The position numbers and the translations under genes are program-made. Positions 1-64,000 of a stretch of DNA of 64,000 bases are shown one piece after another (positions within the stretch are counted from its first letter, which is position 1; each line of letters begins with the position of its first letter). This DNA is from an uncultured Spartobacteria bacterium (GTDB lineage Bacteria; Verrucomicrobiota; Verrucomicrobiia; Chthoniobacterales; Terrimicrobiaceae). The DNA is taken from NCBI GenBank assembly GCA_937919825.1, contig CALFPA010000050.1, positions 1-64,000 of the forward strand, in the 5' to 3' direction. The notes below the pieces were generated by a model that made no database searches, was not told the DNA's origin, and was given only the letters and a program-made list of their open reading frames with translations.

Positions 1-66
1 CGTGATGAACTCGATCCAAGGCCCCACGGCGGGAGTGTCGCAGAACTCGCGCTGAGCGGGGTTCAA
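1..66 (-). CDS. Partial 5' end of an unidentified gene, coupled to the ROK kinase
   Basis: A TTG start overlaps the TGA stop of the upstream ROK kinase (TTGA). It opens a frame running off the window edge, with 22 codons visible ([14 protein letters not shown] followed by GPWIEFIT). The codon use resembles the neighbours and the overlap style matches many other junctions here, so I infer a real downstream gene of the same operon. Too little is visible to name a family. Confidence 0.35.
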   Translation of the reverse strand, partial: MNPAQREFCDTPAVGPWIEFIT

Positions 67-1100
67 GTCGCTAGGGATTTCCAAGTGTAGAGCGCGGTGA
101 GTCCCGCGCCGATGGCTTGGGAGAGTTCTCCGAGGGCGGCGGGGACGATTTGGATGTTTCGTTGCTGGACGGGAAAAAGCCAGGGTTCGGCGGCAGCGCG
201 GATTCCGTCGAGGTAGCGTTTGCGGAATTCCTCGGTGGTCGAGTGCGGATCGATCAAACCCCCGCCGATCACGACAAATTCGGCGTCGAAGGCGATCGAG
301 AGATTGGCGACATGCAGGCCCATAGCTTTCGCCTGAAGGTCGAAAATCTCGAGCGCGAGCGGGTCGCCTTTTTGGGCGCGGGTGCGGAGCGAGAGGGCTT
401 TTTCCTTGGGCGGAATGGCGGCGTTGTGGAGTTCGTGGCCGGGGTATTTCGGCAGGAGGTGGTTCAAATACTGCGGCAGGCCGGAGATGGTTGTGTAGGC
501 CTCGAAGCACCCCCAGTCCCGCCCGCAACCGCAGGTGAAGCGCGGCAGGCTGAGGATTTGGAGAGGGGCGGGCATGTGGCCGGCTTCGACGCCGTTGAGC
601 GTGTCGCCATTCAAGGATAGCCCGTCGGCTCCGGTATAGGCGGCGCCGAGTCCCGAGCCGGGCGCGAGCATGAGGACACCGCATTTTTTCGCGCCGCGCA
701 CATGAGCGGCCTCAGCGACCCCGCCGAAGTTGCCATCGTTGCCGGTGACCACCAGGAGCGGGCGTCCGGCTTTTTGTGAGAGGGCAGTGGAGTAGTCTTC
801 GAGGAAATTCCAACCGGCGAAACTGGCTGGGAGATTCGGGGATCGGTCGAGCACGCCGTAAGCCTGATACGGGCCAGGCATCGCAAGGCCGACGCCTTCG
901 ACCTGCGGCCAGGTGAGCTGGTTTTCGGCGAGGAATTTTTCGACGCCCTGAACCCATCCATCGACGACCGCGCGCGTGCCGAGTTGGGAATTGGTCGAGC
1001 TTTGAGCGAGTTGTAGACTGATCGGAGAGCCATCCTCCCAAACGCCGGAGGTTTTCGAGGTGGTCGCGCCGCTATCAGTTCCGAGAAAGACTTTTTTCAT
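63..1100 (-). CDS. ROK family sugar kinase (glucokinase-like)
   Basis: 345-residue cytoplasmic protein of the ROK (repressor, ORF, kinase) family, expected to phosphorylate glucose or a related hexose or amino sugar with ATP. The N-terminus carries the phosphate-binding loop DSGATTSK (near residue 9). The middle has a conserved GSGLGAAY loop. The ROK zinc motif is seen around residue 189 as [11 protein letters not shown], preceded by the EAGH histidine. There is no N-terminal helix-turn-helix, so it is a kinase rather than a ROK repressor. Family membership is well supported but the substrate cannot be told. It is divergent from the pyruvate phosphate dikinase gene, and its stop overlaps a possible next gene at the window edge. 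Confidence 0.88.
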
Positions 1101-1170
1101 GGGTGGAGTTTGTTTTTTCTATCGCCCGCGAACCAAAATGGAACGCCTAAAATCGCCCCTGCGCACCACA

Positions 1171-1198
1171 TTGACAGCCCGATCGCATGTGCTAAACC
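1171..1198 (+). promoter_or_regulatory. Sigma-70-type promoter of ppdK
   Basis: A consensus -35 box TTGACA (1171-1176) lies 16 bases before TAAACC (1193-1198), which is preceded by TGC as in an extended -10. A start near 1205 would leave only about eight bases before the ppdK ATG at 1213, where no Shine-Dalgarno is visible, so the message may be almost leaderless. Confidence 0.5.
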
Positions 1199-1212
1199 TT
1201 GCGGCCCATTTT

Positions 1213-3957
1213 ATGGCAAAAACCACCAAATCCGCTAAATCCACCGCCCCGAAGAAGGGCAAATTCGTTTACACATTCGGAGCCGCAAAAGCCGACGGCG
1301 ACGGCAAAATGAAATCCCTGCTCGGCGGCAAAGGTGCCAACCTTGCCGAGATGACCCGCATCGGGCTCCCCGTGCCTCCCGGCTTCACGATCTCCACAGA
1401 GGTCTGCACTTATTTCTACGACAACAAAAAGACCTATCCGAAGGAACTCCAGGCCCAGATGGAGGCCGGCGTGCGCAACATGGAAAAAATCATGGGCACG
1501 AAATTCGGCGATTCGAAGGGCTTCCCGCTCCTCGTCGCGGTCCGCTCCGGCGCCCGCGATTCGATGCCCGGCATGATGGATACCATCCTCAACCTCGGCC
1601 TCAACGATGAGACCGTTCTCTCGCTCGCGAAGGCCACCAAAAACGAGCGCTTCGCCTGGGATTGCTACCGCCGCTTTGTTCAAATGTATGGCGATGTCGT
1701 GCTTGGCGTGCAAAAGCGCGAAGGCGAAGACCACGAGCCATTCGAGTCCGTCATCGAGGAATACAAACACGCCAAATACCACGAGGACATCGTGGACAGC
1801 GAACTCACCGCCGAGGACCAAAAAGAACTCGTCAAACTTTTCAAAGAACTCGTCAAAACCCGCACCGGAAAAAGCTTCCCGGCCAATCCTTGGGATCAGC
1901 TCAAAGGCGCCGTCGGAGCCGTCTTTGGCTCTTGGATGAATGACCGCGCGATCGTCTATCGCCGCAAATACAACATCCCTGCCGCGTGGGGCACGGCCGT
2001 CAATGTTCAGGCCATGGTTTTCGGCAACACCGGCGAAACATCCGGATCCGGCGTGGCATTCACCCGCAACCCAGCCAACGGAGTCAACGAATTCTACGGC
2101 GAATTCCTCATCAACGCCCAAGGTGAAGATGTCGTCGCCGGCGTCCGCACGCCCGAGCCCGTCAGCAAACTCAAAAAGGTGATGCCAAAGTCCTATGCGG
2201 AGCTCATGAAGGTCCGTGCGACCCTCGAGAAGCACTACAAGGACGTGCAGGATGTCGAGTTCACCGTGCAAGAGGGCAAGCTGTTCATGCTCCAGACCCG
2301 AAACGGCAAGCGCACCGCCATGGCCGCGCTCAAGTTCTCGATGGACATGGTCAAAGAAAAACTCATCGACTGGAAGACCGCGATCCTTCGCAACCCAGCC
2401 GATCAGCTCGACCAACTCCTCGCGCCGGTGTTCGACATCGCCGAGGCCAAGAAAGCCAAAGTCATTGCCACCGGCCTTCCCGCCGGCCCTGGCGCCGCTT
2501 CCGGCAAGATCTACATGAACGCCGAGCGCGCGGTTGAAGCCGCCGAGAAAGGTGAAAAAGTCCTTCTCGTCCGCACCGAGACATCGCCTGAAGACCTCCG
2601 TGGCATGATCGCCGCCGAAGGCATTCTCACCGCCAAAGGCGGCGTCTCCTCGCACGCCGCTCTCGTGGCCCGTCAGATGGGCAAGGTTTGCATCTGCGGC
2701 GCCGCCGCCCTCGAGATCGACTACAACGCCCGCACGGTCACCGTGAAAGGCGAAGTCTTCAAGGAAGGCGACTTCCTCTCCATCGACGGCACCGCCGGCA
2801 GCGTTTACGCCGGACAGCTCAAAACCTCGCCCTCCGAGATCATCACCGGTCTCATCCAAGGCAACAAAGCCGCTCTCAAAACCGAGAAGGTTAAAAACTT
2901 CAAGCAGCTCATGGATTGGTGCTCGAAAGTCACCAAGCTCGATGTCCGCACGAATGCCGACACGCCGGAGCAGACCGAAACCGCGATCGCTTTTGGCGCC
3001 AACGGCATCGGCCTCACCCGCACCGAGCACATGTTCTTCGAGGGAAATCGCATCGACGCCATGCGCGAGATGATTCTCGCCACCGACGAAACCAGCCGCC
3101 GTGCGGCCCTCGCCAAGCTCCTGCCCTACCAACGCGCCGACTTCACCGGCATCTTCAAAGCGCTCAAAGGCCACCCCGCCACGATCCGCCTCCTCGATCC
3201 GCCGCTCCACGAATTCCTGCCGCACACCAAAGAGCAGCAGCTCGACCTCGCCCGCAGCATCGGCATGAAAGTGGAAACCATCATCCAGCGAGTCCATAGC
3301 CTCCACGAATCGAACCCCATGCTCGGCCACCGCGGTTGCCGCCTCGGCATCGCTTATCCGGAAATCACCGAAATGCAGGCCCGTGCCATCTTCGAAGCCG
3401 CCGCGGATGTGGCGAAGAAGAAGATCAAGGTGAAGCCCGAAGTCATGATCCCGCTCGTCGGATTCAGCAAGGAACTCGAACTCCAAGTCGAGATCGTCCA
3501 CCGCATCGCCAAGGCCGTCATGGCTGAGAAAAAGGTGAAATTCGATTACCTCGTTGGAACGATGATCGAAGTGCCCCGTGGCGCCCTCACGGCTGATGAG
3601 ATTGCGAAGACTGCACAGTTCTTCAGCTTCGGCACAAACGACCTCACCCAGACCGCGCTCGGCATCAGCCGCGACGATATGGGAGCCTTCCTCGGTGCCT
3701 ACACCGAGAACGAAATCTTCAAGAAAAACCCCTTCGCCACCCTCGACCAAGACGGCGTCGGCCAACTCATGAAGACCGCTATCGAAAAAGGCCGTTCGAC
3801 CCGCAAAGACATCAAGCTTGGCATCTGCGGCGAACACGGCGGCGATCCGGACTCGGTGAAATTCTGTCACCGCATTGGCCTCGCCTATGTGAGCTGCTCG
3901 CCCTACCGCGTGCCCGTCGCGCGCCTGGCCGCAGCCCAAGCCGCCCTCGAAAGCTAA
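1213..3957 (+). CDS. ppdK: Pyruvate, phosphate dikinase
   Basis: 914-residue enzyme interconverting pyruvate + ATP + Pi and PEP + AMP + PPi, in the cytosol. Domains in order: an N-terminal ATP-grasp nucleotide-binding domain ([10 protein letters not shown], about residue 37; then [20 protein letters not shown]), a central phospho-histidine domain ([12 protein letters not shown], phosphorylated His near 481), and a C-terminal PEP/pyruvate TIM barrel ([27 protein letters not shown]). Length fits the family. The open frame extends upstream to 1060 through the divergent ROK gene, but the ATG at 1213 (MAKTTKSAK) gives the normal N-terminus and sits just after a good promoter. The protein starts with a lysine-rich tail. 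A strong terminator follows. Confidence 0.97.
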
Positions 3958-3971
3958 TCCGCTTTCCCCTT

Positions 3972-4016
3972 AAAAAAACCGCCCGGTGGCTCCAAAAGCC
4001 CCGGGCGGTTTTTATT
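3972..4016 (+). terminator. Rho-independent terminator of ppdK
   Basis: GC-rich inverted repeat: AAACCGCCCGG pairs with CCGGGCGGTTT across a loop of about 14 bases, followed by a T-rich tail (TTTTTATTTTCT), 15 bases after the ppdK stop. The A-run on the left arm lets it also work in the other direction. Confidence 0.9.
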
Positions 4017-4124
4017 TTCTTATGATTGCCCGCCCGAGGTCTTACGGCCTCCAGAGATGGTCAGAATAGGCTAAGGATCGGATTCGCGTTTGACATCCTT
4101 GCCCGTGTGCCAATCGTGAGGGGC

Positions 4125-5075
4125 ATGTTGCGACTCGTCATTTTCCTTTTTCTTCTTTGCGCCGGCCTCGCGCCTTTGAGCGCCCAATCTCCGGCGATTC
4201 CGGAATTCAAGTCACGCTTGCCAATGAGTGTGATTTTCAAAGGCCAGAAAACATTCGACCGCCTGGTGAAGCAGGCGAAGAAGGAAAATTGGGCGGCGCT
4301 CCCGATCGGTGAGCGCACGGCCGCGGTCGGGAAGGCCCTGCTCGGCACGCCGTATGTGAATTACACCCTCGAAATCGATGACCGAATCGAGTCGGCCTCG
4401 GTGAATTTCAACGGACTGGATTGTTGGACCTTTTATGAAATCTCACTCGCTTTCGCGCGGATGCTGCAAGCGAAGGATGGCGATTATCGGACCGAGGATT
4501 TGTTGGCGCTCATTGAGCTCGAGCGTTACCGCAACGGTCGCTGCGATGGCGGCTACTTGTCGCGCATGCATTTTCTCGAGGAGGTCTTCGCTGACAACGG
4601 CGCGCGGGGCCTGTCAGAAGACCCCACGAAGGAACTCGGCGGCGAGCGGCTTTCACGCCAAATCCGCGAAATGACCGCCATGTGGAAAAGCTACCGCTAC
4701 CTCCGCAACAACCCGTCGCTCCTCCCCGAGATGGCCAGCATCCAAGAGAAAGTCTCCGCCCTGCCCGTGTATCACATTCCCAAAAATCGCGTCGCCTCGA
4801 TCGAGCGTCACCTGCGCACCGGCGACATCATTGCGATCACCTGCAAATACCCCGGTGCCTACACTTCCCATGTCGGCATCGCCGTGAAAAAACGCGACGG
4901 CACATGGTTCATGCACGCCACTTCCAAACGCGACAAAGGCCGCAAGGTCATCCTCGACTGCCGCATTTCCGATTACCTCAAGCGCTCGCCGGAAAATTAC
5001 GGCATCGTTGTCTATCGCCCGCTGGATCTGCCGAAATCGCTCGATGTCGCTATGGAGAAAAACTCGGGGCGTTAA
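4125..5075 (+). CDS. DUF1460 secreted NlpC/P60-like amidase
   Basis: 316-residue exported protein of the DUF1460 family (N-acetylmuramoyl-L-alanine amidase-like, NlpC/P60 fold), probably acting on cell-wall peptides. It begins with a clear signal peptide (MLRLVIFLFLLCAGLAPLSA, then QSPAIPEF). The family core is visible: LGTPYVNYTLE, then NGLDCWTFYE with the likely catalytic Cys, and a C-terminal block containing GAYTSHVGIAV with the likely catalytic His. The ATG at 4125 is chosen because it opens the signal peptide and has GAGGGG just upstream. The frame itself is open from 4026. Convergent with the dsbD-like gene. The precise substrate is not known from sequence. Confidence 0.85.
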   Translation: MLRLVIFLFLLCAGLAPLSAQSPAIPEFKSRLPMSVIFKGQKTFDRLVKQAKKENWAALPIGERTAAVGKALLGTPYVNYTLEIDDRIESASVNFNGLDCWTFYEISLAFARMLQAKDGDYRTEDLLALIELERYRNGRCDGGYLSRMHFLEEVFADNGARGLSEDPTKELGGERLSRQIREMTAMWKSYRYLRNNPSLLPEMASIQEKVSALPVYHIPKNRVASIERHLRTGDIIAITCKYPGAYTSHVGIAVKKRDGTWFMHATSKRDKGRKVILDCRISDYLKRSPENYGIVVYRPLDLPKSLDVAMEKNSGR

Positions 5076-5095
5076 AAGGCGCCAACGGAGCGTCG

Positions 5096-5136
5096 CCCTC
5101 CAGATGAACCTTGGAGGGATGGGCTCTGACCCATCC
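5096..5136. terminator. Two adjoining hairpins between convergent genes
   Basis: CCCTCCA (5096-5102) pairs with TGGAGGG (5112-5118), and GGATGGG (5117-5123) pairs with CCCATCC (5130-5136). They lie between the ends of two convergent genes and could serve as a bidirectional terminator without a T-run, or be a small repeat element. A related hairpin lies at 57041-57075. Confidence 0.4.
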
Positions 5137-5162
5137 CAAGATTCAGGCCCGAAGCGCCGATG

Positions 5163-7193
5163 TCATGGCAGCTTCTTCAGCGCGTCGACAAGGATGGACT
5201 CGGTGAGGAGTTCTGGCAGGACGATGGGGTTTGATGGGTCGGCGGCGGGGTAGAGGACATAGAGTGGCACGCCGACACGGCCGAAGTGTTTGAGCGCGGC
5301 GGTGATTTCGGGATTGGAATTCGTCCAGTCGGCTTTGATGGGGACGATGTTTTTCTCGGCGAGCAGGGCGCGGACGGCGGGGGTGTTGATCGCGGTGCGC
5401 TCGTTGAATTTGCAGGTGATGCACCAGTCGGCGGTGAAGTCGACGAAGACATTCCTCTCGGCGGCGAGTTCGCTTTTCAATCGGGCTTCGGAGAAATCAA
5501 CCCACGCAATCGAGTCGGGATCGGTTTTTCCAATTTGAGTGAAATTTTTTCCCAGGAAATACCAGCCGCCACCAATGATCGAGGCGAGGGCGAGAAGGAT
5601 CGCGATCACGCGTTGTTTCGAGGAGGCGAGGGGACCGCAGAAGGCCCCGTAGAGCCACGCGGCGAACGCGAGGCAAACAAGGAATGCGGAGAACCACACC
5701 ACGCCCTCAACCCCGCGCTGGCCTCCAAGAATCGAGAGGATCCAGACGAGCGTGGCGAGGAGGGGAAACGCCATGAATTGCTTGAGGCGTTCCATCCACG
5801 CGCCGGGGCGGGGGAGGAATTTCATCCAGCCCGGCTGGGCACTGAGAAGCAGGTAGGGAAGTGCCATGCCGAACGCGACGGAGGCGAACATCGCGAGAAT
5901 GACGGCGGAGCTTTGGCTGAAGGCAAATCCGAGTGCGCTGCCGAGAAACGGAGCGGTGCAGGGCGTGGCGAGCAGGGTGGCGAAGACGCCTTGAAAAAAC
6001 GGCCCGCCGAGCCCTTCGCCCGATCCGGCGGATTCCATCGCGGTGGCGGCTCGGCCAGGAAGGATGAGTTCGAAAACGCCGGCGAGGTTGAGGGCGAAGA
6101 CGAAAACAATCGAGCCAATGGCGATATTGAACCAGGGGTTCTGGAACTGGAATGCCCAGGTGACTTCGGCGCCGCTGGATTTGAGAGCGATGATGATGGC
6201 GGCGAGCCCGAGGAACCACGCGAAGATACCGGCGGCGAAGGCGAGTCCATGCGAAAGGATCGCGGTGCGCGAGTCGCCGGATTGCTTGATGAAGCCGAAA
6301 ATTTTCAGCGAGATTACCGGCAGGACGCACGGCATGAGGTTCAGGATCAATCCTCCGAGGAAGCCGTAGAAAAGTGCGAGCCAGAGGCCCATCGTTGCGG
6401 TGGCGGTTTTTTCAGTCTCGGCGGAATTCTCAGAAACGAACCAAGCGCGTCGGCTTGGGCCTTCGCCGACGGAGAGAACGCCACGGAAGTTTCCTTGAGA
6501 CGAAATCCGGAGCGAGGAGGGAGGGAGGAATTCGGGATGGCCGACTTCTTGGTTGTCTGCAGGAAGTGGAAAAAGGGCGAGCGGGGTATTCGCAGGGATA
6601 CCTCCCACTTCCAGCGTGAGTTGGTTGGCCGTGCGCTTCCATGAAATCGGGTAGGGCGGTTTTTTTTCAGAGGGAAGTTGGGAGCGGAATTCCTCGAAAA
6701 GCGCCGCATTCGCCGGGGAGAAATTCGTCGCAACGGGGAGGGCTAATTCGAGCTCGGCACCTCCTGGGATGCAGGTTTCCTTGCAAACGAGCCAATCGGC
6801 TTTGGCTTTCAGAGTGATATTTCCCGACACTCCCGCCGGGGGCGTGATCGTGGTGAGTAAAAGCACGCGGCCGCCGTAAGCGTAGGTCTGGATGTCACCG
6901 GGCTCGAGTTTCGCCTCTGGCACGGGCCAGTCGATCGGGCCGGCGGTGAAGCCTTTGGGAAGTTGCCACTGGATCGTCGTGGGCAGACCCGCGTCGCCGC
7001 TATATTCCCAATATGTATGCCAGCCATCGGCCATTTCGAGAAGAAGCCCGGCTTGGAAGGATTGACCTGGCACGATGGCATTCGTATCGGCAAGAAGTTG
7101 AGCACGGACGAGGGGGGCACTTTGCGCGGAAGCCTGCGGGGCGGCGAGGGCGAGGGCCAGCAACAGCAGGGGCAGACGAAGGAGCATCGACAT
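5163..7193 (-). CDS. dsbD: DsbD-like protein-disulfide reductase (thiol:disulfide interchange)
   Basis: 676-residue inner-membrane protein that passes reducing power from cytosolic thioredoxin to periplasmic thiol proteins. A signal peptide (MSMLLRLPLLLLALALA) leads to a DsbD-type N-terminal periplasmic domain with the Cys pair VCKETC near 134-140. The 8-TM core has membrane cysteines in LMPCVLPV (about 288) and ATPCTAPF (about 412). The C-terminal thioredoxin domain carries WCITCK (about 590). All three redox modules keep their cysteines, so a working electron relay is expected. Length fits DsbD/ScsB-type proteins. It is a single gene convergent with the DUF1460 hydrolase. Confidence 0.92.
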   Translation of the reverse strand: MSMLLRLPLLLLALALAAPQASAQSAPLVRAQLLADTNAIVPGQSFQAGLLLEMADGWHTYWEYSGDAGLPTTIQWQLPKGFTAGPIDWPVPEAKLEPGDIQTYAYGGRVLLLTTITPPAGVSGNITLKAKADWLVCKETCIPGGAELELALPVATNFSPANAALFEEFRSQLPSEKKPPYPISWKRTANQLTLEVGGIPANTPLALFPLPADNQEVGHPEFLPPSSLRISSQGNFRGVLSVGEGPSRRAWFVSENSAETEKTATATMGLWLALFYGFLGGLILNLMPCVLPVISLKIFGFIKQSGDSRTAILSHGLAFAAGIFAWFLGLAAIIIALKSSGAEVTWAFQFQNPWFNIAIGSIVFVFALNLAGVFELILPGRAATAMESAGSGEGLGGPFFQGVFATLLATPCTAPFLGSALGFAFSQSSAVILAMFASVAFGMALPYLLLSAQPGWMKFLPRPGAWMERLKQFMAFPLLATLVWILSILGGQRGVEGVVWFSAFLVCLAFAAWLYGAFCGPLASSKQRVIAILLALASIIGGGWYFLGKNFTQIGKTDPDSIAWVDFSEARLKSELAAERNVFVDFTADWCITCKFNERTAINTPAVRALLAEKNIVPIKADWTNSNPEITAALKHFGRVGVPLYVLYPAADPSNPIVLPELLTESILVDALKKLP

Positions 7194-7349
7194 GCGGTTT
7201 CTTTAGCACGGCTGGGGAATTCGGCAAACTGCGCCCGCTCGGCAAAAAACAGCGGAGGCATTTTTGTTTTGGTTCGGAAATCAGTTGTGCGCTTGTGGCA
7301 TTCGGTTTAGTTCATGCGACTTGGTCGGCGGTTCTGTCCGCCTTTACTC

Positions 7350-7862
7350 ATGGAAACAATAGCCTCACAAATCGAAGAGCAGATGCGCACGGTTGTGGTG
7401 GGCGTTGCCGATTTTAAAATCAGCACCGATCCGCTCACCTACCTCGTGACCTATGCGCTGGGCTCCTGCCTGGGGATCACTTTCTATGATGAAAAACGCC
7501 GCATCGGGGGTCTGCTCCACGCGATGCTTCCCAGTGCCAGCTTGCATCCTGGGCAGAAAATCCGCGAAGCGATGTTTCTCGATACCGGCATCCCAAAAGT
7601 CCTTTCGGCGATGATCCGCGTCGGTTCGAAGAAGGACGACATTCGCTGCAAGGTTTTCGGCGGCGCGCAACTCATGGCCACGGATAATTTTTTCCGCATC
7701 GGCTCCAAGAATATCGATATGTTCTACAAGCTCAGCCAAGAGTTGCAGCTCGATGTGGTGGCTTGGGAGATTAGCGGTCGAATCAATCGAACCATCCGCC
7801 TCGCCAACCATACCGGTGATGTGATTGTGAAAGTTCCCTCCAAACCCGAATTTATTCGTTGA
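7350..7862 (+). CDS. cheD: CheD, chemoreceptor glutamine deamidase
   Basis: 170-residue cytoplasmic enzyme that deamidates (or demethylates) glutamine/glutamate residues of chemotaxis receptors. The family core is intact: VVVGVADFKIS, TYALGSCLGI with the catalytic Cys (about 40), GGLLHAMLP with the catalytic His (about 57), and KVFGGAQLM. The start could be the ATG at 7350 (METIASQIEE) or that at 7383 (MRTVVVG). The longer open frame from 7314 lacks family resemblance at its start. The stop TGA overlaps the ATG of the next gene, so the two are coupled. No receptors, CheA or CheW lie in this window, but a CheB-like remnant is found at 21.5 kb. Confidence 0.9.
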   Translation: METIASQIEEQMRTVVVGVADFKISTDPLTYLVTYALGSCLGITFYDEKRRIGGLLHAMLPSASLHPGQKIREAMFLDTGIPKVLSAMIRVGSKKDDIRCKVFGGAQLMATDNFFRIGSKNIDMFYKLSQELQLDVVAWEISGRINRTIRLANHTGDVIVKVPSKPEFIR

Positions 7863-8731
7863 TGAAATCTGCTGCCGACTTCCAGACAGTCGTCGAGATG
7901 ACGAGGTCAATCCCCTGCGCACCTGCGATTTTACCGAAGCTTCTCCAGCTCACCGAGGGCAGTGCCTCCGATCTGGGAGAGCTCGAAATGCTCATCAGCC
8001 TGGATACGGGGCTCGCGACCAGCGTTCTCCGCACTTCGAATTCCGCCTACTTCGGTGGCACCCAGCGTTGCGACAACATCGCCGACGCCATCTTGCGTCT
8101 CGGGAGCAAAACCCTCTACCGCATCGCTGCCACCACGCTCACCGGTCGCTGGTTGGTCCATCCCGTGCGGGGCTATGGTTGGGAGCCGGGAGACCTCTGC
8201 CGCCACTCGCTCTGCGTGGCCATTTGCGCCGAGACTTTCGCCAAATCCACCCGCCTCGCCGAGCCCTCAACCGCCTACACGGCCGGCTTGATCCATGACC
8301 TTGGCAAATTCGCGCTCGCCTACGCGAACTTCAGCGCACTGGATGAAATCGCCAGTCGCGTGCCGGATGAATTTTCCACCTGGCGCGAGGCGGAGCTCGC
8401 CATCCTCGGCTACGATTCCGCGCAGGTGACTCAAGCGCTCCTGCAAAATTGGGGCTTTCCGGCTTCATTCGTCTCGGTGGGTTTCCACTATCAAAAGCCC
8501 TCCCTGGCTCCCGAAGAACACCGCAATCTCGCCACGCTGATTCACGCGTCGAAGCATGTCGCCACACAGCTCGGCTACGGCGTGGGGATTGACGGCTACT
8601 ACACCGATCCCGACGAGGAGGCGTTGAAAAAGGCTGGCTTCAAGGAGGCAGAACTCGACGCGGCGATTCCCGAAATCCTCCAAACCATCCAGAGATTCAT
8701 CAACCCGGCAGGGGAGATCAATTTCGCCTGA
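7862..8731 (+). CDS. HDOD domain signalling protein
   Basis: 289-residue protein with one HDOD domain (a catalytically inactive relative of HD phosphohydrolases) covering most of its length. Typical blocks are visible: LPKLLQLTEGSASD, IRLGSKTLYR-like helices, AYTAGLIHDLGKFAL, and GYDSAQVTQALLQNWGFP. HDOD proteins usually act in signalling, motility or biofilm control. It starts in a one-base overlap with the cheD stop (TGATG), so it is translated with CheD and probably works in the same pathway. That is an inference from position. Confidence 0.87.
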   Translation: MKSAADFQTVVEMTRSIPCAPAILPKLLQLTEGSASDLGELEMLISLDTGLATSVLRTSNSAYFGGTQRCDNIADAILRLGSKTLYRIAATTLTGRWLVHPVRGYGWEPGDLCRHSLCVAICAETFAKSTRLAEPSTAYTAGLIHDLGKFALAYANFSALDEIASRVPDEFSTWREAELAILGYDSAQVTQALLQNWGFPASFVSVGFHYQKPSLAPEEHRNLATLIHASKHVATQLGYGVGIDGYYTDPDEEALKKAGFKEAELDAAIPEILQTIQRFINPAGEINFA

Positions 8732-8734
8732 TTC

Positions 8735-9835
8735 TCAAAAACGAACCCAGGCCTTGGGTTGAACTTGGTAGTCGGGCAGGAGTGAACGGTCTTTCCAGCC
8801 TTTGTGGAAAACCGGAGTCGCGGATCCCGACATCGGCGGCACGATCCAGCTCCAATCGGCCGAGACAAGCCGACCGGCTTTTTTTTCGCGGTCGACAAAA
8901 TCCATGAACTCCGAGGACGCCCGGTGGTGATCCACGATCCGCACGCCGGCCTTGGAATAGGAATGGAGGACGGCGGCATTGAGTTCGACGAGCGCGCGGT
9001 CTTTCCACAGCGAGGAGTCACGAGAGAGGTCGAGGCCCATGCGGTCGGCGATGGCGGGGAGCGCATCGTAACGCCCGGTATCGCCTAGATCGCGCGAACC
9101 AATCTCGGTTCCCATATACCAGCCGTTGAACGGCGCAGCGGGAAAATCCACGCCGCCGATGCGCAGAACCATGTCCGAGAGGATCGGAACCGCATACCAC
9201 TTCAGGCCGAGTTCTGAGAACCACGGAAACTCGGGGTGCTCCAGGGCAACCTCCAAAGCTTTTGGTGGAGGGTAAAGCCGGGGAGACTCGCCGCGCTTTT
9301 GAATGATCCACGGCAGCAAATCGAACCGCGTGCCCGCACCCTGCCAGCCGAGTTTTTGGGCCTCGCGGGTGAATTCCACATTCTTCGGGTCGCCGAGAAT
9401 CGTGCCGTCCGGTTGCTCGTAGCCGGCGTAGCCGAGGAGTTGGTGATTCCAAATCCGAACGGTCGCCCCTTCGGATGTCGCGGGAGGGAAAACCGTAACC
9501 AGGGGTTGGATTTTCCCGCCATTCGTTCCAATCTCCAAATGCTCGAGCAAAGCCGCATTTATATGATCGGGATCGCTCATATCTCGAAGGTCGCGGACCT
9601 TCAGGGAACTCCAAAAGAGGCGACCGATGCAGCGGGCGTTGTTGCGCCAAGCCATTCGCGCTCCGTGTTCCAACTCTTTGAATTCCAAATTCCAGCCCCC
9701 CGTTTTTTCGATTTCCGAAAAGGCGTTTTCTTTGCGGGAGGCGAGGTGTTTGGCGCTCCAATGCTTTTCCTGCGCGATAGTGTCGAGGAAATCCTCGGCC
9801 TCGCGGCGGCGGTCGGCGGGAGGAGTCGGAGTCAC
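8735..9835 (-). CDS. nos: Bacterial nitric oxide synthase, oxygenase domain
   Basis: 366-residue haem enzyme making NO and citrulline from arginine. It has only the oxygenase domain, so it borrows electrons from cellular reductases. The signature blocks of bacterial NOS are all present: MAWRNNARCIGR with the haem-ligating Cys (about 68), IWNHQLLGYAGYE, LKWYAVPILSDM, PFNGWYMGTEIG with the arginine-binding Glu (about 243), LWKDRALVELN, IVDHHRASSEFM, and DWSWIVPPMSGSATPVFH. The start is the GTG at 9835, whose GTGA overlaps the fabH stop (another in-frame GTG is at 9838). The longer frame to 10069 runs inside fabH. Length equals the Bacillus enzymes. Its place at the end of a fatty-acid operon is unusual. 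Confidence 0.95.
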   Translation of the reverse strand: MTPTPPADRRREAEDFLDTIAQEKHWSAKHLASRKENAFSEIEKTGGWNLEFKELEHGARMAWRNNARCIGRLFWSSLKVRDLRDMSDPDHINAALLEHLEIGTNGGKIQPLVTVFPPATSEGATVRIWNHQLLGYAGYEQPDGTILGDPKNVEFTREAQKLGWQGAGTRFDLLPWIIQKRGESPRLYPPPKALEVALEHPEFPWFSELGLKWYAVPILSDMVLRIGGVDFPAAPFNGWYMGTEIGSRDLGDTGRYDALPAIADRMGLDLSRDSSLWKDRALVELNAAVLHSYSKAGVRIVDHHRASSEFMDFVDREKKAGRLVSADWSWIVPPMSGSATPVFHKGWKDRSLLPDYQVQPKAWVRF

Positions 9836-10848
9836 CACTCGATGACGGCGCTGGCGTAGGTGAGACCTCCGCCGAAAACCACGAGAAGGATCGGATCGCC
9901 AATCTGGAATCGGCCCGAGCGGGCGGCTTCGTCGAGGGCGATGGCGACGGCGGCGGCGGAGGTGTTGCCGTATTTGTCGAGATTGATGTGGAACTTGTCC
10001 AAGCCCAACCTCATGCGATCGGCCATGGCTTCGATGATTCGGAGATTGGCTTGGTGGGGAATCACGCACGCGATGTCATCGGCGGTGATTCCGCAACGCT
10101 CGAGAACGACGCCCGCAGCGCGCATCATGGAGGTGACGGCCTGCTTATAAGTCTCTCGGCCATTCATGTGGAGGGTGTTGAGATTTTTCTCGATGTTTTC
10201 GGCCGTGGTCGGGCAGGCGCACCCGCCGCCGGGCATATGAAGAATGTCGGAGAGATTTCCATCACTCGCCATGTAGGTCGTCACGATGCCGCGCGAGCCC
10301 GGGCGGTGTCGGAGGATTGCCGCCCCCGCGCCGTCGCCAAAGAGGACGCAGGTGTTGCGGTCGGTCCAATTCACGATGCTGCTGAGTTTGTCGGCGCCAA
10401 TGACCAGGATCGTTTCGTTCGTTCCGGTGGCGATGAATTGGTGGGCGATCTCGAGGCAGTAGAGAAAACCCGAGCAGGCGGCGCTGACATCCATGCAGGC
10501 GGCATTTTTCGCGCCGATGAGTCTTTGGACATGGCAGGCGGTGGAGGGAAAAAAATTATCCGGCGTGACCGTGCCGACGAGAATCAGATCGATCTCTTCG
10601 GGCTTGATCCCCGCGTTTTCCATCGCGGCTTGCGCGGCCTTCGCGGCCATGTGGCTCGTGAATTCGGTGTCGGCGGCGAGGCGGCGCTCGCGGATGCCGG
10701 TGCGCTCGACGATCCATTGATCTGAAGTTTCGACCATCGATTCGAGGTCGGCATTCGTGAGCACACGGTCGGGCACATAACTGCCCGTGCCGATGATGGA
10801 GGCGGATCGGCTAAGTTTCGGCGGGATGTCGCGCAGGGACTTTTTCAT
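9832..10848 (-). CDS. fabH: Beta-ketoacyl-ACP synthase III
   Basis: 338-residue condensing enzyme that joins acetyl-CoA and malonyl-ACP to start fatty acid synthesis. The catalytic triad is in place: Cys (about 123) in DVSAACSGF, His (about 264) in VIPHQANLRI, and Asn (about 294) in KYGNTSAA. The start at 10848 (MKKSLRDIPPK) gives the normal N-terminus leading into IIGTGSYVPDRVLTN, and overlaps the end of plsX by 38 bases. Its stop overlaps the NOS start. It is the fourth gene of the classic yceD-rpmF-plsX-fabH cluster. Confidence 0.96.
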   Translation of the reverse strand: MKKSLRDIPPKLSRSASIIGTGSYVPDRVLTNADLESMVETSDQWIVERTGIRERRLAADTEFTSHMAAKAAQAAMENAGIKPEEIDLILVGTVTPDNFFPSTACHVQRLIGAKNAACMDVSAACSGFLYCLEIAHQFIATGTNETILVIGADKLSSIVNWTDRNTCVLFGDGAGAAILRHRPGSRGIVTTYMASDGNLSDILHMPGGGCACPTTAENIEKNLNTLHMNGRETYKQAVTSMMRAAGVVLERCGITADDIACVIPHQANLRIIEAMADRMRLGLDKFHINLDKYGNTSAAAVAIALDEAARSGRFQIGDPILLVVFGGGLTYASAVIEW

Positions 10849-11845
10849 GGAGTGGCTGCATCGCCTCGACGATGCGGGTGTTGATATTCTGTTCGATGGC
10901 GGTGCGAGCCGCGCGGATGGCATTGCGAAGGGCTCGGACGGAAGAATTGCCGTGGGCTTTGATGCAAATGCCGTTCACGCCAAGGAGCGGGGTGCCGCCG
11001 TATTCATCGGTGCTGGTGCGGGCCTTCACGGCGTCGAACGCACCCTTGGAAAGAAGCGCCCCAGCCATGCGGATCGGGGATTTTTTCAACTCGTCCTTGA
11101 TCCAGCCGACCATCGACTTCGCAAGGCCCTCGATGGTTTTTAAAAAAATATTTCCAGTGAATCCGTCACAAACGACGACCTCGACGGGCTTCTTAAAAAT
11201 CCCGTGTCCCTCGACATTTCCGGCGAAGGCGATCGGCGCGGATTGAAGGAGTTCGTGGCATTGAAGGCAAAATTCGGTGCCTTTGCCGGGTTCGGTGCCG
11301 ATGTTGAGCAAGCCGACGCGGGCGCGGTTCCCGCCGACGACGGCTTGATAGTAAACACTCCCCATGACGGCAAAGCCGACGATGTGTTTCGGGCTGGGGT
11401 CGATATTTGCTCCGCCATCGATGAGCAAAAAAACGCCGCCCTCGGCGGGAATCAACACGCCAAGTCCAGCGCGGTCGATGCCGGGCAGGGTGCGGAGTTT
11501 GATCGTGGCTGCAGCGACGAGCGCGCCGGTGTGACCAGCAGAAACCACCGCCGCCGCTTGGCCGTCTTTCACCAAATCCACCGCGCGGCTGATGGAGGAA
11601 TCTTTTTTTCGGCGCACGCTATCGAGACCGTTGTCGGTCATGTCCACGACTTGCGAGGCGTGGTGGAAAGAAAGGCGCGACTCGATCCCTGCAGTGTTGT
11701 GCTTGCAGAGTTCGGCGCGGATTTTTTCCTCGTCGCCAACGAGAATCAGCTCGATATCGGGAAAATCACGCAGGGCCTGAACGGCGCCCGCGACGGGATT
11801 TTGCGGGGAGAAGTCCCCTCCCATGGCGTCGAGGGCGATTTTCAT
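10811..11845 (-). CDS. plsX: Phosphate acyltransferase PlsX
   Basis: 344-residue enzyme forming acyl-phosphate from acyl-ACP, the first step of phospholipid synthesis through PlsY. It begins MKIALDAMGGDFSPQNPV, the family hallmark, and has the conserved blocks SAGHTGALVAAATI, LIDGGANIDPSP, VGLLNIGTEPGKG, and VCDGFTGNIFLK. Length is normal. It lies 24 bases after rpmF and its end overlaps fabH. The 3' part past the family core (VEAMQPLHEKVPAR) is short and unremarkable. Confidence 0.96.
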   Translation of the reverse strand: MKIALDAMGGDFSPQNPVAGAVQALRDFPDIELILVGDEEKIRAELCKHNTAGIESRLSFHHASQVVDMTDNGLDSVRRKKDSSISRAVDLVKDGQAAAVVSAGHTGALVAAATIKLRTLPGIDRAGLGVLIPAEGGVFLLIDGGANIDPSPKHIVGFAVMGSVYYQAVVGGNRARVGLLNIGTEPGKGTEFCLQCHELLQSAPIAFAGNVEGHGIFKKPVEVVVCDGFTGNIFLKTIEGLAKSMVGWIKDELKKSPIRMAGALLSKGAFDAVKARTSTDEYGGTPLLGVNGICIKAHGNSSVRALRNAIRAARTAIEQNINTRIVEAMQPLHEKVPARHPAET

Positions 11846-11869
11846 CCGGGGATAAAAGTTCCCGCGAAA

Positions 11870-12052
11870 CTATTCAGCGCCGATCGTAAGAACTTGCCGT
11901 TTATTGTAGTAACCGCAAGCAGGGCAAGCGATATGGCCGGGAACGGCCACTCCGCATTGCGGGCATTTGCTGAGTTTCGGGGCCTGCCAGCGGTTGGCCG
12001 CTTTGCGGGTGCGCAGGCGCATCTTCGAGGTTTTGCGTTTGGGAACTCCCAT
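11870..12052 (-). CDS. rpmF: 50S ribosomal protein L32
   Basis: 60-residue ribosomal protein. It starts [18 protein letters not shown] and carries the zinc-ribbon pairs CPQC and CPAC, so it is the zinc-binding (C+) form of L32. It sits between yceD and plsX, the widespread order in bacteria, six bases after the yceD stop. Confidence 0.96.
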
Positions 12053-12058
12053 AGGTCT

Positions 12059-12523
12059 TTAATTATTTTTATTTTGCAGCTTGTCCAATGCATCCCATGC
12101 CGAATCCCGTTTTTGGGCCGGTTGCCTGTCAAAACCCGGCACGCCTTCACGCGAGGCAGGGCATTTCGGTTCTCCATTACTGTCGCACCTGGGATGCGCA
12201 GGCAGGTTGAGGTGAATATCCTCCCGCGCCAACGGGGTCAAGTCTATCAACTCGCCACTCGGCAAGTCCATCTGCAGGGAAAAGGAATCCACCACGATAT
12301 CGCGCTCGAAATTTTCCAAGCAGGACACGCATTCCATCCGAACGCGCACGGCCAGTCGACCGGTGGCGAAAAGCCCTCCGTCGCTCAATCCGACATCGAG
12401 CGAGTAGCTCAACGGAGAGACGGCCGTGACGCCCGCCTCCTCGAGGCCGAGCGGCTCCGCATTTTCCTCTCCCTCCAAATGCAGGGTGTCCCCTTCGGGA
12501 ATCTGGCGCAGGTGAAGTTTCAT
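12059..12523 (-). CDS. yceD: YceD family (DUF177) protein, linked to 23S rRNA/L32
   Basis: 154-residue protein of the DUF177/YceD family, which in other bacteria and plants is needed for 23S rRNA accumulation. The family core is seen in the middle: VRVRMECVSCLENFERDI with its CxxC, then FSLQMDLPSGELIDLTPLAREDIHLNLPAHPRC. The ATG at 12523 (MKLHLRQIPEGD) is preferred over the frame's first start at 12562. It sits directly before rpmF, as is usual for the family. Confidence 0.85.
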   Translation of the reverse strand: MKLHLRQIPEGDTLHLEGEENAEPLGLEEAGVTAVSPLSYSLDVGLSDGGLFATGRLAVRVRMECVSCLENFERDIVVDSFSLQMDLPSGELIDLTPLAREDIHLNLPAHPRCDSNGEPKCPASREGVPGFDRQPAQKRDSAWDALDKLQNKNN

Positions 12524-12574
12524 GATCAAAAATCTCTTCGAATCCTTTCCAATCTCAGCCAACGGCGACGGCGA

Positions 12575-13822
12575 TCAAAGACCTTTTTCGACGATCCTGA
12601 AAAGATCCGTGTTGTCGAGAAAGCCGTGGATTTTTTCGGAGCCCGGGCCGGTGGCGACGACCACAGCGTCCTCGGCTGTGCCAATCGCAGCGGCGCGCTT
12701 GCTCGCGGCGGGCTCGGTGGATACGGGCCCCTCTGGCGTGACGCGCGTGCCTGATTCGGGACCGGTGGACCAGGTGATCGATGGCACACCTTGCGCGTTT
12801 GTTCCCAAAAGTCCGGCGCCTTTGTCGTTTCGGAAGGGGTATCCATTCAGGCGAAGTCCCCCGACATTTCGCTTTCCGGCGACGATGATCAGCGCGTCTT
12901 CGCCCGCATAAGCTTTGGCTTCCCTCACGGCATCATCCAAGGCGAGGAGTTCGCGCAGCGTCCGCTCGCCCTCGTTTTGCGTTCCCGATTTTCCAGCGAG
13001 GGCGGCATCGACGACCAATAAATATCCGCGCTGGTTGTATTGGAGCAATTGGATCGCGTGGCGGACCATCGTGGCGAGCGAAGGTTGGGTGGCGGCCGCC
13101 GCGACTTCATCGGCAAACGCCAAGTTTCCCATGGCAAAAAGGCCAAGGGTTTTTGGGCTGTGCCAGCGCGGGGTTTGCTCGAGTTCCGTCTGCGTGAGGG
13201 CCACATCGTAGCCTCGGTCGCGCATTTCTTGGAGGAGGTCTCGTCCATCTTGACGGCGGCCGCCTTGGAGCGTCGGCAAAAAATCCGCCGCGCCACCGCC
13301 GAGAAGAATATCGATGGTGGGATTCTCCGCGAGTTGCCTGGAGATCGTCATGTAGTCGAGTGGGTCGGAAGTGGAGGCGTAAAAGGCCGCCGGCGTGGCA
13401 TCCGTGAGCGAGGCATTGGAGACAAGCCCCGTCAGGCGACCGCACCGAGTGGCGAGTTCCAGAAGATTCGGGAGTTTGGTATTTCCACTCACCACGCCAA
13501 GCGAGCCGTTGTTGCCCTTGCGGCCCGTGCCGATTGAGGTCGCCGCGGCCGCCCCATCGCAAACAGCGAAATCATTCGCGTGGGTCGTGGCGAGAGCGAG
13601 GTAGGGAAAAGACTCGAGAGCGAGGCGGTGATCGGCGCCGCCCTCGTAGTTCCGGGCCGGTGTGAGCACGGAGGGAGTCAGGTTGTCCGCTAAAAAAAGA
13701 ATCACGGCGAACGGCCGCTGCACGACCCATTTCACATAAAACACACCTCCAAGTCCGAGAAAAACGAGCAGGCAAAAAAGAGCGAGCAGCCGGTTGCGAA
13801 ATTTTTTGCTCATGGAAAACAT
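12575..13822 (-). CDS. Alkaline phosphatase homologue lacking catalytic residues
   Basis: 415-residue exported or membrane-anchored protein with the alkaline phosphatase (PhoA) fold. An N-terminal TM/signal (LLALFCLLVFLGLGGVFYV) precedes the core. Fold landmarks are clear: FLADNLTPSV, DATPAAFYAS, and the C-terminal GPGSEKIHGFLDNTDLF. But the phosphorylated Ser of the usual DSA motif is Gly here (CDGAAAATSIGTG), the usual ADH zinc site reads VAGKRN, and the E..D...H zinc block is degraded (VVDAALAGKSGTQ). I infer no phosphatase activity, perhaps a binding role. The ATG at 13822 follows a GGGGGA stretch. The frame continues to 14074 but that part overlaps tRNA-Gln on the other strand. Confidence 0.82.
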   Translation of the reverse strand: MFSMSKKFRNRLLALFCLLVFLGLGGVFYVKWVVQRPFAVILFLADNLTPSVLTPARNYEGGADHRLALESFPYLALATTHANDFAVCDGAAAATSIGTGRKGNNGSLGVVSGNTKLPNLLELATRCGRLTGLVSNASLTDATPAAFYASTSDPLDYMTISRQLAENPTIDILLGGGAADFLPTLQGGRRQDGRDLLQEMRDRGYDVALTQTELEQTPRWHSPKTLGLFAMGNLAFADEVAAAATQPSLATMVRHAIQLLQYNQRGYLLVVDAALAGKSGTQNEGERTLRELLALDDAVREAKAYAGEDALIIVAGKRNVGGLRLNGYPFRNDKGAGLLGTNAQGVPSITWSTGPESGTRVTPEGPVSTEPAASKRAAAIGTAEDAVVVATGPGSEKIHGFLDNTDLFRIVEKGL

Positions 13823-13863
13823 TTGCGTCCCCCGCGCTCCGTCGGCAATATGAATCTCCGTTT

Positions 13864-13937
13864 TGCCCTGTGGTGTAATGGTAACACAGTGCCCTTTGGA
13901 GGCATTATTCATGGTTCGAGTCCATGCGGGGCAGCCA
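13864..13937 (+). tRNA. tRNA-Gln (anticodon TTG)
   Basis: Full cloverleaf: acceptor TGCCCTG pairs with CGGGGCA (one G-T pair), D arm with AATGGTAA loop, anticodon stem GTGCC/GGCAT around loop CTTTGGA giving anticodon TTG, T arm CATGG-TTCGAGT-CCATG, discriminator G and encoded CCA. 74 bases with CCA. It is divergent from the alkaline-phosphatase homologue. Confidence 0.96.
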
Positions 13938-14198
13938 CCCAGTTCAGATCTAGCTTTTCGGGTGACTCCCTTTAAAAAATCGAAAAGCGGGAAAGAAAAA
14001 GGGAAATTTTCCACCAACTTCCATCGCTGAATATCCAAGTTCACCGATGCTTTCTGCGTGAGGTTTTCAAGCAAGCCGGCGCATCGAGAACAGTTTTTTT
14101 ATCTCCTCAAAATTTTCTTTTTCGACAACGACGCGCTTAGGACCTCTGTGAATCTATCGTGAACTCCCCTTCCTGCTCGATTAGGTTCTCCTCGCCTC

Positions 14199-14978
14199 AT
14201 GAAATTCGAGCAAACTGAGATTAATTTGAAGGGCGGGATTCATGACAAGACGCCCTCATTCCTCCAGCGGCTTTCGGTTAGGGAAGCACCGATTGGAAGC
14301 CCGGTCATGCGGCAACGCTGGAGCGACCTCCTTTTCCTGCACTGGGAGATTGAACCGAAATTCATCCAGTCCCAGTTGCCCGCTGGTCTGCATGTCGACT
14401 TGTTTGAGGGTAAGGCTTGGATCGGTATTGTGCCTTTTGCGATGGAGCGCGTGCATCCCGTAGGATTGCCGCCCTTTCCGTGGCTTTCCTGGTTTCTCGA
14501 ACTCAATGTCCGCACCTATGTTCACGACGAGTCTGGCAGGCCGGGGGTGTGGTTCTTCTCGCTTGATTGCAATCAGCCCATCGCCGTGGAAGTGGCGAGG
14601 CGCTTTTTCCACCTACCCTACAACCACGCTCGAATGCGCGCTGATTACCAGACCGGGGAAGTCATCTACTCCAGCCAGCGGAGGGGAACCGACCAAGTGT
14701 CTCGCTTTCGCTACCGGCGCCCACTTCATGCCGAGCCGGCTCGGGACCGTTCGCTTGAATGGTTTCTCGTCGAGCGATACCTCCTGTTCACAACCGATGG
14801 CATGGGGCGCATCCGCTGTGGTCGTGTTCACCACAAGCCCTATCGAATCCAGCAGGCGGATTGCCCCGAATGGACCGCCGAACCTATCCGAGAAAACGGG
14901 TTCGCAGTTCCGAGCGGCCCTCCCCTTTCAATGCTGGTTGCTGAACCCGTTGAGGTGTCGATTTACCCGCTTTCTTAA
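14199..14978 (+). CDS. DUF2071 (YqjF-like) protein
   Basis: 259-residue cytoplasmic protein of the DUF2071/YqjF family, whose function is unknown. Recognised by the opening block MRQRWSDLLFLHWEIEP, HVDLFEGKAWIGIVPF, the ELNVRTYVHDESGRPGVWFFSLD block and the FHLPYNHARMRA block. Length is usual. It stands alone between tRNA-Gln and the sigma-like gene. The preceding 14.0-14.2 kb shows nothing else that I recognise. Confidence 0.82.
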   Translation: MKFEQTEINLKGGIHDKTPSFLQRLSVREAPIGSPVMRQRWSDLLFLHWEIEPKFIQSQLPAGLHVDLFEGKAWIGIVPFAMERVHPVGLPPFPWLSWFLELNVRTYVHDESGRPGVWFFSLDCNQPIAVEVARRFFHLPYNHARMRADYQTGEVIYSSQRRGTDQVSRFRYRRPLHAEPARDRSLEWFLVERYLLFTTDGMGRIRCGRVHHKPYRIQQADCPEWTAEPIRENGFAVPSGPPLSMLVAEPVEVSIYPLS

Positions 14979-15096
14979 ACACTCAGATTTTTAAAATAAG
15001 AGGGATGCACCGAGAAAATCAAGGCGTGGTCATTGTCCACATCGGGCAATCGAGTCTTGAGCCCTGAGCGAAGTGGGGATTAATTTCGGGTTATCG

Positions 15097-15510
15097 ATGT
15101 CCCACCTCCCAAAAGATTGGCGATTTTTGCGGTCCGCTTGGCTTTTTGCGGCGATCTTGTCTGGCTCGTCCACGAAGGCCACGGAATTGCTGGATTCCGT
15201 CTTCAGGGAAATGATCACCCGTCATGATGTGGTGACCTCATGGCGACGGAGACGACTTTTTTTTGCCAAGCTTCTGAGGGAATCATCGGGCCTGCCGCGA
15301 CTGGCTGAGACGGATTTTACTGGGCCGTCCGGTCTGTTTCCTTTTCACGAACTCCAAGAGCCTGGTCGAAGCGCTCTCGTGCTTCTCTACTTCCGGTTTT
15401 TTGCCCCTGAGCAATTGGCCAATGTGATCGGACGGGCCGAGAAAGATCTGCCCGGAATTCTCGCCAACGCCAGGGCGGAACTCGCCCAAAAACTCCCTGC
15501 CTCCGCATGA
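15097..15510 (+). CDS. Divergent sigma-factor-like protein
   Basis: 137-residue basic protein, probably a highly divergent ECF-type RNA polymerase sigma factor. The first half (ATELLDSVFREMITRHDVVTSW) could match a region-2-like helix. The second half (FPFHELQEPGRSALVLLYF, then FAPEQLANVIGRAEKDL) looks like the region 4 helix-turn-helix with its typical 'R..L.L.YF...s..eiA..lg' pattern. The evidence is by pattern only. It is coupled by an ATGA overlap to a single-pass membrane protein of anti-sigma type, which supports the reading. A GTG at 15073 is an alternative start. Confidence 0.5.
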   Translation: MSHLPKDWRFLRSAWLFAAILSGSSTKATELLDSVFREMITRHDVVTSWRRRRLFFAKLLRESSGLPRLAETDFTGPSGLFPFHELQEPGRSALVLLYFRFFAPEQLANVIGRAEKDLPGILANARAELAQKLPASA

Positions 15511-16253
15511 ACCCCCGCACTGCCAGAGGGCTCCTTGCGTCTTACCTCGACGAGCCGAACGAAACCAAGTCGCCGCTGGTTCAAAAGGCCATGAAGGCGC
15601 TTGAACGCTCGCCCGAACTCCAGGCGGAGTTCGACGAACAAACCCGCATCGACGCTCGAGCGCGCAAGATTCTTGGAGCGGCGGATGTTCCTTTCGAGGT
15701 CGAGGAATCTCTAGCCTCCAAAGTCTCCGCGCTGCCAGCCGGAAGGATCAATCCTCGGGATCCCGCGATTTTGGCGGCGGGGATTGGGTTTCTCCTGCTG
15801 GTGCTCGTGCTGACCTGGAATTTTCTAGGCCGTCCGGCGGCATTTCCCCCCGACGCGGCCGAGATTGCCGAGCGGGTGATTGAATTGGAAGACGAGCCTT
15901 TGGACCCCGTCGGAGAGCCCTCCGGCGAGCTGGAGGATTGGTTTTTGATGAAGGGATTCGATGGCTTCAAGGTGCCGGAACATCTCGCGGCCAATCTCGC
16001 CGAAAGCGGGGGAATCCTAAAAATAAACAACCAGCCGGTGGCCATCGTCACGATTCCTCAACGCAATGCGCGCTTCCTTGTTTTCCCGGCCGAGCCATTC
16101 GGAATCGATCTTCCCGAGGGCGAATGGCGCTCGGCTCCGATCGATGAATTGTATGCCGCCGCGATTCGCGAAATGGACGGCATGTGTTTCATGATCCTGC
16201 GTCGCGGCAGCCTCGCCTCGGTGCAAGACTTGATCGGCGCTGCGCCGCGCTGA
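15507..16253 (+). CDS. Single-pass membrane protein, putative anti-sigma factor
   Basis: 248-residue protein with a cytosolic N-terminal part of about 85 residues (LASYLDEPNETKSPLVQKAM onward), one TM helix (ILAAGIGFLLLVLVLTWNFL, about 90-110), and an exported domain of about 140 residues containing LKINNQPVAIVTIP. The layout is that of an anti-sigma factor. No zinc HxxxCxxC motif is seen in the N-terminal part, so it is not a classic ZAS protein. It begins inside the stop of the sigma-like gene (ATGA). Function is inferred mostly from this pairing. Confidence 0.5.
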   Translation: MNPRTARGLLASYLDEPNETKSPLVQKAMKALERSPELQAEFDEQTRIDARARKILGAADVPFEVEESLASKVSALPAGRINPRDPAILAAGIGFLLLVLVLTWNFLGRPAAFPPDAAEIAERVIELEDEPLDPVGEPSGELEDWFLMKGFDGFKVPEHLAANLAESGGILKINNQPVAIVTIPQRNARFLVFPAEPFGIDLPEGEWRSAPIDELYAAAIREMDGMCFMILRRGSLASVQDLIGAAPR

Positions 16254-16270
16254 GGATTTTTTCGCGCCCG

Positions 16271-16792
16271 CTACTTGAGCGAATCCAGCGCGGCCTGAAC
16301 CTCCGCCGCATGCTTGGCGGTCTGCGCGGATTCGGCCTTCCAGACAATTTTTCCGTCTTTGATCAAAAACGACTGGCGTTTTGTGACCGGCAGCACGCCC
16401 AACATGGCAGGAACTCCAAACGCCTCGGCGACCTTGCCATCGGCGTCGGCGATGAGCGGGAAGGGGAGTTTGTAGTGATCTTGGAATTTTTTTTGTGACT
16501 CCGCCGTGTCCCGGCTCACGCCGACGATTTGCAGATTTTTGGCCTGAAGACTCTCGAACGCGTCGCGCAACGAACAAGCCTGCGCCGTGCAACCGGGCGT
16601 GTCGGCTTTGGGATAGAAGAAAACCAAAGCCGGTCCCTTCGCGTAGGCGTCGGCGAATCGAAATTCCGCGCCGTTTTCATCCAGAGCCGTGATGTCGGGG
16701 GCAGGCGAACCGACTTCCAAGGCTTTGACTTTGCCGATTAATCCGAAAAGACCCATAGTAAGAAAAACGCCGACAATTTTGTGAGTAGGCAT
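16271..16792 (-). CDS. Exported peroxiredoxin, BCP/PrxQ type
   Basis: 173-residue thiol peroxidase. The peroxidatic Cys lies in FYPKADTPGCTAQACSLRD, and a second Cys five residues later is the PrxQ-type resolving Cys. An N-terminal hydrophobic stretch (IVGVFLTMGLFGLIGKVKA) is a likely signal peptide, so it may act in the periplasm. The ATG at 16792 is preferred over the TTG at 16798. It is divergent from the TPR membrane protein. Confidence 0.88.
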   Translation of the reverse strand: MPTHKIVGVFLTMGLFGLIGKVKALEVGSPAPDITALDENGAEFRFADAYAKGPALVFFYPKADTPGCTAQACSLRDAFESLQAKNLQIVGVSRDTAESQKKFQDHYKLPFPLIADADGKVAEAFGVPAMLGVLPVTKRQSFLIKDGKIVWKAESAQTAKHAAEVQAALDSLK

Positions 16793-16847
16793 GGGCAACC
16801 CCTAAACCTCTTCAAGCTTGTTGGCAAACCGCCAGTCCAGATCCGAA

Positions 16848-18191
16848 GTGAAAAAATTCGCCTTCCTTGCCCTCTGTCTTGCCGCCGCCGTGGCCGCCGG
16901 ATCGGGGAGTTTTTTCGACCACGCCGAAACCATGCAGCGCGCCGCCTCGGGATTCGCCGCGCGTCATGGTCTGGTGGAGGCGGGGTTGCGCGACAAACTC
17001 GTGGCACTCGCTTACGTGTCGGGCGGCTGGACGGCCGCTGATGTGCTCCGTGGCTTGGGAACTGCCGTGCCGGTTTTTCTCTCGTTGCTCCTCGCGTCCA
17101 CACTGGTCTTGCGGCTTCCATGGAATTTGGTGCGACGCGGACGCCGATTGATTCCACTGCTGGCGTTGGGAGTTTTTGCGTGGGGTGCGTGGAATGGTTT
17201 TTCGGTTTGGCATCATGGAATCCACGAGCCGCGCCTGCTCGTGCCGTCCGAGCTTTTGGGCAAGGCCTCAAAAATCCAGGGCCACATTTTTTTCAGCCCG
17301 AACGCCCTTTTCCTCGCGCCACTTTTCGCGCCGGAAAAAATCACACCCAATTCCTCCCTCGCCGAATCCGCGCGCTTGTCCGCTTTTCCCGCCGAGTGGC
17401 GCGCGGAGGATCGGAAGTCTCCCTTCTCTGCCGCTTTAATCACTGGCCAACTCGCGCCATCCAATCCGCTTTTGGAAATGCTCTCGGCCTTGCCTGGTTG
17501 GCGTCTGGCGGCTGCCGACAACCACGGGGTTCTTTTTGTGCGCGGCGGCAGGGGCATGGAGGAGCCAACTGTTGAGTCCGCCCAAATCCTCTTCCCGAAT
17601 CCTGCGGATCGGGCCGTCTATCTCGCCCAGTCCGCCTTGATTCTTGAGGCCGTTCAGCGTTCCGAATCCGCCGGGAAACTCATGAGCCATGCGCTCGAAC
17701 TCGATCCCGACAATCCGCATGTTCTTTTGTGCTCCGCCAGTTTGGCCACGGGGGAGGGCCGGTGGAGCGCCGCCCGCGATGCAGCCAAGAAGGTTCTCAA
17801 AATCACGCCGCACTCCGCGACGGCATCCTATCTTCTCGCGCTGGCGATGTTCGAATCCGGGGCGGTTTCCAAAGCCTCTGCTGAGATTGCCTCCCTCGCC
17901 GCGCGTCATCCGAACGATTCCCAAATCCTCCGGCTCCAAGCGCGCATTGCCAGCGCCGAAAACGACCCCGCCACCGAGGTCGAGGCACTGGGAAAACTCC
18001 TCGCCCTCTCCAAAAAACGCCAACTGCCTACCGGCAACCTCCACCTGCTCTTGGGCCAAGCTTGGGCGAAACATGGTTTCCCCAACCAAGCGCTGGAAAA
18101 TTACCAAGCCGCCCTCCAAGAAAATCCTCCCCCCGAATTAAAAACCCGGATCGAGGAGGCGATGGCCACAATCCGTCAGCGCACGCGCTGA
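16848..18191 (+). CDS. Membrane protein with C-terminal TPR repeats
   Basis: 447-residue protein. An N-terminal hydrophobic segment (KKFAFLALCLAAAVAAGSG) and two further TM helices (AVPVFLSLLLASTLVL; LIPLLALGVFAWGAWNGF) place it in the membrane. The middle holds a soluble domain with ETMQ..A-type helices, and the C-terminal 180 residues are TPR-like helical pairs (ALELDPDNPHVLLCSASLA, then AKKVLKITPHSATASYLLAL). The GTG at 16848 is likely the start. A TTG at 16818 is also in frame. I do not recognise a specific family. It probably scaffolds other proteins. Confidence 0.7.
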   Translation: MKKFAFLALCLAAAVAAGSGSFFDHAETMQRAASGFAARHGLVEAGLRDKLVALAYVSGGWTAADVLRGLGTAVPVFLSLLLASTLVLRLPWNLVRRGRRLIPLLALGVFAWGAWNGFSVWHHGIHEPRLLVPSELLGKASKIQGHIFFSPNALFLAPLFAPEKITPNSSLAESARLSAFPAEWRAEDRKSPFSAALITGQLAPSNPLLEMLSALPGWRLAAADNHGVLFVRGGRGMEEPTVESAQILFPNPADRAVYLAQSALILEAVQRSESAGKLMSHALELDPDNPHVLLCSASLATGEGRWSAARDAAKKVLKITPHSATASYLLALAMFESGAVSKASAEIASLAARHPNDSQILRLQARIASAENDPATEVEALGKLLALSKKRQLPTGNLHLLLGQAWAKHGFPNQALENYQAALQENPPPELKTRIEEAMATIRQRTR

Positions 18192-18203
18192 GGTTTCTCT
18201 GGC

Positions 18204-19346
18204 TTAGGCCGGTTGCGGGGTGGGGAGCACTTGCCAGGTGTCGAGCCAGGCGCGCAGGGATTTGCGGAATTCCCCGGCCGCCTCTTGCACTTGCTTTTGG
18301 AGTTCAGCCATTTCGCGGCGGGATACTTCCTTTTGGCCGGCGAGGACGGCGCGGTATTCGACCAGCAATTCCTCCCAAGAGAGCAACGCCTCGTTCATTT
18401 GAGCGCGGGCGGATTCGACCATCGCATGGAACGAGTCGGCCACAGGCGTGGCTTGCAATTTCGCCTCGAGCTGGCGTTCGTGCTCCCGCACCTCGGCTTT
18501 GATGATTTTTTCCTCCGGCACGGTGCGGAGACCATGCGCGAGGCCGACTTTTTCGAGGAGCCAGATTGTCCATTTGGTAGGATCAAACTGCCAGGGCTTC
18601 ACACCGTTGCGATAATCGTGCTGAAATTCGTGGTGGAAGTTGTGGTAGCCCTCGCCAAATGTGAAAATCGCCATGAGCAGGCTGTCGCGTGCCGAGACAT
18701 TGCTGGAATACGGGCGCTTGCCGATCCAGTGGCATAGGGAATTGATGCAGAATGTCATGTGATGCACGAACACGACCCGAGCCACGCCGGCGATGAGGAA
18801 GGCTCCGAGTGCCGCGGTGGGTCCGCCATAGACCCAACCGATGGCCGTTGGCAGAACAAAGCTCATAAACATCGCGATCGGCACATAATATTCATGCTGG
18901 AGCCAGGCGAGTTTGTCTTTTTGCAAATCCCGCACCCAAGTGAGCGGCGATTCAGGGCCGCGACGGAAGAGCAGCCAGCCGATGTGAGCGTGGAAAAGAC
19001 CCCGGTTGATATCGTAGGGATCCTCTTCGTGATCCACATGTTTGTGGTGCCGGCGATGGTCCGCACACCAGCCAAGAGCGGAACCTTCGAAGGCCGCCGC
19101 ACCGAAAAGCAGCGTGTAGAGCCTCACGATCGGACTTGCTTGGAAGGTGAGGTGGGAAAAAAGCCGATGATAGCCCAGCGTGATGCTCATCGCCGTGGAG
19201 ATGGCGAAGAAAAGGAATAGTGCGATTTGGAAGAGATCGAGCCCGTAGTTCCAGAGATAATACGGGACCGCCGTGCAAGTAGTGGCAAAGGTTCCAATAA
19301 GAAACACACTGTTAGTAACCCGGATTTTGCGGAGTAGTTTTTTCAT
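18204..19346 (-). CDS. Acyl-CoA/fatty acid desaturase with C-terminal coiled coil
   Basis: 380-residue membrane di-iron enzyme that inserts a double bond (delta-9 type) into fatty acyl chains. The three histidine boxes are present: GYHRLFSH, DHRRHHKHVDHEEDP, and EGYHNFHHEF. Several TM helices surround them. After the last box the protein carries about 100 residues rich in charged heptads (EREHERQLEAKLQ onward, MAELQKQVQEAAGEFRKSL) that look like a coiled coil and are not part of the standard enzyme. Convergent with the TPR gene. Confidence 0.92.
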   Translation of the reverse strand: MKKLLRKIRVTNSVFLIGTFATTCTAVPYYLWNYGLDLFQIALFLFFAISTAMSITLGYHRLFSHLTFQASPIVRLYTLLFGAAAFEGSALGWCADHRRHHKHVDHEEDPYDINRGLFHAHIGWLLFRRGPESPLTWVRDLQKDKLAWLQHEYYVPIAMFMSFVLPTAIGWVYGGPTAALGAFLIAGVARVVFVHHMTFCINSLCHWIGKRPYSSNVSARDSLLMAIFTFGEGYHNFHHEFQHDYRNGVKPWQFDPTKWTIWLLEKVGLAHGLRTVPEEKIIKAEVREHERQLEAKLQATPVADSFHAMVESARAQMNEALLSWEELLVEYRAVLAGQKEVSRREMAELQKQVQEAAGEFRKSLRAWLDTWQVLPTPQPA

Positions 19347-19530
19347 GAAACAATAGGAGAGGTGCTGATGGGCTTGAAAACGAACGAGCTCAAATCATCG
19401 CTGATCCCCTAAGTAATGCAAGCCTGAGGGTAGGGAAAAGCCCCAGGAATCCGAAAGTCTCGCCTCGCGCGGGGACTCGGATCAACCCATGGATGGACAA
19501 TTTTGCGTTCGGCGTGGTATCCCAGACGGC

Positions 19531-21492
19531 ATGAGCACCCTCGACGCCTCGATCCAGCAAGCCGTCACGGACGGGAAACTTCTCTCCGAGTCCGCTAAAA
19601 ACATCCACGGCCTTCTCGCCAAAAGCTCGTCGCCGATCGATCGCGCCTCAATCGAGGAATTGGCCGCCGCTGGAAATTGGGCCGAGCTGAACAACCGCTT
19701 TTTCCGCACCCTCGCCTTCGGAACCGGCGGCTTGCGGGGCAAAACGATCGGCGCCGTCGTCACGAAAGCCGAGCAGGGTGCGCCCCAGCCACTCGGCCGT
19801 CCCGAGTTCGCCTGCGTGGGCACGAACGCAATGAATCCCTACAACATCAGCCGCGCCACCCAGGGGCTCGTGCATTATGTGAAGGAGCATTTCGCCAAGC
19901 ACGGCCGCGCCGGAAAACCCGCCGTCTGCCTCTGCCACGACACGCGGTTTTTCTCCCGCGAATTCGCCGAACTCGCCGCCAAAGTCATCACCGACCTCGG
20001 CTGCGACGCCTACCTTTTCGAGGGCCCGCGCTCCACGCCCGAGCTGTCCTTTGCCGTTCGCCATGTGAAGGCCCAGGCGGGTATTAACCTCACCGCCAGC
20101 CACAACCCGCCCGAATACAATGGCTACAAAGTTTACTTCGAGGACGGCTGCCAGGTCACAGAGCCCCACGCCTCTGCGATCATTGAAAAGGTCAACGCGG
20201 TCGAGAGCGAAAACTTCCCGGCGGTTCCCAAGGCCCAGCGCGGCCGTGTGATTCCCATGGGCGCCGAGATCGACGAGGCCTACATGGCCCGCCTCGCCAC
20301 GCTCCCGATCGACCCCGACCTCATCCGCCGCGAGAACTCGCTCAAGATCGTCTACACCCCGCTCCACGGCGTCGGCGGCGTGATCATCAAGCCGATGCTC
20401 GCGCGGTTGGGCTTCCAGTGTGACGCCGTCGCCGAGCAGGAAATTCCCGACGGGCGCTTTCCAACCGTCAAATCCCCGAACCCCGAGAACGCCGAGGCGC
20501 TTTCCATGGCCATCGCGCAAGCCGACCGCACCGGGGCCGATCTCGTCATTGCCACCGATCCCGACGACGACCGCATGGGCATCGCCGCCCGCAACGCCGC
20601 CGGGGAAATGGAACTCCTCACCGGCAACCAGATCGGCTCGATTCTCGCGTGGTATCGCGCGTCGCGCTTTTTCGAGAAAGGCGTCCTCAACGACTCCAAC
20701 CGCTCACGCGGCGTGATCATCAAGACCTTCGTCACCACCGATCTTCAAAAAGCCATCGCTGAAAAATTCGGCCTCCGCTGCGTCGAGACGCTCACCGGTT
20801 TCAAATACATCGGCGAAAAACTCGGCAAATACGAAGCCGCCATTCCCGCCCAACTCCGCGCCGACTACACCGCACTCTCCGAGGAAACCACCCGCCGCCT
20901 GCGCCTTGAGCACTCGAGCTTTTATGTCTTCGGTGGCGAGGAGAGCTACGGCTACAGCGCCTCGGACTTCGTGCGCGACAAGGATGGCAACTCCGCCGCC
21001 GTCCTCATCGCCGAGGCCGCCGCCTACGCGAAATCCCAAAACCTCACGCTCGTCGGACTGCTCGACCGCATCTTCGCCGAGTTCGGCGTCTTTCTCGAGC
21101 GCGGCGAATCCCTCACGATGGACGGGGCCGCCGGAGCCGCGCAGATCAAAAAACTCGTCGAGTCCTACGCGTCGAACCCGCCCGCCGAAATCGACGGCGC
21201 GAAGGTCGTCGAAATCCTCAACTTCGCCACCGACACGATCCACGATGTCGAGGGCGACCGCATTCCCGCCGAGGCCATGTTGATGGTCACGCTCGCCGAC
21301 CGCCGCCGCGTGGCGATCCGCCCGTCCGGCACCGAGCCGAAAATCAAATACTACATGTTCGGTGCCAAAGTCCCCGAGGCCGGAAAATCCTTCACGCCCG
21401 CCGAGGTCGCCGAGGCCCGCGCGTCGGTCAAATCCTCCCTCGCGCGCTTGTGGGAAAACCTCTCAGCCGACGCGAAGACGCGGCTGGGGTAG
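19531..21492 (+). CDS. Phosphoglucomutase/phosphomannomutase family enzyme
   Basis: 653-residue alpha-D-phosphohexomutase, probably glucose 1-phosphate/6-phosphate (PgcA/PGM2-like subfamily with a long N-terminus). The four landmark loops are seen: FGTGGLRGKTIG near the N-terminus, the phosphoserine loop TASHNPPEYNGYKVY, the metal loop ATDPDDDRMGIA, the sugar loop GGEESYGYS, and the C-terminal phosphate loop RPSGTEPKIKYY. The ATG at 19531 (MSTLDASIQQ) is chosen. The frame extends to 19489 without good support. Monocistronic. Confidence 0.93.
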   Translation: MSTLDASIQQAVTDGKLLSESAKNIHGLLAKSSSPIDRASIEELAAAGNWAELNNRFFRTLAFGTGGLRGKTIGAVVTKAEQGAPQPLGRPEFACVGTNAMNPYNISRATQGLVHYVKEHFAKHGRAGKPAVCLCHDTRFFSREFAELAAKVITDLGCDAYLFEGPRSTPELSFAVRHVKAQAGINLTASHNPPEYNGYKVYFEDGCQVTEPHASAIIEKVNAVESENFPAVPKAQRGRVIPMGAEIDEAYMARLATLPIDPDLIRRENSLKIVYTPLHGVGGVIIKPMLARLGFQCDAVAEQEIPDGRFPTVKSPNPENAEALSMAIAQADRTGADLVIATDPDDDRMGIAARNAAGEMELLTGNQIGSILAWYRASRFFEKGVLNDSNRSRGVIIKTFVTTDLQKAIAEKFGLRCVETLTGFKYIGEKLGKYEAAIPAQLRADYTALSEETTRRLRLEHSSFYVFGGEESYGYSASDFVRDKDGNSAAVLIAEAAAYAKSQNLTLVGLLDRIFAEFGVFLERGESLTMDGAAGAAQIKKLVESYASNPPAEIDGAKVVEILNFATDTIHDVEGDRIPAEAMLMVTLADRRRVAIRPSGTEPKIKYYMFGAKVPEAGKSFTPAEVAEARASVKSSLARLWENLSADAKTRLG

Positions 21493-21499
21493 GTGCCGT

Positions 21500-21836
21500 C
21501 GAGAAGCCTCAGCGCGCTTGCGCTGCGGTGCCGGGCGCACGATGCGGTTGGAACCGGCGGCGGCTTTGACTTTCGAGATGAGTTCGCGCGCGAGGTCGGG
21601 GCTGAAAGTTTCCCCCGAGGGTTTGGCGAGAACATCTACCGCGCCGGCCTCGAGAGCTTGGAGGGCGTATTGGCCGAGTTGACAAATATGTTCGCTGGAA
21701 ACCTCAAATCCATGCTCTGCGACCGCAGCTACAATTGCACCCTCTCGATCCCGAGCGTCGTTCGCGGCGACAAAATCAGCATCTCCGGATGCTCGACTGC
21801 CTCGGCTTAGGCTTCGAGTAATCTCCAGACCCTTTT
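21500..21836 (-). pseudogene. Remnant resembling CheB methylesterase
   Basis: No intact gene lies between the phosphoglucomutase and the antiporter. The minus strand translates, directly after the antiporter stop, to a stretch ending EHICQLGQYALQALEAGAVDVLAKP followed by SGETFSPDLARELISKVKAAAGSN and RIVRPAP. ALEAGAVDVLAKP plus the following helix is a hallmark of the end of the CheB receiver domain and its linker. There is no start, no receiver Asp and no methylesterase domain. I read it as the decayed middle of a cheB gene. Confidence 0.5.
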
Positions 21837-23546
21837 TTAAATTTCGTTGGTCATATTAAAAGCGCCGAGAGCTTGGCGCACCACGGCGCGACCGCTCTCC
21901 GCCTCGTCGAGAATCGCCAAGTCCGCGCCCATGGAAACGAGTTTGTCTGCCTCGGAGCTGAACTTCGTGCGCACCAGAATCGCGATGGAGGGGTTTCTCT
22001 CCCTGATGAACTGGATCGCGGGGGCAATTTCCATCGTGGAGGGAAAGGTGAACGCCACAAGCCGCGCTCGCTGCACCCCCGCGAGGTCCCACACTTCCTG
22101 TTGAAGGGAGTCGGCAAAGAGCGCCGGTTGCTTCTCCTCATGGAGTTGATGCACCGTATCGGCATTCAATTCGATCACGAGGGAGGGGATGCCATGATCC
22201 GCCAGCGCAGAGGCCAAGTCGCGACCGACCGGGCCATAGCCGCAAATAATCGCGTGGTTTTCGAGTTCCTTCACTCGCTGGGAAGGAATGGCTGCCACGG
22301 ATGGCACATCCATCCACTTTTGGGTGTGGCTCTCAAGCCAGCCGCCCACGGGTTTGGCGAAACGAATGAGCACCGGCACAGCGGCCATTGAGAGGGCCAT
22401 TGCTGCCATGAGGGCCTGTCGAGTCCCATCAGGCCAAACCGCCGCCTCGGGGGTTTTCGCCAAAAGCACGAGAGAGAATTCGCCCGCGCTGCCGAGCCCG
22501 ATCGCGGCGATCGTCGCCGCACGCCAAGAGAGCCCCATGAACCTGGCGATGCCACCGATCAGGAGGGCCTTGCCAACGATCAGACCCGTAGCAATCGCAA
22601 GGATGAGTTGCCATTCCTGCACCGCCACGCCGAGATCGATGCCCAACCCGACCGAAACAAAGAAAATGGTAAGAAACAAATCCTTCAACGGAGCAATATC
22701 CGAGAGGATGCGGTGTTTGTAGATACATTCGCTGACCGCCAGGCCCGCGACGAAAGCTCCCAGCACCAGGCTCAAATCCATCAGCGCCGCGAGAAACGCG
22801 ACCCCGAGACATAGCCCCACCACCGTGAGGGTGAAGAGCTCCCGACTCCTCGTCGCAGCCACCGCGCGCAGGAGCCGGGGAATGACATATCGCGCCAAAG
22901 CGATCGCGATCGCCACAAAAGCCACCCCCTTGCCGAGTGTGATCGCAAGCATCGGCCCCAAGCCATTTTCTCCTCGGCCCAGGAAGAGCCCCGGCAGCAG
23001 CACTAGAAAAACGATGATGAAAATATCCTGAAAAATCGCCACCCCCAGCGCCATCCTTGCGCCGGAACTCGCCGAGACGCCCATGTCTTGGTAGAGCTTC
23101 ACGCTTATCGCCGTGGAACTCAGCGCACACGCCACCGCCACCACGACCGATAGCGCGATATCCAACCCCAACAGCCAGTGCGAAGCCGCACCCGCAGCCG
23201 CCATTGTCACCAGCATCTGCGCCGCACCACCAAGAAACGCATACCGCCGCAGATGCCTCAACTCCCCGAGCGAAAATTCCATCCCCAGCACGAACAAGAG
23301 CAACATCACGCCCACCTCGGACATTGTCGCCACCGCCTCCCGCGCCTCGGCGCCAGCGACCATCTCGAGCAACCCGGAATTGGCTATCGCCAGCCCGCAC
23401 AAAAAATACGCCACCAGCAAGGACTGCCGCAGCTTCAGAAGGATCAGCGACGCCACCACCACGCCGACAAACATCAGCGCGAGCAGCGAAAACATCGCCG
23501 GAGCCCCAGCCGCCACCATCGGCGCGATTGTATTCCCGAAAATCAT
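21837..23546 (-). CDS. CPA2 cation:proton antiporter with RCK domain (KefB/KefC-like)
   Basis: 569-residue inner-membrane protein of the monovalent cation:proton antiporter-2 family. A 12-13 helix exchanger domain (EVGVMLLLFVLGMEFSLGEL, ALSSTAISVKLYQDMG, FFVSVGLGIDLGV) is followed by a cytosolic TrkA-N/RCK domain beginning NHAIICGYGPVGRDLA, with the NAD-binding GxGxxG, near residue 430. It likely exchanges K+ or Na+ for protons in pH or stress response. The start at 23546 (MIFGNTIAPM) leads straight into the first helix. The first in-frame start is at 23585. Confidence 0.9.
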   Translation of the reverse strand: MIFGNTIAPMVAAGAPAMFSLLALMFVGVVVASLILLKLRQSLLVAYFLCGLAIANSGLLEMVAGAEAREAVATMSEVGVMLLLFVLGMEFSLGELRHLRRYAFLGGAAQMLVTMAAAGAASHWLLGLDIALSVVVAVACALSSTAISVKLYQDMGVSASSGARMALGVAIFQDIFIIVFLVLLPGLFLGRGENGLGPMLAITLGKGVAFVAIAIALARYVIPRLLRAVAATRSRELFTLTVVGLCLGVAFLAALMDLSLVLGAFVAGLAVSECIYKHRILSDIAPLKDLFLTIFFVSVGLGIDLGVAVQEWQLILAIATGLIVGKALLIGGIARFMGLSWRAATIAAIGLGSAGEFSLVLLAKTPEAAVWPDGTRQALMAAMALSMAAVPVLIRFAKPVGGWLESHTQKWMDVPSVAAIPSQRVKELENHAIICGYGPVGRDLASALADHGIPSLVIELNADTVHQLHEEKQPALFADSLQQEVWDLAGVQRARLVAFTFPSTMEIAPAIQFIRERNPSIAILVRTKFSSEADKLVSMGADLAILDEAESGRAVVRQALGAFNMTNEI

Positions 23547-23699
23547 CCCAGCCCTTTTAATCTCTGCTTCAGGCCTTCCCATCAAGTCAGGTCTTCTGGG
23601 CCGTGCCTCCTCCCAGCCATTCTCCCTTCCAGCGGATAGGCTCCCAGCTCTCGTCTAGCTCCGCCCACGCGGTCGATCACAGCGCCTTCGGCGAAGGGC

Positions 23700-24986
23700 T
23701 CAGCCGATCTTGAACGCCTCTCGGAGCTCTTGAATCACGGCGTCGGACATTTTGCTGACCTGCCCGATCGCGGTGGCGTTGATCACCGCCTCGGCGGTGG
23801 ATTCCAGCACCTCGAGCCGGTCGAACACATCCAACACACTCCCGCCTGTCACCAGCACGCCGTCGTTTTCCAAAATCGCGGCCGGCGAGGCGGCGGTGAT
23901 GTGATCCGCGATGCGGTCGTCGGTGCCGTATTGCAGGCCGTGCGGCACGCGGCCGACCTCGCGCAGGAAGACATAGCTCTCCGGGATTGTGCGGCTGTCG
24001 AACTCCGAATCGGTGATGCTGAACGCCGTGGCATTCACCGGATGGCTCATCACGATCGCCTGCACATGAGGGTGCTTGCGGTAAATCGCACGGTGCGCGG
24101 GCAGCACACGGCTGGGAAATTTCCCCGCCTCCGCCTCGCCGTCCTTCACCAGCACGAAATCCTTAATGCCCAGCAATTCGCGGTCCCGCCCGGTCGGCGT
24201 GATCAAGATCGAGTCGCCATCCACCCGCGCCGAAAAGCTCCCCTCGGTGCTGATGAAAAGCCGCTGACGACACCCGCGCCGCAGGAAAAGCTGAAGCTGC
24301 CGGCGCAATTCCTGCTCGCGGCCGCACGCCTCGCCGGGCTGGTATTTTCCGCAGGCGGTTTTCCGGTTTTGCGTGAGCGTGAGTTGCTCCGCCGAGAGCG
24401 TCCGGATTTTTCCGATCTGGTTGCCTTTGATGATGGTTTTCGCCGCAAACTCGAAGGCCTCGAAACGCTGGAACGCCTGCGAGAGCGAGGCGCCGCCGAC
24501 CACCACGCCGTGGTTCTCGAGGATCACGCTGTCGTTTCCCTGCTCAAACGCCGCCGCGATTTTCTCACCGAGCTGCGCACTCCCCGGCAGCGCGTAGGGC
24601 GCGAACCCCGTGCGTCCGCATACCGAGTTCGCTTGATGGAACACCCGCGTGTCCGGCACCTCGCGGCAAATGCTGAAAGCCACCAGCGCCACCGGATGCG
24701 CATGCACAATCGCGCGAATGTCGGGCCGCACGGCATAGACCGCCTTGTGAAACGGAAATTCCGACGACGGCGGATGCGGCCCATCCACCGAGCCATCGGG
24801 CTTCACCCGCACGATGTCATTCCGCGTGAGGCTGCCCTTGTCCACCCGCGCCGGCGTGATCCAAATATCGCCTCCGGGTTCGCGAATCGAAAGGTTCCCG
24901 CCCGAAGTGGTCGTCATCCGGTAGCGGTAAATCCGCTCCATGGTCGCCATAATTTCGTCGCGTGGGTGGGTGAGTTGTCGGTTCAT
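23700..24986 (-). CDS. Tandem class II aldolase/adducin protein, second domain degenerate
   Basis: 428 residues holding two class II aldolase/adducin domains in a row. The first (about 1-200) keeps the metal site of L-fuculose-phosphate aldolase-like enzymes: the acidic residue in PSSEFPFH, both histidines of VHAHPVA, and the third in ENHGVVV. The second (about 230-428) aligns through [19 protein letters not shown] and [10 protein letters not shown] but has lost the acid and two of three histidines. So one catalytic and one structural or regulatory half is likely. The substrate (a sugar phosphate or related ketone) is unknown. Isolated gene. Confidence 0.85.
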
Positions 24987-25069
24987 GGGTGAGGTTAGAA
25001 TAGACCGCCGACAAGCAAGAAGGCGGGTGGGGAAATGTCAATCTCCCGCGCCGGTTCAGCTCGGGATTA

Positions 25070-25435
25070 TTACACCTGATAGGGAATCCTGATGTCGGGC
25101 CACTCTTGTTTCAGCTCCTTGCTGTTGCGCGAAACCAGGATGCAGCCTTGCGTGCGGGCGGTGGCGTAGACCATTGCGTCGGGAATTTTCAGGCGGTATT
25201 TTTTTCGAATCTCAATGGTCTGGTTCGCGATCTCGGCGGACAAATTCAGGATTTCAAAAGTGCCGAGAAATCCCCGGATCGCATTCTCCTCGGCGGAGCT
25301 TTTGGCCCCAACCAAAACCTCGATGAAGGAAATGACGCTGATCTGCCGGGTAGTGTAGTGGGCGAGTTCGGTCCTCGCGGCTTCGATTCCATTCAGGTAA
25401 TCGATGAGAATATTGGTATCGAAAACGGCCTTCAT
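25070..25435 (-). CDS. vapC: PIN-domain ribonuclease toxin (VapC-like)
   Basis: 121-residue PIN nuclease, expected to cleave RNA when free of its antitoxin. The acidic site is seen in VFDTNILIDYLNG, in the middle Glu of SFIEVLVG, and in KIPDAMVYATA. The ATG at 25435 overlaps the antitoxin stop (ATGA). The two form a standard type II toxin-antitoxin pair. Confidence 0.9.
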   Translation of the reverse strand: MKAVFDTNILIDYLNGIEAARTELAHYTTRQISVISFIEVLVGAKSSAEENAIRGFLGTFEILNLSAEIANQTIEIRKKYRLKIPDAMVYATARTQGCILVSRNSKELKQEWPDIRIPYQV

Positions 25436-25668
25436 CGGCCCTCCCATTCCTCGCGCAGCGCGTTCTGATAATCGACTCCATCCATTTTTCTACTTTTCCA
25501 AATCCCGAAAGCAGCCTCCGAGGGCGGGAGGGATTTCAACTTTAAAAAATCTGCAATCGCCTCACGGATAAGAGCTGCTCGAGATTGGTGGTTTGTGGTT
25601 CCGAGCCGGTCCAGGGATTCAATGAACTGGTCGGGGATATCAACGATGGTTCGCACAGGCGATATCAT
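25432..25668 (-). CDS. Ribbon-helix-helix antitoxin
   Basis: 78-residue protein with a ribbon-helix-helix (CopG/MetJ-type) N-terminus (RTIVDIPDQFIESLDRLG, then SRAALIREAIADFL) and a C-terminal tail that would wrap the toxin. It precedes and overlaps the PIN toxin gene. Two direct repeats at its start probably form its own operator. Confidence 0.88.
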   Translation of the reverse strand: MISPVRTIVDIPDQFIESLDRLGTTNHQSRAALIREAIADFLKLKSLPPSEAAFGIWKSRKMDGVDYQNALREEWEGR

Positions 25669-25680
25669 ACATCGATATCA
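25660..25680. promoter_or_regulatory. Putative operator of the toxin-antitoxin pair
   Basis: The 8-base word CGATATCA occurs twice in direct orientation (25660-25667 and 25673-25680), 13 bases apart, and each holds the palindrome GATATC. The first overlaps the antitoxin ATG. Spaced short repeats at the start are typical of RHH autoregulation. Confidence 0.45.
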
Positions 25681-25709
25681 CTCATCGGCAACCTGATTTT
25701 CTGAGGGGA

Positions 25710-25813
25710 TTGACCACAGAGGACACAGAGAGCACAGAGGAGGAGCTTTTAGGTATACAAAGAATCCAAGCCTGCTGCTCCCTCTCCGTGTTCTCTGTGT
25801 CCTCTGTGGTTAA
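25710..25813. repeat. Palindromic dispersed repeat, copy 1
   Basis: A 104-base element bounded by TTGACCACAGAGGACACAGA and its near-perfect inverted counterpart TCTGTGTCCTCTGTGGTTAA, with about 40 different bases between. A second copy with the same ends lies at 37823-37926. Read from its left end it gives [11 protein letters not shown], a sequence often seen in spurious predicted proteins. It could fold into a long hairpin. Confidence 0.85.
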
Positions 25814-25846
25814 ATTCTTCATATACGCATCTGCACACGGCGAGCG

Positions 25847-26494
25847 TCACTGGAGTTCGGCGGTTTCGATGGCCGAGACGGCGCCGTTGAAAAACCATGC
25901 GAGGCGTTTTTTGTGGATGGGTTCGGCGGGAGTATTCGCGGCCCACGAGGCGCCAGCGACGCGCGGGTGCTGGCGGTCGGCATCCGAAAATCCCCACACA
26001 TTCGCGGGGATCGATCCCAAGCGCAACGGGCCGGAGCCGTCATTGGCGGCTAGCGAACCCCAGGGATTGATCGTCGCATTGCCACTCGCGAACGCCATGT
26101 TCATCACGAAAGTGCGCGAGGTGGAGAGCGAGGCGGCGGGCATGATTCTTCGGTAGGCAGGAGGCACAAAGAGGTCCATGACTACAGGCTTGGCGGGAGT
26201 TTCGAGGCCGAGATACGGGGCGAGTTCGCGCACGAGACGGCCAGCTCGGGCGGGGTCGAACTCGGCGAGTTGGCCAGGCCAAAGCGGGCCTGGGAGTTGA
26301 CTGTCTTTATCGGCGGCGTAGCTGGCAATGGCGCTACCTATTTGGCGCATGTTCGAGATGGCTTTGGCTCGATCTCCTTGAGTCCGAGCGGCGCTTATGG
26401 CGGTCAATGCCAGCGCCGCGAGAATGGCGATAATTGCGATGGTGGCCAGCAATTCGATGAGAGTGAATCCTGCGCGCCTAGCGTGCCGTTTCAT
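25847..26494 (-). CDS. Type II secretion/pilin-like protein with prepilin N-terminus
   Basis: 215-residue protein beginning with a class III (prepilin) leader: basic RHARRAG then FTLIELLATIAIIAILAAL, with the peptidase site after Gly and the Glu at +5. A pseudopilin helix is followed by a soluble domain with FVMNMAFASGNATINPWG. Such G/H-domain-like pseudopilins are numerous in Verrucomicrobia and Planctomycetes and their single roles are unknown. Its ATG overlaps the stop of the sugar dehydrogenase gene (ATGA), so both are co-translated. Confidence 0.85.
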   Translation of the reverse strand: MKRHARRAGFTLIELLATIAIIAILAALALTAISAARTQGDRAKAISNMRQIGSAIASYAADKDSQLPGPLWPGQLAEFDPARAGRLVRELAPYLGLETPAKPVVMDLFVPPAYRRIMPAASLSTSRTFVMNMAFASGNATINPWGSLAANDGSGPLRLGSIPANVWGFSDADRQHPRVAGASWAANTPAEPIHKKRLAWFFNGAVSAIETAELQ

Positions 26495-27927
26495 TTCTCC
26501 CCGCCGCTCTCCGCTCCCTCAGGAACGAGCCGCACGATCATGTCGGGGTTGTTGAGAACGACATAAAGAAACCCGTCCGGTCCGCAATGCACATCCCGCA
26601 CACGGCCCGCGCCCTGGAGCACCACTTCGTCCTCGGTGACCTTGCCATACACCACGCGGAGTCGATGCAGGCTGCCGCGCAACCCGCCGACGAAAAAGTC
26701 GTTCTTCCATTCGGGAAATTTGTCGCCGTTGTAAAAAGCCAGGCCGCAAGTGCCGATCGAGGGCGTCCAGTGATGCAGCGGCGGCTCGATACCTTCATTT
26801 TCCGTCAGCGCCGTGAGCGGTGTTCCGTTGTAGTTCATCCCAAAACACACCACCGGCCAGCCATAGTTCGCGCCCTTGCGGATTCGGTTGAACTCATCGC
26901 CCCCGCGCGGGCCGTGTTCCGTCTCGTAAATCGCATGGTCGCGCGGGTCCACCACCAGCCCCTGCGGGTTGCGGTGACCATAACTCCACACTGCCGCCAA
27001 CGCGTCCTTGCGATCTGCGAAGGGATTGTCAGCGGGGATTTTTCCATCAGGCAGAAGGCGGTAGATTTTCCCATTGGGAAGTCCGATGTCTTGAGCCTTG
27101 TCTTTATCCCCGCGCTCTCCGATCGAAAAAAATACATGCCCACGATCGAAAACGATGCGTGATCCAAAGTGCACTCCGCTCTTTGTGTAGTGCTTCGGGT
27201 CCGCCTCGAAGATCGTTTCCTCATCAGTCCACTTGTTGCCCGCGATCTGCCCGCGCGAGATTTTCGTCATCGAGGATTTGGCGTCGCCCGGTGAAGGCGC
27301 GGAATACGACAGGTAAATCCAGCCGCTCTGCTCGAAATCCGGCGTGGGCGCGACATCCAGCAACCCGCCTTGGTTCGAAACCACCACCGCCGGAGTGCCC
27401 GCAACCGGCTTGGGCTCGAGTTTCCAGTTTTCATCCAGAATCCTGAGACGCCCTGGTTTCTCCGTCACCAACTTCCGACCATCCGGCAGGAACGCCAGCG
27501 CCCAAGGAGTTTCCAATCCACCCGTGACCACCGGTTCCACGATGTGCGTGGCGTATTTCGTTTGCACCGGGCCAGCGGGGAGTTTTGGCGTGGAGGTTTT
27601 CCCCGATTGGTCGAAGGCTTTTTCCTTTTCATGGATATAAACCACCAGGGCCCGGATCAACTCCGGGGAAAGCGATTGGCCGAACGCTGGCATACCCGCT
27701 TCGGGGACGCCTTGGGAAATCGCGTTGGCGATTTCCGCATCGGCTGCACCGTGTTTCCAAACGCCATCGGCCAGCGCGCCGCCACTACCACCCTCCATCT
27801 CTGCCCCGTGGCACGAAGCACAGTTCGCGCGATAAACATCCTCCACCTTGCCCTGCGCCATAGACCGCCCTCCCCCGAAGAGAACTCCGAAGGCCAAAAA
27901 ACCAAAAATCGCGCGGCGAGCCATCAT
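26491..27927 (-). CDS. Cytochrome c / glucose-sorbosone dehydrogenase fusion
   Basis: 478-residue periplasmic protein. A signal peptide (AIFGFLAFGVLFGG) leads to a cytochrome c domain (haem site CASCH, about 37-41; distal Met likely in GMPAFGQ) and then a six-bladed soluble PQQ-dependent aldose/sorbosone dehydrogenase domain (TGGLETPWALAFLPDG; YLSYSAPSP; HFGSRIVFDRG; YETEHGPRGGDEFN; FYNGDKFPEWKND). The fused cytochrome would take electrons from PQQ. Sugar substrate unknown. Two ATGs in a row (27927, 27924) can start it. Confidence 0.9.
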   Translation of the reverse strand: MMARRAIFGFLAFGVLFGGGRSMAQGKVEDVYRANCASCHGAEMEGGSGGALADGVWKHGAADAEIANAISQGVPEAGMPAFGQSLSPELIRALVVYIHEKEKAFDQSGKTSTPKLPAGPVQTKYATHIVEPVVTGGLETPWALAFLPDGRKLVTEKPGRLRILDENWKLEPKPVAGTPAVVVSNQGGLLDVAPTPDFEQSGWIYLSYSAPSPGDAKSSMTKISRGQIAGNKWTDEETIFEADPKHYTKSGVHFGSRIVFDRGHVFFSIGERGDKDKAQDIGLPNGKIYRLLPDGKIPADNPFADRKDALAAVWSYGHRNPQGLVVDPRDHAIYETEHGPRGGDEFNRIRKGANYGWPVVCFGMNYNGTPLTALTENEGIEPPLHHWTPSIGTCGLAFYNGDKFPEWKNDFFVGGLRGSLHRLRVVYGKVTEDEVVLQGAGRVRDVHCGPDGFLYVVLNNPDMIVRLVPEGAESGGEK

Positions 27928-27936
27928 GAAAAAAAC

Positions 27937-28289
27937 TGGAGGCGAGGGGAGTCGAACCCCTGTCCTTCAAACGATCCACACAACCTTCTACATGTTTAGA
28001 CGATCTTTAATCTCGGAGAAGGCGGGCGAACCGTCACGCTTCCTTCTCCAGAGCGTCCACGAAATCGATTCATCCGGGGTAGCGGTCGCTCCATCCCAGA
28101 CCAGCCTGCTGTCGTCGCATTCCGGACCAGCAGGCGTCATCCGGGATGCGTCGCAGCTCAATTAGGCCGCGAGAGCGAGATCTTCGTAATCTGCATTTAT
28201 TTGTTTGATCCGATTTTTTACGAGGCCAACGAATCATCCTCGACATGCGGGCCGGGCTTCACACTCAAAGTCGAAACCATTACGCCCCC
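27937..28289 (-). ncRNA. ssrA: Transfer-messenger RNA (tmRNA)
   Basis: The RNA that rescues stalled ribosomes. The 5' end GGGGGCGTAATGGTTTCGAC pairs with 3' CGCCTCC (7-base acceptor with one G-T). The 3' part has the T arm AGGGG-TTCGACT-CCCCT. No CCA is encoded. The tag frame, from a GCA resume codon near 28203, reads ADYEDLALAA then TAA, ending in the usual protease-recognised ALAA. The T-run just after the 3' end suggests termination there. Length about 353 bases. Confidence 0.93.
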
Positions 28290-28356
28290 TTATTTGGGTG
28301 AGAGGAAACTAAGCCGCTTCTTGAGAAATGCAAGCCGCCCTCAAGGGGAGGGTTCG

Positions 28357-28887
28357 TCAATTCTGGCGGGGGTCTTCGGGCGCGTCCGAGAGGAGATGAA
28401 AAAATGGCCCCGAGGCGCGCATGATATTTTTCCACGCCGTGTCGGGGTTTTTCATTTCGATCAGCTCCCGCGTGGGAGTCAGAAGCAGCCAGGCATTCTG
28501 CTCGAGTTCCTGCTCGAGTTGACCGACGGACCAGCCCGAGTAGCCGGCGAAAAGGCGAAGCCCATCCTCCCAGCCGCGTCGCGACTCATCTTCCTCGCCG
28601 CCGTTGAACGCGCGGAATGCCACCATGCTCGGGTTTTCGCGCCATTGCAGGCTCGTGAGCAGCATTTTTCCCGCTTCCACCGGACCACCAAAATACGCCG
28701 GAGCTTTTAGCCCCCCATCCCCCTCGAACGGGATCGGGCGGTTCAGCACAAATCCCGTCGCGCCTTCCTCCGGGATATGTTGGGACAAAAAAATAATCGT
28801 CCTGCGGAAATTGGGGTCCCGCAGGTCGGGATGCGCGACGAGGAGCGCCCCCGTCAAATTCTCGCCGACTTTCATGATCCGACCCAT
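28357..28887 (-). CDS. YqgE/AlgH family protein
   Basis: 176-residue protein of the YqgE/AlgH (DUF179) family, a widely conserved cytoplasmic protein of unclear function. The family blocks are visible: LTGALLVAHPDLRDPNFRRT, ATGFVLNRPI, FGGPVEAGKMLLTSL, LFAGYSGWSVGQLE, and the C-terminal WKNIMR. The ATG at 28887 has a GGAGG eight bases upstream. A second ATG is at 28875. Confidence 0.92.
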   Translation of the reverse strand: MGRIMKVGENLTGALLVAHPDLRDPNFRRTIIFLSQHIPEEGATGFVLNRPIPFEGDGGLKAPAYFGGPVEAGKMLLTSLQWRENPSMVAFRAFNGGEEDESRRGWEDGLRLFAGYSGWSVGQLEQELEQNAWLLLTPTRELIEMKNPDTAWKNIMRASGPFFHLLSDAPEDPRQN

Positions 28888-28925
28888 AGCACAAACCTCC
28901 TTCCGTTGTGGCGAAAGAATTCGGT

Positions 28926-30065
28926 TCAAGAATACAACGCGCGGACGAGGGACTGACACCGCTCGTGGGGGAGCACGCCGAGTTCCATTTGGTTCATCAC
29001 ATACGCGAAGCCGAGGTGGCGGGTGGGGTCGGCGAAGGCGAGGCTCCCGCCCGCTCCGGCATGGCCGAACGCCGAGGTTGAGGGCCCTAGCATCGCGCGG
29101 ATTTTTCTGCCATCGGCGTCGATCGGATCGCGGGTGAAGCCCGCCGAAAATGCCATTTCGCGCTGAAGCACGGGGTCGAATCCCTGCGCGGCGGGGGCGG
29201 CGATCCAACCGAGGATTTCGGGATCCAAAAACTCCCTGCCCTGCCATGTGCCGCCATTCGCCAGCATCGCAAAAAATTTCGCCAAGGCCCGCGCCGAGCC
29301 GATCCCACCCGTCGCGGGGAGTGAGGTGGATCGGACTTGCGGAGCATTCATCGCCGAGGCCGCCGCGAGGCCAGCGGGGCTCGCGAAGGCGCGACGCGTG
29401 GGAGACGTGGGGTCGTTGAAGGCTTTGATAAAAAGCTCATCGGCTTTCGCGGGGGGGCCTGGCTTGGGAGCCAGCATGGTCGCCACGCGGTGGTGCTCGC
29501 TCTCGGGAAGCCCGATCCAGAAATCCAGCTTGAGCGGTGAGGCAAAAACTCTCCGCCAGCGCGTCTCCAAGGATTCTCCACCAGCCAGGCGCCGGACGAT
29601 TTCATCGAGGAGAAATCCAAAAACCCTCGGCGCGTAGGCTGGGCCGGCGTTCGGCGGAATTTGCGGGCGCTGTCGCTCGATGGCCTGAACCACACTTTCG
29701 CGGTCGAGCAGACTCGCCGAGGAATCATCCAAAGCGAAAAGCCCCGCGCGGTGCGTCATCACTTGCCCGAGCGTGAGGTGTTCCTTCCCGGATTGCGCGA
29801 ACTCCGGCCAAAACTCCGCGACCGTCGTTTCCAAATCCAACCCTGCGGCATGAATCGCGTGGAGCGCGCAGGCACTGGCCGGGGCTTTCGTTGCGGACCA
29901 GACCAGAACGAGGGTCGAATCCTCCCAAGGACCGCTTCGTGCGGCGTCGCGAAAACCGCCCTGGAGCGAAAGAACCTCCTCGCCATCCTCGAAAACACAC
30001 ACCGCCGCGCCAACCTCGCGGCCCTCCTCGAAATTTCGGCGGAATGCCTCCTCGATGCCCCTCAC
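28926..30065 (-). CDS. Serine hydrolase of the beta-lactamase/esterase family
   Basis: 379-residue cytosolic (no signal peptide) member of the class C beta-lactamase-like hydrolases (EstB/LACTB type). The nucleophile motif is SATK in LVLVWSATKAPASA (about 55), the Tyr is likely in GPAYAPRVFGF, and the third motif is HAGAGGSLAF. It probably hydrolyses esters or amides of unknown substrates. It starts with GTG overlapping the stop of the TPR-like gene (GTGA). 38 bases separate it from yqgE. Confidence 0.87.
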   Translation of the reverse strand: MRGIEEAFRRNFEEGREVGAAVCVFEDGEEVLSLQGGFRDAARSGPWEDSTLVLVWSATKAPASACALHAIHAAGLDLETTVAEFWPEFAQSGKEHLTLGQVMTHRAGLFALDDSSASLLDRESVVQAIERQRPQIPPNAGPAYAPRVFGFLLDEIVRRLAGGESLETRWRRVFASPLKLDFWIGLPESEHHRVATMLAPKPGPPAKADELFIKAFNDPTSPTRRAFASPAGLAAASAMNAPQVRSTSLPATGGIGSARALAKFFAMLANGGTWQGREFLDPEILGWIAAPAAQGFDPVLQREMAFSAGFTRDPIDADGRKIRAMLGPSTSAFGHAGAGGSLAFADPTRHLGFAYVMNQMELGVLPHERCQSLVRALYS

Positions 30066-30529
30066 AGTTCCTTGTGCAGCGAGAGGAGGTCCGGATCGAG
30101 TCTCGCGATCTCACGGAACTTCTCATCCATCGCGAAGCTCGTCTGCACATAGTCGCGCGCGGCGTTGATATCGCCAAGCACAGCGGAGTAGCAGGCGAGG
30201 TTGTAGAAATAAGTCGCCTCGTCCTCGAGGATCGCCGGGGCGCTGAGGAGCAGGTCGCGCGCCTCGGCGGTGCGGCCATTCTCGTGGAGGCAAAATGCTC
30301 CGTGGATGTAGCCAGCCACGCCATCGGGATACAATTCGCGCAACCTCCGGCACAACGCCAGCGCGTCAACCCAAGCGCGGGTTTTCATCAAAATAAAAAG
30401 CCGCATTTGGAGCACAGGCTCGACCTCGCAATACTCCGGGCCCAGGGCGTCCAACTCCGCCAGAGCGTCCACAGGCATATCGAGTTCGATATAGCCTTGG
30501 GCTGCTAGCAGAGTCCGATCGAGTGACAT
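30062..30529 (-). CDS. Small TPR-like protein
   Basis: 155-residue all-helical protein with about three tetratricopeptide-like helical pairs (ALAELDALGPEYCEVEPVL; ALALCRRLRELYPDGVAGYI; ATYFYNLACYSAVLGDINAA). The ATG at 30529 is chosen. The open frame upstream to 31126 is antisense to the HlyD-type gene. It is coupled to the serine hydrolase. A protein-binding role is likely but the partner is unknown. Confidence 0.78.
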   Translation of the reverse strand: MSLDRTLLAAQGYIELDMPVDALAELDALGPEYCEVEPVLQMRLFILMKTRAWVDALALCRRLRELYPDGVAGYIHGAFCLHENGRTAEARDLLLSAPAILEDEATYFYNLACYSAVLGDINAARDYVQTSFAMDEKFREIARLDPDLLSLHKEL

Positions 30530-30628
30530 GGGGCGGAAAATACCGGTCGTGGCTTGTTTTTCAACCGCCATGTTCTGAACTCCGCGAGCTTCTTGCCAGC
30601 GGCGAGGCAAGAGGTAAGTTCGGTGGCC

Positions 30629-31645
30629 ATGATGTTGACCAGTCGGGCCAAACGCATCGCCCCCGGAGCCGCAGCCCTCCTGCTGTTTCTCATGGCGTTT
30701 CTTGGAGTGCGTCACGAACGCCAGCGCCCCGCTCCCACGGCCGATCAGGAGCTCCCGTCCGCCCCGGTTTCTGTAGAGGTGGGATACGATCGACTCGCGC
30801 GGATCATAAAATATCCCGCCGAAATCCAGCCATGGATCGATGCGGAGATCCGTTGCGGCGTGGCGGGATTGGTGTTGGAAAAATTGGTCGAGTCGGGAGC
30901 CCTGGTAAAAAAAGGCGCCCCGTTGATTCGCATGGATGAGACCGGCGCGCGCAATGCGGCGGATGCCGAACTGGCCCGGCATAGCGAGGCTTCGGGTTTG
31001 TTGGTGGAAACCGAGCGGCTCGAAAAAACCGGCGCTGTCGGCCCAACGGCTCTCGAGGCTTCCCTGGCGGAAGTGCGTGGGAGTCGCGGCCGGCTCGACC
31101 GGGCGAGGGAGCTTTTGGCCCGGCACACGGTTCGCGCGCCAATCAGTGGTGTCTTAACCATTTTGAGCGCCAAGGCGGGGGACACCGTGGAGTTGAATCA
31201 ACTGATCGGCGTCGTGGCAGATGTCGAAAAACTCCGGGTTTTCATTCATGTCCCCGTGGCGGAGGTTGGCTTTTTCAAGCCGGGCGAACGATTTCTCCTC
31301 CGCATGGGCCGCGAGACGCATCGCCCCGAAATCCTCTTCGTCCACCCCGCCGCAGACCCGCAAACCGGCCTCATCAAAATCGAAGCCGTCCTCAACAACC
31401 CCAACCGCGATGTTTCCGCCAAAACTCCAGGCACGGTGGAAATCGAAACCGAGGCTTTCCCCGCCGGCCCGGTCGTCCCGACGCAGGCGGTGCGTTTTAC
31501 CGAAAACGGAACGATCGTCCTCCGCGAGGAAATGGGAAACCCCGTGCCGATTCCTGTTCGGGTCGGCTCCGAGATCGATGGTTGGTATCCCGTTCTGGAA
31601 GGCCTCCAAGCCGGCGAGCGGGTTTTTATCGAAGGGCTACCGTGA
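30629..31645 (+). CDS. RND/HlyD-type periplasmic adaptor protein
   Basis: 338-residue membrane-fusion protein. An N-terminal TM/signal anchor (GAAALLLFLMAFLGV) is followed by the barrel-sandwich hybrid (ARIIKYPAEIQPWIDAEIRC; VSGALVKKGAPLIRMDETGA in outline), a short hairpin, and the beta-barrel (LRVFIHVPVAEVGFFKPGE; ADPQTGLIKIEAVLNNPN) and membrane-proximal domains. Such adaptors serve RND or ABC efflux pumps, but no pump or TolC gene is next to it. Start at 30629. A second ATG follows at 30632. Confidence 0.86.
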   Translation: MMLTSRAKRIAPGAAALLLFLMAFLGVRHERQRPAPTADQELPSAPVSVEVGYDRLARIIKYPAEIQPWIDAEIRCGVAGLVLEKLVESGALVKKGAPLIRMDETGARNAADAELARHSEASGLLVETERLEKTGAVGPTALEASLAEVRGSRGRLDRARELLARHTVRAPISGVLTILSAKAGDTVELNQLIGVVADVEKLRVFIHVPVAEVGFFKPGERFLLRMGRETHRPEILFVHPAADPQTGLIKIEAVLNNPNRDVSAKTPGTVEIETEAFPAGPVVPTQAVRFTENGTIVLREEMGNPVPIPVRVGSEIDGWYPVLEGLQAGERVFIEGLP

Positions 31646-31702
31646 TCACGGTTGACTCAAAACAGAGCCCCATCGGCCACATTTTTCCAACAGATTGTGG
31701 GA

Positions 31703-32242
31703 TTACTCGCTGGGGGTGAATTTTGTGATCTTCGTGCCTTGGATTCCAATGCCGGCCATCAACCCCTGCTGGCTGAAGAAAAACACATAGATCCCCTGGT
31801 GTGTCGTGGTCGTGGAGATCGAGCTCGCAAATCCCGTGTCGGCGACCACCAAAGAAGGCGCGGCACCGAGTTCGAACCCATCGGATTTTTTAAGATAATT
31901 CAGGGATTTTTCATCCATAAAGAACAGGGCATAGGAAAACTTCTGGATTCCCGCCTGGAGGCCGTAGGAGGCCGATGTGGTGTTGAAGTAGCCATCCACC
32001 GCGCCGTCCTTGAAAAGAACTCCGTCTCCACGCTGGGCCCCAAAAATAAAGCCCGCCTTATAGATTTCGGGAAAAACCAAAACAGCCAGAGACTTTTCCC
32101 CGATCGCCTGAGCGCCAGGATTGGTGCGGTAAAGATGCCGGAGAGCGGTTTCCGACTTCTCCTTCAAAACTTGCGCAGGTTCCGCCAACGAAGTTCCGGT
32201 CAGCGCGATCAGGGCGAGCATTTGGACGAGAATTTTGTTCAT
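31703..32242 (-). CDS. Exported SYLF/YSC84-domain lipid-binding protein
   Basis: 179-residue protein with a signal peptide (MNKILVQMLALIALTGTSLA) and a SYLF (YSC84, DUF500) domain, a fold that binds phosphoinositide-like lipids in eukaryotes. Typical blocks: AIGEKSLAVLVFPEIYKAGFIFG, RGDGVLF, YGLQAGIQKFSYALFFM, and ADTGFASSIS. In bacteria its role is unclear. Start fixed by the signal peptide. Confidence 0.88.
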   Translation of the reverse strand: MNKILVQMLALIALTGTSLAEPAQVLKEKSETALRHLYRTNPGAQAIGEKSLAVLVFPEIYKAGFIFGAQRGDGVLFKDGAVDGYFNTTSASYGLQAGIQKFSYALFFMDEKSLNYLKKSDGFELGAAPSLVVADTGFASSISTTTTHQGIYVFFFSQQGLMAGIGIQGTKITKFTPSE

Positions 32243-32303
32243 AGTTCCGTCAAACCAAACCGCCTTCCCTGCGTCAAGCTTGTTGGGGTGTTCTGCGATC
32301 GTT

Positions 32304-33623
32304 TTATGACCACAGCTTTGAAGCCATGTAGAGCGGGAGGTGGTGTTTTGTGGTGCTGACCTGAGCACGCGGAGTTTTGCCGCTGAGAATGAATGAGACT
32401 GGCGGTTGATATTTGGCCTGGAATGCGGCGAGACTTTTTGACTGCGTGGCTTGGCCGGATTTGACCTCCACCGGAATGGCCCGGCCTCCGTGTTCGCAAA
32501 GAAACTCCACTTCAGCCTGGCCTTCCCTCCAACAAGCGGTGTGCCAACCTAGAGCGTGAAATTCCTGCGCCACAAAATTTTCCGCGTAGTAGCCTTTGTA
32601 GGAACCATAGTCCTGGCGCAGGATGTTCGCCATGGGGAGTCTGCTTAAGGCTCCCAGTAGGCCGGTATCGAAGACGAAGAGTTTGAAAAAATTCTCCTTC
32701 GAGTGTGCCGCGAACGGGAGATGGCCGCTATTGACGATCGGATGCCGCAGAATGAGCCCGGCAGCCTGCAGCCAGTCGATCACTCCGGCCATTCTTTCGT
32801 AGCCACGCAAGCCGGGGATGGCCTCCTTGAAGGCGAACTTCGGCGCGGATCCGCTCTGGTCCCGGCTCAACTGCGCGGGGATGTTTTGCCACAGCCTCTC
32901 GAGGTGCATGGCATTCTGCTTGCCGCAATGCTTGGCCATATCGGCAAGGTGGTTTGTTGTGAGCCGCTCTTGGATTTTTCGGACTTCTTCGCAGGCGCTC
33001 CACAGGTCGGATCGCAGGGATTGGAAAGCCGCAACCACCTCCGGCATTCCCCCAACGGCGAGATACATCGTGAATTCCCTCCACAGCACACCATGCACGG
33101 CCTCGCTGGGGAGATTTGTTGCAGAGAGGCTTTGGAAATACGCGGCCAAGGCGGGATCAGGCCCAGCGAGCAGGAATTCCTCGAAAGTCATCGGCATCAT
33201 CTTCAATTCCTCCACCTTGCCAACCGGGTAGGAAACATCGCTCAAATGCACCCCGAGAAGCGACCCGGCCGCGCAGATCGCGAGGGCCGGCATCTGCTCC
33301 GCGAAATATTTCAGCGAGGTCAACGCGCGCGGACATTCCTGGATTTCATCAAAAAAAACTAAATCTCCAAAGGCATCGATAGGCCTCCCCTGCACAAGAG
33401 CCAGTTCCTGCAAGATGCGGGAGGGCTCCAACGATCCCTTGAAGACATCGCCGAACAGCGGATTCTGCTCAAAATTGATGATGTGACTGGCTGAAAACGA
33501 GCCCTTTCCAAAATGATCCAGCGCATAGGTCTTCCCAACCTGACGAGCTCCCAGCACCACAAGGGGTTTCCGCTGAGGGCTCACCCTCCATTGCTCCAAC
33601 GCTGCTTGGATAGACCGCTGCAT
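32304..33623 (-). CDS. AAA ATPase with DUF4143 C-terminus (nuclease-like)
   Basis: 439-residue ATPase of the AAA/DUF4143 family. Walker A is GARQVGKT (about 27) and Walker B is DLVFFDEIQECP (about 87). The C-terminal DUF4143 domain holds an EVEFLCEHGGRAIPVEVKSG block, a pattern of PD-(D/E)XK restriction-type nucleases. Members are common in accessory regions and often listed as defence-linked. It lies in an AT-richer stretch next to the PLD-helicase gene and has a palindrome over its start codon. Confidence 0.9.
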   Translation of the reverse strand: MQRSIQAALEQWRVSPQRKPLVVLGARQVGKTYALDHFGKGSFSASHIINFEQNPLFGDVFKGSLEPSRILQELALVQGRPIDAFGDLVFFDEIQECPRALTSLKYFAEQMPALAICAAGSLLGVHLSDVSYPVGKVEELKMMPMTFEEFLLAGPDPALAAYFQSLSATNLPSEAVHGVLWREFTMYLAVGGMPEVVAAFQSLRSDLWSACEEVRKIQERLTTNHLADMAKHCGKQNAMHLERLWQNIPAQLSRDQSGSAPKFAFKEAIPGLRGYERMAGVIDWLQAAGLILRHPIVNSGHLPFAAHSKENFFKLFVFDTGLLGALSRLPMANILRQDYGSYKGYYAENFVAQEFHALGWHTACWREGQAEVEFLCEHGGRAIPVEVKSGQATQSKSLAAFQAKYQPPVSFILSGKTPRAQVSTTKHHLPLYMASKLWS

Positions 33624-33639
33624 GTATCAATTAATACAT
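33622..33639. promoter_or_regulatory. Palindrome over the ATPase start codon, possible operator
   Basis: An 18-base palindrome, ATGTATCAATTAATACAT, perfect except for the C/A pair flanking the central AATT. It includes the start ATG of the DUF4143 ATPase. Such a site could be a binding site for a repressor or for the protein itself. Confidence 0.4.
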
Positions 33640-33717
33640 CATTCTTTAAAAAGTGGTATCAGAAAATTACAGGAGCGATATTTTATTAAGCTTGGTGGAA
33701 TGGTCTCTCTAGCTTTT

Positions 33718-36700
33718 TCACCCGCCTTTACGGCAGTTTTCGAACATTTCGGCGGGCATGGGGTGACCGAGTTGCCAGACCATCTTGATCGGGCGTTCGC
33801 TTTCGTGGCTCACATAATTGGCTTGGCCGAGATAGGTGAAGGGAAGAGTGAAATCGTTCTGCCGCTTTTTTTCTCGGGCAAAAACCAGGATTCTGTAACC
33901 CCGGTTGGCATGATTGATCAGATTTTGTCCTGTAGGGCTTGCCTCCGAGGTATTGGATTGTGATTCCCAATGAATTCTATCTGAACTGATTGGGTAGTCT
34001 GCATACATGGTGCTTAGAGAAAATTCGTTTTCGGATTTTTGAAATGTAACTAGCAGCGCGTAAGCACGATGGTTCGGAAAATGCAAAACGCCAACGCCTT
34101 GTTGCCCTGGACTGGTCATTGAGGTTGCGCCCATTAGGGACTGAATGCTGGAATTAGTGTAGTTTGCATGGACTTCGAAAGGCGTGGCATCATTCAGGCT
34201 CAGGACGCGTGTGCGATCATTCACAAGATCTAGAATTTCAATGCAATCGGAAAGGATGGTCTGGTTGGCAGCAAGTTTACTGAACGATTCCTTGATGGTG
34301 CTGAATCCAAGCTGGGCACCGGGTTTTCCCCACAATTGGAAATGGATCGCCATGGCGCTCGAGTCGGCTTTTTCGATGGCCTCCTCAATGTTGCTGGCCT
34401 GAAGAAGTAAAAGAACATGACGCAGGCGGGCGATTCCGCTTCGCCCGGACATGCCGGCCAGTTTGATCAATCCTGCGCGGAGCTTTTCCAGATCGGGATC
34501 CGTTGGCGTCTCTTGCAAGCGGGCGGCGGACTTGAGTTCCGACCAGGTTTTGTTTTTGCCGAGGATTTCAAGGGCTTCGTAGCCGTGGTGGTTGGCAAAG
34601 TTTTTAAATGTTGGGGCACTCTGCGTGTCCGATTGGAAGGTTTCGAGATGTTCGATGAGTTGGGCACGGAGGTTGTCGAGATTCGCTTTGATGTTCCGAA
34701 GCACATGTTCGCGGGCGACTTTTTCAAAGCGGATGCTGCAACCGGCCGGGAGGTGTGGAAAACCAGACTCGAGTTCTCGAACGATATTGAAGCGGTCCTT
34801 GCGGAGGAGTGCTTTGAATTTGCGGTCAACCCGATAGCGTTTGTGGAGATGCCCAACGAAATCCAGAACAGTCAGGCATTCCTTGCCTGGGTGCAGGCGC
34901 AAGCCTCGCCCGAGTTGCTGCAGAAAAACCGTCAAGCTATCCGTGGGCCGGAGGAATAAAACGGTATCTACCTCAGGAATGTCCGCCCCCTCGCTGAGCA
35001 CATCGACCGTAAAGAGAAAGTTCAGCTCTCCTTGGCGAAACTTTTTCAATGTTTCGGCACGGTCTTGGTCGATGGTTTCGCCGATGAAACATGCCGATGG
35101 GAGACCTTGCGCATTGAATTGCTCGACCATGAACTGAGCGTGGCCAACGCTCGCGCAAAATCCGATGCAGCGGACACTGCGGATGTCGTTCTGGTATCTC
35201 TCGAGCGCTGAAACAATCGCCCGCAGGCGCTGCTCGGCCAGAGCGTGGGCCCCGGTGTAAACATTGGTCAACTCGGTTTGGTTGAATCGCCCCTGCGTCC
35301 AGAATCTATCGGCATCCAGCGACACCGGATCCTCAACCACAAAATAGTGAAATGGCACGAGGAGCTTTTCGTCGAGGGCCTCGGGAAGACGAATCTCAGC
35401 AGCGAAGCGATTGTGGAACTCCGCCACGACGCTGCTGCCGTCCATTCGCTCCGGTGTAGCCGTGAGGCCCAGTAGAATGTTGGGCTCAAAGTCTTGGGTG
35501 ATGGTTCGATAGGTCGGAGCCGTGCTGTGATGCGCCTCGTCGATAACGATGATGCGGTAGAAATCCTTTCCGAGGCGCTGGAGCAGACCCCGGTTTGCCA
35601 GCATGCCAATCGAGCAGAACAAATGGTCATGGCGCTCCGGTTCATGGTTGCCCACCAAGAGATCACCGAAGTTCGGGTCGCGAAGAACAGTCCGATAAGT
35701 GAAGAGGGCTTGTTTGAGGATTTCCTCGCGATGCGCCGTGAAAAGCAGGCGCGGCCTTTGACCGAGGCGATCGCTTTGGCGTTTGTAATCAAAGGCGGCG
35801 ACAACCGTTTTCCCAGTTCCCGTCGCGGCAACCACAAGATTTCGGCGATAACCGGCGGCCCGCTCGCTTTCGAGGGCTTCAAGGATTCGTTCCTGAAAAG
35901 CATGCGGCTTGATTTCAAAGAACACCATCGGCAGTCCGGCATCGGATTTCTGCTTCGCGTAGCTGATGGCTTCGCGCAGGACTTCTGGCTGGGAGGGGTC
36001 GAACGGAATGAATTCCCGGCTGTTCCAGTATGTCTCAAATTCAACCCGGAATTTTTCAATGATGTGGGGCTGGTCCTGCGCGGTCACTTTCAGATTCCAC
36101 TCAAGACCCTCCGTCATAGCGGCATCCGACATATTGGATGAGCCGATGTAGGCCGTGGAAAATCCTGACTCGCGGTGGAAGTGGTAAGCTTTTGCGTGAA
36201 GTCGGGTGCGTTTCGTGTCGTAGGACACGCGAACCTGTGCTGTGGCAAGTCGGGCAATCCATTCAACAGCGCGGGCATCCGAGGCGCCCATGTAGGAAGT
36301 CGTGATCAAGCGGATCGGCACGCCGCGATCCGAAAGCTCGCACAATGAGTCCGCGAGAAGGCGCAAGCCAGACCACTTGATGAAAGAAACGAGAATGTCC
36401 ACGCGATCGGCGGATGCCATTTCCAGTGCCAACTCGTTGGCGAGGGGTGGATCGGTCTGCGCCCCAGTAAAGAGACTGCTTTCGGCAAGCGGGGTGAGAG
36501 GACGAGGAAGACCGGGCTTGGCGAGATAGGACGGTGTGATTTCGGTCAGCAGTTTCGGCTCAGGGGACGGAAGGAAATCGCCGCTGGCATGTTGCATTTC
36601 CCCGAGGGAAAAGATTTTTTCGAGGAGTTCGTTGCACAGGGCGAGGCGGTCTGCGGTGGAAGTCTTTTGGCGCAATGCTGCTTCGATGAAACGGGAAACA

Positions 36701-36843
36701 AAGGCCGAGTATTTCGAAGGCTCCTCCTCGGGATCGATCTTTGAGAAAATCGAGCGCAATTCCGGGTGCGCTTCGAGAAAACTTTCCAGTCTCTTGCTTT
36801 GAACCTGCTCGTAGATGCCGGGGAGAAAGTTGCCGGAACTCAT
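33718..36843 (-). CDS. PLD-nuclease/SF2 helicase/DUF3427 protein
   Basis: 1041-residue protein with three parts. The N-terminal phospholipase-D-type nuclease has an HKD motif at about 213 (LHAKAYHFHRESG then GSSNMSD). The superfamily 2 helicase has Walker A ATGTGKT (about 342), DEAH in VIDEAHHSTAP (about 433), motif III TATPERMDG, and motif VI GRGLRLHPGK (about 645). The C-terminal DUF3427 domain is about 300 residues. A single HKD suggests it works as a dimer. Such proteins are inferred DNA-processing or anti-phage effectors. The ATG overlaps the stop of a MutT gene (ATGA), so both are made together. Confidence 0.9.
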   Translation of the reverse strand: MSSGNFLPGIYEQVQSKRLESFLEAHPELRSIFSKIDPEEEPSKYSAFVSRFIEAALRQKTSTADRLALCNELLEKIFSLGEMQHASGDFLPSPEPKLLTEITPSYLAKPGLPRPLTPLAESSLFTGAQTDPPLANELALEMASADRVDILVSFIKWSGLRLLADSLCELSDRGVPIRLITTSYMGASDARAVEWIARLATAQVRVSYDTKRTRLHAKAYHFHRESGFSTAYIGSSNMSDAAMTEGLEWNLKVTAQDQPHIIEKFRVEFETYWNSREFIPFDPSQPEVLREAISYAKQKSDAGLPMVFFEIKPHAFQERILEALESERAAGYRRNLVVAATGTGKTVVAAFDYKRQSDRLGQRPRLLFTAHREEILKQALFTYRTVLRDPNFGDLLVGNHEPERHDHLFCSIGMLANRGLLQRLGKDFYRIIVIDEAHHSTAPTYRTITQDFEPNILLGLTATPERMDGSSVVAEFHNRFAAEIRLPEALDEKLLVPFHYFVVEDPVSLDADRFWTQGRFNQTELTNVYTGAHALAEQRLRAIVSALERYQNDIRSVRCIGFCASVGHAQFMVEQFNAQGLPSACFIGETIDQDRAETLKKFRQGELNFLFTVDVLSEGADIPEVDTVLFLRPTDSLTVFLQQLGRGLRLHPGKECLTVLDFVGHLHKRYRVDRKFKALLRKDRFNIVRELESGFPHLPAGCSIRFEKVAREHVLRNIKANLDNLRAQLIEHLETFQSDTQSAPTFKNFANHHGYEALEILGKNKTWSELKSAARLQETPTDPDLEKLRAGLIKLAGMSGRSGIARLRHVLLLLQASNIEEAIEKADSSAMAIHFQLWGKPGAQLGFSTIKESFSKLAANQTILSDCIEILDLVNDRTRVLSLNDATPFEVHANYTNSSIQSLMGATSMTSPGQQGVGVLHFPNHRAYALLVTFQKSENEFSLSTMYADYPISSDRIHWESQSNTSEASPTGQNLINHANRGYRILVFAREKKRQNDFTLPFTYLGQANYVSHESERPIKMVWQLGHPMPAEMFENCRKGG

Positions 36844-37223
36844 GGCGTGGCGAGCATAGCAAGAATAGGCACATCGGCTGGCGCAAGGATGCTTCGATCA
36901 ATCTCGTGGTTTGAAAACCAACCAATTTCCGAGTGCTCCAACGCCGTCGGAACGCCAGAAAGAATCCTTGCCCGACACGGGACGAGACGGATCGAGGATT
37001 TTTCGTAGTGGTGTTCAACCATTTCAAGGATTTGAAAAATCTCAGTCTGAATAAGGAGTTCTTCTTGAAGTTCCCGGACCAAGGCCGCCTCAATCGACTC
37101 GCCTTCCTCAAGCTTTCCTCCGGGAAATTCCCAAAAGCCGCCGAGACACTTTCCCTCGGGTCGCTTGGCAAGAAGGAACCTCCCGGTTTCGTCCTCAATA
37201 ATTGCACAAACGACGGAAATCAT
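36840..37223 (-). CDS. MutT-type NUDIX hydrolase (8-oxo-dGTP-like)
   Basis: 127-residue NUDIX hydrolase, close to the (deoxy)nucleoside triphosphate pyrophosphohydrolase group. The NUDIX box is complete: GGKLEEGESIEAALVRELQEEL (about 39-60, with the REx2EE acidic core). The start MISVVCAIIEDETG fits the family. It is coupled to the PLD-helicase gene. It may cleanse nucleotides, or act on a modified nucleotide as part of that system. Confidence 0.92.
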   Translation of the reverse strand: MISVVCAIIEDETGRFLLAKRPEGKCLGGFWEFPGGKLEEGESIEAALVRELQEELLIQTEIFQILEMVEHHYEKSSIRLVPCRARILSGVPTALEHSEIGWFSNHEIDRSILAPADVPILAMLATP

Positions 37224-37253
37224 ATTGCCGAGAAGCTCAACTGGAATGACCCG

Positions 37254-37817
37254 CTACGACTCCAAAAAATTCTTCAGCATTTGTTTGCCGTGTTGGGTCA
37301 GGATGGATTCGGGATGGAATTGGACGCCGTAGACGGGTAACTCGCGGTGGGCGAGGCCCATGATTTCGCCTTCGGCGGTTTCGGCGGTGATTTTGAGGCA
37401 GGGGGGGAGGGTTTCGCGTTTGACGATGAGGGAGTGGTAGCGGGTGGCTTCGAAGGGGCTGGGGAGGCCAGCGAAGACATTCTCGCCAGTGTGGAGGATG
37501 GGCGAGGTTTTGCCGTGCATGAGGCGCGGGGCGCGGATGACTTCGCCTCCGAAGACCTGGCCGATGCTTTGGTGGCCGAGACAGACTCCGAGGATGGGGA
37601 TTTTTCCGCTGAATTCGCGGATGGTGTCGCAACTGATGCCGGCCTCGGTGGGTGAGCAGGGACCGGGGGAGACGACGATTTTTTCGGGGGCAAGCTTGGC
37701 GATGTCGGCGAGGGTGATTTCGTCGTTGCGCTTCACGAGCAGGTCGGCGCCCAACTCGCCGAAATACTGGACGAGGTTGTAGGTGAAGGAATCGTAGTTA
37801 TCGATGACGAGGATCAT
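37254..37817 (-). CDS. trpG: Anthranilate synthase glutamine amidotransferase subunit
   Basis: 187-residue class I glutamine amidotransferase that feeds ammonia to TrpE (or PabB). Catalytic Cys in [15 protein letters not shown] (about 81), and His and Glu in [10 protein letters not shown]. Start [19 protein letters not shown]. It follows trpE and is separated from it by a repeat element of about 100 bases. Paired with the trpE gene, so tryptophan synthesis is the more likely role, though dual use for folate is possible. Confidence 0.93.
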
Positions 37818-37822
37818 GGGAA

Positions 37823-37926
37823 TTGACCACAGAGGACACAGAGAGCACAGAGGAGGGAAAGAAGATGGTTGAGGGGGAAATATGTTTTTGAATCCCCTCC
37901 GTGTTCTCTGTGTCCTCTGTGGTTAA
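37823..37926. repeat. Palindromic dispersed repeat, copy 2, between trpE and trpG
   Basis: Same ends as the element at 25710-25813 (TTGACCACAGAGGACACAGA and its inverted mate) around a different inner sequence. It fills nearly the whole gap between the trpE stop and the trpG start. As both genes remain intact it may form a hairpin in their message. Confidence 0.85.
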
Positions 37927-37929
37927 TAA

Positions 37930-39420
37930 TCATTTTGTTTTTCTGGCGCGGTCGATGGCGCGCATGCCGGCCATGGCTTTGTTGACGGTCTCTTGGTATT
38001 CGCCCTCCGGCGTGGAATCGGCGACGACGCCACCGCCGGATTGGACATAGGCTTTGCCGTCCTTGAGCAAGACTGTGCGCAGCGCGATGCAGGAGTCGTG
38101 GTTGCCGTCGAAGCCGAAGTAGCCGACGGCGCCGGAGTAGGAGCAGCGTTTGCTTTTTTCGAGTTCGTTGAGGATTTGCATGGCGCGGACCTTGGGCGCT
38201 CCGGAGACGGTTCCGGCGGGGAAGGTGGCGCGCATGACATCGTAGGCGCTGCGGCCTCCGGCGAGTTTTCCCGAGACATGCGAGACGATGTGCATGACAT
38301 GGCTGTAGCGCTCGATGGTCATGAAGTCGGTGACTTTGACGGAGCCGTATTCCGCGATGCGGCCGACATCGTTGCGGGCGAGGTCAACGAGCATGAGGTG
38401 CTCGGCGCATTCCTTCGGATCGGCCATGAGATCGGCGGCGTTGGCATTGTCCTCCTCAACCGTTGCTCCACGGCGACGGGTGCCGGCGATGGGGCGGATT
38501 TCCACGAGGTCGCCAGTGAGGCGCACATGGACTTCGGGCGAACTTCCGACGAGCGAGTAGCCGCCAGGACAGCGCAGGCAGAACATGTAGGGCGAGGGAT
38601 TCACGAACCGCAGGGAGCGGTAGAGATCCAGCGCGTCGCCGGTAAAATCCGTCTCGAACCGCTGTGCGAGCACGATTTGGAAGATGTCGCCGGCGCGGAT
38701 GTATTCCTGCGCGCGGTGGACCATGGCGTGGTATTCCTCGCGGGTGGTGTTCGACGCCGCGGGCGCGGCGGCGGCGGTGGTTTCTGTAAAAATGGGATCG
38801 AACGCGAGAGGGCGTCGGAGGTTTTTCAGGATGCCTTGAATCCTCGCCGCGGCGGCGTCATAGGCCGCGCCGGGATCGCCCTCGTTCGGAAAAACATTCG
38901 CGACAATTCGAATCCGGCGGCGGCGGTGGTCGAAGACGACAACCGTCTCAGTAACCATAAAAAACATATCGGGGATGCCGAGTTCGTCTTTTGGCGGAGC
39001 GGCAATGGTTGGTTCGAACCAGCGGATGCAATCGTAGCCGAGGTAGCCCACGGCCCCGCCGAGGAACGGGGCGATCGCGGGATCGGACGCCATGCGATAG
39101 GGCGCCATCCATTTTTCCAATTCATCGAGAGGATCGCGCGCGGCTTCGAACGAACGGTTCGCGCCGCCTTCGCTGATCGTGATGTTTTTTCCCGTGGCGG
39201 TGAATGTGGCCTTTGCACCAAAACCGAGGAACGAGTAGCGCCCGACTTGGTCGCTCTGCTCGGCGGACTCGAGGAGGAATGAGGGGGCTTCGCCGCAGAG
39301 CTTGGCGAACGCCGAGACCGGCGTGTCGGAATCGGCGACGATCTCGCAAGAAACCGGGAGCACGCGGGCCGTGGCCGCTTTTTCCAGAAAAGCGGAGCGC
39401 GGCAGATTCAGCGGAATCAT
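37930..39420 (-). CDS. trpE: Anthranilate synthase component I
   Basis: 496-residue enzyme making anthranilate from chorismate with TrpG. The N-terminal LLES motif (APSFLLESAEQSDQVGRYSF, about 50) is the usual tryptophan feedback site. The C-terminal catalytic part shows GDIFQIVLAQRFE, PSPYMFCLR, PIAGTRRRGAT, DLARNDVGRI, HIVSHVSGKL, and FPAGTVSGAPKVRAM. The feedback motif favours TrpE over PabB. Its ATG overlaps the lemA stop (ATGA). Confidence 0.95.
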   Translation of the reverse strand: MIPLNLPRSAFLEKAATARVLPVSCEIVADSDTPVSAFAKLCGEAPSFLLESAEQSDQVGRYSFLGFGAKATFTATGKNITISEGGANRSFEAARDPLDELEKWMAPYRMASDPAIAPFLGGAVGYLGYDCIRWFEPTIAAPPKDELGIPDMFFMVTETVVVFDHRRRRIRIVANVFPNEGDPGAAYDAAAARIQGILKNLRRPLAFDPIFTETTAAAAPAASNTTREEYHAMVHRAQEYIRAGDIFQIVLAQRFETDFTGDALDLYRSLRFVNPSPYMFCLRCPGGYSLVGSSPEVHVRLTGDLVEIRPIAGTRRRGATVEEDNANAADLMADPKECAEHLMLVDLARNDVGRIAEYGSVKVTDFMTIERYSHVMHIVSHVSGKLAGGRSAYDVMRATFPAGTVSGAPKVRAMQILNELEKSKRCSYSGAVGYFGFDGNHDSCIALRTVLLKDGKAYVQSGGGVVADSTPEGEYQETVNKAMAGMRAIDRARKTK

Positions 39421-40019
39421 GAAAACGAAACCTTCGGGGCCTGGCGCTCGGCGGCGTTGTCCACTTGGAACAACTCGGCGGCCGCGAAGTTGAAGAGGCC
39501 GGCGATGAGGTTCGTCGGGAAAACCTCGCGCTTCGTGTTGTAGGTCATCACGGAGTCGTTGTAGGCCTGCCGAGCGAAGGCGACCTTGTTTTCCGTCGAG
39601 GTCAGCTCCTCGGTGAGCTGCATCATATTTTGATTCGCCTTGAGGTCGGGGTAATTCTCGGCGACGGCGAGCAAGCGGCCAAGCGCACCGGTGAGGCCCG
39701 CCTCGGCGCCGGCGAGTTCGCGCATGGCGGAGGGATCACCGGGATTCGCGGCGGCGCGGCCTCCGGCGGATTGGGCGAGGTTGCGGGCCTGTGTAACGGC
39801 TTCGAGCGTTTTGCTCTCATGCTGCATGTAGGCCTTGGCGGTTTCGACGAGATTCGGAATGAGATCGTGGCGGCGTTTGAGCTGAACATCGATCTGCGAG
39901 AAGGCATTTTTGAAGCGGTTCCGCAGGACAACGAGAGCGTTGTATTGGCCAACGACAAACACCAGCGCCAGCACCGCGATGGCGGCGAGGACAATGAGAA
40001 AAATAATCAATGCACCCAT
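39417..40019 (-). CDS. lemA: LemA family protein
   Basis: 200-residue membrane-anchored helical protein of the LemA family, unknown function. An N-terminal TM helix (IIFLIVLAAIAVLALVFVVG) precedes the family block FKNAFSQIDVQLKRRHDLIPNLVETAKAYM, and then NMMQLTEELTSTENKVAFARQAYNDSVMTYNT. The usual TPM-domain partner is not next to it. Its stop overlaps the trpE start, a linkage that may be accidental. Confidence 0.92.
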   Translation of the reverse strand: MGALIIFLIVLAAIAVLALVFVVGQYNALVVLRNRFKNAFSQIDVQLKRRHDLIPNLVETAKAYMQHESKTLEAVTQARNLAQSAGGRAAANPGDPSAMRELAGAEAGLTGALGRLLAVAENYPDLKANQNMMQLTEELTSTENKVAFARQAYNDSVMTYNTKREVFPTNLIAGLFNFAAAELFQVDNAAERQAPKVSFS

Positions 40020-40103
40020 GGGGGCGGACTTTCTCCCCCGGCATGGTGGCGCGCAACCCCAAAAAACCGATTTGCACCCCCACGGAGCGGGAGGGCGGAC
40101 AGA

Positions 40104-40700
40104 TCAGTTCGCGTATTTTACTCCGCAGCCGTAGGGGTCCGTCTTGGGAGTCGAAACGGGCTTCCCGCCCAAAACCTCGTCCAGCGCGGCGGAAACATAG
40201 TTTTTCGCGCCTGCAATATCACCGGGGTTGGTGGATTTTTTGTCGTCGATCGCGCCGTGGTAAACGAGGACGCCCTTGGCATCGATCACATACATCTCGG
40301 GGGTGACTTTGGCGCCGTAGGTTTTGCCGACTTCTCCAGACTCATCGAGCAGGAAGGCGGTGGCGGCGGATTGGGTCTCGGCGCATTTTTTCGAGGCATC
40401 GGCGGGAGTGGCATAACCTTGCTTGCCGGGTGCGGAGGAGCAGATCGAGAGCCAGGCGACGCCTTTCGCGGTGGCATCAGCTTGGAGTTTTTGCATGTTG
40501 CCGGAGCCGTAGTGCTTCGCGACAAACGGACAGTTGTGGTTCACCCACTCGAGCACGACGACTTTGCCTTTGAAGTCGGAGAGGGACACTTTTTTACCCG
40601 AGCAATCGGTAAGCGAGAAGTCGGGGGCGGGCTGGCCGATGGAAACCTCGGCGTTGGCGATGGCCATGGTGGCGAACAGGATGAAGAGTGCTTTTTTCAT
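40104..40700 (-). CDS. Exported thioredoxin-like (redoxin) protein
   Basis: 198-residue thioredoxin-fold protein with a signal peptide (MKKALFILFATMAIANA). The AhpC/TSA-like core has GQPAPDFSLTDCSGKKVSL and the site WVNHNCPFVAKHY, with one active Cys, and a second pair of Cys near the C-terminus (YGCGVKYAN). It belongs to the 'redoxin domain' group often found in Planctomycetes and Verrucomicrobia. Exact substrate unknown. The start at 40700 gives the signal peptide. Confidence 0.86.
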   Translation of the reverse strand: MKKALFILFATMAIANAEVSIGQPAPDFSLTDCSGKKVSLSDFKGKVVVLEWVNHNCPFVAKHYGSGNMQKLQADATAKGVAWLSICSSAPGKQGYATPADASKKCAETQSAATAFLLDESGEVGKTYGAKVTPEMYVIDAKGVLVYHGAIDDKKSTNPGDIAGAKNYVSAALDEVLGGKPVSTPKTDPYGCGVKYAN

Positions 40701-40974
40701 AGGCTTCCATGAATGCACAGGCTCGTGCCGAGCGCAAGAAGGGTGAAGGAATTTTACGAAAAATACTCAGGGCCTTGGCGGGGCGGCAATCCATTCGGGG
40801 GCGGCACCGACCCCGGTGGTCGTGAAAAATGAAATTGTCCTCTTTCAGGGTGAGGGAAAACTTTCGGGCCTCAAAGTGGTCATGAGACCAGTGAAAAGCC
40901 AATGCGGAAGCGGATCAGGGAGCGGGCGGCGGGATTTGTTTGTCCAACGCGGTCCCAATCCCGATGGTAGAGCC

Positions 40975-41973
40975 ATGGATTTGTATCACTCGTTTCTGCG
41001 ACCGCTGCTTTTCTGCCTGCCTGCCGAGGCCGCCCACAACCTCGCGTTGATGGGACTGCGCACCACGCCGCGTCTTGTTCTAAAAGGTGCCTTTGGCCCC
41101 TTGCCTCAGGATCCGGTGCGGCTTTTCGGGCTGAATTTTCCCAACCGTGTGGGCCTTGGCGCCGGGATGGATAAAAATGCTTCCGCCCTCGGCGCGTGGG
41201 CGGCGATGGGCTTCGGCTTCATCGAGGCGGGAACGATCACCGCGCTCGCCCAGCCAGGAAACCCCAAGCCGCGCTGTTTTCGCTTCCCCGCGCAAAGCGC
41301 GCTCATCAATCGCATGGGTTTCAACAACGCCGGCGCCAGTGTGATCGCCAAGCGGCTCGCAAAACTCAAATCCTCCCGCCGCTGGCCCTCCGTGCCGGTG
41401 GGCATCAATATCGGCAAGTCAAAGGTCACGCCGAACGACCAAGCGGCCTCCGACTACGCGACGAGCTTCCGGCTTCTGCTGCCCTTCGGTGATTACTTCA
41501 CGATCAATGTCAGCTCGCCAAATACCCCCGAGCTCCGCGCCCTGCAGGAGCGCGACTCACTGGTTCGCATCATTCGCAGCCTGCGCGAGGTGAATGCCGC
41601 CAAGCCGGTGCTGGTAAAAATCGCGCCTGACCTTGATGAGGCCCAGCTCGCCGAGATCGCCGATGTCGCCAACTCCGAAAACCTCGCCGGGCTTATAGCC
41701 ACCAACACCACGCTCGACCAAAGCGCCGTCCCGCCCGAGTCGCGCCAGCAGGGTGGGCTCAGCGGCTCCCCGCTTTCCCGCCGCTCGACCGAGGTTCTGA
41801 AAACTCTGCGCCGCCACACCTCGCTCCCGATCATTGCTTCCGGCGGTGTGATGACCGGAGCGGATGCCCGCGAGAAAATCGATGCCGGCGCCAGCCTCGT
41901 TCAGCTTTACACGGGCTTCGTTTACTCAGGCCCCGCCTTGATCCGCGAGATCACTGCGGCGCTCGCCGCGTGA
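40975..41973 (+). CDS. pyrD: Dihydroorotate dehydrogenase (quinone), class 2
   Basis: 332-residue membrane-associated flavoenzyme of pyrimidine synthesis, oxidising dihydroorotate with quinone. The N-terminal helix MDLYHSFLRPLLFCLPAEAAHNL, absent from class 1, and the FMN barrel are visible: PNRVGLGAGMDKN, GFIEAGTIT, RFPAQSALINRMGFNNAG, INVSSPNTP with the catalytic Ser region, LVKIAPDLDE, GLSGSPLS, and IIASGGVMTGADA. Start at 40975 chosen; the frame is open from 40816 but lacks family sequence there. It lies just before rpsJ. Confidence 0.94.
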   Translation: MDLYHSFLRPLLFCLPAEAAHNLALMGLRTTPRLVLKGAFGPLPQDPVRLFGLNFPNRVGLGAGMDKNASALGAWAAMGFGFIEAGTITALAQPGNPKPRCFRFPAQSALINRMGFNNAGASVIAKRLAKLKSSRRWPSVPVGINIGKSKVTPNDQAASDYATSFRLLLPFGDYFTINVSSPNTPELRALQERDSLVRIIRSLREVNAAKPVLVKIAPDLDEAQLAEIADVANSENLAGLIATNTTLDQSAVPPESRQQGGLSGSPLSRRSTEVLKTLRRHTSLPIIASGGVMTGADAREKIDAGASLVQLYTGFVYSGPALIREITAALAA

Positions 41974-42002
41974 GTTTTTTTTCGTATTTCGCAAAAACCT
42001 TC

Positions 42003-42030
42003 TTGCCTAAATAAGACGAATCCCTAACTT
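42003..42030 (+). promoter_or_regulatory. Possible promoter before rpsJ
   Basis: TTGCCT (42003-42008), a 16-base spacer and TAACTT (42025-42030) resemble a sigma-70 promoter in the 110-base gap before rpsJ. A small CCCG...CGGG hairpin follows. Weak support, as the match is partial. Confidence 0.3.
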
Positions 42031-42084
42031 CCCACCTCCCGCCGAAAGTCGGGTTTCAAAAACAATCAACAGATCTTTAGAAAT

Positions 42085-42399
42085 ATGGCAGCACCTGCAC
42101 AAAAAATTCGAATCCGCCTGAAGGCATTCGACTATCGCATTCTCGACGCCTCGGCCTCTGAGATTGTGGAAACCGCGAAGCGCACCGGCTCGAAAGTCAC
42201 GGGCCCAATCCCTCTTCCGACCCGCATCGAGCGCTTCACCGTCAACCGCTCCCCGCACGTGGACAAAAAATCCATGGATCAATTTGAGATCCGCACCCAC
42301 AAGCGCCTCCTCGATATCGTCGAGCCCACTTCCAAAACCGTCGATGAACTCCGTAAGCTGAATCTCCCAGCCGGCGTCGACATCACCATCAAAATCTAA
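42085..42399 (+). CDS. rpsJ: 30S ribosomal protein S10
   Basis: 104-residue S10. It begins [22 protein letters not shown] and continues [21 protein letters not shown], with [20 protein letters not shown]. It is followed five bases later by rplC. It is the first gene of what is normally the long S10 ribosomal cluster. Confidence 0.97.
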
Positions 42400-42404
42400 C
42401 CGCC

Positions 42405-43046
42405 ATGAGCATCGGACTACTCGGAAAAAAAATCGGCATGACCCGTATCTACGACGATAAAGGTCGTGTGACACCCGCCACCGTCATCGAAGCCGGCGGA
42501 AACCGTATTCTTCAGGTCAAGGCGACCGATAAAGACGGCTACTCGGCCGTTCAAGTCGGCTACGGCGACCAAAAGCCCCAGCGTGTGGGCAAGGCCATGA
42601 CCGGCCATTTCGCCAAATCCTCATCCACTCCCAAACGCTTCATCCGCGAGTTCCGTCTTGCTGACGGAGCCGCCGCACCCGAGTCCGTCGACCTTCCCGT
42701 CACCGGCTTCGAAGTCGGCCAGTTCGTGGATGTCATCGGCCAATCTAAGGGCAAAGGCTTCCAAGGCACGATCAAGAGGCACAATTTCCACGGTCAGCCA
42801 ATGACCCACGGTTCCACGATGCACCGCCGAAACGGCGCCATCGGCAACCGCTCCACTCCAGGCCGCGTTTGGAAAAACATGGGCATGCCCGGTCACATGG
42901 GTGATGAGCGTGTCACAGTCCAAAACCTCCGCGTGCTCCAAGTGCGTGGTGAAGAAGGTGTGATCATCGTCGCGGGAGCGATCCCCGGCGCGAAAGGCAC
43001 CTTCGTCGTAGTCCGTCCTTCCAAAAAGAAATCGGCCAAAAAGTAA
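42405..43046 (+). CDS. rplC: 50S ribosomal protein L3
   Basis: 213-residue L3 (MSIGLLGKKIGMTRIYDDKG; GFQGTIKRHNF; THGSTMHRRNGAIGNR; MPGHMGDERVTVQN). A strong terminator follows and the next gene is gltD on the other strand, so rplD, rplW and rplB do not come next here, unlike in most bacteria. Start MSIGLLGKK directly after the rpsJ stop. Confidence 0.97.
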   Translation: MSIGLLGKKIGMTRIYDDKGRVTPATVIEAGGNRILQVKATDKDGYSAVQVGYGDQKPQRVGKAMTGHFAKSSSTPKRFIREFRLADGAAAPESVDLPVTGFEVGQFVDVIGQSKGKGFQGTIKRHNFHGQPMTHGSTMHRRNGAIGNRSTPGRVWKNMGMPGHMGDERVTVQNLRVLQVRGEEGVIIVAGAIPGAKGTFVVVRPSKKKSAKK

Positions 43047-43087
43047 TTTCTAAAATTTCCCGGCCAGGTGGTTGGGTGTTTTCATAG

Positions 43088-43125
43088 CAAATGCCTGTGG
43101 GGGAAACCTCACAGGCATTTTTGCT
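43088..43125 (+). terminator. Rho-independent terminator after rplC
   Basis: AAATGCCTGTG pairs with CACAGGCATTT around a loop of ten bases and is followed by TTTTGCTTT. It closes the two-gene rpsJ-rplC unit about 40 bases after the L3 stop. Confidence 0.88.
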
Positions 43126-43289
43126 TTGTGGATAGCCAAGGAAATCGACAGGGATTGGCCCTAGTGGCTCTGTGTTCAAAACTTCTTCCCGACCCGCTTC
43201 CTTCGCACTTAATACCAACGGCTGTTTGCTTTTGGATTCTTTATCGGATCAGTGATTTATTCCTAAACTTTGAATTCCACCGATCGAGC

Positions 43290-43365
43290 AGGAGGGACCT
43301 GCTTGTTAGAACCGGAATCGCTTCAGAAAACGGACTGATCCGGCGCTGACAAGCAGCGCCCTCCT
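43290..43365. repeat. Imperfect inverted repeat in the rplC-gltD gap
   Basis: AGGAGGGACCTGCTTGTTAG (43290-43309) is mirrored by CTGACAAGCAGCGCCCTCCT (43346-43365), 17 of 20 bases pairing, with 36 bases between. This may be a small mobile or REP-like repeat. The rest of the gap from 43126 to 43470 shows no gene that I can support. Confidence 0.6.
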
Positions 43366-43470
43366 CGGATCATTCGCCCAGCAGCTTGGAACTGGTCGAG
43401 TGCTTCCACATGGCCTGAGCTAATTTTAAAAATGTAATCTGAGTATGGCCCGCAATCGCTACTTTTGCGG

Positions 43471-44964
43471 TTACGGTAGCTGGGTGCTGCCCATCAGGAA
43501 GCGATCGACTTCACGGGCGGCGCCGCGGCCTTCGTTGATGGCCCACACGACCAACGATTGTCCACGGCGGCAATCGCCGGCGGCGAAGACTTTCGGGATG
43601 TTCGTGGTGTATTTTTCGTGTTCGGCTTTGGCGTTGCTGCGGGCGTCGCGCTCGAGGCCGAGGGCTTCGAGGAGCGGTTGTTCAGGCCCGAGGAATCCCA
43701 TAGCGAGCAGGACGAGGTCTGCAGGGACAACGCGCAGGCTGCCTTCGACATCCTTCGGCACGAATTGGCCTTGCTCGTTTTTCGCCCACTCGATGTTCAC
43801 GATCTCGATGCCGGTAACTTCGCCGTTCGATCCCGTAACGAAACGCTTGGCGGTGACTTCGTATTTGCGCGGATCCTCACCTTGGACGGCGGCGGCTTCC
43901 TCTTGGCCGTAATCCATCTTGTAAACCTTGGGCCATTCGGGCCAGGGGTTGTTCGCCGCGCGGGCGAGAGGTGGCTTGGGCAGGATTTCGAGTTGGGTCA
44001 CGGATTTGCAGCCGTGGCGGAGCGAGGTGCCGACGCAATCGGTGCCGGTGTCGCCACCGCCAATCACGACCACATTCTTGCCAATCGCATCGATCGGCGG
44101 GCGCACGCCATTCGGCGAGCCGTGAACGCGGAGGAAGCGGGTGTTTTCGGTGAGGAATTCCATCGCGAAATGGACTCCCGAGGACTCGCGGCCGGGGATC
44201 GGAAGATCGCGGGGCTTGGTGGCGCCGGTGCAAAGAACGACGGCGTCAAAATCAGAGACGAGCTTTTCGGCGGGAAGGTTTTTTCCAACCTCGATGCCGG
44301 TTTTGAAAACGATGCCTTCGTCTTCGAGAATTTTCACGCGGCGGTCGACGACCTTTTGCTTGTCGAGCTTCATGTTCGGAATGCCGTATTGGAGCAGGCC
44401 GCCAATGCGGTCGGCGCGTTCGAGGACGGTGACATGATGTCCGGCCTTGTTGAGCTGGGCGGCGCAGGCAAGACCGGCGGGGCCGGAGCCAACGACGGCG
44501 ACTTTGCGGTTCGTGCGAACCTCGGGCGGCTGGGGCACGACCCAACCTTCTTCAAAGCCCTTGTCGATGATCGCAGCTTCGATCGTTTTGATCGCCACAG
44601 GCGGCTCGATGATGCCGAGCGTGCAGGAGCCTTCGCAAGGAGCGGGGCAGACGCGGCCGGTGAACTCGGGGAAGTTGTTCGTCTTGTGCAGGCGGTCGAG
44701 CGCTTCGCGCCAGAGGCCACGGTAGACGAGGTCGTTCCACTCGGGAATGAGGTTGTTGACCGGGCAGCCACTGGCCATGCCGGAGATCATTTTTCCGGTG
44801 TGGCAAAAGGGAATGCCGCAATCCATGCAGCGCGAGCCCTGGATTTTGAGTTTCTCCTCGGGCATGTGCTCGTGGAACTCGTCCCAGTTTTTGAGACGCT
44901 GGCGTGGCGTGATGTCAGTGGCGACCTCGCGGTCGTATTCGATGAATCCGGTTGGTTTTCCCAT
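43471..44964 (-). CDS. gltD: Glutamate synthase, small subunit
   Basis: 497-residue flavoprotein of NADPH-dependent glutamate synthase. It holds two [4Fe-4S] sites near the N-terminus ([34 protein letters not shown]) and two nucleotide-binding loops ([32 protein letters not shown]). It passes electrons to the large subunit. It begins three bases after the gltB stop. Confidence 0.95.
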
Positions 44965-44967
44965 GGC

Positions 44968-47900
44968 TTAGTTTCCTCCCACACGCGAAATATCGCGCGA
45001 ATTGGCTTCGAAAGCAGCATCGATGGCTTCCTCGCTGTCCAGGCCGTCGGCCTTGGCTTGGGCGAGTGCCTGAAGCACGCGTTTATAGTCGTGGGGGATG
45101 ACCTTCACAAATTTCGGCAAAACATTTTTCCAGTCGGCGAGGATGGCCTTGCCGCGCTCGCTGCCGGTGTATTCGACATGGCGCTCGATGAGTTCGCGGA
45201 GTTCCTCGATCTCGGCGGGGTCTTCGAGTTTTTCGAGGGCCACCATCGCCTTGTTGCAACGCTCCGAAGCGAAGTCGCCGGCTTCGTCGAGGATGTAGGC
45301 GATGCCGCCTGACATTCCCGCTGCGAAGTTGCGTCCCGTGTTTCCGAGAACGACCACGCGGCCGCCGGTCATGTATTCACAACCATGGTCGCCGAGACCT
45401 TCGACGACGGTATTCACGCCGGAATTGCGGACGCCAAAACGCTCGCCAGCCATGCCGCGCAGGAAAACCTCGCCGCGGGTGGCGCCGTAGAGGGCGACAT
45501 TGCCGCAAATGATGTTTTCCTCGGCTTTGAAGGTGGAACCTTTCGGCGGATAAAGAACGATGCGGCCGCCGCTGAGGCCCTTGCCGAGGTAGTCGTTCGT
45601 GTCGCCCTCGAGCTCGATCGTCATGCCGTGGGGCATGAACGCGCCGAGACTTTGGCCCGAGCTGCCTTGGAAGTGGAGATGGATCGTATCGGCGGGCAAA
45701 CCGGCGGCGCCATGCTTGCGAGTGACCTCGTTGCCAATGATCGTGCCGACGACGCGGTTGATGTTTTTCACCGGCAGGGTGGCGCGGACTTTCTCGCCGC
45801 GTTCGAGGGCGGGCTTGCAGATATCCATGAGCACCGTCATGTCGAGCGACTTGGCGATGCCGTGATCCTGCTCGAGTTGGCAGTAGCGGCCGACCTCGGG
45901 GCCGACGGGCGGCGAGTAGAGGAGCGGCGAGAGGTCGATGCCACGGGCTTTCCAGTGGTCGACGGCCTTGCGGGCTTCCAGTTTATCGACGCGGCCGACC
46001 ATTTCCTGAACGGTGCGGAAGCCGAGTTCCGCCATGATCTCGCGGAGTTCCTGCGCGATGAAGCGCATGAAGTTCACGGCATGGGCGGGATCGCCGGTGA
46101 AGTTTTTGCGGAGCTCGGGATTCTGCGTGGCCACGCCCACCGGGCAGGTGTTTTTGTGGCAAACGCGCATCATGATGCAACCGAGCGTGACGAGCGGCGC
46201 GGTGGCGAAACCGAATTCCTCGGCGCCGAGGAGCGCGGCGATGGCGACATCGCGGCCTGTCTTGAGCTGACCATCGGTCTCCACTGCGATACGGCTGCGG
46301 AGGTTGTTCAAAACGAGGGTTTGGTGGGTCTCGGCGAGACCGAGTTCCCACGGCATTCCCGCGTGCTTGATGCTCGAGAGCGGCGAGGCACCAGTTCCTC
46401 CGTCGAAACCGCTGATGAGAACCACATCCGCATGGGCCTTGGCAACGCCGGCCGCAATCGTGCCGACGCCGACTTCGGAGACGAGCTTCACCGAAATGCG
46501 TGCGGCGCGGTTGGCGTTTTTGAGGTCGTGGATGAGTTCCGCCAAGTCCTCGATCGAGTAAATGTCATGGTGCGGTGGCGGCGAAATGAGGCCGACGCCG
46601 GGTGTGGTGCCGCGGGTTTTGGCAATCGAAGGATTAACCTTGTTTCCAGGGAGTTCACCGCCCTCGCCAGGCTTCGCACCCTGCGCCATCTTGATTTGGA
46701 TTTCGCGGGCGTTGGTGAGGTAGTGGGAGGTGACGCCGAAGCGGCCGGAGGCGACCTGCTTGATGGCGGAGTTCATCGAGTCGCCGTTTTCCGACCAAGT
46801 GAAACGCTCGGGGTCTTCGCCGCCTTCGCCGGTGTTTGATTTTCCGCCCAGGCGGTTCATCGCGATGGCGAGCGCTTCGTGGGCTTCCTTCGAGATCGAG
46901 CCGTAGCTCATCGCGCCGGTTTTGAAACGACGGACGATTTGTTCCACAGTCTCCACCTCATCGATCGGGACGGGCGTGGTTTTTTTGAACTGAAGCATCC
47001 CGCGCAGGGTGAAGTGGTGTTTCTCCTGCTCATTCACCAGTGCCGAGTATTTCTTAAAAGTCGCGAAGTCAGCGGTGCGGACCGCTTTCTGAAGCGAATG
47101 GATCGTCTCCGGATTGAAAAGATGCTGCTCACCGTCGCTGCGCCACTGGTAGTCGCCGCCGGGGTCGAGCGTGGGGTTGACCACTTCGCCAACCGGGTAG
47201 GCCCGGCGGTGGCGGCGGAAAAGTTCCTCACCGATTTCTTTGAGGCCGATGCCTCCCACGCGGGACGGGGTCCAGCAGAAATACTTGTCCACAACATCAT
47301 GATTGATGCCGACGGCTTCGAAAATCTGGGCGCCGCGGTAGCTCTGGATCGTGGAGATGCCCATCTTGGCCATCGTCTTGACGACGCCCTTCACGGCGGC
47401 CTTGATGAAATTCTTTACCGCTTTTTTGTGGTCCACTCCGGGGAGCATTCCCTGACGGATCATGTCATCGAGCGACTCGAAGGCGAGGTAGGGATTCACC
47501 GCGCTGATGCCGTAGCCCAGCAGGAGAGCGAAGTGGTGGACTTCGCGGGGTTCGCCCGACTCCAGCACGATGCTGGCCTTCGTGCGTGTGCCGGCGCGGA
47601 TGAGGTGGTGGTGCAGGCCCGCCACCGCAAGCAACGCGGGGATCGCCACATGGTCGCGGTCCACGCCGCGATCGCTAAGAATGATGATGTTTTTTCCTTC
47701 GGCGAGCGCCTTGTCGGCATCCGCAAAAAGCGTCTCCATCGCCTTCTCAAGGCCTTCCGAGCCTGCGGAGGAGTCGAAAAGAATCGGGATAGTGACAGGA
47801 CGGAATCCCTCGCGGTCGAGATGCCGGATTTGCTCCAGAGCGGCGTTGTCGATGATCGGCTCGTTGAGCTTGATCATGCGGCAGCTCGCGGGCGTCGGTT

Positions 47901-49575
47901 CGAGGAGGTTGCCCTCGGAGCCAAGCATGGTGGTCGTGGCGGTGACGATTTCCTCGCGGATTGGATCAATCGGCGGGTTCGTGACCTGCGCGAAGAGTTG
48001 CTTGAAATAGCTGTAGAGCAGAACGGGCTTGTCGGAGAGCACCGCCAGCGGAGTGTCGGTGCCCATCGAGCCGATGGGCTGAACGCCGTCGCGGGCCATC
48101 GGGCCGAGGATCACGCGCTGGTCTTCGAAGGTGTAACCGAACGCCTGTTGGCGCTGGAGGATCGTCTCATGGTCTGGCAACCACTCGCGTGGCGGCTTCG
48201 GCAGATCGCTGAGCAGGACATGGTTTTCATCGAGCCACTTCTGGTAGGGATGCTCGCTGATGATTTCGTTTTTGATCTCCTCGTCGGAAATGATGCGACC
48301 CTTCGAGGTATCCACGAGGAACATCCGTCCAGGCTGGATGCGGCCTTTTTGCTCGATCCGCTCGGGTTCGATCGGAAGCACGCCAGCCTCGGAGGCCATG
48401 ATAACGAGGCCATCCTTGGTAACCCAATAACGTGAGGGGCGCAGGCCGTTGCGGTCCAGCGTGGCGCCAATGACCGTGCCATCGGTGAAGGCCACAGAAG
48501 CCGGGCCGTCCCAAGGCTCCATGAGGCAGGAGTGGAATTCGTAGAATGCCCGCTTGTCGGCAGGCATGTTCTCATTCAACTCCCACGGCTCGGGGATCAT
48601 CATCATCACCGCATGCGGCAAGGGGCGGCCGGCCAGCGTGAGGAGCTCGAGGCAGTTGTCGAACATCGCCGAGTCCGAGCCATTGCTGTTGATAACCGGC
48701 AGAATCTTCGCAATATCGGCACCAAGGACCTTGCTGGTGAGTTGGGCCTCGCGGGCGCGCATCCAATTCACATTGCCGCGCAGGGTGTTGATTTCGCCGT
48801 TGTGGGCGATGAAACGGTAAGGGTGCGAACGATCCCAGCTCGGGAAGGTATTCGTCGAGAAACGCGAGTGGACGAGGCCGATCGCGGATTCGAAATCCTC
48901 GGATTTGAGGTCGAGAAAATAGCGGTCCACCTGCTCGGGCATGAGCATGCCTTTGTAGATCATCGTGCGGCTCGAGAGGCTCGGGATATACCAGATCGGA
49001 TCCCCGCCGGCGGTGCGGATGAGGTGATGCGCGCGCTTGCGGATAATGAAAAGCTGGCGCTCGAAATCGAGCACATCGGAGCAGTCGGCTTTGCGCTCGA
49101 GGAACACCTGGCGCATCCGGGGCTCGCTCGCGAGGGCGGTGGCGCCCAGCATCGAGTTGTCCACGGCGAGTTCACGCCATCCCAGAACGGCCAGACCCTG
49201 CTCGGCGGCGATTTTTTCAAAAGTCTCCTGAGCGGCCTTGGCCTCGGACTCCTCGGGCGAAGCGAAAACCACACCCGCGCCGTATTTGCCAAACTCGGGA
49301 AGCGTGATGCCCTGTTCCGCGCAGACGCGGCGGAGAAATTTGTCGGGCATCTGGGTAAGGATGCCGGCTCCGTCGCCGGTGTTATGCTCGGATCCGACCG
49401 CGCCGCGGTGATCAAGGTTCAGCAAAATGGTCAACGCGTCCTTAACAATCGCGTGCGATTTTCGGCCATGGATATCTGCGATGAAGCCGACGCCGCAGGC
49501 GTCATGCTCGAATGCCGGATCGTAAAGGCCCTGCTTGGGTGGCGGGCCGGTGAGGCGCGATTTTTTATTTTCCAT
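44968..49575 (-). CDS. gltB: Glutamate synthase, large subunit
   Basis: 1535-residue protein that transfers the amide of glutamine to 2-oxoglutarate, forming two glutamates. The N-terminal class II amidotransferase has its nucleophile Cys27 in [12 protein letters not shown], after a propeptide that must be removed. Then come the central domain, the FMN-binding synthase domain ([45 protein letters not shown]; the 3Fe-4S cysteines in [15 protein letters not shown]), and the GXGXG C-terminal helix domain ([18 protein letters not shown]). Length is normal. First of two genes with gltD. Confidence 0.96.
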
Positions 49576-49665
49576 GGTTTCCTTAAGTTAATCCCTTGCC
49601 CGCTCCGCCGAAGGGCGTGTCCAACGGGTCTTCGAAGCAAGCTGGGAAAAATACCCCTCCCCGGC

Positions 49666-49694
49666 AAAATCGCACAATGGTTTTTTGCGATTTT
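49666..49694 (-). terminator. Hairpin after sufU, probable terminator
   Basis: AAAATCGCA (49666-49674) pairs with TGCGATTTT (49686-49694). It lies about 25 bases past the sufU stop on the minus strand and in front of the gltB start region, so it could end the suf transcript. The stem itself is A/T-flanked. Confidence 0.5.
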
Positions 49695-49718
49695 TTGGGG
49701 TTCGGAAAAACAGCGCGG

Positions 49719-50159
49719 TCAACCTTGGGCGACAGCGCCCTCGCGGATGGCGGCGGAGAAGGTTTCCCAAGCCAGCGTCGCGCATTTCACGCGCTGGGGA
49801 AAACGGTGCACGGCTCCGAGCGCGCGCAGGGCGGTGAGGCTTTCGATGGCAGGCGCGACCTCGCCCGTGGAGGCGAGTTTACGAAAGTCTCCCGCCAGCG
49901 CGGTGGCCTCGTGGGTTTTCAAGCCCGTGACGGCACCGGTCATGAGCGACCCCGACGCCGTGCAAATCGCGCACGCGCTCGCCTGGAAACGCACGGCCTC
50001 GAGCTGGTCATCCACGATCCGCAGCTCGACCGAAAGCTCGTCGCCGCAAAGCGCGTTGTGGCCATCGGCGCGATGGGTGGGGTTTTCGAGCGGGCCGTGG
50101 TTGCGCGGGCGCCGCGAGTGCTGGAGCAAAATCTCCTGATAAAGTTCGTCCGTGTTCAT
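49719..50159 (-). CDS. sufU: SufU-type Fe-S/zinc-dependent sulfur acceptor
   Basis: 146-residue protein of the SufU/IscU-like family that receives sulfur from SufS. The conserved cysteines are present: ALCGDELSVEL, ACAICTASGSLM, and VKCATLAWETF. It starts with ATG overlapping the stop of sufS (ATGA). The SufS-SufU pair is the Gram-positive-style arrangement. sufB, sufC and sufD are not in this window. Confidence 0.92.
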   Translation of the reverse strand: MNTDELYQEILLQHSRRPRNHGPLENPTHRADGHNALCGDELSVELRIVDDQLEAVRFQASACAICTASGSLMTGAVTGLKTHEATALAGDFRKLASTGEVAPAIESLTALRALGAVHRFPQRVKCATLAWETFSAAIREGAVAQG

Positions 50160-51370
50160 GGATTGAAAAACCGGATCGCCTCCGCGATGGCATCCACCAA
50201 TCGGTCGGATTCGGCTGGCGTGTTGTAAAAATGGAAGCTCGCCCGCGCAGAAGCCGGGGCGCCGAGCTTTCGCATGAGTGGCTGCGCGCAGTGGTGACCA
50301 GCCCGAATAGCGACTCGGCGGTCGTTGCAAAAAAACGCAAGGTCGTGGGCGTGAACTCCCTCGACGGCGAAAGTGACGAGGTGCGCCCGCTCGCCGCTGG
50401 GCCCGAAAACGCGAACACCGGGGAGAGCGCGGAGCTTTTCGGCGGCGTATTCGGCGAGGGCCGAGGAGTGGGCTGCGATGCTTTCAAGGCCGACGGAATC
50501 GACAAAATCCAGCGCGGCGTGGAGCCCGGCCGACTCGATGATGGCAGGAGTTCCTGCCTCGAAGCGCGCTGGCGGTGGACGGAACTTCGCGCCGGTGAAT
50601 TCCACGCGGTCCACCATCTCGCCGCCGAATTGCCACGGCGGCATCTGCGCGAGGATTTCGTGGCGGCCGTAAAGAACTCCGATTCCCGTCGGGCCGCACA
50701 TTTTGTGGGCCGAGCAGGCGAGGAAATCGCAACCGATCTCCTGCACATCGACAGGGATGTGCGCCGCGCTCTGGGCTGCATCGATCAATGTCGTCACGCC
50801 GTTTTCCCGCGCGAGGAGGCAGAGATCCTTGACCGGATTTTCGACAGCCATGGTGTTCGAGATATGAGTGAAGGCGAAAATCCTCGGGCGCTCGGCAAGC
50901 AAGGTCCGGGCGGCATCGAGGTCGAGGCCCGCGCCGTTTTCCAGCACCGGCACATATTTAATCGTCGCCCCGGTTCGTGCGGCGAGTTGTTGCCAAGGCA
51001 CCATGTTGCTGTGGTGCTCCATCTCGGTCAGCAGGATCGTGTCGCCGGACTTCACATTCTGCCCGCCCCACGCAAAGGCGACGAGGTTCACCGCCTCGGT
51101 CGTTCCGCGTGTAAAGACGATCGATTCCGCCGTGGCCGCATTGAAAAACTTCCGCGCCCGTTCTCTCGAGCCCTCGTAAACTGCCGTCGATCGCTCGCTG
51201 AGTTCATGGATGCCCCGGTGGACATTCGCGTATTCGTGGCCCGCGAACTGCCGCATCCGCTCGATTACTGCGCGCGGCTTTTGGGTGGAAGCACCGTTGT
51301 CGAGATACGCGGCCGGATTGTCTCCATCCAAAAAAGGAAACTCGCGGCGCCACCGCTCCACATCGGCCAT
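50156..51370 (-). CDS. sufS: Cysteine desulfurase, SufS/group II
   Basis: 404-residue PLP enzyme taking sulfur from cysteine for Fe-S clusters. The PLP Lys is in LACSAHKMCGPTGIG and the catalytic Cys in AIRAGHHCAQPLM. LDNGASTQKP and EMEHHSNMVPW are typical for SufS. The ATG at 51370 (MADVERWRRE) is used. The frame is open far upstream through the chrA end, so the true start is not certain. The gene is 70 bases after chrA. Confidence 0.93.
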   Translation of the reverse strand: MADVERWRREFPFLDGDNPAAYLDNGASTQKPRAVIERMRQFAGHEYANVHRGIHELSERSTAVYEGSRERARKFFNAATAESIVFTRGTTEAVNLVAFAWGGQNVKSGDTILLTEMEHHSNMVPWQQLAARTGATIKYVPVLENGAGLDLDAARTLLAERPRIFAFTHISNTMAVENPVKDLCLLARENGVTTLIDAAQSAAHIPVDVQEIGCDFLACSAHKMCGPTGIGVLYGRHEILAQMPPWQFGGEMVDRVEFTGAKFRPPPARFEAGTPAIIESAGLHAALDFVDSVGLESIAAHSSALAEYAAEKLRALPGVRVFGPSGERAHLVTFAVEGVHAHDLAFFCNDRRVAIRAGHHCAQPLMRKLGAPASARASFHFYNTPAESDRLVDAIAEAIRFFNP

Positions 51371-51438
51371 CGAGGCAAGCTTGGAATTTTTTTCGCTCAA
51401 AGCGGCGGCATTCAACACAGGCCGACGCTTCGAAACAA

Positions 51439-52698
51439 TCACCGAACAGGCAGAAAACCCAAAACGCCGCCGAGCCAGCCTGCCAAACCGCAAAGCACAA
51501 TCACCGGCACAAGGGCCGAGTGGAATTTTCTCAGCGTGAAAAACGCCGCCAGCGCCAAAACGCCGACGAACCAATCCATCGACCCTCCGCCCGGCCACAG
51601 GGCGTGCCGCGTGAAATCCACTGCGAGGTTCAGAACCACCCCGACCACGGCAGCCGTGATGCCCGAGAGCGCGCCGGACAACCACGGCAGGGCAGTGAGT
51701 TTTTGAACATGCGGACCGCCAGCGAAAATAAAAAGAAACGACGGCAAAAAGGTCACCCAGGTCGTGAGCACGGCGCAAAGCACTGCGGCGGTGGCAGGCG
51801 AGAGGGTTCCCGGGTTTTGCCAGCCGCCAACGAAGCCGACGAATTGCAGAACCATGATCAACGGCCCGGGCGTCGTCTCTGCGAGCGCGAGGCCGGAAAT
51901 CATCTGCGAGCTGCTCAGCCAGCCGTGGGTTTCGACCGCTTGCTGCGCGACATATGGCAGCACCGCGTAAGCCCCGCCGAAGGTCACCACCGCCGCTTGG
52001 CTAAAAAATAAACCCATCCGCGCGGGCACGCTCTCCCAGCCCAGCCAGGCAGCCACGCCGAGAACCGGAGCCCACCAAAGTGCGAGGCACACTCCCGCCG
52101 TCGCCAAAGTCTCCCGCCAGGGCGTCGAGGGGAGTTTTTCAAAGGAAACGGGAGGGTGCGAGCGGTTCGACAGCCAACCCACCAAACCCGCGACGGCGAG
52201 GATTCCGACAAACGGGGCGTTGAAAATCTGCAGTGCCAAAAAGGACGCCACCGCCAAGCCCCAATGCAGCGAGGACTTCAGCGCCCGCCGACCCAAGCGC
52301 GGCACGGCCTCAAAAACCAGCGCGACGACCGCCGCCGCGAGTCCCCGGAAAACATCGGCGAGCCAAGGCAGATGCCCGCCAGCCATGAAGAGCCAACTCA
52401 GCGCGAGAAGAAGAAACGCGGCCGGCAGCACGAACAGTGCCCCCGCTGCGATGCCGCCTTTCGTGCCGTGGAGACGCCAACCGAGCCAAGTCGCGAGTTG
52501 TTGCGCCTCGGGGCCGGGCAGGAGCATGCAAAAATCCAGCGCCTTCGAAAAATCCCCCTCCGCGATCCAGCGCCGCCGCTCGACGAGTTCGCGATGCATG
52601 ATCGCGATTTGACCAGCGGGCCCTCCAAAGCCAATGCACCCGAGCTTCACCCAAAACCTCGCCGCCTCTCGAAAAGTGGGCTTGGAATCGGTCGGCAT
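51439..52698 (-). CDS. chrA: Chromate transporter (CHR family, long form)
   Basis: 419-residue inner-membrane protein of the CHR family, made of two homologous halves of about six helices each. Each half has its signature: FGGPAGQIAIMHRELVE with LPGPEAQQLATW in the first, and FGGAYAVLPYVAQQAVE with AETTPGPLIMVLQFVGF in the second. It would expel chromate or a related oxyanion. The ATG at 52698 (MPTDSKPTF) is used. It starts 15 bases after the proS stop. Confidence 0.92.
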   Translation of the reverse strand: MPTDSKPTFREAARFWVKLGCIGFGGPAGQIAIMHRELVERRRWIAEGDFSKALDFCMLLPGPEAQQLATWLGWRLHGTKGGIAAGALFVLPAAFLLLALSWLFMAGGHLPWLADVFRGLAAAVVALVFEAVPRLGRRALKSSLHWGLAVASFLALQIFNAPFVGILAVAGLVGWLSNRSHPPVSFEKLPSTPWRETLATAGVCLALWWAPVLGVAAWLGWESVPARMGLFFSQAAVVTFGGAYAVLPYVAQQAVETHGWLSSSQMISGLALAETTPGPLIMVLQFVGFVGGWQNPGTLSPATAAVLCAVLTTWVTFLPSFLFIFAGGPHVQKLTALPWLSGALSGITAAVVGVVLNLAVDFTRHALWPGGGSMDWFVGVLALAAFFTLRKFHSALVPVIVLCGLAGWLGGVLGFLPVR

Positions 52699-52712
52699 CG
52701 CCGGAGTGCGGG

Positions 52713-54233
52713 TCAGTAGGACTTCGCCCAAACGACCCGTTGTTTGCTGGGTTCGCCGCTGAAGGGGCACACGCCGGACTCGGGGTTTTCCTCGAAAGGA
52801 ATACAGCGGATTGTGACCTTCAGGTCGGCTTTGATCTGCTCTTCGACGGCGGCAGAGCCGTTCCAGTGCGTGAGCGCGAAGCCGCCGTGAATCTCGGGCT
52901 TGGCGGGATTTTTTGGAGTGAAGAATTGGTAGAACTCCTCCTTCGAATCGATGCGCTGCATGTGGGCATCGCGGAATTCGGTGGCGCGGTGCAGGAGCGT
53001 AGATTGGATGTCGTCCAGAATCGGCGCCACACGGGCCGGGATTTCGGCGAGAGGGAGGAATTCCTTTTCCTTGTGCGCGCGGTCGCGGCGTGCCACGGCG
53101 GCGGTGCCTTGTGCGAGGTCGCGCGGGCCGATCTCGATGCGGATGGGAACGCCTTTCTTGATATGCTCCCAGGTTTTCACTCCGCCTCCGAGATCGCGGG
53201 TGTCCACCTCGACTCCCAGCGGCGCGCCGTGGAAGGAAATGGCGCGAAGTTCGGCGGCGAGTTTTTCGGCAGCCTCGAGGATGGCGGCTTTCGAGTCCTC
53301 CTTGGGCGTGATCGGAAGGATCACGACATGCGTGGCGGCGATGCGCGGCGGAACGACCAAGCCGTCGTCGTCAGAATGCATCATGATCAGCGTGCCGATG
53401 AGGCGGGTGCTCACGCCCCAGCTCGTCGTCCAGGCGTGCTCGAGTTGTCCGCCACGACCTTGGAATTCGATACCTGCGGCCTTGGAGAAATTCTGCCCGA
53501 GGAAATGCGAGGTTCCGGCTTGGATGGCTTTGCGGTCTTGAACCATCGCCTCGATGCAATAAGTGCGAAGCGCGCCGGGGAAGCGTTCGCTTTCGCTCTT
53601 CTCGCCGGTGAGAACCGGCAACGCCAAAAAGTCCCGCGCGAATGTCTCATAAACGCGCAGCATTTTCATCGTCTCCTCTTCCGCCTCTTCGCGGGTCTCA
53701 TGCGCGGTGTGGCCCTCCTGCCAGAGAAACTCGGCGGTGCGGAGGAACAGGCGCGGACGCATTTCCCAGCGAACAACATTTGCCCATTGGTTGAGCAAAA
53801 TCGGCAGATCGCGCCAGGATTTCACCCAGCGCGCGTAGGCCGCGCCGATGATCGTCTCGGAGGTCGGACGGACCACCAGCGGCTCGGAAAGCTCCCCGGC
53901 GGGCACGAGTTTTCCATCCTTGGCCTCAAGGCGGTGATGGGTGACGACGGCGCATTCCTTCGCGAAGCCCTCCACATGCGCGGCCTCCTTCTCGAGGTAG
54001 CTCAGCGGAATGAAGAGCGGAAAGTAAGCGTTCTTGTGTCCCGTGGCCTTGAACATCCCGTCGAGCACGGCCTGCATCCGCTCCCAGAGCGCGTAGCCGG
54101 TCGGTTTGATGACCATGCAACCGCGCACCTCCGAGTTCTCGGCGAGGTCCGCCGCGCGGATGACCTGTTGATACCACTCGGGAAAATCCTCGTCGCGCCG
54201 GGGCGTGACGGCCGTCTGTTGTTTGTCGCTCAT
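52713..54233 (-). CDS. proS: Prolyl-tRNA synthetase, archaeal/eukaryotic type
   Basis: 506-residue class II enzyme charging tRNA-Pro. It has no bacterial editing insertion and has the C-terminal zinc-type extension (CIPFEENPESGVCPFSGEPSKQRVVWAKSY), with the class II motifs WEMRPRLFLRTAEFLWQEGHTAH and a TSWGVSTRLIG motif 3. Length and layout place it with the archaeal/eukaryotic ProS type seen in some bacteria. Start MSDKQQTAVTPRRDEDF. Confidence 0.94.
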   Translation of the reverse strand: MSDKQQTAVTPRRDEDFPEWYQQVIRAADLAENSEVRGCMVIKPTGYALWERMQAVLDGMFKATGHKNAYFPLFIPLSYLEKEAAHVEGFAKECAVVTHHRLEAKDGKLVPAGELSEPLVVRPTSETIIGAAYARWVKSWRDLPILLNQWANVVRWEMRPRLFLRTAEFLWQEGHTAHETREEAEEETMKMLRVYETFARDFLALPVLTGEKSESERFPGALRTYCIEAMVQDRKAIQAGTSHFLGQNFSKAAGIEFQGRGGQLEHAWTTSWGVSTRLIGTLIMMHSDDDGLVVPPRIAATHVVILPITPKEDSKAAILEAAEKLAAELRAISFHGAPLGVEVDTRDLGGGVKTWEHIKKGVPIRIEIGPRDLAQGTAAVARRDRAHKEKEFLPLAEIPARVAPILDDIQSTLLHRATEFRDAHMQRIDSKEEFYQFFTPKNPAKPEIHGGFALTHWNGSAAVEEQIKADLKVTIRCIPFEENPESGVCPFSGEPSKQRVVWAKSY

Positions 54234-54303
54234 GGGTGCGGAATCATTGCGGGAGTCGCCCGCCGGTAAAGTTCTTTTCTCGGAAAAAACCTGCGTTGTC
54301 GGA

Positions 54304-55122
54304 TCAGGGCACGAAATGTCCGCCGTTGATGCTCGGCCAGCAGCCGCGAAGGGAGGGCGCGTGGATTTTCAGGGAGGGATTCGATCGAATCCAACCGGGC
54401 TCGCCTTTTTCATCCACAAAGGCAACGCCCATTGGCATGTCGGGTTGCTCGTCCGCAAGCTGGGTCAACTCCTCCCGCGCGCTCTCGTGAAAATCCGTCC
54501 ATTCGTTCTTCATCGCGATCGGGTCGAGGTTCCGAGCTTGGATTTCATAAACCGAGACTGGATCAATCCGGGCAAAGCGAACAACCATCATGTAAAGAGA
54601 AAGCGGACTGAAACCGGGATCCTTGCCGCAAGCAGCCCAAAGAATCGCCTCGAGAGGATAGATGCGGCTCAACTCGACGATGTCGATGTAGTCGCGTGTT
54701 TCGGTGCGCGCGGCAAGGGCCAGCGCTTTGTTTATCGCCATGTCGAAAAGATGGAGCCTCCAGCCCAGCACCTCGTCGCGGACAATCGGAAAAAATCGCC
54801 ACGCCGAATCCTGCGCCCAGTCGATTTCCACGGATTCGTCGCCCCTGGAAATCCGGGCTTTCCGGAAGGTGGAAGGATTTTTCCAGCATTCTTCATGGTT
54901 GATAAAATCAACCGTGTAACCAGCGGCACTCAATGCAGACACATCCCGCTCGCTCGAGACCACCAAATCCTCCACGGCCTCATGAAAAAGATCGAAGTCC
55001 TTGGAAAAACGGGCGGACTCGTCGGGCGCGTTCAAGACAATACCTCCCGCAAAATGACTCAAATCCGAGCGGTTGGTAACGATGGTCTCGAGAACCTCTT
55101 TTTGAAAAAGAGTTAAAGGCAT
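54304..55122 (-). CDS. AbiEii/AbiGii-like nucleotidyltransferase
   Basis: 272-residue protein resembling nucleotidyltransferase toxins of type IV (AbiEii) systems. The pattern GGIVLNAPDESARFSKDFDLFH holds the G-G/S...DxD nucleotidyltransferase site, although the usual GGT-A is altered. LFDMAINKALALAARTETRDYIDIVEL fits the following helix in the family (KALAL..R...RD..D). The ATG at 55122 has AGGAG upstream and overlaps the small preceding gene by ten bases. It may be a toxin with that gene as a non-standard partner. Confidence 0.65.
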   Translation of the reverse strand: MPLTLFQKEVLETIVTNRSDLSHFAGGIVLNAPDESARFSKDFDLFHEAVEDLVVSSERDVSALSAAGYTVDFINHEECWKNPSTFRKARISRGDESVEIDWAQDSAWRFFPIVRDEVLGWRLHLFDMAINKALALAARTETRDYIDIVELSRIYPLEAILWAACGKDPGFSPLSLYMMVVRFARIDPVSVYEIQARNLDPIAMKNEWTDFHESAREELTQLADEQPDMPMGVAFVDEKGEPGWIRSNPSLKIHAPSLRGCWPSINGGHFVP

Positions 55123-55340
55123 TTGCGAAGCTCCTGGGCGGCACGCCACGCTCGTTTGTCTCCATATTCCCGCAGGTGTTTTATTACCAACGGCACATCA
55201 TCCCGATTGCGGACTTTCGCATCCGGATGCCGGAACCAAAAACACTCCTTGAACTCGCGCACCAACGCCTCCGCGCGGGCGACCAACGGATCGACCGTCT
55301 GATTCACCGTGTATGCGGCGGCTGGTTCCTCAAGTTTCAT
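55113..55340 (-). CDS. Small helical protein paired with the AbiEii-like gene
   Basis: 75-residue protein, charged and helical (LVARAEALVREFKECFWFRHPDAK, then VPLVIKHLREYGDKRAWRAAQELRKCL). I do not recognise a family. It is ten bases overlapped with the nucleotidyltransferase and sits where an antitoxin would. Start at 55340 (MKLEEPAAAY). The frame reaches 55376. Confidence 0.65.
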   Translation of the reverse strand: MKLEEPAAAYTVNQTVDPLVARAEALVREFKECFWFRHPDAKVRNRDDVPLVIKHLREYGDKRAWRAAQELRKCL

Positions 55341-55426
55341 GCGGCTAAAGCTAAAATAAAAAAGGGGACTCCGCAAAGTTGGAAAAAAACCTGCGTGCGG
55401 GAGAGATTGAGGGCATAGTTCGGGTG

Positions 55427-56110
55427 ATGAATTGGAAATTTCTGGTGGCTTGGTTTGCGGTGGTGGCGGTGGCTTTTGGCTCCGAGCCGAAGGCGGAGGA
55501 AATCCTCGCTGCGGCGCGGATGAATCCCGTCGGGCAGGAGGTGGCCTTGCGCGCGCAACTCCGCGCGGGCTCGGTAAAGGTGCCGTTTTTGCTCGAGGTG
55601 CGCGATGGCGCGGTGCGCTACCTTTTTGAAAACCCCACCGAGGAAATCCGGCTCCGCCTCGAGGAGAACGACTCCATTTTGGAAGAGGTGAAATCCGGCG
55701 GGGCGAATCCTGTGGCCGTTGCGCGGTTGGATGACTCGGTGCGCGGCGGGTTGATCACCTACGAGGATTTGGCGTTGAAATTTCTCTACTGGAAAAACCC
55801 GAAGTTGCTCGGCAGCGAAAACGTTCGTTCGCGCGATGCTTGGAAAATCGAGGTTTTGGCACCGGCCGATTCCTCACAATACGGCGCGGTTCGTGTGTGG
55901 ATCGACAAAGCCTCGGCGGCGCTCCTGCGCATCGAAGGCTACGACCGCGAGGGCAAACTCGCCAAGCGCTTCGAGGTTGTTTCCGCGCAGAAAATCGACG
56001 GCCAGTGGATGCTCAAACAAATGCGCGTCGAGCGCATCGACCCCGCCACGCGCAAAACGACCGGCATTACTTATCTCGAGGTTTTAGGCAACCACAACGT
56101 TGGGAGCTGA
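55427..56110 (+). CDS. LolA-like outer-membrane lipoprotein-sorting protein
   Basis: 227-residue exported protein with signal peptide MNWKFLVAWFAVVAVAFG and a LolA/LolB-like beta domain of the 'outer membrane lipoprotein-sorting' type (SEPKAEEILAAARMN; ITYEDLALKFLYWKNPKLLG; YGAVRVWIDKASAALLRIEG; QWMLKQMRVERIDPATRKTT). It could carry lipids or lipoproteins across the periplasm. Start 55427 follows GGAG-poor sequence but opens the signal peptide. Confidence 0.82.
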   Translation: MNWKFLVAWFAVVAVAFGSEPKAEEILAAARMNPVGQEVALRAQLRAGSVKVPFLLEVRDGAVRYLFENPTEEIRLRLEENDSILEEVKSGGANPVAVARLDDSVRGGLITYEDLALKFLYWKNPKLLGSENVRSRDAWKIEVLAPADSSQYGAVRVWIDKASAALLRIEGYDREGKLAKRFEVVSAQKIDGQWMLKQMRVERIDPATRKTTGITYLEVLGNHNVGS

Positions 56111-56229
56111 TTTTCAGCAACCCGCATTTGGAGGGGAAATTAACCACAATCGAAAAGGCGGGGGCCTTTGAGATGGACCAACGCAAGTTGGCCTGAAGGG
56201 CGAGACTTGCGGGAGCAGGCGAGTCATAG

Positions 56230-56252
56230 CGCACAGAGGACACGGAAGAAAA
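56230..56252. repeat. Fragment related to the palindromic repeat
   Basis: CGCACAGAGGACACGGAAG resembles one arm of the elements at 25710 and 37823 (CACAGAGGACACAGAG). No mirror arm is present, so it is at most a decayed half. The rest of the gap from 56111 to 56306 shows nothing else. Confidence 0.4.
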
Positions 56253-56306
56253 GAAGGGGCATGGTCGTCTCGGCCATGAAAGACACTGGCCCGCGAATAA
56301 AATTTA

Positions 56307-56939
56307 TCAATACCCGTAATAAGGTGTGTTTAGCGGTTGGATGTAACCTCGGTTGAACGTGTGATTGATATTCCCGTTAACATTTACATTTACCGGTTGG
56401 GACATCGCCTGAGTTCTCTGGTTGTAGGCGTTGATCATTTGCTGGTTCTGCAAGTTCTGCGACAAGTTCTGGAATGCAGCCGCAATGTTTGCCTGTCGCT
56501 GTGCCCGAATCTGGTAATCCATGTTCGCCTGCTGCTGGGCGAGAAAAGCCTGTTGCTGAGCCAACTCCTGCTGTCTCATCTCAAAATCCAGCTTCTGCGC
56601 GGGAGTGAGTGAATCCCAAATCCTCTTGCGCTCGGCGGCAAGGCGGCGCTCCTCGCGCTTCTGGGCTTCAATTTGCTTCTGAACCTCTTTCTCGTAGGCA
56701 AGCCTCGCCGCAATGCGCTTGTTATTCTCGGTAGTCCAAGACTCCATCCAAACCTTTCGGATTTCCGGTGTGATGGTGCCGTCGCGTTCATACTTTGCGT
56801 AAAGAGTGGGCCACTGTTCGAATGGCTGTTTTAGAATGTATCGCTTTGCCCGTTCTACACGGGCTTCGGGCGTGGTGGCGCAGGCGCATAATAAAACTGC
56901 CGACGCCACCAAAAACGCTATGCGGATACTCCTGTTCAT
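56307..56939 (-). CDS. Glutamine-rich lipoprotein of unknown function
   Basis: 210-residue exported lipoprotein. The signal peptide ends in the lipobox LLCAC, and the mature part starts ATTPEARVERAKRY. It is followed by a helical, Gln/Arg-rich stretch (EVQKQIEAQKREERRLAAER; QQELAQQQAFLAQQQANMDY) that is probably a coiled coil, and an Asn-rich tail NVNVNGNINHTFNRGY. I know no family. Start at 56939 (MNRSIRIAF). Confidence 0.75.
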   Translation of the reverse strand: MNRSIRIAFLVASAVLLCACATTPEARVERAKRYILKQPFEQWPTLYAKYERDGTITPEIRKVWMESWTTENNKRIAARLAYEKEVQKQIEAQKREERRLAAERKRIWDSLTPAQKLDFEMRQQELAQQQAFLAQQQANMDYQIRAQRQANIAAAFQNLSQNLQNQQMINAYNQRTQAMSQPVNVNVNGNINHTFNRGYIQPLNTPYYGY

Positions 56940-57040
56940 GGCGCCATTGGCACGAACTTGCGGAGCCGCGTCAAGAGCTTTCAATGAAGGTGGGGCAGCC
57001 CCGCGTTTTATCGCTTTTTGCCAACGCAGCTTTGATCCCC

Positions 57041-57075
57041 CAAGGTTGGGCTGACACGGAGGTCAGCCCTCCAAG
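57041..57075. repeat. Hairpin repeat
   Basis: GGGCTGAC and GTCAGCCC flank ACGGAG in a perfect 8-base hairpin, with CAAGGTT and TCCAAG further out. It resembles the hairpins at 5096-5136 in its CTTGGAGGG flank, and could be a small repeat family at gene borders. Confidence 0.4.
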
Positions 57076-57157
57076 TTTTAGACTCGTGACTTCTCCGCGC
57101 CGTGCCACGGCGGGTTCTTATCTATCTTGAAGTTCTCGGGTCTAGGGAGTCGGCGAA

Positions 57158-59638
57158 TTAAGCGGTCTTCGCGGTTTTTCTTTTCGGTGCAGCAGTTTTT
57201 TTCTCGCGCGGGGCGCGGGGTTCGAATTCGAAGACGATTTTGTCTTTTTCGAGCTTTAGGTAGGCGGAGAAGGGTTTGCCTTTTTTGCTGATGAAGCGGG
57301 GGATGAGGTCGGTTTTGCCGACGGTGAGGATTTTCTCGACCTGCTCACGGGGGATTTCTTTTTGGCACAGGGACTTGCCCATGCGGAATTTGCATTTGCC
57401 AACATTCGAGCACTGCCACGCGGTGCCGGTATCGTGGACGGTGCCGGTTTGGCAGGCGGGGCATTGGCCGATGGAGGGGAGTTGGGAAAAGTCGAGGCGG
57501 GCGGCGGAGTCGGCGCTGTCGCCGAAGTCGAAGCTCTGCTTGCCTTCGGTTTTGTCGAACTGGACGACGGCGTTGAAGGGGCGGCCGAGTTTGGAGCGGA
57601 AGCCTTCGAGTGGGCCGATGCGGAGGTCGGTGAGGAGTTTTTCGATTTCTTCGCGTTCAAATTGGCGGCCGGACATGTTTTTCCAGACGATGGCGCCGCA
57701 GCCAGGGGATTTGCATTCGAAGGCTTTGAAGGATTCCTTGAAGCCGATCTGGCCGCATTTCGGGCAGGGGATTTCGAGGTCTTGGAAACTGCCGGAGACG
57801 AGGTCGCCTTCGAAGGATTTGGCTTTTTCGACGATGTCGCTGGTGAAGGCCCGGATGTCGTGCATGAAGGTGCTGCGGTCTAGGCCGCCCTGCTCCATTT
57901 GCTTGAGTTTGAATTCCCACTCGCCGGTCAGCTCGGGCGAGGTGAGGGCCTGAATGCCGAGGCCGCGGAGGAGGGTGATGAGCGCGAGGCCTTTGGAGGT
58001 GACGATGAGTTCCTTGCCTTGGCGCAGGAGGTAGCCGTCGTAGAGAAGGCCTTCGATCGTTTGGGCGCGAGTGGCGGGGGTGCCGAGGCCGCGCTGGGAC
58101 ATGGCTTCGCGGAGTTCCTCGTCATCGACGAGCTTGCCGGCGCCTTCCATGGCGGAAAGGAGAGTGGCTTCGGAGTAGCGCGCCGGAGGGCGGGTTTCGT
58201 TCTCTTTGAGTTCGAGAGATTCGGTCTTGGCGGATTCGCCGGTTTTGATCGGGACGACATTTTCATCCTCACCGGCGGCGTCTTTTCCATAAACGGCGAG
58301 CCAACCCGGGTCGGTGAGAATTTTTCCGTCGGTCTTGAAGGCTTCCTGCTCGACGCGGGTGATGCGGGTGGTGACCTCGAATTTGGCGACGGGGTAGAAG
58401 GCGGCGACGAAGCGTCGGGCGACCATGTCGTAGATTTTCAACTCGAAGTCGTCGAGTTTGCTGGGCGAGACGCCGGTGGGGATGATGGCAAAGTGGTCTG
58501 TGACTTTGGCGGAATTGAAAACGCGGCGGTTGAGGCCGATCCAGCCTTTCTCGAGCGCGTGGCGGGCGTGGGCGGCGAGGTCTTGGATTTCGAGGCCAGA
58601 GAGGATTTTTTTGACCTGCCCGAGGTTGTCGTCGGGAAGGTAGCGAGAGTCGGTTCGGGGGTAGGTGAGGACTTTGTGCTTCTCGTAGAGGGCTTGGGCG
58701 ATCTGGAGCGTGCGTTTGGCGCTGAGGCCGAAGCGGGAGTTCGCCTCGCGTTGGAGCGTGGTGAGGTCGTAAAGCTGAGGCGCGATCTGGGTGGTGGGTT
58801 TTTTCTCCTCGGAGATGACGCCTGGCTTGCCGGTGCATTTGGCAATGATCGCCTCGGCGGAGGCGCGGTCCCAGAGGCGCTCGGCCTTGGCGTCCTCGTC
58901 GCCGTCTTTTTTGAAGGATTCGTTGAACCAGCGGCCGCGGTAGGTGCCGGCCGCGACGCCGAAATCGGCGAAAACCTCGAAGTAGGGGCGGGGCTTGAAG
59001 GCGCGGATTTTCTCTTCGCGCTCGGCGAGGATGGCAAGGGTGGGGGTTTGGACGCGTCCGACGGGGGTGAGCTGGAAACCGCCGCCCTTGGAGTTGAAGG
59101 CGGTCATGGCGCGGGTGGCGTTGATTCCGACCAGCCAATCGCTTTCGCTACGGCAGACGGCGGCGTCGGCGAGCGGAACCATGGATTCGCCGGTGCGCAG
59201 ATGGGCAAACCCATCGCGGATCGCGTCGGGGGTCATGCTCTGCAGCCAGAGGCGTCGGGTGGGTTTTTTGGAACCGGCGAGCTGGACGATGTAGTGAAAA
59301 ATGAGTTCGCCCTCGCGGCCGGCGTCGCAGGCGTTGACGACTTCGGAGACATCGGGGCGCTTGAGGAGGCGCTTCAGGAGATTCAGGCGCGAGGAGGTTT
59401 TTTCTATTGCCTTGAGATCGAAGTGGTCGGGAATGATCGGAAGGCTGGCGAAGCTCCACTTGCCTCGTTTTTTATCCATCTCATTCGGGAGGCAGAGTTC
59501 GACGAGGTGGCCGATCGCGGAGGTGATGATGTGCTTGTCGTTTTCGAAATAGTCATCCTGACTGGCGAACTTGCCGAGAGCTTTGGCGAGGTCGCGGGCG
59601 ACGGAGGGCTTTTCGGCGATAATCAGGGACTTGGACAT
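57158..59638 (-). CDS. topB: DNA topoisomerase III (type IA)
   Basis: 826-residue type IA enzyme. It starts with TOPRIM ([33 protein letters not shown]) and has the catalytic Tyr in [13 protein letters not shown] (about 326). The C-terminus holds zinc-finger-like repeats ([38 protein letters not shown]) and a [12 protein letters not shown] tail rich in Lys. The family topB/topA-like assignment follows from the order of domains. Confidence 0.95.
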
Positions 59639-59753
59639 GGTGCGAAGCGGTTTTGAAAATCATCGGGATGCCGTGATCGGCCTCCCATTTTTCGGGCAAG
59701 GCGGGCGAAACTAGTGGCAAGCCCCGGGGTTGGCAACCCGGTTCTTGTGGCAG

Positions 59754-61187
59754 TCACTCAGCGAGCCAAGGAAATTTTGGCGCCACCCAGGCGAGCCAGG
59801 AGGAAAGGATGAGCCAGCAGAAGATGTTCATCCAGACGCCAGCGTGCATCATTTCGCGCATGCTGAGGCGTCCACTGCCAAAAACGATGGAATTGGGCGG
59901 AGTGGCGACCGGCAGCATAAAGGCGCAACTGCTGGCCAGCGCCACGGCCGATCCAAGAGCGAGGGGAGATTGGCCCAAGGCCACCGCCATGGCGGAGACG
60001 ATTGGCAGGAAGGTCGAGGTGGTGGCGGAGTTGCTGGTGATCTCTGTAAGCCAGACGATGAGAAGGACGACCAAAAACACAAGCGCCGCCGCAGGAAGCC
60101 AGCCAACGGCGGAGGCAAATCCTCCGATCCATTCGGCGACGCCGTTTTTTTGAACCGCCGCCGCCAGGCTCAACCCGCCTCCGATTAAAACGAGGACCTC
60201 CCAAGGGATTTTCTTGGCATGGCCCCAGGAGAGGATTTTTTTCCCGTCGCCCCGGCCGGAGGGAATGAAGAACAGCGCGAGACCCCCTGCCATTCCGATC
60301 GTCGAGTCATTCAACCAGGGGAGCCAGTCCTCCAAAAACCCTCGAGCGATCCATAACAGCGCCGTGGCGCAAAAAACAATTGCGACCGCTTTTTCCTCCC
60401 AGCCGAGCGGGCCGACCGCCTGGGCTTCGCGTTCCAGCAAGCCCTTGCCATTTGGGAGCGAGCTTTTGGAAACTCGGTGCGACAAGCGGGTCAAAACGAT
60501 CCAGGCCAAAACCGCCAAAATCATTCCCACTGGGAGCGTCATTGCCATCCACCCGAAGAAACCGATCTGCAGGCCGTGCGTTTCCTCCATGAATCCCCCC
60601 AGGATGGCATTAGGCGCGGTGCCGACGAGGGTGCACATCCCACCGAGATTCGCCCCGTAGGCGACGGAAAGCAGCAACGCGGGAGCGAACGCCGGGTCCT
60701 CGTCATTTCGGAAAAGGCCCAACACCGACATCGCGATCGGAAGCATCATTACGGCCACAGAGGTGTTGTTGATCCACATCGAAAGGAAAAACGAGGCCGC
60801 CAAAAAACCGCCGACGATTTGAAGGCGCCCCGTGCCGGCGCCTCGAATGATCCGAAGCGCGATGCGTCGGTGGAGGTTCGAAGACTCCATCGCCAGCGCG
60901 ATAAAAATCCCGCCGAGGAACAAGTAGATCACCGGATTCGAGTAGGGCGCGGCGGCGGCTTCCACCGAGGAGATCCCCGCCGCCGGAAACAGCACAAGTG
61001 GCAGAAGCGCCGTTACGGGAAACGGGAGGATTTCAGAAATCCAAAAAGTCGCCATGAGCACCCCCGCGCCGAGCGTGTGCCAACCGGCTTGGGTCAGGCC
61101 TTCAGGCGCAGGCGTCGCGAGCGTGGCGAAAAAAAACGCGATACCTGCCAAGGCGAGAGTGCGGGATATGAGGAGGGCCAAGTTCAT
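59754..61187 (-). CDS. DASS family dicarboxylate/anion:sodium symporter
   Basis: 477-residue inner-membrane protein of the divalent anion:Na+ symporter (SLC13) family. The two SNT motifs, one per half, are present as MWINNTSVAVMMLP and EITSNSATTSTFLPI, and the helices run through both halves. It likely imports C4-dicarboxylates or sulfate with sodium. Divergent from deoA. Isolated. Confidence 0.92.
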   Translation of the reverse strand: MNLALLISRTLALAGIAFFFATLATPAPEGLTQAGWHTLGAGVLMATFWISEILPFPVTALLPLVLFPAAGISSVEAAAAPYSNPVIYLFLGGIFIALAMESSNLHRRIALRIIRGAGTGRLQIVGGFLAASFFLSMWINNTSVAVMMLPIAMSVLGLFRNDEDPAFAPALLLSVAYGANLGGMCTLVGTAPNAILGGFMEETHGLQIGFFGWMAMTLPVGMILAVLAWIVLTRLSHRVSKSSLPNGKGLLEREAQAVGPLGWEEKAVAIVFCATALLWIARGFLEDWLPWLNDSTIGMAGGLALFFIPSGRGDGKKILSWGHAKKIPWEVLVLIGGGLSLAAAVQKNGVAEWIGGFASAVGWLPAAALVFLVVLLIVWLTEITSNSATTSTFLPIVSAMAVALGQSPLALGSAVALASSCAFMLPVATPPNSIVFGSGRLSMREMMHAGVWMNIFCWLILSSWLAWVAPKFPWLAE

Positions 61188-61229
61188 GGTTTAGGTGCCA
61201 GATTATGCTTTCGAAATCATCCGACACCG

Positions 61230-62561
61230 ATGACACAATCCCAAACCATGTTTTTACCCCAGGAGACAATCCGCAAAAAACGCGACGGCCTCCCGGTCCC
61301 GCGTGAGCAAATCAGTCAATTCATTCGTGGGGTCGTGGAAGGCACAGTTGGCGAGGGCCAAATCGCCGCGTTCGCCATGGCCACATTGCTGAAAGGTATG
61401 TCGATCGAGGAATGCGTCTCGCTCACCCTCGCCATGCGCGACTCCGGCGAGGTTTTGGATTGGCGCGACCTCCCCGGGCCGGTGGTGGACAAGCACTCGA
61501 CCGGCGGAGTGGGCGATCTCGTCTCCCTCGTTCTCGGCCCGCTCGTCGCGGCGTGCGGCGGTTTCGTGCCGATGATCTCCGGCCGCGGCCTCAGCCACAC
61601 CGGCGGCACTCTCGACAAACTCGAGTCGATCCCCGGCTACAATGTCACACCCGCCCCCGAGGTATTCAGAAAAGTGGTGCGCGACTGCGGCCTCGCGATC
61701 ATCGGCCAGACCTCCGCCCTCGCTCCGGCAGATAAAAAAATCTACGCCGTGCGCGACATCACCGCGACCGTGGAGTCGATCGACCTCATCACCGCTTCGA
61801 TCCTCTCCAAAAAACTCGCCGCCGGCCTGCAGTTCCTCGTGATGGATGTGAAATTTGGCAACGGCGCATTCATGGCCGATGAGAGCTCCGCCCATATCCT
61901 CGCCAAGCGCCTCGTCGAGGTCGCCAACGGTGCCGGAATGCGGACCACCGCGCTCCTCACCGACATGCATCAGCCGCTCGCCCGCTCTGCCGGCAACGCG
62001 CTCGAAGTCCGCGAGGCGATCGAATTTCTCAAGGGTGGAAAAACCGACCCGCGCCTGCGCGAGGTGGTCTTCGCCCTCTCCGCCCAAAAGCTCGCCGTGA
62101 GCGGCCTCGCGGCCTCGCCAGTCGACGCCCAAGCCAAACTTGAAGCCGCCCTCGCCAGCGGACGCGCCGCTGAGGTTTTCGCTAAAATGGTCCGTGGGCT
62201 CGGAGGTCCCTCCAATTTTCTGGAAAATCCCGACCAATTCCTCCCCTCGGCGCCGGTGGTTCTCGAGGTCAAATCCTCCGAGGCAGGTTTTGTCTCACGC
62301 ATGGATACCCGCGACCTCGGTCTCGCTGTCGTCGCCCTCGGCGGCGGACGCAGCCGCGTGGAGGACACAATCGACCACTCGGTCGGGATCGTTTTCCAAG
62401 CCGCCCTCGGGGACAAAATCTCCGCTGGTCAAACTCTCGCCATCGTCCACGCTGCCAATTCCTCGAAGGCCGAAGCCGCCGCGAAAGCCGTCCTCCGCCA
62501 CATCCACCTAGCCGCAACGCCGCCCAAATCCTCCCCCGTGATTTTGGAAACCATTTCCTGA
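61230..62561 (+). CDS. deoA: Thymidine/pyrimidine-nucleoside phosphorylase
   Basis: 443-residue enzyme splitting thymidine or uridine with phosphate, releasing the base and (deoxy)ribose 1-phosphate. The family signature SGRGLSHTGGTLDKLESI and DKHSTGGVGDLVSLV are clear, with the C-terminal RMDTRDLGLAVVALGGGRSR domain. Start at 61230 (MTQSQTMFLP). The frame runs much further upstream, antisense to the DASS gene. It is five bases from deoB. Confidence 0.95.
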   Translation: MTQSQTMFLPQETIRKKRDGLPVPREQISQFIRGVVEGTVGEGQIAAFAMATLLKGMSIEECVSLTLAMRDSGEVLDWRDLPGPVVDKHSTGGVGDLVSLVLGPLVAACGGFVPMISGRGLSHTGGTLDKLESIPGYNVTPAPEVFRKVVRDCGLAIIGQTSALAPADKKIYAVRDITATVESIDLITASILSKKLAAGLQFLVMDVKFGNGAFMADESSAHILAKRLVEVANGAGMRTTALLTDMHQPLARSAGNALEVREAIEFLKGGKTDPRLREVVFALSAQKLAVSGLAASPVDAQAKLEAALASGRAAEVFAKMVRGLGGPSNFLENPDQFLPSAPVVLEVKSSEAGFVSRMDTRDLGLAVVALGGGRSRVEDTIDHSVGIVFQAALGDKISAGQTLAIVHAANSSKAEAAAKAVLRHIHLAATPPKSSPVILETIS

Positions 62562-62565
62562 GCGC

Positions 62566-63771
62566 ATGACCAAGCGCCGAGCCATTCTTCTTGTTCTCGA
62601 TTCCTTCGGCATCGGAGCCGCACCCGATGCTGCCAATTTCGGTGACGAGGGTGCTGACACGCTCGGCCACATCGCCGCCGCGTTCACAAAACCCCCGCTT
62701 CATCTTCCGAACCTCCAGGGGCTCGGCCTCGGCCATGCTTACCAACTTTTGCACGGGAAATTTCCTGCCGGCTGGAACTGCGATCTTCCACTGATCGGCG
62801 CCTACGCCGCTGCGCGATCCATGAGCACCGGCAAGGACACGTCGAGCGGACATTGGGAAATCGCCGGAGTTCCTGTGCGGTTCGACTGGAGCTATTTTCC
62901 TAAACAGCCCGACTGTTTCCCGCCGCCCCTGCTCGACGAAATCTTTCGCCGCTCGGGCATCAAAAGCTCCCTCGGCAACTGCCACGCCTCCGGCATCGAG
63001 ATTTTGGATCGGCTCGGCGCGGAGCACCTCCGCACCGGTGCGCCGATTTTTTACACATCCGCCGACAGCGTTTTTCAAATCGCCTGCCACGAGGAAACCT
63101 TCGGCCTCAATCGCCTCTTCGAACTCTGCAAAACCGCCCATGCAGTTTTGGATGAGAGTGATTTAAAAGTCGCTCGTGTGATCGCCCGTCCCTTCACCGG
63201 CCCGCCCGGAGGTCCCTTCCAGCGCACAGGCAACCGCCACGACTACGCCGTCCCGCCACCTGCTCCCACTCTGCTTCAGCGCGTCTCCGAGGCGGGGCGT
63301 GATGTCATTGGCATCGGGAAAATCGCCGACATATACGCGCACACCGGAGTGACCGAGGAGGTCCGTGCTTCTGGCCACGACGCCCTGTGGCGCGAAACCC
63401 TCGCTGCTCTTGATCGATGCGGCGACGGCGGGTTGGTGATGACGAACTTCGTGGATTTCGATGCCGTCTTCGGACACCGCCGCGATGCGATCGGCTACGG
63501 CCAAGCGCTCGAGGAATTCGATGCCCGCCTGCCCGAGCTTTTGGGCAAACTGCGTGACGGCGACCTCTTGTGCCTCACCGCTGACCACGGAAACGACCCA
63601 ACTTGGACCGGCGCCGACCACACCCGCGAGCAAGTGCCTGTTTTATTTTTTTCCCCAAACCACCCCGCCACCCAAAACCTCGGCCGCCGCGAAACCTTCG
63701 CCGACACCGGCCAAACCCTCGCCAAATGGCTCGGCATTCCCGCCCTCGGTGATGGAGTCTCCATGTTTTGA
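62566..63771 (+). CDS. deoB: Phosphopentomutase
   Basis: 401-residue metal-dependent mutase turning (deoxy)ribose 1-phosphate into 5-phosphate. It has the alkaline-phosphatase-like core: VLDSFGIGAAPD at the start, SMSTGKDTSSGHWEIAGVP with the phosphorylated Thr, NFVDFDAVFGHRRD, and CLTADHGNDPTWTGADHTRE. It works on the product of DeoA, its partner just upstream. Length fits the family. Confidence 0.95.
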   Translation: MTKRRAILLVLDSFGIGAAPDAANFGDEGADTLGHIAAAFTKPPLHLPNLQGLGLGHAYQLLHGKFPAGWNCDLPLIGAYAAARSMSTGKDTSSGHWEIAGVPVRFDWSYFPKQPDCFPPPLLDEIFRRSGIKSSLGNCHASGIEILDRLGAEHLRTGAPIFYTSADSVFQIACHEETFGLNRLFELCKTAHAVLDESDLKVARVIARPFTGPPGGPFQRTGNRHDYAVPPPAPTLLQRVSEAGRDVIGIGKIADIYAHTGVTEEVRASGHDALWRETLAALDRCGDGGLVMTNFVDFDAVFGHRRDAIGYGQALEEFDARLPELLGKLRDGDLLCLTADHGNDPTWTGADHTREQVPVLFFSPNHPATQNLGRRETFADTGQTLAKWLGIPALGDGVSMF

Positions 63772-63775
63772 AACT

Positions 63776-64000
63776 ATGAAAAAATGCCTCCTCTTGATTC
63801 CTCTCCTCCTTCTCGCAGCCTGCGACAGCCCCAAGAAAACCCTCGATGGTCTTCAGAACGAAATCGCCGCCTATTCGATCGAGCCCACGCCTGTCGCGGA
63901 AAAAAAGATCGAAGCGGGGTTTGAAAAACTCGACGCCGATATCGCCAAGCTCAACGAAACCGGCAAAGCGACCGAGGCTGCGGCTCTGCAACGCCAGGTC
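63776..64000 (+). CDS. Lipoprotein, 3' end cut by the window
   Basis: 75 codons visible. MKKCLLLIPLLLLAACDSPK is a lipoprotein signal with the lipobox LAAC (Cys16). The mature part is charged and helical (IEAGFEKLDADIAKLNETGK), perhaps a coiled coil. It starts four bases after the deoB stop. Function not known. Confidence 0.8.
   Translation, partial: MKKCLLLIPLLLLAACDSPKKTLDGLQNEIAAYSIEPTPVAEKKIEAGFEKLDADIAKLNETGKATEAAALQRQV

Follow-up and report, generated by a model that had tools for sequence, protein, structure and literature searches.

Why would a bacterium carry the gene for a nitric oxide synthase (NOS) directly behind its genes for a ribosomal protein and for fatty acid synthesis? 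The question is raised by a window of 64,000 nucleotides, the whole stretch of DNA analysed here, from a genus of freshwater Verrucomicrobiota. The reasons for which many bacteria keep a NOS, and the controls that act on its expression, are poorly known, and the fixation of nos behind genes of this kind points to a housekeeping, growth-linked production of NO over a stress or toxin chemistry.

The window contains the order yceD-rpmF-plsX-fabH on one strand with short gaps, an arrangement that is conserved in the family. On the minus strand, yceD (large-subunit rRNA accumulation protein, 12059..12562, PF02620) is separated by 6 nt from rpmF (ribosomal protein L32, 11870..12052, PF01783), which lies 24 nt before plsX (phosphate acyltransferase, 10811..11845, PF02504, 340 bits); plsX in turn overlaps fabH (β-ketoacyl-ACP synthase III, 9832..10848, PF08541/PF08545, TIGR00747 407 bits) by 38 nt. 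The original prediction made nos (8735..9838, minus strand) the last gene of this run, a placement that is borne out here, and the Pfam matches agree with the names that it gave to the genes upstream. On the far side, 3 nt separate the stop codons of nos and of a convergent HDOD-domain gene (7859..8731, plus strand, PF08668), which is overlapped by cheD (7314..7862, plus strand, PF03975); these two genes are outside the operon. At the other end, 12 nt lie between yceD and a gene of the alkaline-phosphatase family (12575..14074, minus strand, start uncertain, PF00245, 187 bits). This gene may be a further member of the transcript containing yceD, which may therefore begin farther upstream than was first proposed. 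A consensus promoter scan returned 0 promoters and a terminator scan gave matches at the level of shuffled sequences, both being uninformative here; a terminator-like stem at 8760-8744, within the end of nos, was discarded because it stands at chance level against shuffles. The 444-aa frame of the mechanical ORF list, which begins inside fabH, was also rejected as the nos gene. A gene for a fatty acid desaturase (18204-19346) lies some 4 kb upstream of the operon, in the vicinity of genes for a TPR protein and an AhpC/TSA peroxiredoxin.

The nos product matches PF02898 over 353 of 366 residues (498 bits, E 1.5e-149), residues 11-363 covering positions 7-361 of the 362 in the profile, which corresponds to a full-length NOS oxygenase domain. 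The chain can be aligned almost from end to end with solved NOS oxygenase domains, bacterial as well as mammalian, and PF02898 is the sole domain in the 367 aa, with no fused reductase or globin domain. In an alignment of 18 sequences, Trp63, Arg68, Cys69, Tyr240 and Glu244 are conserved. Matched to 2flq, Cys69 is the heme ligand, Trp63 its partner and Glu244 the arginine-binding residue; all three are invariant, in agreement with the earlier remark that the catalytic residues look intact. Judged from its sequence, the window protein is assigned to the type I (oxygenase-only) bacterial NOS and its gene is intact. It shares with the type I enzymes (B. subtilis 1m7v, 2flq, S. aureus) the single oxygenase domain, the heme-cysteine motif, the Glu for arginine and the bacterial-type His in WNHQL, as well as the absence of a reductase domain and of an N-terminal zinc hook.

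It differs from these enzymes at two positions of the active site. Leu219 occupies the NO-release gate, where the typical bacterial NOS has Ile218 and the mammalian NOS have Val, and Asp249 stands where the typical bacterial enzyme has Asn and most mammalian NOS have Asp; the Ile gate and the Asn by the substrate, which are typical of type I enzymes and not strictly defining, are both absent from the window NOS. The gate residue (Ile/Val) has been linked to NO release, and the Asn contacts arginine (PMC9500659). Leu219 and Asp249 are common to the genus and to its marine sister clade. Among the NOS sequences compared, the gate Leu is found in these two groups and in one other sequence (L057), and Asp at the second position also occurs in a few others. 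With their Leu/Asp active site, these proteins offer a natural variation on the two residues that have been studied for their part in NO release and inhibitor selectivity. For the rest, this is a known, ordinary-looking enzyme at a new, lineage-fixed genomic position.

That position is a property of the genus. Of the 16 genomes examined, 13 possess nos, and every one of these has it directly behind fabH in the same orientation, so that the adjacency is beyond chance and the objection that it might be confined to this genome falls. The three genomes without nos are uninformative, because they are incomplete (64-82%) and are also devoid of a true fabH match. The four sister genera (ten genomes) offer a clean contrast: yceD-rpmF-plsX-fabH is found in 10/10 and nos in 0/10, and in the two of these genera whose sequence was read by eye, as opposed to scanned for domains, a tatD-like gene follows fabH. 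Farther away, some 120 other bacterial NOS loci, drawn from several phyla, contain neither fabH nor plsX within flanks of 1.5-6 kb. The fabH-nos pair is a real, lineage-specific arrangement. Shared ancestry accounts for much of its conservation, and the sole argument for selection on the adjacency is the changed downstream edge: the gene that follows nos varies by species (cheD-HDOD, a ctpA-like protease, or another gene), and fabH-nos remains constant.

The NOS phylogeny, a check named with the original prediction, groups the 13 proteins of the genus into a single clade (support 100/100), apart from their closest relatives, which come from marine Opitutales and Verrucomicrobiales. The main inner groups of this clade agree with the FabH tree, and the later inheritance thus looks vertical. 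Within the phylum, NOS occurs here and there (18 of the 388 genomes sampled), and the NOS from other families of the same order are placed elsewhere in the tree; the patchiness and the scattered placement fit repeated horizontal transfer. The view that bacterial NOS is known mainly from Firmicutes and Deinococcus no longer holds in the light of these 18 genomes and of a report of 2017 on freshwater Verrucomicrobia, where NOS was described in an Opitutae MAG and in "other MAGs", without adjacent toxin genes (PMC5673642). These MAGs belong to the same phylum as the window; fabH is not mentioned in the passages of that report that were consulted. Replacement of nos by recombination in the window lineage was considered because the NOS identity between the window and G015 (71%) lies well under that of FabH (90%), and was set aside, a NOS clade of the window, G017 and G015 not being rejected (p-AU 0.27).

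The dN/dS of nos, 0.06-0.18, reveals purifying selection, weaker than that on FabH or PlsX. Together with the frame, intact in all complete copies, and with the presence of the same junction in 13 separate genomes, it makes it scarcely credible that nos is a decaying or contaminating insertion, even if NOS copies do decay in the genus, as a broken second copy in one genome (G014) attests. This fragment (L014:1372-1803; G014:C4:241599-241868), about 43% identical to the window NOS, adjoins a fasciclin-like gene, and the same genome also carries an intact, fabH-linked nos.

Could the adjacency reflect a functional coupling, nos being kept because NO or its products act on fatty acid or phospholipid synthesis, for example by modification of the FabH active-site cysteine, or because both answer one signal? 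The maintenance of the pair across the genus, while the other flank of nos was rearranged, would be expected under such a coupling. The wider comparison speaks against it: the nearest NOS relatives (59-65% identity; marine Opitutales, Akkermansiaceae and Puniceicoccaceae) have no fabH or plsX in the flanks examined, and nos lies in unrelated contexts in the two loci whose surroundings were read; the 120 or so other loci agree with this; and the rate of evolution is higher for NOS than for FabH in most of the pairs compared. We consider this coupling improbable. A direct effect of NO on fatty acid synthesis is possible, with the position of nos as its sole basis. A bolder version, in which a growth-expressed NOS whose Leu gate alters NO release would control fatty acid or phospholipid synthesis, NO being a routine signal of growth rate and not a stress product, is a long shot. 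In one marine Opitutales locus (L080:5959-11628), a close relative of the NOS is followed by genes whose translations are FAD amine-oxidase-like, photolyase/cryptochrome-like and ferrochelatase-like.

How tightly, then, is nos bound to fabH? The junction in the window reads gag-tgg-tga, in which GTG occurs at 9838-9836 and at 9835-9833 and the fabH stop TGA at 9834-9832; the GTG start of nos is supplied by the last sense codons of fabH, GAG TGG, and the overlap is 7 or 4 nt by choice of GTG, for a protein of 367 aa (from 9838) or 366 aa (from 9835). The predicted GTGA overlap of the nos start with the fabH stop is real, the GTG at 9835-9833 meeting the TGA. The GTG located 3 bases upstream, which relatives have in common, would be an equally or more likely start, because this GTG at -7 is conserved in six genomes. 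Across the 13 genomes, the spacing ranges from -26 to +44 nt: six have the 7-nt overlap with a GTG start (two of them, the window included, also possess the second GTG of the 4-nt overlap), one has a 26-nt overlap with an ATG start, and six have a gap of 36-44 nt between the fabH stop and the nos ATG. What is conserved is the tight same-strand proximity and not the overlap of stop and start. This range of spacing is compatible with a common transcript for fabH and nos. The translational coupling put forward for the locus is too strong a claim: the overlap on which it was founded exists in 7/13 genomes, the window among them, but the gap and the ATG of the other six prevent its generalization. 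Neither the overlapping nor the gapped form of the junction shows, on inspection by eye, anything resembling a Shine-Dalgarno site.

In four relatives (L008, L009, L010 and L011), the 44-nt gap contains a small inverted repeat, ACGC..GCGT, which is conserved, lacks a T run and might serve to control nos in this subgroup. Because the overlap is not conserved and the repeat lies in the gap, a separate control of nos would be possible there. An incidental position of nos in the genus as a whole, with a promoter of its own in fabH or in the gap and a separate regulation, such as the response to oxygen or to the growth phase known from Staphylococcus aureus, seems to us rather unlikely. The gapped ATG junctions, four of them with the repeat, would favour it, as would the synonymous positions of the last 12 fabH codons, which are slightly more conserved than the mean in the nos-bearing genomes (rank 47 of 327 codon windows) and not in the nos-free ones (rank 316 of 327). 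This codon signal is weak, however, and the seven genomes in which nos overlaps fabH without any spacer argue the other way.

The explanation that we favour, with a probability of about 0.75, is a single acquisition of nos behind fabH in the ancestor of the genus, followed by its retention as the last gene of the transcript. A type I NOS would have been acquired once and inserted directly downstream of fabH, thereby becoming the terminal gene of the yceD-rpmF-plsX-fabH transcript, and would have been retained under purifying selection. Its expression would probably be set by the growth-linked promoter of the operon. Where the genes overlap, translation of nos would begin at the GTG within the end of fabH, through re-initiation or coupling; where a gap separates them, it would begin at the nearby ATG. 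The enzyme would convert arginine into NO and citrulline with the help of heme, reduced folate or biopterin, and a generic reductase of the cell. A pterin enzyme of the PTPS family is also present, but is so widespread as to be of little weight. Captured at the end of a constitutive operon, nos would cause NO to be made in any growing cell supplied with oxygen and arginine. Such hitchhiking on a growth-linked promoter would be enough to explain the placement of nos without a functional tie to fatty acid synthesis. Elsewhere, NOS contributes to the protection against oxidative stress and to the regulation of aerobic respiration (PMC9500659), roles that would suit a freshwater aerobe. The genomes of the genus gave no H-NOX sensor and no globin domain, and hence neither an NO sensor nor an NO dioxygenase of these kinds.

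The staphylococcal nos-pdt operon offers a precedent. There, nos is the first gene and pdt the second, RT-PCR demonstrated that the two are co-transcribed, and low oxygen raises their expression (PMC4183505). In both cases nos is joined to a housekeeping biosynthesis gene in one lineage only; in the window operon, nos comes last. By this precedent, the pairing of nos with a gene of biosynthesis in a single lineage is no sure sign that the two are linked in function. The genus otherwise shares its gene order with the rpmF-plsX-fabH operon of many bacteria, and differs by nos as an extra last gene. A literature search for NOS together with fabH and plsX retrieved an unrelated proteomics paper and nothing on the pairing.

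Two other features of the window deserve mention. At 33718-36843, a 1041-aa protein combining PLD nuclease, ResIII helicase and DUF3427 domains is encoded beside an AAA/DUF4143 gene, and the two might constitute a defence or restriction-like system. At 50156-51778, a SufS-like cysteine desulfurase of 540 aa carries an N-terminal extension of about 130 aa; its second-best NCBIfam match, below the model cut-off, is the family 2A encapsulin cargo desulfurase, and this enzyme could have an encapsulin partner.
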